This document shows positions 1-37,722 of a stretch of 37,722 bases of DNA, piece by piece (the stretch's first letter is position 1; each line of letters starts with the position of its first letter). The notes beneath the pieces were generated by a model, which saw nothing but the letters and a program-made list of their open reading frames with translations, did no database searches and was not told where the DNA came from. Made by a program: the position numbers and the translations under genes. Origin of the DNA: an uncultured Succinatimonas sp. (GTDB lineage: Bacteria > Pseudomonadota > Gammaproteobacteria > Enterobacterales > Succinivibrionaceae); contig ONFP01000013.1 of assembly GCA_900317105.1 (NCBI GenBank), forward strand, positions 1 to 37,722. The letters run 5' to 3'.

Positions 1-103
1 ATTTGATTTCAACATTGTTTAAAGTCTGTGAAGAAACGGCACCGGTAAAAACAAGGCATAACGCTGCCGCCAGATTTAATAGGATTTTTCTTATTCCTGT
101 CAT
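1..103 (-). CDS. N-terminus of a secreted protein (partial, runs off the window)
   Basis: Only the first 34 codons are present. They read as a Sec signal peptide: a basic start (Met-Thr-Gly-Ile-Arg-Lys), a hydrophobic stretch rich in Leu and Ala, and a small-residue cleavage region around Gly-Ala-Val-Ser-Ser. I chose the ATG at 103 because AGAG lies a sensible distance upstream; an in-frame ATG at 109 would be too close to it. The mature part is too short to name a family, so the function is unknown. The gene sits behind a minus-strand leader with alternative hairpins (149-284). Confidence 0.6.
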   Translation of the reverse strand, partial: MTGIRKILLNLAAALCLVFTGAVSSQTLNNVEIK

Positions 104-148
104 AAACATCTCTTACTGATTCCCATAAGGAAGTAAAAATAAAAAGAT

Positions 149-235
149 GGGTGCGGTAATGTTTTGTGTACTCATTATGTTCTGAAAGGAATTGTTATTA
201 GAATAAATTCCGCACCCACGTAAAGTTTGTGCGGG
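149..235 (-). promoter_or_regulatory. Possible attenuator: two mutually exclusive hairpins in the leader of the partial gene
   Basis: Read on the minus strand, CCGCAC-type arms at 229-235 can pair with the GTGCGG-type segment at 210-216. The same segment (GGGTGCGG, 217-210) can instead pair with CCGCACCC (156-149), which is followed by a U-rich run. This is the geometry of an antiterminator and a terminator. The loop of the second hairpin is long (53 nt), which weakens the case. What it would sense is not apparent. Confidence 0.35.
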
Positions 236-246
236 TATTATGAGGG

Positions 247-284
247 CAAAAAAAATGGCCTTACACGTAAGGGGGTCATTTTTT
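247..284. terminator. Bidirectional intrinsic terminator
   Basis: An inverted repeat built on GCCTTAC / GTAAGG is flanked by A-rich sequence on one side and T-rich sequence on the other, so it can work in both directions. On the minus strand it lies about 110 bp after the M15 peptidase stop codon. It also lies downstream of the candidate promoter at 319-347, so it may act as a leader terminator for the gene at 1-103. Confidence 0.6.
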
Positions 285-318
285 GTCAGAATCCCGGATA
301 ACCGTTTGATTTATATGT

Positions 319-347
319 ATTAAAAAAAAATTTTGAGTACATGTCAA
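319..347 (-). promoter_or_regulatory. Candidate sigma-70 promoter for the gene at 1-103
   Basis: On the minus strand TTGACA (347-342) is followed after 17 bp by TTTAAT (324-319), five of six matches to the -10 consensus. Transcription would start near 312, giving a leader of about 210 nt before the ATG at 103. That leader contains the hairpins at 149-284. Confidence 0.55.
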
Positions 348-390
348 TGAGCTCGACATGCACATAAAAGAGAAGAATTAATAGAAAGAA

Positions 391-1137
391 TTACTTCATG
401 ATTTCTTTTTCGAAATGACAGAAATCCTTTAGAGTCTTCCACTCTCCGCCCCAGGTAAAGCCATGAGAGATGAAGAGTTTGTAGGCAAGATCTTCCTTAT
501 CAATCTTGAACAGAAAGTCCTCGTCACGTTCACAGTATTCACCTGAATTCTTCGGCTGCACAAACAGCGAACCATCCTTTTTCAGCTTGCAGTAAGGATT
601 GGTACGAGGATTTAAATCAACCGCAAGACCGCGTGCATGATATGAAAGGAAGTCAGATCCGGTAATAAAACGGAACACAAAACAGGAGGTGTTATTGGCT
701 CCCATCTGAATTTCATCATCCGCATCAAAATCATCAGCAAGAAGGATATGCTCAATGGCGTATTTGTTCTTGTAAAGAATAAAGAAAATCTCTCTGAGAT
801 CTTCTGCGATCGCTCTATTGCAGACCATCTCACCAAGTCTTACCTTGTTCTCATGATCCACATGCAGCAATCTTAGATAACGCAGATCTTCCCTTTTTAT
901 AAAAGGATTATCCTGATAGGTGTTACCCTGCATTCTCTTCCATACATCATCGGGAATTTCACTGAGAGTAAAAAAGCTGTTCTCCCCATAGGTATCAAGC
1001 ATCTTCTCCTCAATAACCTCACCACCTTTAATGCTGCTGAGATCAAGAGTCTTAGCCTCACCGGCGAATGCAGAACAGCACAAGGCAAAGGCCCCAAATA
1101 CAGCAAAAAAGATTTTTCTCAGGGAAAAACAAGACAT
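391..1137 (-). CDS. Secreted M15-family peptidase (D-Ala-D-Ala carboxypeptidase / L-Ala-D-Glu endopeptidase-like)
   Basis: The protein has 248 aa. Residues 1-25 are a Sec signal peptide ending Cys-Ser-Ala-Phe-Ala, so it should act in the periplasm on peptidoglycan stem peptides. The M15 zinc-peptidase motifs are visible: Ser-Tyr-His-Ala-Arg-Gly with His167, Ala-Val-Asp with Asp174, then Gly-Gly-Glu-Trp with Glu232 and Cys-His-Phe-Glu with His241. This spacing fits the VanY/CwlK-like M15 branch. The start at 1137 is preceded by GGAGG at good distance; an upstream in-frame ATG at 1182 would add 15 residues ahead of the signal peptide and lacks a better site. Substrate and exact bond specificity cannot be told from sequence. 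Confidence 0.8.
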   Translation of the reverse strand: MSCFSLRKIFFAVFGAFALCCSAFAGEAKTLDLSSIKGGEVIEEKMLDTYGENSFFTLSEIPDDVWKRMQGNTYQDNPFIKREDLRYLRLLHVDHENKVRLGEMVCNRAIAEDLREIFFILYKNKYAIEHILLADDFDADDEIQMGANNTSCFVFRFITGSDFLSYHARGLAVDLNPRTNPYCKLKKDGSLFVQPKNSGEYCERDEDFLFKIDKEDLAYKLFISHGFTWGGEWKTLKDFCHFEKEIMK

Positions 1138-1433
1138 AAATACTCCTCCACTACTATATAAGAGTATACATAGAAAAAACAAAGCGCTTTTTTTTAATAA
1201 TTCTCTTTATTCCTTGCCTAGAAAAGTCAGACAGACTCTTGTGTATAATACTGTTTCCAAACTGTCACGCAAAGCTTATTCAGCCATTGGATGCGATATA
1301 AATGCCTTTTTACTGATAATTTTTTTTAATCTTTTTCTAAGAAAATGTTACATAGGTCAAAAATGGTATACAATAGCGCATATTTTTTTTCTAAAGACTC
1401 AAAGTCAGAGTTATTTATCTCGGGGTTTACCAC

Positions 1434-3272
1434 ATGGATGTTCAGAAGATCCGTAACATTGCTATTATTGCTCATGTTGATCACGGAAAAACAACACTAG
1501 TTGATAAATTACTGCGCCAGTCAGGAACTCTTGACCGTAACGAAATCGGTCAGGAACGTATCATGGACTCAAATGATATCGAAAAAGAGCGTGGTATTAC
1601 TATTCTTTCAAAAAATACTGCTATCAACTGGAAAGATTACCGCATTAATATCGTTGATACCCCAGGCCACGCTGATTTCGGTGGTGAAGTAGAACGTGTT
1701 ATGTCTATGGTTGACTCAGTACTGCTGCTTGTAGATGCAGTAGACGGCCCAATGCCACAGACACGCTTCGTAACTCAGAAGGCTTTCGCTGCAGGTTTAA
1801 AGCCAATTGTTGTTATCAACAAGTGTGACCGTGAAGGCGCAAGACCAGACTGGGTTATAGATCAGATTTTCGATCTGTTCGACAATCTTGGCGCAACAGA
1901 TGAGCAGCTGGATTTCCCAGTAGTTTATGCTTCAGCTTTCCAGGGATGGGCATCCTTGGAACTTGATAATCACGGCGACAACATGGAGCCACTGTTCCAG
2001 GCTATCGTTGACAAGGTAAGCCCTCCAGATGCTGATCTTGAAGGTCCATTCCAGATGCAGATCTCTTCACTTGATTTCACCTCATACGTAGGTGTTATCG
2101 GTGTTGGCCGTGTTAAGCGCGGTGTAGCCAAGGCAAATCAGGCAGTAACCATCATTGACCGTGACGGCAATACCCGTACCGGCAAGATTGGTCAGGTTCT
2201 GGGCTACCTAGGTCTTCACAGAACACAGGTTGAAAGTGCAGAGGCTGGTGACATTATTGCAGTTACCGGTTTAGGCGAGCTGAAGATTTCAGATACCATC
2301 TGTGACAATTCAGCTGTTGAAGCTCTGCCAGCCTTATCAGTTGATGAGCCTACAGTTTCCATGAACTTCTGCGTTAACACCTCTCCATTTGCAGGTCGTG
2401 AAGGTAAGTTCATTACTTCAAGAAACATTGAAGAAAGATTACGTGAAGAGCTGGTTCACAACGTTGCTCTGCGTGTTGAAGCTACAGAAGATACCGACCG
2501 ATTCAAGGTATCAGGCCGTGGTGAGCTGCACCTGTCTGTTCTGATCGAAGAGATGCGTCGTGAAGGCTACGAGCTGGCTGTATCCCGTCCAGAGGTTATT
2601 CTTCACAAGGAAGGCGGCAGAACTCTTGAGCCATATGAGATCCTGACACTGGATCTTCAGGAAGAGCACCAGGGTCCTGTTATGGAAGAGCTTGGTCTGC
2701 GTAAGGGCGAACTTAAGAACATGGTTCCAGACGGAAAGGGACGTGTTCGTCTTGATTACCGTATTCCAGCACGTGGTCTTATCGGGTACCAGTCTCTATA
2801 TATGACTCTAACCTCAGGTACCGGTTTAATGTTCCACACCTTCGACAGCTACGATGAGTATGCAGGCGGCAGCATCGGCGAGAGACAGAATGGTGTTCTG
2901 ATCTCAAATGATACCGGTAAGGCTGTTCCATATGCTCTATGGTTCCTGCAGGAGCGTGGCAGACTGTTTGTATCTCCAGGTGAAGAGATCTACGAGGGAG
3001 AGGTTATCGGCCTGCACGTTCGTTCAAACGATCTGACTGTTAACCCATTAAAGACCAAGAAGCTGACCAACGTTCGTGCAGCAGGTTCGGACGATAACAT
3101 TATCCTGACCCCAGCTGTTAAGATGACTCTGGAGCAGGCTCTTGAGTTCATCAATGAGGACGAGCTGGTTGAGGTTACCCCTCAGAGCATCAGAATCCGT
3201 AAGAAGAATCTGTCTGAACTTGATCGTGTTCGTGCATTCAGAGCCGCTGGCGGTAAGAAAGCTGACGAATAA
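1434..3272 (+). CDS. typA: Ribosome-associated GTPase TypA/BipA
   Basis: A translational GTPase of the elongation factor family that binds the ribosome and supports 50S assembly and stress or cold adaptation. At 612 aa it is close to the E. coli protein. The G1 loop AHVDHGKTT is at residues 13-21, RGITI (G2) near 53-57, DTPGH (G3) at 75-79 and NKCD (G4) at 129-132, followed by the EF-G-like domains III and V and the TypA-specific C-terminus. Upstream are a TATAAT at 1244-1249 and a TATACAAT near 1367-1374, either of which could belong to its promoter. In E. coli typA is divergent from glnA-glnL-glnG; here it is co-directional with glnLG and glnA is absent from between them. Confidence 0.95.
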
Positions 3273-3291
3273 GACAAAAGTTTAGGATCAT

Positions 3292-3326
3292 AAAGCCTGT
3301 CCCATTTTGGTGCAGGCTTTTTTATT
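3292..3326 (+). terminator. Intrinsic terminator of typA
   Basis: AAAGCCTG (3292-3299) pairs perfectly with CAGGCTTT (3313-3320), followed by a T-rich run. It lies 19 bp past the typA stop codon. Confidence 0.85.
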
Positions 3327-3387
3327 ACCAAAAATTCTAGGTAGATCAAGTTAATATCAGGTTTAACTGCTGTAAAGCGCAAAATAG

Positions 3388-3404
3388 TGCACTATTTTTG
3401 TGCT
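3388..3404 (+). promoter_or_regulatory. Candidate NtrC-binding site upstream of glnL
   Basis: The sequence TGCACT-N5-TGTGCT resembles the enterobacterial NtrC site TGCACY-N5-RGTGCA in both half-sites and spacing. It sits 70 bp upstream of the glnL start, where autoregulation by NtrC would be expected. A second half-site, TGCACTA, lies at 3444-3450 beside a possible -10 element (TATTAT, 3449-3454). I see no GG-N10-GC (sigma-54) promoter between typA and glnL. Confidence 0.5.
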
Positions 3405-3474
3405 ATTTTCGAATTTTGTGATAAAGTGTAAGAAAATATCACATGCACTATTATAGAACGTTATAGGCAATCTG

Positions 3475-4572
3475 ATGTCCGAAATTGATAAGGCAAATGT
3501 ATTAGAAAACCTGACAACGGCGGTAATGATCACGAACAAGGAAATGAATATCCTTTACGCGAATACCGCTGCTGAACAGCTGTGTGGAATATCGAGAAAT
3601 CGTCTGCAGACACAGAAGCTGTCCGATCTGGTGGATAGAGAAGAAATCACGCTGATAGATACGCTGAATAATCCTGATTTCAATATCAATTTCCAAGGTT
3701 TCTCCGCCGCCGATGTGCGTTTTTCTCCTTATCCTGGCAAATCCTCCAAAGCCGACCTTACCATCTTCCAGTATACATACAATAATTTTGACGGATTCAT
3801 AGTTGAGATTCACCCTATTGCCCATCAGGAAAAACTTATCAACCAGGCTCAGCAGAATCTTCAGTACAATGCTGCCCGTGACCTTATTCGCAACCTGGCA
3901 CACGAAATCAAGAATCCTTTGGGAGGCATCAGAGGCGCAGCTCAGCTTATTGAGATGACATATGCTGATAAGGTTGAGAATCTTAGGGAATATACCAAGG
4001 TTATTATTGAACAGACTGACCGTCTCAAGGTACTGGTCAACAACCTGTTAGGACCTCAGCGACCAAATCCACTTACCGAGGTCAATATACACTACCTGAT
4101 TGAGAAGGTTATTAAACTTGTACAGATGCAGGATAACTGCAAGCGAATCAGAATTGAGCGTGACTACGATCCTTCCCTGCCAGAACTCGCTTTAGACTCT
4201 GACTCCATTGAGCAGGTAATCCTCAACATTGTAAACAACGCTATTGATGCGCTGGATAATGAGGTCTTTACTGATCCTTTCATTAAGATTAGAACCCGTG
4301 CTAGCTTCAGAACCATCATCAGAGAAACAAAATACCCTCTATGCATGGTGATCTCAATCATCAACAACGGACCACAGATTAGTGAACAATTAAAAAAGAC
4401 TCTGTTTTATCCAATGGTAACCACCAAGCCTAACGGGAACGGACTGGGATTATCTTTGGCTCTAAACATAATCGAACGCCATAATGGAACCATCGAGTGT
4501 CTGTCAGATGCTCACGAAACAACTTTTAAAATAATTTTACCAATCAAAACAGAAAATCACGGAGAATACTGA
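3475..4572 (+). CDS. glnL: Nitrogen-regulation sensor histidine kinase/phosphatase NtrB (GlnL), with altered G1 box
   Basis: Cytoplasmic partner of NtrC; in the family it phosphorylates or dephosphorylates NtrC under control of PII protein. The 365-aa protein has a PAS-like sensor region (about 10-115), the H box HEIKNPLGG with His143, the N box around Asn251-Asn255 and a G2 loop GNGLGLS at 331-337. The G1 box normally reads DNGPG; here it is NNGPQ (297-301), so the conserved Asp that contacts the adenine and the last Gly are both replaced. The rest of the domain, including LFYPMV, is well conserved. Translation starts at the ATG at 3475; the gene ends 2 bp before glnG, so the pair is one operon. 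Identity is sure; kinase activity is doubtful. Confidence 0.92.
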   Translation: MSEIDKANVLENLTTAVMITNKEMNILYANTAAEQLCGISRNRLQTQKLSDLVDREEITLIDTLNNPDFNINFQGFSAADVRFSPYPGKSSKADLTIFQYTYNNFDGFIVEIHPIAHQEKLINQAQQNLQYNAARDLIRNLAHEIKNPLGGIRGAAQLIEMTYADKVENLREYTKVIIEQTDRLKVLVNNLLGPQRPNPLTEVNIHYLIEKVIKLVQMQDNCKRIRIERDYDPSLPELALDSDSIEQVILNIVNNAIDALDNEVFTDPFIKIRTRASFRTIIRETKYPLCMVISIINNGPQISEQLKKTLFYPMVTTKPNGNGLGLSLALNIIERHNGTIECLSDAHETTFKIILPIKTENHGEY

Positions 4573-4574
4573 TA

Positions 4575-6011
4575 ATGAATCCAATGATTTGGGTAATAGA
4601 CGATGATGCAAGCATTCGTTTTGTTTTCGATAAAGCATTAGATGTTAACAGCATTAATCACCGTTTATTTGAGAATGCAGAAGCAGCTCTTGAAGCAATC
4701 AAAAAGGAAACCCCTGATGTTATTGTCTCAGACATCAAAATGCCAGGTATCGACGGACTTGAGCTCATCAAAGCCGTTCACGAGGTAGACGAGAACATTC
4801 CATTCATTATCATGACTGCTCATTCCGACCTGTCTGCTGCAATTGATGCCTTCAATGAGGGCTCATTTGAATACCTGCCAAAGCCTTTTGATATCGATCA
4901 GGCAGTTGCAGTTATCAGAAGAGCTGCTGTTCACAGAGTTAACATGCTGCAGCTGGTTAGCCAGAGAAACCGCAATACTCTCATGAATGCTCCTGTTGAG
5001 CAGAAAGAGGAAAACGAGATTATCGGTAAATCACCTGCAATGCAGGAAGTCTTCAAGTTTATCGGCCGTGTTTCCAAGACTGATCTTCCTGTACTGATTC
5101 ACGGTGAAATCGGGACCGGCAGAGGACAGGTTGCCAAGGCTCTGCACAACCACGGAGAGAGAACCTCCAAGAACTTTGTGTCTATCAATATCTCTTCCGT
5201 TCCACAGGAAATGGTTAAGTATGAGCTTTTTGGTGATTTGACCAAAGATCCTTCAAACTGTGCAATCGCCAAGGCCGAAGGCGGTACTCTATTCATCAGC
5301 GAAATCAACGATCTGCCAATGGACTGCCAGTCAAGACTGTTAAAGCTCCTGCAGACAGGCGAATACACCAACATCAACAGCACCACAGCAATCAAGTCAA
5401 ACATAAGAGTTATAGCTTCAACCTCTCAGGATTTAGAGGCTAAGATTGCCAAAGGCACATTTAATTCTGATCTGTTCTACAGACTGAACATCATCAATAT
5501 CAATATTCCGCCTCTAAGAGACAGAAATAATGATATTCCTCTGTTAACCAAGCACTTCCTGGCTCAGGCTGCAGCCGAGGGCCATACCGAGCCTAAAAAG
5601 CTGACCTCTGAGGTTCTTGTATTCCTGTGCCGTCTTCCATGGCCTGGCAATGTCCGTCAGCTAAAGAATCTGTGCAAGTACCTGACCATTATGGTTACCG
5701 GACGTGATATTCAGCTGGTTGATCTGCCATCAGAGTTCCTGCATGCCAACAGCAACCAGAACAAGAATACCTCAGGAGGAGCTGTTTCCAAAGAGAATCA
5801 GTCCTGGCAGGATATGCTCAGAAGCTGGGTGGATGCAAAGCTTAAGGCAGGTGAAAGAGATATTCTTAATGAGGCTGTGCCTGAGTTTGAAAAGGTTATG
5901 CTTGAGGCTACCCTGACCTTTACCGGCAACCACAAGCAGGAATCAGCCAAGCTTTTAGGCTGGGGTAGAAATACTCTGACCAGAAAGATTAAGGAACTGA
6001 ACCTTAAATAA
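4575..6011 (+). CDS. glnG: NtrC (GlnG) response regulator with a degenerate AAA+ domain lacking GAFTGA
   Basis: The 478-aa protein has the family's three domains. The receiver (1-120) is intact with Asp53 in SDIKMPG. The C-terminal Fis-type helix-turn-helix (about 450-475) is nearly identical to E. coli NtrC. The central AAA+ domain is not intact. Walker A reads GEIGTGRG (177-184) with Arg183 in place of Lys. After ELFG (217-220) the GAFTGA loop that contacts sigma-54 is missing, and the segment up to GGTLF is 6 residues shorter than in E. coli. Walker B has Ser242 in place of Asp (FISEI), and the first arginine finger is Asn297 while Arg303 remains. The WPGNVRQL motif is kept. It probably binds DNA in a phosphorylation-dependent way but cannot act as a classical sigma-54 activator. 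The reading frame is unbroken, so this is not a simple pseudogene. Confidence 0.92.
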   Translation: MNPMIWVIDDDASIRFVFDKALDVNSINHRLFENAEAALEAIKKETPDVIVSDIKMPGIDGLELIKAVHEVDENIPFIIMTAHSDLSAAIDAFNEGSFEYLPKPFDIDQAVAVIRRAAVHRVNMLQLVSQRNRNTLMNAPVEQKEENEIIGKSPAMQEVFKFIGRVSKTDLPVLIHGEIGTGRGQVAKALHNHGERTSKNFVSINISSVPQEMVKYELFGDLTKDPSNCAIAKAEGGTLFISEINDLPMDCQSRLLKLLQTGEYTNINSTTAIKSNIRVIASTSQDLEAKIAKGTFNSDLFYRLNIININIPPLRDRNNDIPLLTKHFLAQAAAEGHTEPKKLTSEVLVFLCRLPWPGNVRQLKNLCKYLTIMVTGRDIQLVDLPSEFLHANSNQNKNTSGGAVSKENQSWQDMLRSWVDAKLKAGERDILNEAVPEFEKVMLEATLTFTGNHKQESAKLLGWGRNTLTRKIKELNLK

Positions 6012-6044
6012 GCTCAAAGCATTTCATAGTAATGTTTTTTTTAA

Positions 6045-6077
6045 GTGCAGGTCTGCAGATGCAAACCTGCATTTTTC
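6045..6077 (+). terminator. Intrinsic terminator of glnLG
   Basis: TGCAGGT (6046-6052) pairs with ACCTGCA (6065-6071), followed by TTTTTC. It lies 35 bp after the glnG stop codon. Confidence 0.75.
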
Positions 6078-6181
6078 TTATATAAAGAAAAAAATTTCCC
6101 CGTATTTCCTGTCTTTTAAGCTGTTTAGTCTTAATTATTTTTCCTTATTTTCAATAAGTTATTCTTTTATTAGTTAAAAAC

Positions 6182-6210
6182 TATAACTGATAATTAAAAA
6201 TTAGTATTAG
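6182..6210 (+). promoter_or_regulatory. Conserved dyad, copy 1 (upstream of the met leader)
   Basis: TATAA directly followed by CTGATAAT-N8-AGTATTAG. The two 8-bp arms are imperfect inverted repeats (6 of 8 complementary). The same 21 fixed positions recur, with identical spacing, at 10400-10428 upstream of the oxidoreductase operon. Likely an operator or a shared promoter core; the regulator is unknown. Confidence 0.55.
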
Positions 6211-6302
6211 CCAAAAAAATCATTACAGATAACAATAGTCCCATCGAAAGATAACCAACAATAAAAACAGAAATCCTCTAAATAGAAAATTTAAGGAATA
6301 TT

Positions 6303-6434
6303 ATGAAAAATAATCAGTTATACCATCAGCTAGAAGCTGTCTTCAAGGAAGAAGCAGTCTTTGTTTCTGACCTTAGAATTACCTTCAACAAATACTCTGA
6401 CGTCACCTCTGACTGTATGTGTATGTGCATGTAG
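6303..6434 (+). CDS. Leader peptide ending Cys-Met-Cys-Met-Cys-Met (putative attenuator of metQNI)
   Basis: A 43-aa ORF with a good ribosome site (AAGGA, 6 nt before the ATG) whose last six codons are TGT ATG TGT ATG TGC ATG before TAG. It lies 81 bp upstream of metQ on the same strand and has no resemblance to a known functional protein. Alternating Cys and Met codons directly before a methionine-transport operon fit a leader peptide whose translation reports the supply of charged Cys- and Met-tRNA. A hairpin CAGCT-AGA-AGCTG (6327-6339) lies within the ORF, and another, TGTGC-ATGTA-GCACA (6424-6438), overlaps the last codons and the stop, so a ribosome there would melt it. A T8 run at 6474-6481 follows but has no strong stem before it, so the downstream mechanism is open. 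Confidence 0.7.
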   Translation: MKNNQLYHQLEAVFKEEAVFVSDLRITFNKYSDVTSDCMCMCM

Positions 6435-6515
6435 CACAACCGGCAACAGTAAATTTCAAATAGTTAAATTAAGTTTTTTTTCGCAGTTCCATGTGTAACT
6501 GTCAGGAGTTTTATC

Positions 6516-7367
6516 ATGTCAAAATTTTCAAAGAAGAATATATTACTAACTGTTTTTTCAGCATTTTTAGCCTTTTCTCTAACCGCCTGCAACGATGACA
6601 GCAACAAGTCAGCCAAGGCAGATACTGTTCCTGAGCACATCAAAATCGGTGTGGTACCAGGACCATACAAAGATCTGCTAAAGAATCATCTGACCAAGGT
6701 GGTTGAGAGCAGAGGACATAAGCTTGATTTCGTGGAATTCTCAGACTGGGTTCAGCCTGATTCCGCTCTGGATGCAGGAGAAATCGACGCCAATCTGTTC
6801 CAGCATTCAATCTACCTGAAGGCAATTGTAGAAAACCAGGGGCTAAAGCTTGATGAGGTTATCAATGTACCAACCTTAGGCCTGTTCGCCTTCTCAGATA
6901 AGGTTAAATCTCTGGATGACCTGAAAGACGGAGCTTTGGTTGCCCTGCCAAATGATGCGGTAAACCTCTCCCGCGCGCTGAGATTCGCCCGCGATGCCGG
7001 TATTATCACTCTCAAAGCTGATAAGGATGATCTCAAGGCCTCAATAGCTGATATCGACCAGAATCCTAAACACCTGAACTTTGTACCAATGGAAGCAGCT
7101 CAGCTACCTCGTTCTCTGGATTCAACCGATCTGGCCCTGGTACCAGGCAACTATGCCTATGAAGCAAAACTCCCATTTGACAAGGCCCTTGCCAAGGAGA
7201 AGGTTTCAGAGCCAATCAAACTGGTGGTTACCGTACAGAGCGACCGTGTAAATACAGTTGGAGCCTTCTTAAAGGATGCAGTTGCAAGCAGAGAGTTCAC
7301 CTCATCAGTGAATGCAGATCCTCTATACAGAGATTTTGCTAAACCACAGTGGTGGCCTGCAAACTGA
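6516..7367 (+). CDS. metQ: Methionine ABC transporter substrate-binding lipoprotein MetQ
   Basis: Binds methionine in the periplasm and delivers it to MetNI. The 283-aa protein starts with a lipoprotein signal peptide with lipobox Leu-Thr-Ala-Cys, Cys25 being the lipidated residue. The rest matches the NlpA/MetQ family: an IKIGVVPGPYKDLL-type start after the signal, a DANLFQH motif, and a C-terminal tail ending in Lys-Pro-Gln-Trp-Trp. A CAGGAG site precedes the ATG. A short hairpin, CAGTT (6484-6488) with AACTG (6497-6501), lies just before that site and may affect access. The gene is followed by metN and metI with short gaps, and the operon is preceded by the Cys-Met leader peptide. Confidence 0.93.
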   Translation: MSKFSKKNILLTVFSAFLAFSLTACNDDSNKSAKADTVPEHIKIGVVPGPYKDLLKNHLTKVVESRGHKLDFVEFSDWVQPDSALDAGEIDANLFQHSIYLKAIVENQGLKLDEVINVPTLGLFAFSDKVKSLDDLKDGALVALPNDAVNLSRALRFARDAGIITLKADKDDLKASIADIDQNPKHLNFVPMEAAQLPRSLDSTDLALVPGNYAYEAKLPFDKALAKEKVSEPIKLVVTVQSDRVNTVGAFLKDAVASREFTSSVNADPLYRDFAKPQWWPAN

Positions 7368-7401
7368 TAAGAATAAATATAACCTTTATCGGAAATAAAA
7401 A

Positions 7402-8412
7402 ATGATTAGATTTGAAAACCTAAGTGTTAAGTTCAGAAATGCAGATACAGAATACACAGCTGTTGATAAAGTGAACCTAACCATCAACAAAGGCGAATTC
7501 TTTGGAATAGTAGGCGCCTCTGGAGCAGGTAAGTCAACACTGGTTCGCACAGTAAATCTGCTACAGAAACCAACCTCAGGTAATGTGTATATCAAGGGGA
7601 AGAACATCGTAAACTACAGTGGCGAAAAGCTGCGTAGCCTAAGACAGAATATCGGCATGATCTTTCAGCATTTCAACCTGATATCCAATGCCACTGTCTA
7701 TGACAACATAGCATTTGCCCTTAAGGCTTCTAAAACTCCCGCAAAGGACATTCAGAAAAGAGTACCTGAACTTCTAGAGCTGGTAGGCCTTGCAGATAAG
7801 GCGGATTTATATCCGCCATCATTATCAGGCGGTCAGAAACAGCGTGTGGCAATAGCCCGCGCTCTGGCTAACAATCCGGAGATCCTTCTATGTGATGAGG
7901 CAACTTCAGCCCTCGATCCTGACAATACCAAGGAAGTGATACAGACACTGCGCAACATTAAGAATCACTATCCTATAACCATTCTGTTTATCACCCATCA
8001 GATGGAGGTTGCAAAATCTCTGTTTGACAGAATTGCTGTAATGGAAAAGGGACGTCTTGCTGAGGTTGCTCCTTCCTATACCCTCTTTGCAACACCTCAG
8101 TCAGAGGCTGCTAAAGCTCTTATCAGCAGCGATTACAGAAAAGCGGTACCAAAGAAGGTATTAGAACAGGAAAAAGACCTCTACATGATTACCTATAAAG
8201 AGCAGGGAGCCTTTGATCCGGTAATCTCAGATGTTTCCAGAAAATTCCTGAAAACAGATGTATCGATTATCGAAGGCAACATTGAGTATGTGCAGGATAA
8301 GCCAATCGGCAGACTTCTTATATCCCTGAGATCAAAGGATGATAAGGACAGGGAAGAGGTAATCAGCTACCTTAAGCAGAAAACCTTTATAACCAGATTG
8401 AATGCGGAGTAA
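7402..8412 (+). CDS. metN: Methionine ABC transporter ATP-binding protein MetN
   Basis: Energises methionine uptake at the inner membrane. The 336-aa protein has the Walker A GASGAGKST (38-46), the ABC signature LSGGQKQR (141-148), Walker B ILLCDE (161-166) and the switch His199. Residues from about 260 to the end form the NIL (ACT-like) regulatory domain, which in E. coli MetN binds methionine and inhibits transport when the internal pool is high. So post-translational feedback is likely in addition to the leader. It lies 34 bp after metQ and 3 bp before metI. Confidence 0.95.
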   Translation: MIRFENLSVKFRNADTEYTAVDKVNLTINKGEFFGIVGASGAGKSTLVRTVNLLQKPTSGNVYIKGKNIVNYSGEKLRSLRQNIGMIFQHFNLISNATVYDNIAFALKASKTPAKDIQKRVPELLELVGLADKADLYPPSLSGGQKQRVAIARALANNPEILLCDEATSALDPDNTKEVIQTLRNIKNHYPITILFITHQMEVAKSLFDRIAVMEKGRLAEVAPSYTLFATPQSEAAKALISSDYRKAVPKKVLEQEKDLYMITYKEQGAFDPVISDVSRKFLKTDVSIIEGNIEYVQDKPIGRLLISLRSKDDKDREEVISYLKQKTFITRLNAE

Positions 8413-8415
8413 TAA

Positions 8416-9093
8416 ATGAACAGCGAACTAATAGAATCAACAATAAATATTCTGCAGAATGAATTTGTGAAATCCATCTATGAAACTGCTCTGATGATTG
8501 GAATTTCATTTTCACTGAGTCTGATTTTCGGTCTGACTTTAGGTTTTATTCTGTATCTGACCTCTGGTAAAACCTTTTTTGAAAAAACCATAAGTCTTAA
8601 TAAGACGGTATCAGCATTTATCAATATCATCCGCTCCATACCATTTATTATTCTGGTGGTTTTCTCTCTGCCTTTAACCTTTATTCTTGTCGGCACCAAA
8701 ATAGGACCTATAGCAGCTTCAGTACCACTTTCTATTGCAGCTATAGTATTCTTTGCAAGACTGGTTGAAAGTGCCTTAAAAGAGGTTGATGCAGGAGTCA
8801 TAGAGGCTGCAATAGCCACCGGCGCCTCACATTTTCTAATCATAAAGAATGTGCTTCTGGTTGAAGCGGCACCAGCAATTGTAAGAGGTATTACCATTAC
8901 CTTCATCAATCTAATCGGCTGTTCAGCAATGGCCGGCATGGTTGGAGGCGGCGGCATCGGCAACCTGGCTATACAGTACGGCTACTACCGCTATGAAACC
9001 GGTGTTATGATTTTTACCATCGTGGTACTGGTTGTAATCGTACAGCTTGCCCAGTTAACCGGTGACAGAATTGCAAAACTGCTGACCCACTAA
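8416..9093 (+). CDS. metI: Methionine ABC transporter permease MetI
   Basis: Inner-membrane channel subunit, 225 aa, with about five hydrophobic helices. The EAA loop that docks onto MetN is seen as EAAIATGASH at 130-139, and the segment CSAMAGMVGGGGIGNLA near the C-terminus is typical of MetI. It follows metN by 3 bp and precedes the aminotransferase by 21 bp, so all four genes are very probably one transcript. Confidence 0.95.
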   Translation: MNSELIESTINILQNEFVKSIYETALMIGISFSLSLIFGLTLGFILYLTSGKTFFEKTISLNKTVSAFINIIRSIPFIILVVFSLPLTFILVGTKIGPIAASVPLSIAAIVFFARLVESALKEVDAGVIEAAIATGASHFLIIKNVLLVEAAPAIVRGITITFINLIGCSAMAGMVGGGGIGNLAIQYGYYRYETGVMIFTIVVLVVIVQLAQLTGDRIAKLLTH

Positions 9094-9114
9094 AAAAACA
9101 GAACAAGGATACTC

Positions 9115-10275
9115 ATGATTACTCTAAGCGAAAGAACAAAATATTTTACTGATTCGGTCATCCGCCGTATGACCAGAATCTGTAACGGCTGCGGCGCAAT
9201 CAATCTGTCTCAGGGCTTTCCTGACAATCCGCCGCCATTTGAAATGACCAAGAGTCTTTCAGAGATTGCTCTTTCAGGTCCTCATCAGTATTCCATTACC
9301 TTCGGTGCACAGGATACCAGAGAGGCGCTCAGCGCTAAAATTGAGCACTTCTCAGGTATCCGCTACAATCCTGATACCGAACTGTGTATTACCTGCGGCG
9401 GTACCGAAGCCATGATGAGTGCCGTCATGGCTACCTTAAATCCAGGAGATAAGATAGCCATATTCTCTCCTTTCTACGAGAACTACGGTGCTGATGCCAT
9501 TCTCTGCGGTGCAGAACCAATCTATGTACCGCTTCATACGCCGGATTTCTCTTTTGACGAGAAGGAGCTTGAAAAAGCTTTCGCACAGGGAGCCAAAGCA
9601 CTGATCCTCTGTAACCCTTCAAACCCAAGCGGCAAAGTCTTTACCCGAGAAGAGCTTTTAACCATCGCTACTCTTGTTGAAAAATACAATGCCTTTGTAA
9701 TTACCGATGAGGTTTATGAGCACATTATCTTTGAGCCTTACCAGCATACCTACTTTGCCTCTTTAGATGGAATGAGAGAGAGAACCATTATGTGCAACTC
9801 CCTCTCTAAAACCTACTCCATTACAGGCTGGAGATTAGGTTATGTTGCAGCGCCTCCTGAGGTTATGGACAGAATCCGCAAGGTACATGACTTTTTAACT
9901 GTTGGTGCAGCAGCCCCTCTGCAGAAGGCTATTATTCAGGGACTGAAACTCCCTGATTCCTACTATCAGGATGTAAGAGCGCTCTTTACCCACAGAAAGA
10001 ATCTTTTCTGTGGTGGACTAAAAAAACTTAATCTTAATTTCTATGAGCCTCAGGGAACCTATTTTGTTCTGGTGGATATCAGCTCCTTTGGCTATCATGA
10101 TGACTATGAATTCTGCCTTGATCTGGCAAACAAGATTAAAGTTGGAGCAGTACCAGGATCTTCTTTCTTCAAGGAAAAGGAAAACCGCTATATAAGACTG
10201 CACTTTGCCAAATCCGATGAGGTCTTAAACAGTGCACTGAAGAATCTTGAGAACATATTTGCACTGAAAAAATAG
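9115..10275 (+). CDS. PLP-dependent class I aminotransferase, probably methionine/aromatic type
   Basis: Transfers the amino group between an amino acid and a 2-oxoacid in the cytoplasm. The 386-aa protein has the fold-type I motifs: NPSNPSG (167-173), TDEVYEH with Asp198, the PLP lysine Lys232 in SLSKTYSITGWR, and a C-terminal RLHF arginine that binds the substrate carboxylate. It resembles the branch that includes YbdL-like methionine aminotransferase and glutamine transaminase K. Its place at the end of metQNI favours methionine or its oxoacid KMBA as substrate. An alternative is an aromatic or aspartate aminotransferase supplying the oxoacid reductase operon next door. The exact substrate is uncertain. 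Confidence 0.8.
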   Translation: MITLSERTKYFTDSVIRRMTRICNGCGAINLSQGFPDNPPPFEMTKSLSEIALSGPHQYSITFGAQDTREALSAKIEHFSGIRYNPDTELCITCGGTEAMMSAVMATLNPGDKIAIFSPFYENYGADAILCGAEPIYVPLHTPDFSFDEKELEKAFAQGAKALILCNPSNPSGKVFTREELLTIATLVEKYNAFVITDEVYEHIIFEPYQHTYFASLDGMRERTIMCNSLSKTYSITGWRLGYVAAPPEVMDRIRKVHDFLTVGAAAPLQKAIIQGLKLPDSYYQDVRALFTHRKNLFCGGLKKLNLNFYEPQGTYFVLVDISSFGYHDDYEFCLDLANKIKVGAVPGSSFFKEKENRYIRLHFAKSDEVLNSALKNLENIFALKK

Positions 10276-10334
10276 TTCAGGATTATAACCTGTTAGCATT
10301 TTGTTTTATACAAGTTTTCACATACCTCGTTCAG

Positions 10335-10372
10335 AACTCCTTATTTTTCAATAAATAAGGAGTTTTTTTTTA
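10335..10372 (+). terminator. Intrinsic terminator of the met operon
   Basis: AACTCCTTATTT (10335-10346) pairs perfectly with AAATAAGGAGTT (10353-10364) around a 6-nt loop, followed by T8. It lies 60 bp after the aminotransferase stop codon. Confidence 0.92.
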
Positions 10373-10399
10373 ACTTTCCTTTTCTATATAAAAAATAGT

Positions 10400-10428
10400 T
10401 ATAACTGATAATAAAAATATAGTATTAG
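10400..10428 (+). promoter_or_regulatory. Conserved dyad, copy 2 (upstream of the oxidoreductase operon)
   Basis: TATAA plus CTGATAAT-N8-AGTATTAG, the same element as at 6182-6210. It lies 151 bp upstream of the first oxidoreductase gene. The rest of the gap 10429-10579 is AT-rich and holds a perfect 9-bp hairpin (CTGAATAAA 10482-10490 with TTTATTCAG 10498-10506) without a T-run, and several GTTATA repeats. No leader ORF was found in this gap. Confidence 0.55.
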
Positions 10429-10579
10429 ACAGATTTTTTCCTTTCTATAAAATCATAGCCATAAGATAACAGTATGAATTACTGAATAAATAAAGAGTTT
10501 ATTCAGAAGTTATAACCACATAAAGAATAATAATAGATAGTTATATTCAGTTATAGCTATTAACTGTAAGGTTAGAAAC

Positions 10580-11101
10580 ATGTACGAGATTTTATGGCAT
10601 GGACGAGGCGGACAGGGGGCTTTTACAGCAGCAAAACTGCTATCTGCAGCCTGGACCTTCAAGGACGAGGAAAACAAGGCCTTAGCCTTTCCATCCTTCG
10701 GTCCGGAAAGACGAGGTGCTCCGGTCAGAGCCTTTTCAAGACTGGGAACCGGCTCAATAGGTGACCGTTCTCAGATCCGAAAGGCAGACTACGTTGTATT
10801 CCTTGATGACACTCTCTTTGATGAGCATGCCTATGAGGAGCTAAAGGATGGCGGAAAAATCATTCTGTGCACAGCAAACACAGTAGAGGATGACCGAATT
10901 ATCTGCATTGACGGTCAGAAAATTGCGCTTGAACTCCTAAAAAGGCCAATCACCAACACTGTGGTCCTTGGTGCATTATTGAGAGTATTTAATGCCATAA
11001 AGCTAGAAGATCTCGAGCCTGCAGTAAACAAACTCATGTCACCTAAAATCGCCCCTTTAAACCTTGAGGCGATTAAAAAGGCTTATGAGGAGGTTGTCTA
11101 A
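10580..11101 (+). CDS. 2-oxoacid:ferredoxin oxidoreductase, gamma subunit
   Basis: The 173-aa protein is the catalytic gamma chain of a pyruvate/ketoisovalerate/arylpyruvate-type ferredoxin oxidoreductase. The HGRGGQG motif at residues 7-13 and the following AFPSFGPERRGAPVRAF block are hallmarks of the family. It is the first of four subunit genes in the order gamma-delta-alpha-beta, each touching the next. The complex interconverts a 2-oxoacid plus CoA with an acyl-CoA, CO2 and reduced ferredoxin. Which oxoacid is used cannot be read from this subunit. The next ATG directly abuts the stop codon, so the genes are translationally coupled. Confidence 0.88.
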   Translation: MYEILWHGRGGQGAFTAAKLLSAAWTFKDEENKALAFPSFGPERRGAPVRAFSRLGTGSIGDRSQIRKADYVVFLDDTLFDEHAYEELKDGGKIILCTANTVEDDRIICIDGQKIALELLKRPITNTVVLGALLRVFNAIKLEDLEPAVNKLMSPKIAPLNLEAIKKAYEEVV

Positions 11102-11389
11102 ATGCTCCGTGACGTAAATGCAAAGGAGTTTACCTCCCTAAAAAATATACCATTTGCTCCGGCCTACAAGCACACACTGGTTAGTATTAACAGCGGATTC
11201 AGGACAGAAAAACCAGTATGTGACAGAGAAAAATGCAACGGCTGCTTCCTCTGCTACCTGTACTGCCCTGATGGCGTAATCAGGAAGGAAGGAGAGAGCG
11301 TAAGCATAGATTACGACTACTGCAAGGGCTGCGGAATCTGTCAGAAGATCTGCCGCAAGAACGCAATACATATGGAGAAGGAAAAATAA
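11102..11389 (+). CDS. 2-oxoacid:ferredoxin oxidoreductase, delta subunit (2x[4Fe-4S] ferredoxin)
   Basis: The 95-aa protein carries two classic C-x2-C-x2-C-x3-C clusters: Cys45, 48, 51, 55 and Cys74, 77, 80, 84. It should bind two [4Fe-4S] centres and pass electrons from the thiamine site to external ferredoxin. Its stop codon shares one base with the start of the alpha gene. A separate delta chain of this size is typical of the four-subunit (archaeal/Thermotoga-type) enzymes rather than the single-chain pyruvate:ferredoxin oxidoreductase. Confidence 0.9.
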   Translation: MLRDVNAKEFTSLKNIPFAPAYKHTLVSINSGFRTEKPVCDREKCNGCFLCYLYCPDGVIRKEGESVSIDYDYCKGCGICQKICRKNAIHMEKEK

Positions 11390-12546
11390 TGACCAAGGAG
11401 TTTCTCTCAGGTAATGAAGCATTTGCTTATGGAGTAAAGCTCTCAAAGCCTCATGTTATCTCTGCCTATCCAATTACACCGCAGACTACGGTGGTTGAGA
11501 AACTTGCAACCCTGGTGGAGCGCGGCGAACTGAAAGCGGATTTCATCCATGTTGAGTCAGAGCATTCAGCCCTGTCTGCCGCCATCGGCGCAAGTGCTGT
11601 AGGAGCAAGAACCTTTACAGCAACTTCCTCACAGGGTCTGCTGTATATGGCTGAATGCCTTCCTTATGCAGCCGGCGGAAGATTTCCGATTGTCATGATG
11701 AATGCCAATCGCTCAACTGCCCTGCCATGGAATATTTACGGGGATCAGAGAGATTCTCTGACACTCTTGGATTCAGGCTGGATTCAGTCCTATGCCAAGG
11801 ATGCCCAGGAAGCTTTGGATCTGGCTCTAATGAGTTTTTATATTGCAGAGGATAAAAGGGTTGCAACCCCTGTAATGGTAAACCTTGATGGCTTTACTCT
11901 GACTCATACCTATGAGGCTGTTGAAGTTCCATCAGATGAACAGGCGGAGGGATTTCTTCCAGATTATGAAACAGATAACAAGCTCTCACTTGAAGAACCA
12001 AAGAACATGGCCTTCACTGCAGGACCAGACACCAATACAGAGTTTAAGTATAAGGAACATCTGGGCGTACTTGCAGCAGGAGATGTCATTACTGAGTGTG
12101 AAAGACGTTTTGAGCAGTTCTTCAAACGACAGTACACCGGACTTATTGAAGAGTACCGTACAGAGGACTCTGAATACATAGTTGTCACCCTGGGAACACT
12201 TTACAAGAGTGTCTGCGAATGTGTGGATAAGCTAAGAGCACAGGGACAGAAGGTCGGTTGTCTGAGACTGAGATATTTAAGACCATTCCCTCACGTACAG
12301 CTGACTGCTGCTCTAAAGGGAGCAAAGGCAGCAGGAGTTTTAGAGAAGGATATCTCCTTTGGCAATGAGGGCACAGTTTATACCAATGTCTGCTCCTCAC
12401 TGCAGCATCAGGGACTAAGCCTTCCATGCTCAAACTATATTGCAGGTCTTGGCGGTCGAGATGTACCGCTAAGTGATATCGAGGAGATCTTCGGTGATCT
12501 TAAAAAAGAACAGTCAGGTGTCCGTTTTGTAGGACTTGAGGAATAA
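11389..12546 (+). CDS. 2-oxoacid:ferredoxin oxidoreductase, alpha subunit
   Basis: The 385-aa chain has the family's start (GNEAFAYGV, then AYPITPQT) and the ESEHSA block that faces the thiamine site. The segment that is usually SAPxNIxxDHxD in pyruvate enzymes reads ALPWNIYGDQRDS here, which points away from pyruvate and towards a bulkier substrate such as an arylpyruvate, phenylglyoxylate or branched oxoacid; this is an inference. It overlaps the delta gene by one base and ends 2 bp before beta. Confidence 0.88.
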   Translation: MTKEFLSGNEAFAYGVKLSKPHVISAYPITPQTTVVEKLATLVERGELKADFIHVESEHSALSAAIGASAVGARTFTATSSQGLLYMAECLPYAAGGRFPIVMMNANRSTALPWNIYGDQRDSLTLLDSGWIQSYAKDAQEALDLALMSFYIAEDKRVATPVMVNLDGFTLTHTYEAVEVPSDEQAEGFLPDYETDNKLSLEEPKNMAFTAGPDTNTEFKYKEHLGVLAAGDVITECERRFEQFFKRQYTGLIEEYRTEDSEYIVVTLGTLYKSVCECVDKLRAQGQKVGCLRLRYLRPFPHVQLTAALKGAKAAGVLEKDISFGNEGTVYTNVCSSLQHQGLSLPCSNYIAGLGGRDVPLSDIEEIFGDLKKEQSGVRFVGLEE

Positions 12547-12548
12547 CC

Positions 12549-13445
12549 ATGAGCGTAAATGTAAATACTCTAAGAGAGGATGAATTCTTCTTCGGCCACA
12601 AGGCCTGTGCCGGCTGCGGTGGTGCGCTGGCAGTAAGAATCGCGCTCAAGGTTATAGGACCAAACGCCATTGCGACGATTCCTGCAGGCTGTATGTCAGC
12701 TGTAGGCTTTAACTTTCCGCAGCTGTGCTTTAAGAACAATGCCATCATTTCCACCTTTGCAGGAACAGCTTCAATGATGACTGGAATTGAGGCTGGACTT
12801 AAGGCCCTTGGCAAGAAGGATTACAAGGTGGTTGGGTTTGCTGGTGACGGCGGTACTGCAGATATCGGTATTCAGGCACTGTCTGGTGCCATCGACCGTA
12901 ACGATGATGTGCTTTACATCTGCTATGACAATGAAGCTTATATGAATACAGGTATTCAGAAAAGCTCACTGACTCCTTTCGGTGCCAGAACAACAACTAC
13001 ACCGGCAGGAAGAAATATTAAAGGAAATCAGAAGGTTAAGAAAAATATGTTTGAGATTGTGGCAGCACACGGCATCAGCTACTGCGCCACTGCAAGCATC
13101 GGCTACCTTCAGGATTTTATGAACAAGGTGGAAAAGGCAGCTTCGATTAAAGGAACAACCTACATTCATGTACTGGCTCCATGTCCTACCGGCTGGGGAA
13201 TCAGAACCGACGAGTGTGTAGAAGTTGCCAAGGAAGTGGTGGACTGCGGTCTGTGGTATCTGGCCGAATATGAAAACGGTACCTACAGACTGAACAGAAG
13301 GCCACGCGAATTTACAGATGTTGCTCATTATATCAAGCGTCAGGAACGCTTCCGTCACTTAAGCGACACTGAGATTAAAGAGATTATCTTCCAGAGAGAT
13401 GCTAAATGGCAGCTTCTGGATAAACAGTACTTTTCAAAAAATTAA
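12549..13445 (+). CDS. 2-oxoacid:ferredoxin oxidoreductase, beta subunit (thiamine diphosphate binding)
   Basis: The 298-aa subunit binds thiamine diphosphate through GDGGTAD (from residue 99) and the downstream Asn128 in YDNEAYMNTG, matching the GDG-to-N thiamine motif. Cys20 and Cys23 (ACAGCGG), Cys48 (AGCMSAVG) and Cys212 (APCPTGWG) are placed like the ligands of the beta-chain [4Fe-4S] cluster. Together with gamma, delta and alpha it completes the enzyme. The phenylacetate-CoA ligase follows after 24 bp on the same strand, without a terminator between. Confidence 0.9.
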   Translation: MSVNVNTLREDEFFFGHKACAGCGGALAVRIALKVIGPNAIATIPAGCMSAVGFNFPQLCFKNNAIISTFAGTASMMTGIEAGLKALGKKDYKVVGFAGDGGTADIGIQALSGAIDRNDDVLYICYDNEAYMNTGIQKSSLTPFGARTTTTPAGRNIKGNQKVKKNMFEIVAAHGISYCATASIGYLQDFMNKVEKAASIKGTTYIHVLAPCPTGWGIRTDECVEVAKEVVDCGLWYLAEYENGTYRLNRRPREFTDVAHYIKRQERFRHLSDTEIKEIIFQRDAKWQLLDKQYFSKN

Positions 13446-13469
13446 CGATTAAACAAGAGGATACTAAAA

Positions 13470-14807
13470 ATGCCTATTAACGATAGCAAATACTGGAACG
13501 AGGCTCTGGAAACCATTTCACGTCAGGATCTCGAGAAACAGCAGTTAATCGATCTCAAGAAGATCGTCAAATACGCCTACGAGAACTCTCCTTACTACAA
13601 GAGAGCTTTCGACAAGGCAGGTGTTAAACCAGAGGATATCGTAACCTTAAAGGATATCGAGAAGTTCCCATTCATGGACAAAAAGACCCAGCGCGATACT
13701 CAGGGCAAAGGCTCATTCCTGGGTGAGCTGTGTGCCGTACCAGAGAATGATGTGGTCTTTATCTCAACATCTTCAGGTTCAACCGGTGTGCCAACCATCT
13801 CTCCTTTCACCCAGAAGGATTTTGATGAATTTCAGGAAACCGAGGCCCGCTGGTTCTGGCAGGTGGGTGTAAGACCAAATGATCGCTATGTACATGCTCT
13901 GAATTTCTCTCTATATGTAGGCGGTCCTGATGTTATCGGTGCCCAGAAAACCGGAGCCCTGTGCATCTGGGGCGGTACCCTGCCTTCAGAGAGACTGCTT
14001 TGGGTGCTGCAGAACTATAAGCCAACCGTAATCTGGACCTCTCCTTCATATGCTTGGCAGTTAGGTGAGAAAGCCTTAAAGAACGGTATTGATCCTAAGA
14101 AGGATTTAAACATCAAGAAGATTATTGTCGCAGGTGAGCTTGGCGGTTCAATCAATGAAACCCGCAAGGCAATCGAGGAGCTTTGGGGGGCTGAGGTTTA
14201 CGACTTCTATGGTCTGTCCGATATTTTCGGAGCCTGTGCTGCAATGTGTGAGTACAAGGACGGTCTGCACATCGCTGAGAATCATATTCTGGTGGAAACA
14301 GTTGATCCTCAGACAGGTGAAGTACTGCCTCCAGGTTCAAAGGGTGAGTTCGTATTCACCACACTGCGCAAGCATGCTCGTCCTCTAATACGCTTCAGAA
14401 CAGGTGATATCGGCTGGATTGATACCTCTGTCTGCAAGTGCGGCAGAACTCATGGACGAATCCATGTTCTAGGACGTAAGGACGATATGTTCATCGTGAG
14501 TGCCGTTAACGTCTTCCCTTCAGATGTTGAGGCAGGAATCAGAAGTATTCCTGGTCTTACCGGTGAATACCGAATCAGAATCTATGATCAGGATTACACC
14601 TGCAAGTACGCTGTTGAGGTGGAGAAGAAGGCCGAGAACGATCAGGACGATGCTGAGGTAATCAGTACTGTGGCCAACACTCTTAAAGCCAGAATCGGTG
14701 TAAAACCAGCAAGCGTAGTGGTTCACAAGGATGGTGGTCTGAATACCCGTTCTGAACATAAATCAAAGCGTGTTATCGACGAGCGTGAACATAAGCTGGC
14801 TTCATAA
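13470..14807 (+). CDS. Phenylacetate-CoA ligase (PaaK-type AMP-forming ligase)
   Basis: Activates phenylacetate or a related aryl acid with ATP and CoA. The 445-aa protein has the glycine-rich ATP loop TSSGSTGVPT (100-109), a YGLSDIFG motif, FRTGDIG, and the zinc-type pair in CKCGRTHGR, all typical of PaaK. Its place behind the oxidoreductase suggests that the two steps are linked. In one direction an aryl acid becomes aryl-CoA and is reductively carboxylated to the arylpyruvate, which a transaminase converts to phenylalanine or tryptophan. In the other direction aromatic amino acids are degraded with ATP gain. Rumen and gut anaerobes are known to make phenylalanine from phenylacetate this way. 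The exact acid is not decided by the sequence. Confidence 0.87.
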   Translation: MPINDSKYWNEALETISRQDLEKQQLIDLKKIVKYAYENSPYYKRAFDKAGVKPEDIVTLKDIEKFPFMDKKTQRDTQGKGSFLGELCAVPENDVVFISTSSGSTGVPTISPFTQKDFDEFQETEARWFWQVGVRPNDRYVHALNFSLYVGGPDVIGAQKTGALCIWGGTLPSERLLWVLQNYKPTVIWTSPSYAWQLGEKALKNGIDPKKDLNIKKIIVAGELGGSINETRKAIEELWGAEVYDFYGLSDIFGACAAMCEYKDGLHIAENHILVETVDPQTGEVLPPGSKGEFVFTTLRKHARPLIRFRTGDIGWIDTSVCKCGRTHGRIHVLGRKDDMFIVSAVNVFPSDVEAGIRSIPGLTGEYRIRIYDQDYTCKYAVEVEKKAENDQDDAEVISTVANTLKARIGVKPASVVVHKDGGLNTRSEHKSKRVIDEREHKLAS

Positions 14808-14824
14808 TTGAGTTCAGTAATTCC

Positions 14825-14853
14825 GGGCATCAGCCACTATCTGATGCCCTTTA
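14825..14853 (+). terminator. Terminator hairpin after the ligase
   Basis: GGGCATCAG (14825-14833) pairs perfectly with CTGATGCCC (14841-14849). Only TTTAT follows, so the U-tract is weak. It lies 17 bp after the ligase stop codon. Confidence 0.65.
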
Positions 14854-14864
14854 TGGAGATTAAA

Positions 14865-14888
14865 TTCACCAAAATAGTGAAAATTCAC
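14865..14888 (+). promoter_or_regulatory. Alternating TTCAC / GTGAA half-sites upstream of the cys leader
   Basis: TTCAC (14865-14869), GTGAA (14877-14881) and TTCAC (14884-14888) form two overlapping dyads with 7-bp and 2-bp spacers. This layout resembles sites of LysR-type regulators such as MetR or CysB, but the spacing does not match MetR exactly. A TATAAA at 14961-14966 could be the -10 element of the cys leader transcript; its -35 is weak. Confidence 0.3.
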
Positions 14889-14992
14889 AATATTAAGCGC
14901 AAATTACCTTGATAATAAGTTTTTTTTCAAAAAGTACTTTATTTATTTTTTTGGCTGTTGTATAAATAAAGGAACAAAGGGAATATTTTACT

Positions 14993-15109
14993 ATGACAAA
15001 TTTACATTTACATAGCACATTAAAGAGCACAGATTCAAATCTGCGTGCCTCTACCTTTGTTTTCTCTTCAAAGAACCTATCTTTATACTGTTGTTGCTGT
15101 TGTTGTTAA
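14993..15109 (+). CDS. Leader peptide ending in six consecutive Cys codons (putative attenuator of the cysteine operon)
   Basis: A 38-aa ORF ending Leu-Tyr and then six cysteines (TGT TGT TGC TGT TGT TGT) before TAA. An AAAGGGA stretch lies upstream of the ATG. The next gene on the strand starts 105 bp later and begins a likely methionine-to-cysteine operon, so the codon run matches the pathway product. A stem-loop inside the ORF at 15024-15052 (GCAC-AGATT with AATCT-GC-GTGC) is placed like the pause hairpin of an attenuator. The Cys codons themselves can pair downstream (GCTGT 15096-15100 with ACAGC 15115-15119). Beyond the stop, a long hairpin (15147-15179, core TCAAAGC-AGAAA-GCTTTGA) competes with a second one (TTGATT 15170-15175 with AATCAA 15188-15193). 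No T-run follows, so control may be translational or Rho-dependent. Confidence 0.75.
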   Translation: MTNLHLHSTLKSTDSNLRASTFVFSSKNLSLYCCCCCC

Positions 15110-15146
15110 TAAATACAGCTAATACAGGCAGATACCTTATTTAATC

Positions 15147-15193
15147 AAGTTACGTCAAAGCAGAAAGCTTTGATTACTTCAAAAAAAAATCAA
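15147..15193 (+). promoter_or_regulatory. Competing stem-loops between the cys leader peptide and the methyltransferase gene
   Basis: AAGT plus TCAAAGC (15147-15161) pairs with GCTTTGA plus ACTT (15167-15179). The right arm can instead pair TTGATT (15170-15175) with AATCAA (15188-15193), which ends 21 nt before the start codon. The two folds exclude each other, as expected of a switch set by a ribosome on the Cys codons. There is an A9 run, not a T-run, after the hairpin. Confidence 0.45.
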
Positions 15194-15214
15194 CACAGAA
15201 AGTGGGATTGAAAA

Positions 15215-16072
15215 ATGACAGCTTATCAGGGCAGCGTTACAGCCAGAATTTGCGCATGGGCAAGAGCTTACTATTCAAAAAGTGAAAATCATCCTAGTTT
15301 TAATGATTATCTTGCAGAGAAAATCATTGAGGATGACAGAAGATTACTTCTGAATCTGATTCTAAAAAAACGCAGGCAGCAGCAGGGAGTTTTCAAAAAG
15401 CAGGTAATTGATCTGATCCTTCCGATTCCTGTTTCTAGAAGTATCTTTGCTGAGCGCGAATTTCTTGAATTTAAAAAGATAAATCCAAATGCCCAGTATC
15501 TGATTCTAGGCGCAGGTCTTGATACCTTTGCCTGGAGATCCGACTCTGAGAAGGTCAGTTTCTTCGAGGTTGACCACCCATTCTTTCAGACCATCAAAAA
15601 ACAGAGAATCAACACCCTGAAACTTGGTAACAGAGCCGTATTTGTTCCTGTTGATTTCAAAACTGATTCTCTTGAACAGAAACTTCTTGAAGCCGGTTTT
15701 GACAAGAGCAGACCAACCTTTGTAACCATAATGGGTGTGTCCTACTACCTTAACTTTGAAACCTTCCTATCCACCATGAGAGATATCCTAAAGCTCTCTG
15801 ACAGACTGACTGTACTCTTTGATTTTTATGAAGAGAAAAACATCTCTGATGCAGACAGCCGCTTTGAGGAACTGAGAAATCTCACAAGTCTGCTTGGAGA
15901 ACCAATGAGTGATGGCTACAAGGCTAACAATGTAATAAGCGCACTTGAAGGACTGGGATTTGAAGTTGAGCACAAAACTCCGCAGGAGATTAAGGAGAAG
16001 TTTATTACTGGCCATATTCAGAATCTTAAGGGATACAGCAACATTCACTTTATAAAAGCATCAAAGAACTAA
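15215..16072 (+). CDS. SAM-dependent methyltransferase, leucine carboxyl methyltransferase-like family
   Basis: The 285-aa protein has the SAM-binding loop ILGAGLDTFAWR (residues 97-108), close to the GAGLDTRAYR motif of the LCM/Ppm1-like family, followed by an acidic strand end (FEVDHP) that should hold the ribose. It opens an operon with an MccB-type and an MccA-type gene, 26 bp before the former. In Bacillus subtilis a methyltransferase gene (yrrT) heads the mtnN-mccA-mccB operon that turns methionine sulfur into cysteine, so a role in turning SAM into S-adenosylhomocysteine is reasonable. The methyl acceptor is unknown. The six-Cys leader peptide lies directly upstream. Confidence 0.75.
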   Translation: MTAYQGSVTARICAWARAYYSKSENHPSFNDYLAEKIIEDDRRLLLNLILKKRRQQQGVFKKQVIDLILPIPVSRSIFAEREFLEFKKINPNAQYLILGAGLDTFAWRSDSEKVSFFEVDHPFFQTIKKQRINTLKLGNRAVFVPVDFKTDSLEQKLLEAGFDKSRPTFVTIMGVSYYLNFETFLSTMRDILKLSDRLTVLFDFYEEKNISDADSRFEELRNLTSLLGEPMSDGYKANNVISALEGLGFEVEHKTPQEIKEKFITGHIQNLKGYSNIHFIKASKN

Positions 16073-16098
16073 CAAACAGAGAAACAAGGAAATTAACC

Positions 16099-17256
16099 AT
16101 GAAACACTATTCACATATTGAAACCTCATTTATTCACGGCGGCATCAGTACAGACGAATATACCGGAGCGGTGAATGTTCCAATCTACCAGACTTCAACC
16201 TATGCACAGAAAAACATAGGAACTGATGTTAAGTGGGAATACTCCAGAACCGGTAATCCAACCCGTGCAGCCTTAGAGAGTCTTATAGCAGAACTTGAAG
16301 GCGGAGATGCAGGCTTTGCCTTCGGATCAGGTATGGCAGCCCTTACAGCCGTAATCTCCCTTTTTAAGAGCGGAGATAAAATCCTGATTTCATCCAATGT
16401 ATACGGTGGCACCTACAGAGTTTTAGACAAAATCTTCTCTAACTTCGGAATCACCTATCAGATAACCGATACCACTGACTTAAAGGCTTTTGAGGAGGCT
16501 ATCACTCCAGAGGTTAAGGCTGTGATTATAGAAACTCCTGCCAACCCTCTACTAACCATTACTGATTTGCAGGCTATTGCTCAGATTGCCCACCGACACT
16601 CTCTCAAGGCTATTGCCGACAACACCTTTATGACTCCTTATCTGCAAAGACCTTTAGAACACGGCTTTGATATCGTAGTGCACAGTGCAACCAAGTACAT
16701 AGGCGGACATTCTGATGTGGTTGCAGGTCTGGTGGTAACCAAAGAGCCTGAAGATTCACAGAAAATTGCCTTTATTCAGAATGCTACCGGCGGTGTTGCA
16801 GGACCATTTGACTCTTTCCTGATGATCCGCGGTATCAAGACACTGGCGGTACGTATGGACCGCCATGCACAGAATGCTCAGGATATTGCCGAGTATCTGC
16901 AGCTGCACAATGGAGTAAAAACAGTTTACTACCCAGGTCTTGCAGGCTTTAAGGGACACGAGATCCACAAAAAGCAGGCTAAAAACGGCGGAGCCATGAT
17001 TTCCTTTGAGCTGACAGAGGAGTATGACATTAAAAAGTTCTTCCCAAGGCTGAAGCTCATCACCCTTGCCGAAAGCCTTGGCGGTGTTGAGTCATTAGTA
17101 TGCCATCCAGCCTCAATGACACACGCCTCAATTCCAAGAGAGCTTAGACTCAAGCTTGGCATTACCGATAATCTCATCAGACTTTCAGTAGGTATTGAGA
17201 ACGCCTCTGATCTGATCTCTGATTTGAAACAGGCCATAGACAGCAGCAGAATTTAG
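16099..17256 (+). CDS. Cys/Met-metabolism PLP enzyme: cystathionine gamma-lyase/gamma-synthase type
   Basis: The 385-aa protein belongs to the Cys/Met metabolism PLP family (MetB/MetC/MccB). The PLP lysine is Lys199 in SATKYIGGHSD; YSRTGNPT (48-55), the ETPANP block (145-150) and the DNTF motif (174-177) are in place. Next to an MccA-like gene the best reading is MccB, cystathionine gamma-lyase, splitting cystathionine to cysteine and 2-oxobutyrate. Cystathionine gamma-synthase or a homocysteine synthase cannot be ruled out from sequence alone. It ends 10 bp before the next gene. Confidence 0.85.
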   Translation: MKHYSHIETSFIHGGISTDEYTGAVNVPIYQTSTYAQKNIGTDVKWEYSRTGNPTRAALESLIAELEGGDAGFAFGSGMAALTAVISLFKSGDKILISSNVYGGTYRVLDKIFSNFGITYQITDTTDLKAFEEAITPEVKAVIIETPANPLLTITDLQAIAQIAHRHSLKAIADNTFMTPYLQRPLEHGFDIVVHSATKYIGGHSDVVAGLVVTKEPEDSQKIAFIQNATGGVAGPFDSFLMIRGIKTLAVRMDRHAQNAQDIAEYLQLHNGVKTVYYPGLAGFKGHEIHKKQAKNGGAMISFELTEEYDIKKFFPRLKLITLAESLGGVESLVCHPASMTHASIPRELRLKLGITDNLIRLSVGIENASDLISDLKQAIDSSRI

Positions 17257-17266
17257 GGAGGGAAAA

Positions 17267-18178
17267 ATGTTTTATTACAATTCAATCAAAGATCTTATCG
17301 GCAATACTCCACTGGTTAAGCTTAATGAAGTAGTAGACAGTGACAGTGTAAATCTTTTTGCAAAGCTTGAACTGTTCAATCCTGGCGGCTCAGTCAAGGA
17401 TCGTACCGGTACCTACATGATTGAGGAGATGGAAAGACAGAATCTGCTAAAAAAGGGAGGCACCATCATTGAAGCAACAGCCGGCAACACCGGACTAGGT
17501 ATAGCCATGGCAGCGCTGAACAAAGGCTACAGAATTATCTTTGTGGTACCTGAAAAGTTCTCCGAGGAAAAACAGATTCTGATGAAAGCACTGGGTGCTG
17601 AGATTATAAGTTCCCCTCGTGAGGAAGGTATGCTTGGAGCAGGTAGAAGAGCCGAGGCATTAAGAGCTGAAATTCCGGATTCCGTAACTTTAAATCAGTT
17701 TGGCAATATGGCTAATCCAAGGGCTCACTATGAGACCACAGGACCTGAAATCTATAGGGCTTTAGATGGTCAGATCGATTATGTGGTAGCAGGAGCAGGC
17801 TCTGGTGGAACCTACAGCGGCGTTCTGAAATATTTAAAGGAACAGAATCCTAACATAAAGGGAATTCTTGCAGATCCATATGGTTCCACCATGGGTGGTG
17901 GAGATCACCATGACTACAACATTGAAGGAATCGGCAATGATTTCATCGCTGACACCATGGATATAAAACTTGTGGATGATGTCATCAAAATCTCCGATGA
18001 TGATGCCTTTGAAGCCTCAAGACTTCTGGCAAGAAAGGAAGGAATATTTGCAGGTTCATCCTCAGGAGCAGCTCTAAGCGCCTCTCTAAAGCTCATAAAG
18101 AAAGGTGTAAAGGGAAATATTGTTACCATTTTCCCTGATCGCGGCGACAGATATTTCTCCAAGAAATTATATGGTTAG
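17267..18178 (+). CDS. Cystathionine beta-synthase / cysteine synthase family enzyme (MccA-like)
   Basis: A 303-aa fold-type II PLP enzyme. The PLP lysine is Lys44 in NPGGSVKDR; TAGNTG (71-76) binds the substrate carboxylate, AGAGSGGT the phosphate, and GSSSGAA closes the C-terminal part. It has no CBS or C-terminal regulatory domain. With its MccB-like partner it would condense homocysteine with (O-acetyl)serine to cystathionine. A plain O-acetylserine sulfhydrylase (CysK/CysM) is the main alternative; the adjacent gamma-lyase favours the MccA reading. A GGGAGG ribosome site precedes the ATG. Confidence 0.82.
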   Translation: MFYYNSIKDLIGNTPLVKLNEVVDSDSVNLFAKLELFNPGGSVKDRTGTYMIEEMERQNLLKKGGTIIEATAGNTGLGIAMAALNKGYRIIFVVPEKFSEEKQILMKALGAEIISSPREEGMLGAGRRAEALRAEIPDSVTLNQFGNMANPRAHYETTGPEIYRALDGQIDYVVAGAGSGGTYSGVLKYLKEQNPNIKGILADPYGSTMGGGDHHDYNIEGIGNDFIADTMDIKLVDDVIKISDDDAFEASRLLARKEGIFAGSSSGAALSASLKLIKKGVKGNIVTIFPDRGDRYFSKKLYG

Positions 18179-18203
18179 CATTTAATTTTCTTGTTCATGG
18201 TTT

Positions 18204-18263
18204 GGCTGGAAATGTCATGAAAAGGATGTTCTTTCCATGATTAAAGTTTCCAGCCTTTTTTTT
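18204..18263 (+). terminator. Intrinsic terminator of the cysteine operon
   Basis: GGCTGGAAA (18204-18212) pairs with TTTCCAGCC (18247-18255), followed by T8. The loop itself holds a small nested hairpin with TCATG / CATGA arms. Confidence 0.85.
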
Positions 18264-18279
18264 GTGGATTTCTATGATA

Positions 18280-19617
18280 TTAGCTGTTTAAGCCATACTT
18301 CACGCTGCACTTCTTCATGCAGAACCAGGTTAGAAGCAAGGAACTTATTTCAGCCACCACAATAGCCAGCCAGATACCGTTGGCACCAATCAGTATAGGC
18401 AGCACGATAATCGCACCGATTTCAAAGATAAAGGTTCTGAAAATTGATATCACAGCAGATACCATACCGTTGTTTAATGCAGTAAAGAAAGCAGACCCGA
18501 AAATGGCGATACCGCTGAACAGAAAGGATACCGCATACAGCTTTAAGGCATGTGATGTCAGGTAGCAAAGCTCCTCATCATAGCCCACAAAAATCTGAGC
18601 CAGAAGATCAGAGAAAACTTCTGATACCAGAACAATAACCGCCCCTCCGATTAGAACCAGCTTTAAAGCTCTTATAAGAATCTTCTTAAGCATCACCTTT
18701 CTACGGGCTCCGAAGTTATAACTGAAGATCGGAGCACTGCCGGTGGCAAAGCCGTAGAAAGCAGCGGTAAACAGAAAGCTTAGGTACATGATGACGCCGA
18801 ATGCAGCCACTCCGTTATCACCATAGGCTTTGATAAGCTGGAAGTTATAAACGATAGTAACTACACTTACCGTTATATTGGTAATCATCTCTGACATTCC
18901 GTTAAAACAGGAACGGGTTAAAACCTTAAAATCAAACTCCGGATTCTTTGACAGAGACAGTAGAGAATCGTTCTTCCCTGAAAAATAAATCAGAGCCACT
19001 GTGACACTTATAACCTGAGATAGTACAGTGGCAATAGCAGCCCCCTTGAGTCCCATTTCGAAGACAATAATAAACAGCGGATCCAGAACTATATTGAGCA
19101 TTCCGCCTAAAAGCGTGATACAGAAACCAAGCTTTGGCTTTTCTGCTGTTACAAAGAACCCCTGTAGTGTAAATGACAGGATAAAGAATGGTGTAGACAG
19201 AAACAGGTAGTCTGCATAAAGGGTTGCATAGTAAAGAAGCTCGCCCTGAGCTCCAAGCATTCTGGACAGGTCCTCTGAAAAGCAGAAACAGACAATTCCG
19301 AAGATAGAACCTATACCCAGCATGGAATAGATAAACATGGAGAAATAGGAGTTGGCCTTTTTCCGATCACCTTCTCCAAGACAGATTCCAACCAGGGCAT
19401 TTCCACCGGATCCAATCATAAGACCAATTGCTGCGGCAATAGGAAACAGAGGATATATAAGATTAACCGCAGCAAAAGGAACCTTTCCCACAAAGTTGGA
19501 AACAAAGAAGCCGTCCACCATGGTGTAAATGGAAGTAAATACCATCATGGCAACTGCCGGGAACGTAAAGACTATAAGTTTGTGACAATCAAAGTTATCA
19601 GATAAACGTATTCGCAT
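18280..19617 (-). CDS. MATE-family multidrug/cation antiporter
   Basis: The 445-aa protein is almost wholly hydrophobic with about twelve predicted membrane helices in two similar halves, the length and pattern of the MATE (NorM/DinF/MepA) family. The N-terminal Pro-Ala-Val-Ala and the repeated SGGNALVGICLGEG-type block are typical. It would export cationic compounds in exchange for Na+ or H+. It stands alone on the minus strand, convergent with the cysteine operon. No clear ribosome site is visible beyond AGAG. Substrate unknown. Confidence 0.88.
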   Translation of the reverse strand: MRIRLSDNFDCHKLIVFTFPAVAMMVFTSIYTMVDGFFVSNFVGKVPFAAVNLIYPLFPIAAAIGLMIGSGGNALVGICLGEGDRKKANSYFSMFIYSMLGIGSIFGIVCFCFSEDLSRMLGAQGELLYYATLYADYLFLSTPFFILSFTLQGFFVTAEKPKLGFCITLLGGMLNIVLDPLFIIVFEMGLKGAAIATVLSQVISVTVALIYFSGKNDSLLSLSKNPEFDFKVLTRSCFNGMSEMITNITVSVVTIVYNFQLIKAYGDNGVAAFGVIMYLSFLFTAAFYGFATGSAPIFSYNFGARRKVMLKKILIRALKLVLIGGAVIVLVSEVFSDLLAQIFVGYDEELCYLTSHALKLYAVSFLFSGIAIFGSAFFTALNNGMVSAVISIFRTFIFEIGAIIVLPILIGANGIWLAIVVAEISSLLLTWFCMKKCSVKYGLNS

Positions 19618-19636
19618 AGAAAGCTCTCTTGAGCTC

Positions 19637-19816
19637 TCAAAAAGAACTTATTGCAGTCCCGTATATACGCTGTGACGAAGTGACAAAACACCTAGAGCAG
19701 CCTAACGACAACTCTGACAGGATGAAAATCCGCGGAGGTTTTATCTGAGAAATTTTTTGAGTTTATAGAGTGACAGTTAATGCACTTTATAATCGGACTT
19801 AATGAGTTCTTTTTGA
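19637..19816. repeat. Inverted repeat flanking a 148-bp spacer in the MATE / DUF3334 gap
   Basis: TCAAAAAGAACTTATT (19637-19652) and AATGAGTTCTTTTTGA (19801-19816) are inverted copies with 15 of 16 matches. They lie in a 628-bp gap (19618-20245) between the divergent MATE and DUF3334 genes that otherwise holds no ORF I can support. No target-site duplication is evident, so a small mobile element is possible but not shown. A paired operator is the other option. Confidence 0.4.
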
Positions 19817-20245
19817 AAACTTCTTGTTTTGAAAAAAATTTCTAACCTACTTATAAGGCTAGCTACCGAATTAGTACTTATCAAAATTAATCAGCAAGGA
19901 AGATGAAGACTTTCTCACGTTCATAATTTTGAGGATGAAAAAGATCACAGAGTAAAGATTTTTGCTTGGAAAAAAATTAAACATCTCCTTGTTGATTAAT
20001 GTCAGGCAGATTTTTTTTATCTTTTCCGTCTGTTCTAAGGAGAACGAACTGTTAAGAGTAACAGAAATTTTGAACTGTTTCTCATAATAAATTAATTTTT
20101 TCTTTATATATCGCTTTGATTATAAAGATAATTACTTATTTAAAGATTAGATTAATCCAATTTAAGCCGAAATTAGTGATCACCATACTACATTTATTCA
20201 AATCGTAACCTAAACTTAAAAGCAGACACTTGTTATGGAGGGTGT

Positions 20246-20854
20246 ATGGCTAAAAAACCAAAGATTATTGGCAGCAACGATATTATGTTATCTCTATGCC
20301 AGAGTGTTGCTTCTGTTTTAACTTCAGCAACTGGTAAAAAAACAGCTTTCGTGCCACTGATTCAGAAGATTTCAAAAACAGTTCTGACTCCAGATATCGG
20401 TACCTTTGTGATGTTTACCGGTTCCTTCTCAGGTATGGTGGTAATTAATTTCCCAAAGGAAACCGCAATGGAGCTGTACAAGTCTTATCTTGGCAACATG
20501 GGTCTTCCTGAATCTGAAATGGCAAAGAACTATACTCAGGACGAGGTAAGCAACTCCCTTGGCGAATTAATGAACCAGATGATAGGTGATTTTACACGTC
20601 AGGTTAGTGATGAATTGCATATTAGGATCGACCAATCACAGCCAAAAATGTTAGTATTACCACGTGAAGTTCAGATTAACATTTCTGTTGACCTGGATAA
20701 TCCAATTTTCGGTAAGGTAACCTTCAATACAGAATCAGGAAATGTATTCTATGTTGAACTTGCCATGGATGATACTACATTTACTGCTATTCGTGATTTT
20801 GAGACAAAAAACACTGAATCCCCAGATGATATTTTGGAGCAGTATAAAGTTTAA
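20246..20854 (+). CDS. DUF3334 family protein, CheX/CheC-like fold
   Basis: The 202-aa protein resembles the gammaproteobacterial DUF3334 family. The segment SLGELMNQMIGDFTRQV has the Glu and Asn placed as in the active helix of CheX/CheC phosphatases (E-x2-N), which remove phosphate from CheY-type receivers. No signal peptide or membrane helix is seen, so it is cytoplasmic. A strong GGAGG lies before the ATG. It is 20 bp upstream of engB and may be co-transcribed. Function is unproven; a receiver-phosphatase role is inferred from the motif. Confidence 0.7.
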   Translation: MAKKPKIIGSNDIMLSLCQSVASVLTSATGKKTAFVPLIQKISKTVLTPDIGTFVMFTGSFSGMVVINFPKETAMELYKSYLGNMGLPESEMAKNYTQDEVSNSLGELMNQMIGDFTRQVSDELHIRIDQSQPKMLVLPREVQINISVDLDNPIFGKVTFNTESGNVFYVELAMDDTTFTAIRDFETKNTESPDDILEQYKV

Positions 20855-20874
20855 CGAGATTTAGATATTTATAC

Positions 20875-21510
20875 ATGACAGATACTATCAAAAAAGCTGT
20901 CTTAGATTTTAGAAAAACCAAATTTGTAACCAGCGCACCAGATATTTCGAAGCTACCGGAGGATCTGGGCGCTGAAATTGCTATTATTGGTAGATCTAAT
21001 TCAGGCAAATCCTCTTCAATCAACGCAATTTGCGATCAGAAAAATCTAGCCAAAACCAGTAGAACCCCAGGACGTACAAGACTTATCAACCTGTTCTCTG
21101 TAGCAGATAAGCGCTATCTTGTTGATCTTCCTGGATACGGCTATGCACAGGTTCCTGAAAACATGAAAAGACAGTGGCAGAAATCCATGACCGATTATCT
21201 GCAGCAGAGAAAATGTCTCTGCGGTCTTGTGGTGACCATGGATATCAGAACCCCGCTTAGAGATCATGACCGTATGATTATCGACTGGTCAATCGCCTCC
21301 AATCTGCCTGCCCTTATTCTTCTTACCAAGGCAGACAAGTTCGGCGTCAACAAGCGCAAGGAAATGGTCGGAGAAGTCAGAACCGCACTGTCAGAGTTTG
21401 GCGGAAACTTTAAGATCATTGCCTTCTCAGCCCTAAAGAAAATCGGTATTGATGAAACCAGAGAAGTATTAAGAAACTGGTTCGAGCTTACACATACAGA
21501 CGAAGAATAA
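20875..21510 (+). CDS. engB: Ribosome-biogenesis GTPase EngB/YihA
   Basis: Essential GTPase needed for late 50S subunit assembly. The 211-aa protein has G1 GRSNSGKS (39-46), the conserved TSRTPGRT switch-I segment (61-68), G3 DLPGYGY (84-90), G4 TKADK (151-155) and a G5 FSA. Length and order match the E. coli protein. It precedes gmk by 7 bp. Confidence 0.95.
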
Positions 21511-21517
21511 TAGAACT

Positions 21518-22141
21518 ATGAAAAAAGGAACCCTATATATCGTATCTGCCCCATCAGGAGCAGGTAAATCATCCCTGATTGCTTCAATTTTAAAGAGATT
21601 CAATCTTGATGACTCTCTGAGACTTTCTGTATCTCACACCACCCGTCAGCCACGACCTGGTGAGGTTGATCATGTAAGCTACCATTTTGTAACCAACGAG
21701 GAATTTGAAGCTCTGATTGCCCGTGGAGCCTTCTATGAGTATGCTCATGTGTTTGATCACTACTACGGCACCTCAAAAGAGATTGTTGAACAGTGGCTTA
21801 ATGAAGGGAAGGATGTGCTGTTGGACATCGACTGGCAGGGAGCAAGACAGATCCGTGAGCAGACACCTGATGCAAAGGGAATCTTCATTGTGCCTCCTTC
21901 ACTAGAAGAGCTTAACCGCAGACTGGTAACCCGTGCTACTGATGCTCCTGAGGTTATTGAAAAGAGAATGAACAAGGCTATGGGTGAAATTTCTCATTAT
22001 GATGAGTACGACTATGTCATCGTTAATGATGATTTCGAAGAGAGCGTTCTCAACATGAGATCAATTATTCTGGCCAACAGATCAAAGCTGGATAAGAAGA
22101 AAGAAGAAATATCAGAACTTTTTGATCTGAACAAAAACTAA
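21518..22141 (+). CDS. gmk: Guanylate kinase
   Basis: Converts GMP to GDP with ATP. The 207-aa protein has the P-loop APSGAGKSS (11-19) and the GMP-binding [11 protein letters not shown] segment, with VSYHFV after it, as in all bacterial guanylate kinases. In E. coli the next genes are rpoZ and spoT; the same order is kept here across a 397-bp gap that contains a candidate small RNA. Confidence 0.96.
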
Positions 22142-22179
22142 TTTGATTGAATTGGGATTTTTTAGTGTATAATGGCACC

Positions 22180-22271
22180 TGCTTTGTCACTGGTAAAAGC
22201 AGGTCTTGTCTTCTAAGCTCCAAAAAACTAAGAAAAAGATCTCAATAACATATTGAGACCGAGTTTTTTTT
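22180..22271 (+). ncRNA. Candidate small RNA of about 92 nt between gmk and rpoZ
   Basis: A TATAAT (22168-22173) is followed by about 92 nt that end in a terminator: TCTCAAT (22240-22246) with ATTGAGA (22252-22258) and then a T8 run (22264-22271). The 5' end can fold as ACCTGCTTT (22177-22185) with AAAGCAGGT (22196-22204), leaving an A-rich single-stranded middle. Promoter, 5' hairpin, open middle and U-rich terminator are the usual parts of a trans-acting small RNA. The -35 is weak (TTGATT with 19-bp or TTGAAT with 15-bp spacing), and the predicted start falls inside the 5' stem, so the exact 5' end is unsure. It contains no ORF of note. It could instead be a processed 3' end of the gmk transcript. 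Confidence 0.45.
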
Positions 22272-22538
22272 CACTTTAAAAGACATAGTTATGCTGTTTC
22301 TTCAGTTTTTATTTTTGTCTTTACCAGAGATCATTAATCATCACCTGCACAGTGCAGAAATGAGAATTAACGATCACTAAGCAGCATAAGCCTGTCTAAT
22401 ATATTGTATTAGGCGGTTTATCGGTATAGAATTTCGATATGAGATATTTAAGGAACTTCATAAAGGAAGTTCTGCAATCTGTCTTCATATGAAAAAAAAC
22501 AGTAAAGACAGATTTTAATCTTTTTAAAGGTACAGATT
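22272..22538 (+). other. AT-rich region before rpoZ with a hairpin
   Basis: The stretch holds no supportable gene. A hairpin with CTAATA / TATTAG arms lies at about 22396-22411 and may belong to the rpoZ-spoT leader. Confidence 0.3.
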
Positions 22539-22823
22539 ATGGCAAGAGTTACCGTTGAAGACGCTGTAAAGAAAGTTGGAAACCGTTTTGACCTGATTCT
22601 TCTTGCAGCTCGCCGTGCACGTCAGATTGCTTCAGGAAGCAATCCACTTGTAGAAGAAGATAAGGATAAGCCTACAGTTATAGCTCTACGTGAGATCGAA
22701 GAAGGCTTAATTACAAAAGAATTCTTAGACAAGCAGGATAGAAAAGACCACCTACGTGATTCTTCTATTCACCCAGCTGATAACGAATTTGCTCCAATTG
22801 ATGGCGTAGAGATGTTTAGCTAA
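22539..22823 (+). CDS. rpoZ: RNA polymerase omega subunit
   Basis: A 94-aa protein that folds onto the beta-prime subunit and helps assembly and the (p)ppGpp response of RNA polymerase. The start [19 protein letters not shown] and the [16 protein letters not shown] block (residues 43-58) are hallmarks of omega. It lies 12 bp before spoT, the ppGpp synthetase/hydrolase gene, the usual gammaproteobacterial order. Confidence 0.96.
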
Positions 22824-22835
22824 TCGGAGCACTCT

Positions 22836-25004
22836 ATGGGGGAAGATAAAAGCTTTATTCCTAAATGTGAAGGCATCTCTCCATTAGATCAAGCCTTATC
22901 TTCTCCTAACTTTCCTTATTATGAGCATCTGAGAGCACAGCTCTGCTCATACCTTCCTCAAAACCTCATTGATCAGATTGACCGCTGTTTCTTTGTTGCT
23001 GATTTTGCCCATAAAGATCAGAAACGAGCCTCAGGCGAACCTTATATCATCCACCCAATTGCAGTAGCCACTGTAATTGCACAGCTGCATCTGGATGCCG
23101 ATTCAATTGAAGCTGCCCTGCTACATGATGTTGTTGAAGATACCATGGTCACCGAGCAGATGATTGAGGAAGAATTCGGTTCCACCGTGCGGGCACTGGT
23201 TCAAGGTGTAACCAAACTGGATAAACTTCGCTTCCAGGACTACAAGGAAGCACAGATGGAAAACTTTAGAAAAATGATTCTGGCCATGACCAAGGACATC
23301 AGAGTTATTCTTCTAAAGCTTGCAGACCGAACCCACAACATGAGAACTCTGGGTGCGCTAAGACCTGACAAACGCATTAGAATTGCAAAGGAAACACTGG
23401 ATGTGTTTGTGCCTATTGCCAACCGTCTGGGTATCTCCGAGATTCGTCAGGAACTTGAAGAGCTCTGCATGGCCTCCATCTATCCAACCAGATACAGAGT
23501 ACTTAAGGCAGCGGTTACCAGAGCCAGAAACAACCGTAAAGAGGTTGTTTCAAGTATGCTTACAGCCATCCGCAACCGTCTTAAGGAATCAAACATCGAA
23601 GCTCGAGTCTTAGGCAGAGAAAAACGCCTGTACTCCATCTACCGTAAAATGGTTCAGAAAGAACTGCAGTTCAGTGAAATCATGGACGTATACGGCTTTA
23701 GAATCATTCTGAAAGATGTTGATACCTGCTATCGTGTACTCGGTCAGATGCACAACCTCTTCAAGCCACGCCCAAACGGCTTTAAGGATTACATTGCCAT
23801 TCCTAAACTAAATGGCTATCAGTCACTGCATACCTCACTTATAGGTCCTCACGGTGTACCTATTGAGGTTCAGATCAGAACTGAATTCATGGATCAGATG
23901 GCTGCACGAGGTGTCGCCGCTCATTGGGCCTATAAGGAGAACGGTTCAAAATCAGTATCTACCGCCTCCCAGAAGAATGCACAGGACTGGATTAAGAATC
24001 TGATTGATCTGCAGCAGAGTGCAGGATCATCTCTCGAGTTCGTGGAGGATGTAAAGACCGACCTGTTCCCAGATTCAATCTTTGTATTTACCCCTGACGG
24101 CACTATCTACAATCTTCCTAAGGGGGCTACCCCTGTTGATTTTGCATATGCGCTGCATACAGATATCGGTCATCACTGTATCGGGGCCCGTGTAAATCAT
24201 CATGTATTCCCGCTTTCAAGAAGTCTGCAGTCAGGTCAGTCAGTTGAGATTATTACCTCCTCCCAAGCCTGCCCTAACGCTATATGGCTGTCTACTGTTG
24301 TAACCTCCAGAGCCCGCTCCTCAATCCGTCAGTACCTGAAGGGTCTTCGCTCACAGGAATGTCAGCTGATTGGACGCAGACTGCTGCAGAACGCTCTAAG
24401 ACCTACCAGAATCGAGTCACTAAGCGAAGAGCAGATCAAGAGCATTATCGAGAATTTCAACGAACCGGATCTTGAGACACTGTTTACCGATATTGCCATG
24501 GGTAATATTCTTACCGTGGCTGTGGTCAAGTTCCTCGATCCTGACTCTCACAAGCATCATGAGCTGCCTGTAAAGGGTACCGGCGGTCTGCCATTTACCT
24601 ATGCGCAGTGCTGTATGCCAATTCCAGGCGACAAGATTATTGCTCATATTGCCCAGGGTAGAGGTATCGTTATCCACAATATTAACTGTAAGAATATCCG
24701 TGAGAATGAAAGAGGCCCTGGCAAGACACTGAATGTAAGCTGGAATCTGCCTGTAACTGCCAATATGGAATTCAAGACCAGCCTCTTTATTGAACTTGAA
24801 AACAGACAGGGTATTCTTTCAGAGATTTCCAATGCCATTGATATTGCCGGCGCCAGAATCGAGAGTATTAATTCAGATCTTAAGGATGAAAAGACCTTTA
24901 TCATCAATCTAATCATCACAGTTCGTGACAGACAGCATCTTGCAGCTGTTCTGAGAAGAGTTAAAGCTGTTCCAAATGTGATCACTATCTATCGCAGACG
25001 ATAG
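22836..25004 (+). CDS. spoT: Bifunctional (p)ppGpp synthetase/hydrolase SpoT
   Basis: Sets the level of the alarmone (p)ppGpp under carbon and other stress. The 722-aa protein has the HD hydrolase domain with its metal-binding histidines (IIHP and LLHDVVEDT, about residues 68-100), the synthetase domain with YSIYRKM, KDYIAIPKLNGYQSLHT and AAHWAYKE (about 265-370), a TGS domain (VFTPDGTIYNLPKGATPVDF), a Cys-rich conserved domain (CCMPIPGDKI) and a C-terminal ACT domain. The intact HD residues set it apart from RelA. Slightly longer than the E. coli protein (702 aa). Confidence 0.96.
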   Translation: MGEDKSFIPKCEGISPLDQALSSPNFPYYEHLRAQLCSYLPQNLIDQIDRCFFVADFAHKDQKRASGEPYIIHPIAVATVIAQLHLDADSIEAALLHDVVEDTMVTEQMIEEEFGSTVRALVQGVTKLDKLRFQDYKEAQMENFRKMILAMTKDIRVILLKLADRTHNMRTLGALRPDKRIRIAKETLDVFVPIANRLGISEIRQELEELCMASIYPTRYRVLKAAVTRARNNRKEVVSSMLTAIRNRLKESNIEARVLGREKRLYSIYRKMVQKELQFSEIMDVYGFRIILKDVDTCYRVLGQMHNLFKPRPNGFKDYIAIPKLNGYQSLHTSLIGPHGVPIEVQIRTEFMDQMAARGVAAHWAYKENGSKSVSTASQKNAQDWIKNLIDLQQSAGSSLEFVEDVKTDLFPDSIFVFTPDGTIYNLPKGATPVDFAYALHTDIGHHCIGARVNHHVFPLSRSLQSGQSVEIITSSQACPNAIWLSTVVTSRARSSIRQYLKGLRSQECQLIGRRLLQNALRPTRIESLSEEQIKSIIENFNEPDLETLFTDIAMGNILTVAVVKFLDPDSHKHHELPVKGTGGLPFTYAQCCMPIPGDKIIAHIAQGRGIVIHNINCKNIRENERGPGKTLNVSWNLPVTANMEFKTSLFIELENRQGILSEISNAIDIAGARIESINSDLKDEKTFIINLIITVRDRQHLAAVLRRVKAVPNVITIYRRR

Positions 25005-25078
25005 GATCATTTTATATCACCTCGAATTTAGCTATATTTTATTAATAGATATGAATATTTAGCAGCTCGAGGCTCGAT

Positions 25079-26044
25079 ATGAAAAGAATCAAAGATGCCT
25101 TCATCAACACAGAAACCCTCAAAAAGGACCGTGAAGTACTTGAGAAATTCTACCTGTCCAATGTGGAAAATCTTTCTTTTACCAATCCTGAAGGTTTTGA
25201 AGTAACAGCATCCAGACTGATTGTTGAGAATCCTGTTGAAAGTCTGGTGATTATTCCTGGCCGAGGAGAGATTGCCCACAAGTTCTGCGAGCTGTTTTAT
25301 TCCCTATCCAAGCTGAAGGTTGCTGCAGTGGTTATCTTTGCCAGAGGTCAGGGCAACTCAACACGAGTTCTTGCGGACCGACAGAAATACCATATTGAGC
25401 ATTTTGAGGATTACGCCAAGGATGTAACCTTTGTACTGGACAAGCTTAATATCAGAGATTACAACCTTCTGGCCTTCTCCCTTGGTGGTCTGATTTCTCT
25501 GGATATTCTGAAGAATCAGGAAAACAAACCAAAGAGAATGTCCCTGATAGCTCCATATATCTGGCCTTATTTCAATATGTCCAAGGCCAATCTGTATTTC
25601 TTTATCTCCATGATGGATTCTCTGCCATTCACCAGAAATATGTACACTCCACATGGCTCAGAATACAAGAGACTGGAGTTTGAAGGCAATCATCATTCTC
25701 ATGATCCCGAGCGCTTCAACTACTACCACGATTACTTCGTAAAGCATCCGGTATACACCATCGGTGGACCAACCTTCCACTTTGTTAAGGAAGCCATGAA
25801 GAAACAGCTGGAGCTGTTTAAAGACAAGTTTGAATTTACTATTCCTGTCCTCTGCCAGAGTGCAGGCGATGACAAGGTGGTCTCAACTAAAGAAGCCCAG
25901 AGATTCTTTGAGAAACACGCCAATGATCCTGTACCACCTAAATTTGAAGTAATTGAGAATGCTTATCACGATATTATTAACGAAAGTGACGAATTTAGGA
26001 TAAAATCTTTAACCAAAGCTTTAGATTTTTTATTCAAAAATTAG
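25079..26044 (+). CDS. Alpha/beta hydrolase, lysophospholipase-like
   Basis: The 321-aa protein has an alpha/beta-hydrolase fold resembling PldB-type serine lysophospholipases. The nucleophile is Ser134 in AFSLGG; the first Gly of the usual GxSxG is Ala. The likely Asp is in AGDDKVVS (264 or 265) and the His is His297 in AYHDII. No signal peptide is present. GAGG precedes the ATG. It stands 12 bp before a G3E GTPase gene. Substrate unknown. Confidence 0.75.
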   Translation: MKRIKDAFINTETLKKDREVLEKFYLSNVENLSFTNPEGFEVTASRLIVENPVESLVIIPGRGEIAHKFCELFYSLSKLKVAAVVIFARGQGNSTRVLADRQKYHIEHFEDYAKDVTFVLDKLNIRDYNLLAFSLGGLISLDILKNQENKPKRMSLIAPYIWPYFNMSKANLYFFISMMDSLPFTRNMYTPHGSEYKRLEFEGNHHSHDPERFNYYHDYFVKHPVYTIGGPTFHFVKEAMKKQLELFKDKFEFTIPVLCQSAGDDKVVSTKEAQRFFEKHANDPVPPKFEVIENAYHDIINESDEFRIKSLTKALDFLFKN

Positions 26045-26056
26045 GAACTATATATA

Positions 26057-27205
26057 ATGTCAGATAATGCAGAGAATCCTGCAATCAATGACGAGAATAA
26101 AATTCCCGTTAATATCATTACAGGTTTTTTAGGAAGCGGTAAGACAACTTTATTAAATCACTGGGTAAATTCAGAAGACTTCAAAGATACTCTGGTTCTA
26201 ATCAATGAATTCGGAGATGTCGGTCTTGATCATGAGCTGGTTGAATCTGTTGATTCCTCAGTTGTTCTGCTACAGTCAGGCTGTATCTGCTGCTCACTTC
26301 AGGGCGCACTTGTAGACTCTCTTGCCACCAACTACATCAAAGCTCAGCGAGGAGAAATTCCTAAATTCAAACGAGTAATCATCGAGACCACCGGTCTAGC
26401 TGATCCATCTGGAGTTATCGGAACTCTAAACGGAGACGACTTCCTCTTAGACCATTACTATCACGATGGTACCGTTACCGTTCTTGACGGTATGTTTGTC
26501 CGTGATCAGTTAAAAAAGCAGTACGAGGCAGTTAAACAGATTGCTCTTGCTGATATTGTCATTGTAAGCAAGACTGATCTAATCGAATCAGACGAGCTTG
26601 ATGCCATCTATGAGATTACTGCCAAGATTAATCCTGCAGCCAAGGTATTCCCTGCTGTTAAAGGTAATATTTCTCCTAAGATCCTATTTGATATCGGACC
26701 TTATAAGAATGCGGATCAGGCATTTGACAAAAAGGTTACCTCCTGGCTGAACTTCAAGTCACCAAATCTGGCCTCCTCAATCAGACCTGCAACTGTAAAC
26801 TCTACTATTGGTGTATCTAAGCCAAAGATTATCGCTCATTCAGATATTGATTCCTTCTGTATGGAATTTGATGAGCCAATCGAAGCACTGGCCCTGCTTT
26901 CAGGCATCAGCACTGTTCAGGAACAGTATGGTGACTCCATCTTAAGAATTAAGGGCATCATTGATCTTAAGGACCAGGAGAAACCAATTGTGATCCATGG
27001 TGTTCAGGGCAATCTGTACCCTCTCTCAGAGCTTCACAGCTGGCCTAATGGAGAAAGACGCTCACAGCTTGTATTTATCTGCAGAGCAAGCGTAATGGAG
27101 CAGATTGAACATATGTTCAAGCAGATTATGGAGAATCCCGATTCTGCTGCAATTTCCTATTATCAGCAGATGATAGACGGGATTGAAAGAGCAGATGACT
27201 ATTAG
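26057..27205 (+). CDS. G3E-family GTPase (COG0523, CobW/YjiA-like metallochaperone)
   Basis: The 382-aa protein has the P-loop GFLGSGKTT (23-31) and the metal-binding CXCC motif GCICC with Cys76, Cys78 and Cys79, then an ETTGLADPS switch and SKTDL as G4. A C-terminal CobW-C-like domain follows. The family inserts or stores metals, often zinc, in target proteins. There is no B12 gene or Zur-like site nearby, so the metal and client are unknown. It is probably co-transcribed with the hydrolase upstream. Confidence 0.85.
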   Translation: MSDNAENPAINDENKIPVNIITGFLGSGKTTLLNHWVNSEDFKDTLVLINEFGDVGLDHELVESVDSSVVLLQSGCICCSLQGALVDSLATNYIKAQRGEIPKFKRVIIETTGLADPSGVIGTLNGDDFLLDHYYHDGTVTVLDGMFVRDQLKKQYEAVKQIALADIVIVSKTDLIESDELDAIYEITAKINPAAKVFPAVKGNISPKILFDIGPYKNADQAFDKKVTSWLNFKSPNLASSIRPATVNSTIGVSKPKIIAHSDIDSFCMEFDEPIEALALLSGISTVQEQYGDSILRIKGIIDLKDQEKPIVIHGVQGNLYPLSELHSWPNGERRSQLVFICRASVMEQIEHMFKQIMENPDSAAISYYQQMIDGIERADDY

Positions 27206-27235
27206 TGGTTCGTTTTTACACTAACAATCTGCTTT

Positions 27236-27270
27236 AAGGCCTGGTTAATCCAGGCCTTGTTGATCTTTTT
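27236..27270 (+). terminator. Intrinsic terminator after the G3E GTPase
   Basis: AAGGCCTGG (27236-27244) pairs perfectly with CCAGGCCTT (27250-27258) around a 5-nt loop; a T-run follows after GTTGATC. Confidence 0.75.
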
Positions 27271-27289
27271 AAGTCTTTAAGACACTCAT

Positions 27290-27315
27290 AAAAAAAATCT
27301 CCCACATGTGGGAGA
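27290..27315 (-). terminator. Intrinsic terminator of the OmpA-family gene
   Basis: A perfect palindrome TCTCCCACATGTGGGAGA (27298-27315) is followed on the minus strand by a run of T. It lies 21 bp after the stop codon of the OmpA-family gene. Confidence 0.88.
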
Positions 27316-27336
27316 CTTTCCTTTGAAGAGTAATTA

Positions 27337-28332
27337 TTACTGCTTCTGAACCTTGGTGGTATCGCCAGTAACAACAACCTCTACACGACGGTCAGCTGCT
27401 AAGCAGTCGATAAGTGCCTTGCGGCCCTGTACTGAGTTGCACTTGTCACCAGTTACAGGATTTGACTTACCACGACCCTCTGATGCCTTCAGAGTGGTTA
27501 CGCCGTTGTTCTGTAATTCAGCAGCAACTGCGTCAGCACGCTTCTGAGATAGCTTATTGTTGTAAGCGTCTGAACCGATACGGTCGGTGTAACCGTAAAC
27601 TTCGAACTCGGTGTTCTGTAGGTTGCTTGAAGAATTTACAACCTCAGCAACAGCCTGCTTGCCTTCAGCTGATAGGTTTGAACCATCGAATGGGAATAGG
27701 ATACCAGCGTCTAAGGTGTGGTTCTCAGTTACACGAACAGTCTTCTGAGCTGGAGCTACAGGAGCAGGAGCAGCCTTCTTAGCACCGAAGGTGTACTGTA
27801 CGCCAACGTAGAACATACCATTATCAATACGAGCGCCATCACGCTTCATGTTTCTGTAGAAGAAATCATAACCGCCACGGATAGCAAGATTGTCGTTTAA
27901 TGCATACTGAGCACCAATACCTGCTACAAATCCTAGCTTGTGGTGAGTCTCACCGAAAACTGATGACCAGTTAGCAGTAGGACCAACCTTGAAGAAAACA
28001 TCTGAACCGGTGTTGTCTAGAGGATAAGCGAATCTGCCGTAAACTTCAGCGATATTGCTGTGGTAACCAGATCTGTTATCATCAGCGGAAATGTGCTGTC
28101 TTCCAGTGTAATCATAGCCAGCACCTAAACCGAACCAGTTGGTGAAGTTGTATTCACCGTTTAGCTTTAAGCCGAAGCCTTCCTTCTCGAAGTCAGCACC
28201 ATCGAAGTTGTGGTCAAAACCACGAACATAGCCAGCAGCACCACCAACACTGAAAGTATCACTAACAGCAGCGTTTGCTGCGAAAGAAGCAGTTGCACAA
28301 GCAACAGCTAAAGCTAATAACTTAGTCTTCAT
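27337..28332 (-). CDS. OmpA-family outer-membrane protein
   Basis: A 331-aa protein with a Sec signal peptide (cleavage after Ala-Asn-Ala near 21-22), an N-terminal beta-barrel of about 165 residues with alternating aromatic strands, an Ala/Pro-rich hinge (KKAAPAPVAPAQ) and a C-terminal OmpA domain that binds peptidoglycan. The domain shows TDRIGSDAYNNKLSQKRAD, whose Asp and Arg hold diaminopimelate, and two Cys (CNSVQ and DCLAADRR) as in the disulfide of E. coli OmpA. A good AAAGGA site precedes the ATG. It tethers the outer membrane to the wall. Codon use looks biased, as in highly expressed genes. Confidence 0.93.
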   Translation of the reverse strand: MKTKLLALAVACATASFAANAAVSDTFSVGGAAGYVRGFDHNFDGADFEKEGFGLKLNGEYNFTNWFGLGAGYDYTGRQHISADDNRSGYHSNIAEVYGRFAYPLDNTGSDVFFKVGPTANWSSVFGETHHKLGFVAGIGAQYALNDNLAIRGGYDFFYRNMKRDGARIDNGMFYVGVQYTFGAKKAAPAPVAPAQKTVRVTENHTLDAGILFPFDGSNLSAEGKQAVAEVVNSSSNLQNTEFEVYGYTDRIGSDAYNNKLSQKRADAVAAELQNNGVTTLKASEGRGKSNPVTGDKCNSVQGRKALIDCLAADRRVEVVVTGDTTKVQKQ

Positions 28333-28578
28333 AATATATTTCCTTTTTTAAAAAGTAATTCTTTGGGAGGTAATTTGACATACTAAACTTAGATGAAGAT
28401 TAGATGATCTACCTCACATTAAATTCGGAAAAATTTTAACACTTTTATTGATTAATAGAATAACAGAATGTTATTTTTTTTCATTAACATACAGTTGTAT
28501 AAAAAAAGTACGTGAAAATTAAGTAGATAGTGAATAATTCAGGAATAAAGAGTGAAAAAAGGAAAGACTACTTTTTGG
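28333..28578 (-). other. OmpA-family gene upstream region
   Basis: An AT-rich stretch with no supportable gene. GAGGTA (28368-28373) and TACCTC (28410-28415) form an inverted repeat that could fold the ompA-like 5' leader. A weak hairpin with T-run lies at 28459-28481 on the plus strand. No sharp promoter could be fixed. Confidence 0.3.
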
Positions 28579-28579
28579 G

Positions 28580-28608
28580 CAATAAAAAACCCAGCCGAAG
28601 CTGAGTTT
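28580..28608 (-). terminator. Intrinsic terminator of rpmB-rpmG
   Basis: On the minus strand AAACTCAGC pairs with GCTGGGTTT around a TTCG tetraloop (28587-28608), with one G-U pair, followed by a T-run. It lies 38 bp after the rpmG stop. Confidence 0.88.
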
Positions 28609-28646
28609 TTAAAATAAACTTTTGCAAAAGTCCATCAGAAACAAGA

Positions 28647-28817
28647 TTATTTAATCTTGCCTTCCTTGTATAAAACATGCTGACGAACAACTGGATCATA
28701 CTTCATCATTTCCATCTTACCTGGGGTGGTACGACGGTTCTTGTCAGTAGTATAAAAGTGACCAGTACCTGCAGTTGAATTTAAACGGATCTTCTCACGA
28801 CCGCCTTTTTTAGCCAT
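28647..28817 (-). CDS. rpmG: 50S ribosomal protein L33
   Basis: A 56-aa protein that starts [20 protein letters not shown] and ends LYKEGKIK, a clear match to bacterial L33. It has no Cys pairs, so it is the zinc-free (C-) form. It lies 11 bp after rpmB with a ribosome site (AAGGAG type) before its ATG. The pair is divergent from coaBC, as in E. coli. Confidence 0.95.
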
Positions 28818-28828
28818 TTTTGACTCCT

Positions 28829-29065
28829 TTAAACTCTAACGCCGTTTGCACGCATATCAGCAAGAACAGAATCAATACCGCACTTGTCAATAATACGCAT
28901 AGCCTTAGTGGTGACACGCAGTCTTACGAAGCGGCCTTCACTCTCAACCCAGAAACGGTGATACTTTAAGTTAGGTAGAAAACGACGCTTAGCCGCATTC
29001 TTTGCGTGGGAACGGTGGTTACCCACTGCTGGGCGCTTGCCCGTAACTTGGCAAACTCTGGACAT
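28829..29065 (-). CDS. rpmB: 50S ribosomal protein L28
   Basis: A 78-aa protein starting [20 protein letters not shown], the L28 signature, with the usual [12 protein letters not shown] block. First gene of the rpmB-rpmG pair. Its leader on the minus strand holds a perfect small hairpin (TCAGC 29122-29118 with GCTGA 29112-29108) and a T-rich stretch, which could serve in feedback control; that is only a guess. Confidence 0.96.
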
Positions 29066-29393
29066 GTTAGTTCACACTCCAAAAAAATAAAAAAATCAAT
29101 CAAACAATCAGCTAGAAGCTGAATTAGATTAATAGGTCAAAACAAAAGTTCACGTATTCTAACACAAAAGAAGACTATATCTCAAAAATTTTTAATTTTT
29201 AAGACAACTTTAATTATGAATACGCACTTTAATCGAGGAGATTAATCCTCTAAGGTTTCGTGGTAATTGCGTATTATATAATATTAATACAACACAGATC
29301 AATCATGAAAATTAATAGCAATTATATTGGATTAATATGTTTTATAATCTGAGAGTTAGAAGAAAAAAAATTAATAATAAGGAGATGCTTAAA
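29066..29393. other. Divergent promoter region between rpmB and coaBC
   Basis: Beyond the rpmB leader hairpin there is a GAGGA-GATTAA-TCCTC hairpin near 29235-29250 and a TATAAT at 29277-29282 on the plus strand, which probably belongs to the coaBC promoter; its -35 is poor. No gene is supported here. Confidence 0.45.
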
Positions 29394-30713
29394 ATGGGAA
29401 CCCAGGTAAAAGATCGCAAGATTATTCTCGGAGTTACAGGTGGAATCGCTGCATATAAAGCATGTATCCTTTGCCGTCTTTTAGTTAAAAACGGCGCCCA
29501 GGTATTCGTGGTGATGACACCTGCCGCCGCAAAACTTGTCGGCAAGGAAACCTTTGAGGCACTGTCAGGTCATCCGGTTTCAATTGAAATCTTTGACAGA
29601 ACAGAAGATATCTCTCATATTGCCCTGGCAACCAACGCCGATATGGTGATTATCGCACCTGCAACCGCAAATACCATTGCCAAGATTGCAGCAGGTATGG
29701 CAGACAATATGCTTACTGCCGTCACCCTTGCCGCTACATGTCCAGTAGCCGTTGCGCCTGCAATGAACACAAATATGTACAACAATCCTGCCACACAGGA
29801 AAACCTTCAGACTCTAATAAGACGTGGAATTTATGTAATCTCCCCTGCTGAGGGAGAACTTGCCTGCGGTGTAAGCGGCACCGGAAGAATGAAAGAGCCA
29901 GAGGATCTGTTTGAGGATATCTGTGCAATTCTTTCCAACAGACTAGAGAACAAGACTGTTCAGGGCCAGCTTGAGAATCATCAGGGCAGACTACCTTCCC
30001 CTGTTAAGCCATTAGAGCTAACCCAGACCAGACTTCTTCCAAAAGCCTTTGGTGCAGGTTATAAGGTTGTAATAACTGCAGGACCTACTGTTGAAGATCT
30101 TGATCCTGTACGTTTCATCTCCAACAACTCATCAGGAAAAATGGGCTATGCTATCGCTCAGGCTGCTGCTGCCCTCGGTGCCGAGGTAACTCTGATCTCA
30201 GGTCCTGTAAACCTTGATGCTCCTAAGGGAGTTCGCAGGATTGATGTTAAGAGTGCAGCCCAGATGCTGCATGCCGTTGAGGATTACATTAAATCAGCTG
30301 ATATCTTCATCGGCTGTGCCGCTGTTGCTGATTTCAGAGCAGAGACAATCTCTCCTGTTAAAATCAAGAAATCAGAGGATGCTGATACTCTGACCATCAA
30401 ACTGGTTAAGAATCCTGATATTGTTGCAACTGTCGGTAAACTTGAAACCAACAGACCATTTACTGTAGGATTTGCAGCCGAAACCAATAATCTTCATGAT
30501 TTTGCCCGTGCAAAACTAGAAAAGAAGCATCTTGATATGATTGTTCTCAATGATGTTTCCAATAAGGCTATTGGATTTAACAGCGATGATAATGAAGTTA
30601 CTGTATTTGATAAGGACGGACAGGTTGCTCACTTTGATAAACAGCCTAAACCTGTTATCGCACAGTATCTGATGGAATTAATCTTTAAATCAGCAAAAAA
30701 GAAAAACAGTTAA
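29394..30713 (+). CDS. coaBC: Bifunctional phosphopantothenoylcysteine decarboxylase/synthase
   Basis: Two steps of coenzyme A synthesis: CoaB joins cysteine to 4'-phosphopantothenate with CTP, CoaC decarboxylates the product with FMN. The 439-aa protein has the CoaC flavin domain (GVTGGIAAYKA near the start, PAMNTNMY, SGTGRM) and then the CoaB domain (ITAGPTVEDLDPVRFISN, NNSSGKMGYAIA, KKHLDMIVLND). I place the start at 29394 because AAGGAG lies 9 nt upstream; an in-frame ATG at 29337 would add 19 residues of unlikely sequence without a ribosome site. It overlaps dut by one base. Confidence 0.94.
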   Translation: MGTQVKDRKIILGVTGGIAAYKACILCRLLVKNGAQVFVVMTPAAAKLVGKETFEALSGHPVSIEIFDRTEDISHIALATNADMVIIAPATANTIAKIAAGMADNMLTAVTLAATCPVAVAPAMNTNMYNNPATQENLQTLIRRGIYVISPAEGELACGVSGTGRMKEPEDLFEDICAILSNRLENKTVQGQLENHQGRLPSPVKPLELTQTRLLPKAFGAGYKVVITAGPTVEDLDPVRFISNNSSGKMGYAIAQAAAALGAEVTLISGPVNLDAPKGVRRIDVKSAAQMLHAVEDYIKSADIFIGCAAVADFRAETISPVKIKKSEDADTLTIKLVKNPDIVATVGKLETNRPFTVGFAAETNNLHDFARAKLEKKHLDMIVLNDVSNKAIGFNSDDNEVTVFDKDGQVAHFDKQPKPVIAQYLMELIFKSAKKKNS

Positions 30714-31171
30714 TGCTAAATATAAAAGTTAAGATTCTAGATAAAAGGTTAGGAAAGGATTTCCCTCTTCCAGGTTATGAAACTCCAATGTCTGCCGGCA
30801 TGGATTTAAGAGCTATGGAAAAGGAGGATTTCATCCTGAATCCAGGAGAGGTGAGACTTGTCAGCAGCGGAATTGCTATGCATATTGCAGACAAGAACGT
30901 TACTGCGCTTATCGTTCCTCGTTCAGGTCTTGGCTACAAGCATGGAATCGTACTTTCAAATCTTACCGGAGTAATTGATGCAGACTATCAGGGACCTCTG
31001 ATGATGCCTCTGTGGAATCACTCTGACAAGCCATTTAAGATCTGTGTAGGCGACAGAGTTGCTCAGATGCTTTTCGTGCCTGTACTACACGCCAACTTCG
31101 AAGTTACCGAGGAGTTTGAAGAAACCTCCGAACGTGGTGAAGAAGGCTTTGGCTCAACCGGTAAAAACTAG
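30713..31171 (+). CDS. dut: dUTP diphosphatase (dUTPase)
   Basis: Splits dUTP to dUMP and diphosphate, keeping uracil out of DNA and feeding thymidylate synthesis. The 152-aa protein shows the five trimeric-dUTPase motifs, including MSAGMDLRA, PRSGLGYKHGI, GVIDADYQG, GDRVAQM and the C-terminal GEEGFGSTG arm. Its start codon overlaps the coaBC stop, giving translational coupling; the coaBC-dut order is the standard gammaproteobacterial one. Confidence 0.96.
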   Translation: MLNIKVKILDKRLGKDFPLPGYETPMSAGMDLRAMEKEDFILNPGEVRLVSSGIAMHIADKNVTALIVPRSGLGYKHGIVLSNLTGVIDADYQGPLMMPLWNHSDKPFKICVGDRVAQMLFVPVLHANFEVTEEFEETSERGEEGFGSTGKN

Positions 31172-31186
31172 AATCACAAGAAAAAC

Positions 31187-31225
31187 AAAAGCCTGAGAGT
31201 TTTTTATAAACTTTCAGGCTTTTTC
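31187..31225. terminator. Bidirectional terminator between dut and argH
   Basis: AAAGCCTGA and TCAGGCTTT form a strong stem with a further AGTTT / AAACT extension. It has A-rich sequence on the left and T-rich sequence on the right, so it can end both dut (+) and argH (-). Confidence 0.88.
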
Positions 31226-31243
31226 TCATCCTACGAATTAAGA

Positions 31244-32623
31244 TTATCTGTTCTCAAGATATTCCTTCATTCTCTTGATTTCCAAAGCGCTCTGAGCAGG
31301 AGCAACACCACCAATGATATCTCTCTTGGCCAGGATGTTCTCAAGCTGCAGACAAGGATAAACATCATCAGAGATTACATCTGAGTATTCCTTGAACTCT
31401 GCTACGCTTAAATCTTCCAGAGCCTTGTCCTTTGAAATTGCATACAGTACAATTCTGCCGACAATAGAGTGAGCCTCACGGAAAGGAACATTCTTTGATA
31501 CCAGGTAGTCAGCCAGCTCAGTTGCATTTGAATAACCGCCCTTGGCTGCATCGATAGCATTCTGCTTGTTAAGCTTGATGCCTTCAAAGACTAAGGCTGC
31601 CATATCCAGACTGTCAATCCAGGTATCAATAGCATCAAACAGACGCTCCTTATCCTCCTGAAGATCCTTATCATAGGCTAAAGGCAAAGCCTTGGTGGTA
31701 ACCAGCATACCGGTCAGGGCACCAACCACTCTGCCGCACTTGCCGCGGATAAGTTCAAGAGCATCAGGATTCTTCTTCTGAGGCATTAATGAGGAGCCTG
31801 AGGTTACTTTGTCAGACAGTTCAACAAACTTGGCTTCACCTGAATTGTAAATAATCAGATCCTCTGCCAGTCTTGAAAGATGAACCATGGAAATGCTTGC
31901 ACAGGATAGAAGCTCCATTACATGATCTCTGTCTGATACACCATCCAGACTGTTTCTGGTAGCACACTTAAAGCCTAAAGCCTGAGCCAGGGCATCTCTG
32001 TCAATGTTATAGGCAGTGCCAGCAAGAGCAGCTGAACCTAATGGACAGGTTGACAGAAGCTCCTTGGCATTTAAAAGTCTCAGATAATCTCTTTCAAACA
32101 TCTGGATGTAGGCTAAAATCCAGTGAGTAAAGGTAACAGGCTGAGCTCTCTGCAGATGTGTATAACCAGGGAAGATACTGCCCTGATTTTCCTCTGCAAC
32201 CTTTAATAACTGTTTCTGAAGCTTGTCAATTGATGACAGAACATGATCACAGGCTTTCATGCACCACAGTTTTAAATCAACTGCTACCTGATCATTACGG
32301 CTTCTGCCGGTATGCAGTTTCTTACCTAGATTGCCAACTTTTTCAATCAGACGACGCTCAACATAGGAATGAATATCCTCATCATCACACTTGGCAATCT
32401 CATCAAGATTCTCGCTGACTTCTGCGTACAGTTCCTCTAAAGCCTTTTTAAGGTCTTTGTTTTCCTGCTCAGTAAGCACACCAGCACTGTAAATTGCATC
32501 AGCCCATGCAATTGACCCCTCAATATCCTCAAGAGCAAGTCTGTAGTCAAATTTCAGAGAATCGTTGTAATCCTTGAATCTCTGATCAGGTCCCTGGGTA
32601 AATCTTCCGCCCCATAAAGCCAT
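31244..32623 (-). CDS. argH: Argininosuccinate lyase
   Basis: Last step of arginine synthesis: argininosuccinate to arginine and fumarate. The 459-aa protein has the fumarase/aspartase-family signature [13 protein letters not shown] and the [10 protein letters not shown] and [11 protein letters not shown] blocks that form the active site. The start at 32623 follows GAGG at 7 nt; a longer frame up to 32665 is rejected because it lacks a site and begins with unlike sequence. It is the most distal of argF-argG-argH on the minus strand and is separated from argG by a terminator-like hairpin. Confidence 0.95.
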
Positions 32624-32663
32624 ATATACCTCGACTTTATTATTAAATACGTTAAAACTATAC

Positions 32664-32698
32664 AAAATACGGCTCAGAGATCACTCCCTGAACCGCAT
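32664..32698 (-). terminator. Terminator-like hairpin between argG and argH
   Basis: On the minus strand ATGCGGTTCAG (32698-32688) pairs over all 11 positions, two of them G-U, with CTGAGCCGTAT (32678-32668), followed by TTTTG. It lies within the 93-bp argG-argH gap, so it may lower readthrough into argH rather than block it. Confidence 0.6.
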
Positions 32699-32716
32699 TC
32701 TACCTAAGCAGAAAGA

Positions 32717-33946
32717 TTATTTCTTTCTGGCAGCTTCGTTAATAGCACGAATTCTGCTTGGTAATGTATATAGACGGATGAAGCCGTCACCGTCAGCCTG
32801 GCTGTATACCTGATCTGCACCGAAGGTTACGAAGTCAAAGTTGAACAGGCTGTTTGGAGAATCCTTCTGGATAATATCAATGTTACCCTTGTAAAGCTTC
32901 AGCACAACCTTACCATTAACTTCTTTAGCACACTCATCAGCAGCAGCCTGCAGAATGTCTCTCAGACGGGTGAACCATCTGCCGTCGTATACAAGCTGAG
33001 CAAACTCAACAGCTAAATGCTCACGGAATACTCTGGTTGACTTGTCTAAAACCAGCTGCTCAATAGCTCTTAAAGCCTTGTAGATAATGGTTCCGCCTGG
33101 GGTTTCATAACAGCCGCGAGATTTCATACCGACAAGTCTGTTCTCAGTTAAATCAATACGGCCGACACCATTTCTTGCACCTCTTTCATTCAGCTCTGAG
33201 ATAACCTCAAATGGGGTCATGCTCTTACCATTAATCTGAGTAACAATACCCTTCTCAATGGTCAGCTCAAAGGTTTCTGGAGTATCAGGGGCCTTCTCTG
33301 GAGAGGTTGTCCATACCCATACATTCTCGGTTGGAGCATTCCAGGTGTTCTCCAGCTCTCCACCCTCAGTTGAAATGTGTAGGCAGTTTGCATCACGGCT
33401 GTAGATCTTCTTTAAAGTGGTCTTGCAAGGAATGTTGCGCTCATTTAAGTAAGCCAGTAATTCCTCACGTGACTGCAGATCCCAGATTCTCCAAGGAGCG
33501 ATAACATCCAGCTGAGGAGCCAGGGCAGCAACAGCAGCTTCGAAACGAACCTGATCATTACCCTTACCGGTAGCACCGTGAGCAACAGCATCAGCACCTT
33601 CCTCTAGAGCACAGTCAACCATAGCCTTTGCAATGATAGGACGGGCAATAGCTGTACCTAACAGATATTCACCCTCATATAAAGCACCAGTCTTCATCAT
33701 CTCAAAGACATAGTCTTTAACGAATTCTTCTCTTAAATCCTTGATAATGCACTTAGAAGCACCAGACTGCTTTGCCTTCTGCTCGATACCTTCAAGATCT
33801 TCACGCTCCTGGCCGACATCAGCTACGAAACATACAACCTCACAGCCGTAGTTCTCCTTTAACCAAGGCACGATGGTTGAAGTATCAAGACCACCAGAAT
33901 AAGCAAGAATAACTTTTTTATACTGTTTGTTTTCATGTTTTAACAT
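32717..33946 (-). CDS. argG: Argininosuccinate synthase
   Basis: Joins citrulline and aspartate with ATP to argininosuccinate. The 409-aa protein starts its nucleotide-binding loop AYSGGLDTS at about residue 15 and carries [14 protein letters not shown], which binds citrulline and aspartate. The length fits the common ~400-aa class rather than the longer E. coli type. It follows argF by 15 bp, with GAGGA before its ATG. Confidence 0.95.
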
Positions 33947-33961
33947 TTTAAAATCCTCAAA

Positions 33962-34870
33962 TTAAGCGTTAATCAGTTTAGAAAGTACAGACATATGGAT
34001 GTGCAGACGGTTTTCAGCCTCATCAAATACAACTGATTTTTCTCCGTCCATAACTTCATCAGTAATCTCATATCCTCTATGGGCAGGCAGACAGTGCATT
34101 ACAATCTGAGCACCGGACTGCTCAACTAAAGAAGAATTAACCTGATAAGGCATGTACTTCTTCTTTACAGTATCAAGAGGAGTGTTATCACCCATTGAAA
34201 CCCATGTATCGGTATATACAACATCGAAGTTACGCAGCTTGCTGATATCGTTTTCAACAGCAAGTTTGCATCCGTTCTTAGCTGCAATTTCATGAGCCTT
34301 TATAAATACTGCTGCATCAGGGCTGCAGTTTTCAGGGCAGAAACAGGTAACATTTGCACCTAATATTGAACCTGCAACCAAAAGCGAATTGGTTACATTG
34401 TTACCATCACCCACATAAGCAACATTAACACCCTTTACCTTACCTAAATGCTCATAGACAGTCATATAGTCTGCCATTGCCTGAGCAGGATGATACAAAT
34501 CAGAAAGAGCATTGATAACAGGTACTGAACCATACTTTGCAAGCTCAGTAAGTGTATTCTGGGAGAATACTCTGCCAACAAGGCAGTCTACCCAGCGGCA
34601 TAGATTACGTGAATAATCTGCAATGGTTTCTCTCTTTCCAAGCTCACCGTTCTGAAGGTCAAGATAAACACCGTGACCGCCAAGTCTGTAGAAAGCAAGC
34701 TCAAATGTTGTTCTTGTTCTTAGTGATGGCTTTTCGAACATTATTGCACCGCTCCGACCAGCTAATACCCGGTCGTATTTCTTTGGATCCTTTTTCATAT
34801 CTATAGCGGTATTAATAATGTCCCAATAATCTTCTTGGCTAAATTCAAAGCCAGTTAAAAGATGACGCAT
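33962..34870 (-). CDS. argF: Ornithine carbamoyltransferase
   Basis: Makes citrulline from ornithine and carbamoyl phosphate. The 302-aa protein has the carbamoyl-phosphate loop as KPSLRTRTTFE (Leu where Thr is most common), HPAQAMADYMT, the ornithine-binding DTWVSMG loop and HCLPAHRG. The start at 34870 has GGGAG 7 nt upstream; upstream TTG and GTG codons are rejected. It heads argF-argG-argH. The 218-bp leader on the minus side holds partial TGAAT/ATGCA pairs near 35000-35020 that recall ArgR boxes but miss the right spacing. Confidence 0.95.
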   Translation of the reverse strand: MRHLLTGFEFSQEDYWDIINTAIDMKKDPKKYDRVLAGRSGAIMFEKPSLRTRTTFELAFYRLGGHGVYLDLQNGELGKRETIADYSRNLCRWVDCLVGRVFSQNTLTELAKYGSVPVINALSDLYHPAQAMADYMTVYEHLGKVKGVNVAYVGDGNNVTNSLLVAGSILGANVTCFCPENCSPDAAVFIKAHEIAAKNGCKLAVENDISKLRNFDVVYTDTWVSMGDNTPLDTVKKKYMPYQVNSSLVEQSGAQIVMHCLPAHRGYEITDEVMDGEKSVVFDEAENRLHIHMSVLSKLINA

Positions 34871-35052
34871 CACCAAACTCCCAAAATGAGGCAGGAATAC
34901 TCCTGCATGGATAAAAAATACAATCTTGAATAGAGTGTCTAGCTACTAGAATAAGCAAAATTGAAAGGGATATAAATGTATTGTTAATTTTGCATCATAT
35001 TTGTGCATAGTTTATTCAGGCGGTTTTTCTATGATGCAACAGAGGCATGTAA

Positions 35053-35077
35053 CGAAACGGCATAAAATGGCGTTTCG
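35053..35077 (-). terminator. Weak terminator hairpin after nudE
   Basis: CGAAACG (35053-35059) and CGTTTCG (35071-35077) are perfectly complementary, 12 bp past the nudE stop on the minus strand. No T-run follows. Confidence 0.45.
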
Positions 35078-35088
35078 CTCTTATTGTA

Positions 35089-35667
35089 CTAGAGGTAGTT
35101 GAGTTTTCTCATGGCGAGAGTTAGACAGGCGATTGCTCTTGATTCCGTCAGAGGAGAATCAACATCAAAAATTAGATCCCTAGCCTCGGCAGGTGAGACT
35201 TTTACAATGGCAATAGGTTCAGGTTCATCACCTACAAGAATCTTAGGATAGAGGTCGGTACACAGATAGGTAAACATCCTAAGCTGAAGCATACCAGGGG
35301 CCACTGTCATTTCCCTGCGCAGAAGAACGATATTTTTTGCTCCGAAGCCTATTTCCTCTTCAAGCTCGCGGTTGCAGGCTGTTACCCCATCCTCTCCGGC
35401 ATCAATTTTCCCTTTAACAAAACCTAGCTCATAACGCTCGAAGCCACAGGCATATTCCGAGGTAAGATAAAAATCATTTCCATCAAAAGGAACAGCAAGG
35501 ATTGCTCCGTTTCCACCGCTTAATCTTTCATAGGTTCTGCGGGTATTGTTTGAAAACTCCAGATCAAGCTCATCAACTGTAAAGAATCTTGATACCTTGT
35601 TTCTGCGTCTCTCAAGAATCTTAGGAACAGGCTTTTCTAATGCAGAAAGATCCATAAATAACACCAT
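35089..35667 (-). CDS. nudE: ADP compounds hydrolase NudE (Nudix)
   Basis: Hydrolyses ADP-linked nucleotides such as ADP-ribose, NADH and Ap3A in the family. The 192-aa protein carries a complete Nudix box from Gly86 to Phe108 (G-x5-E-x7-REL-x-EE-x-GF) and the NudE-like segments DLEFSNNTRRTYERL and YELGFVKGKID. The gene is divergent from hslR-hslO as in E. coli. The start may be the ATG at 35667 or the second one at 35655; neither has a clear ribosome site. Confidence 0.9.
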   Translation of the reverse strand: MVLFMDLSALEKPVPKILERRRNKVSRFFTVDELDLEFSNNTRRTYERLSGGNGAILAVPFDGNDFYLTSEYACGFERYELGFVKGKIDAGEDGVTACNRELEEEIGFGAKNIVLLRREMTVAPGMLQLRMFTYLCTDLYPKILVGDEPEPIAIVKVSPAEARDLIFDVDSPLTESRAIACLTLAMRKLNYL

Positions 35668-35779
35668 TTTTGATTAAATCATTGTTATACTTTATCACCG
35701 AAAAAGCTTTTTTCTAAAATTTTACGCTTAAATTTGTCCTTTGCCTTAAGACTGGACAAAGTACATATTGGCTTAATCT

Positions 35780-36178
35780 ATGGAACAGAATAATAAAGAA
35801 ACAGAAGTCAGACTGGATAAATGGCTTTGGGCGGCAAGATTCTATAAAACGCGCTCACTGGCAAGAAGCATGATTGAAGGCGGAAAGGTTGACTATAACG
35901 GTGTTAAAGCCAAACCATCCAGAACCGTTGAAATCGGGGCTTTAGTCAAGGTTCTTCAGGGCAATATCCGCAGAGAGGTCGAGGTTGTGAAGATTTCAGA
36001 TCAGAGAGGCCCTGCTGTCGTTGCTCAGACACTATATAAGGAAACAGAAAAAAGCATTGAGCAGAGAGAAAAGCAGATAGAACAGATTAGACTCAATTCA
36101 CTGCTGGCCCCTCATCCGGATGAGAAGCCTAATAAAAAAGATCGCAGAGCTCTCATCAATATGAAATATGGAAACTAG
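35780..36178 (+). CDS. hslR: Heat-shock protein 15, ribosome-associated S4-domain protein
   Basis: Binds 50S subunits that carry a stalled nascent chain and returns them to the cycle. The 132-aa protein has the S4 RNA-binding domain (VRLDKWLWAARFYKTRSLA, about residues 10-28) and the Lys/Arg-rich tail. It lies 4 bp before hslO, the usual partner. Confidence 0.93.
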   Translation: MEQNNKETEVRLDKWLWAARFYKTRSLARSMIEGGKVDYNGVKAKPSRTVEIGALVKVLQGNIRREVEVVKISDQRGPAVVAQTLYKETEKSIEQREKQIEQIRLNSLLAPHPDEKPNKKDRRALINMKYGN

Positions 36179-36182
36179 GTAA

Positions 36183-37055
36183 ATGCAGACATTTAATCAT
36201 AACAGTATTGAAAGATTTCTTTTTGATAATCATGGTGTAAGAGGTGAAATCACCAGATTAAAGACTCCATTTGAAGATCTGATTCATGATGACTATCCTG
36301 ACTGTTTGAAGAAAATAATGATGGAGCTGGCGGTATCCTCTGTGCTGGTTGCCTCAACCCTTAAAGACGGGTCTGAAATCATGGTGCAGATCAGAGGTGG
36401 AAAGGATGCTCCTTTAAAATATGCTCTGATTAATATCAGACAGGATTTAAGCTTCTACGGCTCCTGCGCACTCAAAGACAACAGTGCAGTTGAGAACAAT
36501 GCATCTATTCACGATCTCTGCGGACAGGATGGTATTCTGGCACTGTCTGTTTTTCCTCAGAACGGTGTTAAGTGGCAGGGTATTGTTGCCATGAACAACG
36601 AATCAATCGGAGCCACCTTGGAGGATTACTTCAAGAACTCTCAGCAGCTTCCTACCAGGTTCTTTATCAGCACTGATCTTCAGGAAAGACAGTCCGGCGG
36701 TATTATGCTGCAGATTATCCCTGAGGTTGAAGGTAACATTGAATCATTAGAGCATTTAAGTGTTCTAAGCGCTACTTTAAGTGCCAAGGAACTGTTTACC
36801 CTTCCTCTGGATGAATCCTTAGGCAGACTGTTTGCGCATGAGGAAACCAAAGTATTTGGTGAAAAGGAAGTGCTGTTCAAGTGTATCTGCTCAAAGGGTC
36901 GCTGTGAGAATGCTCTAATGCAGCTTGATCCTGCCGAACTCAAGAATATGGCCGAGGATCCAAAGGGCACTTCTATGACCTGTCAGCACTGTGGTAAAAC
37001 CTATACCTTTACTCAGGAAGAGCTTGCCTCTATGTACCGTAAGCTGTCCCAATAG
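36183..37055 (+). CDS. hslO: Redox-regulated chaperone Hsp33
   Basis: Holdase chaperone switched on by oxidation and unfolding. The 290-aa protein keeps the zinc-binding redox switch: Cys234 and Cys236 (CIC) plus Cys267 and Cys270 (CQHC). The N-terminal fold has the usual GGKDAPLKY segment. It is preceded by hslR by 4 bp. There is no clear terminator right after it. Confidence 0.94.
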   Translation: MQTFNHNSIERFLFDNHGVRGEITRLKTPFEDLIHDDYPDCLKKIMMELAVSSVLVASTLKDGSEIMVQIRGGKDAPLKYALINIRQDLSFYGSCALKDNSAVENNASIHDLCGQDGILALSVFPQNGVKWQGIVAMNNESIGATLEDYFKNSQQLPTRFFISTDLQERQSGGIMLQIIPEVEGNIESLEHLSVLSATLSAKELFTLPLDESLGRLFAHEETKVFGEKEVLFKCICSKGRCENALMQLDPAELKNMAEDPKGTSMTCQHCGKTYTFTQEELASMYRKLSQ

Positions 37056-37285
37056 GAAAATCTGTTTTAATTCAGCACATAGAGCACAAACTGAATAAAA
37101 AAATTTTATACATGCAAAAACATCATTCTGGTAAATGTCTGTGTCAACTGCCATGTTCATAAGCTGTAAGCGTTCTTACATCATAAGAACGGCTTAGACA
37201 GAAGAAGTCGCAAATAAAATGTCGAGTTTTTAAGTTACCTGCAAAGATAATCTGCAGGTTTACTAAGAATAAGATTGAGAAGTTA
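37056..37285. other. Gap after hslO with hairpins
   Basis: No gene is supported. It holds an imperfect stem near 37157-37187 (TAAGC-TTCTT with AAGAA-GCTTA) and a clean one with ACCTGCA / TGCAGGT arms (37238-37260). Neither has a T-run on either side. Confidence 0.3.
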
Positions 37286-37468
37286 CTAGGCAGGATTGAA
37301 TTTATCCTGTCCCTGTCTGTAGCGAGGACATTTCCAGTCAACAGGAAGTTCTGAGAAAGGAGTTCCAGGATCAACATCCTGAGTACTGTCACCAAGATCC
37401 GGATCATATACATAACCGCAGACACTGCATACATATCTTCTTGAAGCAGTTGTATAGACAATATCATC
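37286..37468 (-). pseudogene. Rubredoxin remnant: no start codon and fourth Cys lost
   Basis: The minus strand reads as a rubredoxin from [18 protein letters not shown] to the end. The first Cys pair is intact (VCSVCG), but the second, normally CPVCG in PDDWVCPVCG, reads CPRYR, so the fourth iron ligand is Tyr and the next Gly is Arg. No ATG, GTG or TTG lies in frame near the expected start; the nearest in-frame ATG codons are inside unrelated sequence (37564 and 37615). This is best explained as a decayed rubredoxin gene. A sequencing error would need several changes at once. Confidence 0.6.
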
Positions 37469-37538
37469 TAGAGGAAGGGTTGGGTAGACAGGAAAACAGG
37501 GGAAAAGTAAGGGGGAGGGAATCTTCGGCTGCGGGCAA

Positions 37539-37559
37539 TTCGCAGACAGTGTCTGCGAA
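37539..37559. repeat. Perfect short palindrome between two minus-strand genes
   Basis: TTCGCAGACA (37539-37548) and TGTCTGCGAA (37550-37559) are exact inverted copies around one base. It lies just after the partial gene at 37566-37722 and has no T-run. It may be part of a weak terminator or a repeat unit. Confidence 0.45.
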
Positions 37560-37565
37560 ATCATC

Positions 37566-37722
37566 CTACTGCTGCTCACAGTAAACACAGTCAGGACCAG
37601 CAAAGACCATGGCATAGGCTTTTACATTCTTGCCTTTAAAGTCCAGAGCGGATTTGTACTTTAAAACCTGCTCAGAGGCTTCGAAAATTGCGTTCTTTAA
37701 GGTGTTTTCACCACTATGATCT
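37566..37722 (-). CDS. C-terminus of a protein, perhaps an AAA-ATPase/PD-(D/E)XK type protein (partial)
   Basis: Only the last 51 codons are present, ending Cys-Val-Tyr-Cys-Glu-Gln-Gln before TAG. The stretch [19 protein letters not shown] resembles the C-terminal region of the DUF1703/PDDEXK_9 proteins common in gut anaerobes, but this is only a resemblance by eye. The rest lies outside the window. Confidence 0.4.

What the first reader, a model, noticed from the sequence alone, without database searches (positions are those of the whole stretch)
6303..6515. A Cys-Met-Cys-Met-Cys-Met leader peptide ahead of metQNI
A 43-codon ORF with a strong ribosome site ends in three Cys-Met pairs just before the methionine transporter operon. 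Alternating codons would let one leader report both sulfur amino acids. The hairpin TGTGC-ATGTA-GCACA covers the last codons. MetJ, MetR or SAM riboswitches usually govern met genes; I see none of these here.
Basis: partly seen in the sequence, partly recalled or inferred. Interest (0 to 1): 0.85.

Follow-up and report, generated by a model that had tools for sequence, protein, structure and literature searches.

The report
Methionine-cysteine leader peptide before metQNI
Just before a methionine-uptake operon in a gut/rumen bacterium (Succinivibrio) sits a tiny gene ending in alternating cysteine and methionine codons; related operons carry similar tiny genes, some with a recognisable RNA on/off switch, so it probably lets the cell sense shortage of these amino acids.

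Summary
In detail: a 43-codon ORF (6303-6434) with an AAGGA ribosome site ends Cys-Met-Cys-Met-Cys-Met, 81 nt before metQNI. It is conserved and coding: all five closest orthologs (window included) keep it, with 3 or 4 Cys-Met pairs and pN/pS 0.19-0.40 in 9 of 10 pairs. Met-rich leaders, usually with Cys, precede 14 of 20 best-per-genome metQ loci and further MetQ/NlpA genes in Succinivibrionaceae; strong Met/Cys ORFs lie upstream of 17 of 106 such genes (antisense control 0 of 106). Eight operons carry such a leader plus an intrinsic terminator; in the seven folded, the competing antiterminator is predicted while the ribosome sits on the Met/Cys codons and lost when it reaches the stop: classical ribosome-mediated attenuation, here with Met/Cys codons. 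MetJ: 0 of 56 held family genomes; SAM-I riboswitch: 1 of 56. The window's own copy has no intrinsic terminator, and masking of the metQ ribosome site was not supported, so its output step is inferred: most likely Rho, since terminator-less leaders carry a C>G stretch before the codons (weak in the window itself). The mechanism is a known kind; I found no Met-codon leader in the held literature. No expression data exist here.

The parts
6293..6297 (+). Shine-Dalgarno-like AAGGA of the leader ORF
   Evidence: AAGGAATATTATG invariant in 5 of 5 orthologs
6303..6434 (+). 43-codon leader ORF ending CMCMCM, stop TAG
   Evidence: pN/pS 0.19-0.40 in 9 of 10 ortholog pairs, 0.63 in the tenth with one synonymous change; indels are whole codons
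6414..6431 (+). six regulatory codons TGT ATG TGT ATG TGC ATG (3 Cys-Met pairs; 4 pairs in two orthologs)
6424..6438 (+). hairpin TGTGC-ATGTA-GCACA over last Cys and Met codons and the stop
   Evidence: borderline against shuffles (27 of 500); a comparable hairpin in the CGAATG group of leaders shows covariation
6371..6448 (+). 78-nt stretch with C excess over G (C 27%, G 17%): weak rut-like candidate
   Evidence: 10.7% of 78-nt windows in the 37.7 kb reach this excess; stronger in most related terminator-less leaders
6435..6515 (+). 81-nt leader-metQ spacer with an 8-T run at 6474-6481, no intrinsic terminator found
   Evidence: the only terminator-like site in 6000-6700 is 6054-6071, before the leader
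6503..6518 (+). metQ ribosome site (CAGGAG) and start codon
   Evidence: GGAGTTTTAT.ATG conserved
6516..7367 (+). metQ-like substrate-binding lipoprotein
   Evidence: PF03180 NlpA lipoprotein, 202.9 bits; MetQ/NlpA NCBIfam models, E 1.4e-43, below curated cut-offs; MetQ/NlpA-type solved structures
7402..8412 (+). metN-like ATPase
   Evidence: TIGR02314 E 4.1e-94, below cut-off
8416..9093 (+). metI-like permease
   Evidence: PRK10782 194 bits, cut-off 212
9115..10275 (+). PLP aminotransferase (methionine aminotransferase-like), probably same operon
   Evidence: PRK09082 methionine aminotransferase is third best, 319 bits, cut-off 420

Best explanation
The ORF is a regulatory leader peptide of the metQNI operon. 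Its translation gauges the supply of charged Met-tRNA and Cys-tRNA: when either runs short the ribosome slows on the CMCMCM codons next to the stop, and the operon is expressed; when both are plentiful the ribosome finishes and leaves, and expression is cut back. In related operons of the same family (type A leaders) the output is a classical antiterminator/intrinsic-terminator switch. In the window's type (type B: Met/Cys codons at or near the stop, no strong terminator) the output is inferred to be Rho-dependent termination in the leader-metQ region, prevented while the stalled ribosome and those queued behind it cover the C-rich, G-poor stretch just upstream. Shown by sequence: ORF, codons, conservation, coding constraint, recurrence before MetQ-type genes, attenuator anatomy in type A, no MetJ found. 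Inferred: stalling on Met/Cys starvation, any response of metQ, and the Rho step.
For: Leader kept in 5 of 5 closest orthologs with codon-wise constraint. Leaders in 14 of 20 best-per-genome metQ loci (at least 46% identity, window included), three genera by handle, and in 3 of 7 from genus g2, there 470-610 nt upstream. A second one before another MetQ-type gene in the window's own genome..SSMCTCRSCTLMCM* (L195). An unbiased codon-pattern search of 19 genomes gave 21 places: 10 leaders, 9 of them before MetQ/MetN-type genes and 1 before a porin, and 11 inside other genes. M+C of at least 5 in 10 codons: 17 of 106 sense, 0 of 106 antisense, 9 of 2120 resampled. Eight type A leaders with terminators of -11 to -25 kcal/mol 16-34 nt after the leader stop. 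In the seven folded, the terminator's 5' arm pairs with RNA ahead of the ribosome with mean probability 0.56-0.89 while the ribosome is on the Met/Cys codons and 0.03-0.36 at the stop. MetJ 0 of 56 with E. coli control positive. Full-length MetE over cut-off in 3 of 19 genus genomes, not in this one; MetH 0 of 19. C>G percentile before the codons: type B median 0.955 (24 loci), type A 0.255 (8); 12 versus 8 family representatives p = 0.002, least favourable choice 0.004. Rho present.
Against: No expression data. The window's C>G excess is modest; one type B leader (L009) is at the 13th percentile. A/B classes were drawn after seeing the sequences; L192 was first counted as B and moved to A when one search found a terminator; L021 and L147 (B) have weak terminator-like hairpins (-6.4, -8.0). 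In one search the antiterminator beats nearly all shuffles (4 of 100 or fewer) only in L150, L154 and L276; L268 8, L274 11, L162 12, L246 37 of 100, and part of the fall at the stop comes from there being less RNA left to pair. With RNA upstream of the ribosome included the position effect is much weaker, and full-length folds favour the terminator at equilibrium almost everywhere. 6 of 20 best metQ loci and 4 second copies have no leader. L017 and L020 were accepted on position and tail motif although poor in Met. The second leader (C79 type) is under weaker constraint, pN/pS 0.42-0.77 in 6 pairs. At the looser threshold of 4 the antisense control gives 5 of 106 against 23. The 17 include close orthologs. 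Met starvation should also slow initiation everywhere, so Met codons are an awkward sensor.
Confidence: 0.62

Rival explanations
1. Translational attenuation: the leader's end pairs with the metQ ribosome site; a ribosome stalled on the Met/Cys codons breaks the pairing and lets metQ be translated, as is cited for mycobacterial cysteine leaders.
For: ACCTCTGAC (6405-6413) can pair with GTCAGGAGT (6501-6509) at 8 of 9 positions, by eye. In one search, 4 of 20 type B loci (L005, L007, L017, L018) pair leader tail and ribosome site more than all but 0-4 of 40 shuffles; L005 is a very close ortholog of the window's leader.
Against: For the window itself the probability is 0.07 and 21 of 40 shuffles reach it; 16 of 20 loci show no clear effect. 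Placing a ribosome footprint at each codon did not raise ribosome-site accessibility at the Met/Cys codons in a consistent way in 14 leaders. Spacer length varies from 67 to 173 nt in those 14.
Confidence: 0.15
2. Metal- or redox-sensing nascent peptide: Cys and Met are copper ligands, and the peptide itself, not tRNA charging, is the sensor, as in the copper-responsive CruR leader.
For: CMCMCM is rich in soft-metal ligands; CruR is a Rho-dependent leader with a CXXC motif (PMC9426467, passages).
Against: Order and spacing are not conserved (CMCMCM, MMMGMCMMM, MSMMP, MAMSMRM, CMRMP), only the codon type; 9 of 10 leaders found by codon pattern alone precede MetQ/MetN-type genes; type A leaders place the codons just ahead of an antiterminator. 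No RAPP arrest motif in the leaders read.
Confidence: 0.08
3. A small functional protein, made for its own sake, that happens to precede metQ.
For: pN/pS below 1 over the whole ORF.
Against: The N-terminal half tolerates a 6-codon indel; leaders before other metQ-type genes share no obvious N-terminal sequence with it, only the Met/Cys tail.
Confidence: 0.07
4. Chance or repeat slippage: TGTATG hexamer expansion without function.
For: Copy number varies (3 or 4) among orthologs, and a TGTATG microsatellite away from any met gene exists in another genome (L300).
Against: 17 of 106 sense against 0 of 106 antisense; frame kept; recurrence with other codon arrangements before MetQ-type genes and with attenuators.
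Confidence: 0.02

Closest known systems
Ribosome-mediated transcription attenuation of amino-acid operons (trp, his, leu, thr leaders)
   Same: Short leader ORF with clustered cognate codons before the operon; type A relatives have terminator and predicted antiterminator
   Different: Codons are Met and Cys, target is uptake; the window's copy has no terminator
Cysteine leaders upstream of mycobacterial cys operons (PMC1262725, passages; Canestrari 2020 known only by citation, not held)
   Same: Run of regulatory codons near the stop codon, no terminator found, pyrimidine motifs proposed as Rho sites
   Different: Cys only, cys biosynthesis, Actinobacteria; the later work is cited as translation attenuation (PMC13236596, passage)
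CruR (DUF2946) leader, Rho-dependent (PMC9426467, passages); TnaC (abstract starts only; its Rho link recalled)
   Same: A ribosome stalled late in the leader keeps Rho off a C>G stretch
   Different: They sense copper or free Trp through an arrest peptide; no such motif seen here
T-box before methionine transporters in Firmicutes (PMC2965389, figure-legend passage)
   Same: Reads tRNA charging before a methionine transporter gene
   Different: Direct tRNA binding by RNA, no leader peptide; no Rfam match in the window
MetJ, MetR, SahR, SAM/SAH riboswitches and the predicted metXZ RNA element of Proteobacteria (PMC4239095, passages)
   Same: Control the same kind of genes
   Different: MetJ found in 0 of 56 and SAM-I in 1 of 56 family genomes; MetR and the other elements were not searched genome-wide

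Membership tests
trp/his-type transcription attenuator (window copy) | translated leader ORF with ribosome site | tested here: met
   (coding constraint; translation itself not shown)
trp/his-type transcription attenuator (window copy) | clustered codons for the operon's amino acid | tested here: met
   3 Cys-Met pairs; substrate of the transporter is by homology only
trp/his-type transcription attenuator (window copy) | intrinsic terminator between leader and first gene, with competing antiterminator | tested here: not met
   none in 6435-6515; none within 200 nt of the leader stop in 5 of 5 orthologs
trp/his-type transcription attenuator (type A leaders) | intrinsic terminator and competing antiterminator | tested here: met
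   terminator in 8 of 8, which is how the class is drawn (L192 seen only); antiterminator predicted and dependent on ribosome position in 7 of 7 folded, better than 96 of 100 shuffles in 3 of 7
Rho-dependent uORF attenuator | C>G (rut-like) stretch masked by the stalled ribosome | tested here: inconclusive
   type B median percentile 0.955 of 24; the window is only in the top 10.7% of its region
Rho-dependent uORF attenuator | Rho factor in the genome | tested here: met
   708 bits
Rho-dependent uORF attenuator | loss of regulation with bicyclomycin | not testable with these tools
   needs cells
Translational attenuator (ribosome-site masking) | leader segment that sequesters the metQ ribosome site | tested here: not met
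   for the window copy; 4 of 20 other loci do show pairing
Methionine regulon by MetJ or SAM-I riboswitch | MetJ gene or SAM-I element | tested here: not met
Any amino-acid attenuator | response to starvation for the cognate amino acid | not testable with these tools
   no expression data

The most novel reading that the evidence does not exclude
Succinivibrionaceae, without MetJ and nearly without SAM-I riboswitches, run methionine uptake by leader peptides read in Met and Cys codons, the first attenuators to read methionine. One family of leaders feeds two different outputs, intrinsic termination in some operons and Rho in others, and the number of Cys-Met pairs, which changes by hexamer slippage, tunes the response.
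Probability: 0.45. Interest if true: 0.82.

Novelty: new variant of a known kind. Interest (0 to 1): 0.7.

Why it matters
Peptide attenuators are textbook for Trp, His, Phe, Thr, Leu and Ile/Val (recalled) and are reported for Cys in mycobacteria; a Met-reading attenuator is unexpected because Met is also the initiator amino acid, so a starved cell must still start the leader in order to stall on it. The leaders give a testable account of how a family in which no MetJ was found could control sulfur amino-acid uptake, and the A and B types within one genus allow a direct comparison of intrinsic and Rho outputs behind the same sensor. In species without a recognisable full-length MetE or MetH, control of uptake may be the main methionine control.

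Tried and rejected
Ribosome-site masking: no consistent effect. RNA model R1 of the CGAATG tail in 56 family genomes: 28 hits up to E 1; 7 below E 0.03, all known metQ leaders, an eighth known leader (L126, G005) at 0.25; 16 of the other 20 loci went through a script, which printed sequence for the 8 with CGAATG near the match, none a leader before a met gene, while the other 8 had none there; L137, L139, L140 and L141, near-identical weak hits in G014, were not looked at. Strict MCMCM pattern in 394 genomes sampled from the order: 15 genomes, 8 of them outside the family; those 8 loci are other reading frames of genes or unrelated places. MetE-like genes: 15 loci scanned; one Met-rich ORF without Cys, 280-400 nt before the MetE-like gene of L313, was not followed. 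The scan was run on unoriented loci, so its rows for minus-strand loci show the wrong end of the gene; one search repeated them. 80 named loci by metQ profile: ORFs over the threshold in 10 of 80, nine of them Succinivibrionaceae-type and one (L059) chance-like; three known weak leaders (L045, L047, L048) fall below that threshold.

Rows dropped: L280 fetched but not in the scan, which took 86 of 87 stretches. One search used 20 of the 25 loci then called type B. The 106 leave out L050, L147, L150, L154, L158, L162, L171, L173 and L192. A contig-edge fragment of metQ (G003:C241) was not scanned.

Full report
What is there. The ORF 6303-6434 reads exactly as described, with AAGGA five bases before the ATG and TGT ATG TGT ATG TGC ATG TAG at its end. 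The 15-nt hairpin over the last codons exists. The four following genes look like MetQ (an NlpA lipoprotein), MetN, MetI and a methionine-type aminotransferase; all score below the curated cut-offs of the NCBIfam models, so the substrate is by homology only. The window has no Rfam match at gathering score. An inverted repeat with a T tract at 6043-6074, before the leader, probably ends the upstream transcript, so the leader should have its own promoter; the consensus scan found none in 6072-6290.

Whose it is. The window is contig C78 of a 2.79 Mb assembly; its metQ is 95-96% identical to those of Succinivibrio dextrinosolvens DSM 3072 and ACV-10 and of a yak-rumen Succinivibrio.

Conservation. 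Five orthologous upstream regions, the window's included, were aligned. All keep the leader; N-terminal halves differ by whole-codon indels, the tail has 3, 4, 4, 3 and 3 Cys-Met pairs, and the nonsynonymous/synonymous ratio is 0.19-0.40 in 9 of 10 pairs (0.63 in the closest pair, one synonymous change). Stop and 3' arm of the hairpin are invariant, the spacer beyond is not.

Wider family. One search gave 20 best-per-genome metQ loci of at least 46% identity. 14 have a leader ending in or near Met codons, usually with Cys..CLSMSCLCMRMTF*..MCCMRSCMRMPR*..CMCLCMRMPL*..MAMSMRMSH*..CSMRMPVLA*. Six have none (L010, L012, L013, L014, L022, L023), nor have four second copies in the same genomes (L214-L217). 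In genus g2, 3 of 7 loci have a similar ORF (..CMRMPVMA*..MPAMA*..TPAMA*), 470-610 nt upstream. Eight leaders share CGAATG and a hairpin over the last codons (a ninth, L011, has CGAATG further from its stop); on the 8-row alignment 2 of 5 pairs change on both sides and 80% of cells pair against 30-40% when slid; three rows carry an N that I put in the loop. A search for the Cys-Met-Cys-Met codons in 19 genus genomes, blind to the gene downstream, gave 21 places: 11 inside other genes and 10 leaders, 9 of these before MetQ/MetN-type genes and one before a porin. A scan upstream of 86 more MetQ/NlpA genes added others, among them one before a second MetQ-type gene in this very genome (L195) with homologs in three relatives; that leader is under weaker constraint (pN/pS 0.42-0.77 in 6 pairs). 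In the 106 upstream regions together, M+C of at least 5 in 10 codons occurs in 17 sense and 0 antisense, and in 9 of 2120 resampled sequences; at 4 the figures are 23, 5 and 64. The 17 include close orthologs. I worked with 32 leaders, chosen partly for Met/Cys content, so their composition (127 Met and 84 Cys of 433 tail codons) is not independent evidence.

Two designs. Type A (L150, L154, L162, L192, L246, L268, L274, L276) has the codons inside the ORF, then 16-34 nt after the stop an intrinsic terminator of -11 to -25 kcal/mol with a T tract. For the seven other than L192 I folded only the RNA ahead of the ribosome, up to the terminator's 5' arm: that arm is paired with mean probability 0.56-0.89 while the ribosome is on the Met/Cys codons and 0.03-0.36 at the stop; the drop falls just after the codons in L150, L154, L162, L268, L274 and L276 and is ragged in L246. 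Against shuffles of the intervening segment, 4 of 100 or fewer reach the value in L150, L154 and L276, 8-12 in L268, L274, L162, and 37 in L246. With the RNA behind the ribosome included the effect is much weaker, and full-length RNA prefers the terminator at equilibrium almost everywhere, so the switch would depend on order of synthesis, as in known attenuators. Type B, the window's design (24 leaders), has the codons against or near the stop; 22 of 24 have no terminator-like site within 200 nt, L021 and L147 have weak ones. The 60 nt before the codons are C-rich and G-poor relative to their own loci: median percentile 0.955 for 24 type B, 0.255 for 8 type A; with one hand-picked representative per leader family 12 versus 8, p = 0.002, and 0.004 with the least favourable representatives. 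The window is at 0.82, and its 78-nt C>G peak is reached by 10.7% of the window's stretches. Rho is encoded. This points to Rho but does not show it. Masking of the metQ ribosome site was tested twice and not supported for the window.

Physiology. MetJ was found in 0 of 56 family genomes (E. coli control positive); a SAM-I riboswitch in one incomplete genome of 56 (stricter filters). MetE over cut-off is in 3 of 19 genus genomes, not this one, which has a 373-aa MetE-like protein; MetH in 0 of 19. Some assemblies are incomplete. These species may depend on methionine uptake.

Literature. Held open-access library only. The papers listed by the searches (20 of 138, 20 of 43, 12 of 188, 8 of 14 and 10 of 482, titles and abstract starts) include none on a methionine-codon leader. 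In a study of methionine regulation in Proteobacteria (PMC4239095, passages) the stem 'attenuat' does not occur, MetJ is given for 6 of 6 Aeromonadales/Psychromonadaceae genomes, and Succinivibrio is not named. PMC1262725 (passages) describes mycobacterial Cys leaders near the stop without terminators and suggests Rho. PMC9426467 (passages) shows a Rho-dependent leader whose stalled ribosome keeps Rho away, the closest working model.

Verdict. A real leader peptide, very probably regulatory, belonging to a family-wide set of Met/Cys leaders; sensing inferred with good support, output step for this copy open.

Noticed in passing
L147 (G006:C4, read on the minus strand), leader ending at about 1515, porin ORF 1764-2843: A leader resembling the metQ leader of the same genome (..SSCRCLLSCMRMCMCM*) precedes a Gram-negative porin gene (PF00267), not a MetQ gene: the porin may belong to the same control.
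   Followed up: partly
L158 (G006:C70, read on the minus strand): A leader ending LSLCMCMPMCMR* lies between a metI-like gene and an NlpA/MetQ gene, so the binding protein alone may be controlled.
   Followed up: no
8 leader tails: L009, L015-L021: The Arg codon CGA before the last Met (CGAATG) is invariant in the 8 tails of alignment A2; L050 has CGT. It may be a slow codon or an RNA motif; unexplained.
   Followed up: partly
L192 (G068, read on the minus strand): Leader MNKATISAKTYAKSDLKDQLSFAFFMMMGMCMMMYVSSAFLTS* before a MetQ-type gene in another genus: seven Met codons within ten, followed by an intrinsic terminator.
   Followed up: partly
L304-L315; for this genome L310 (G000:C104): Proteins of about 373 aa resembling part of MetE occur in genomes where full-length MetE and MetH were not found; their role in methionine synthesis is unknown.
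   Followed up: partly
L142 (G035:C157:2704-2790): The only SAM-I riboswitch match in 56 family genomes, in an 84% complete assembly; may be contamination or transfer.
   Followed up: no
L300 (G067:C8): TGTATG hexamer microsatellite, several copies, in an ORF not next to a met gene: such repeats also expand elsewhere.
   Followed up: partly
Succinivibrio genomes: Up to nine MetQ/NlpA-type matches per genome; only some carry leaders.
   Followed up: partly
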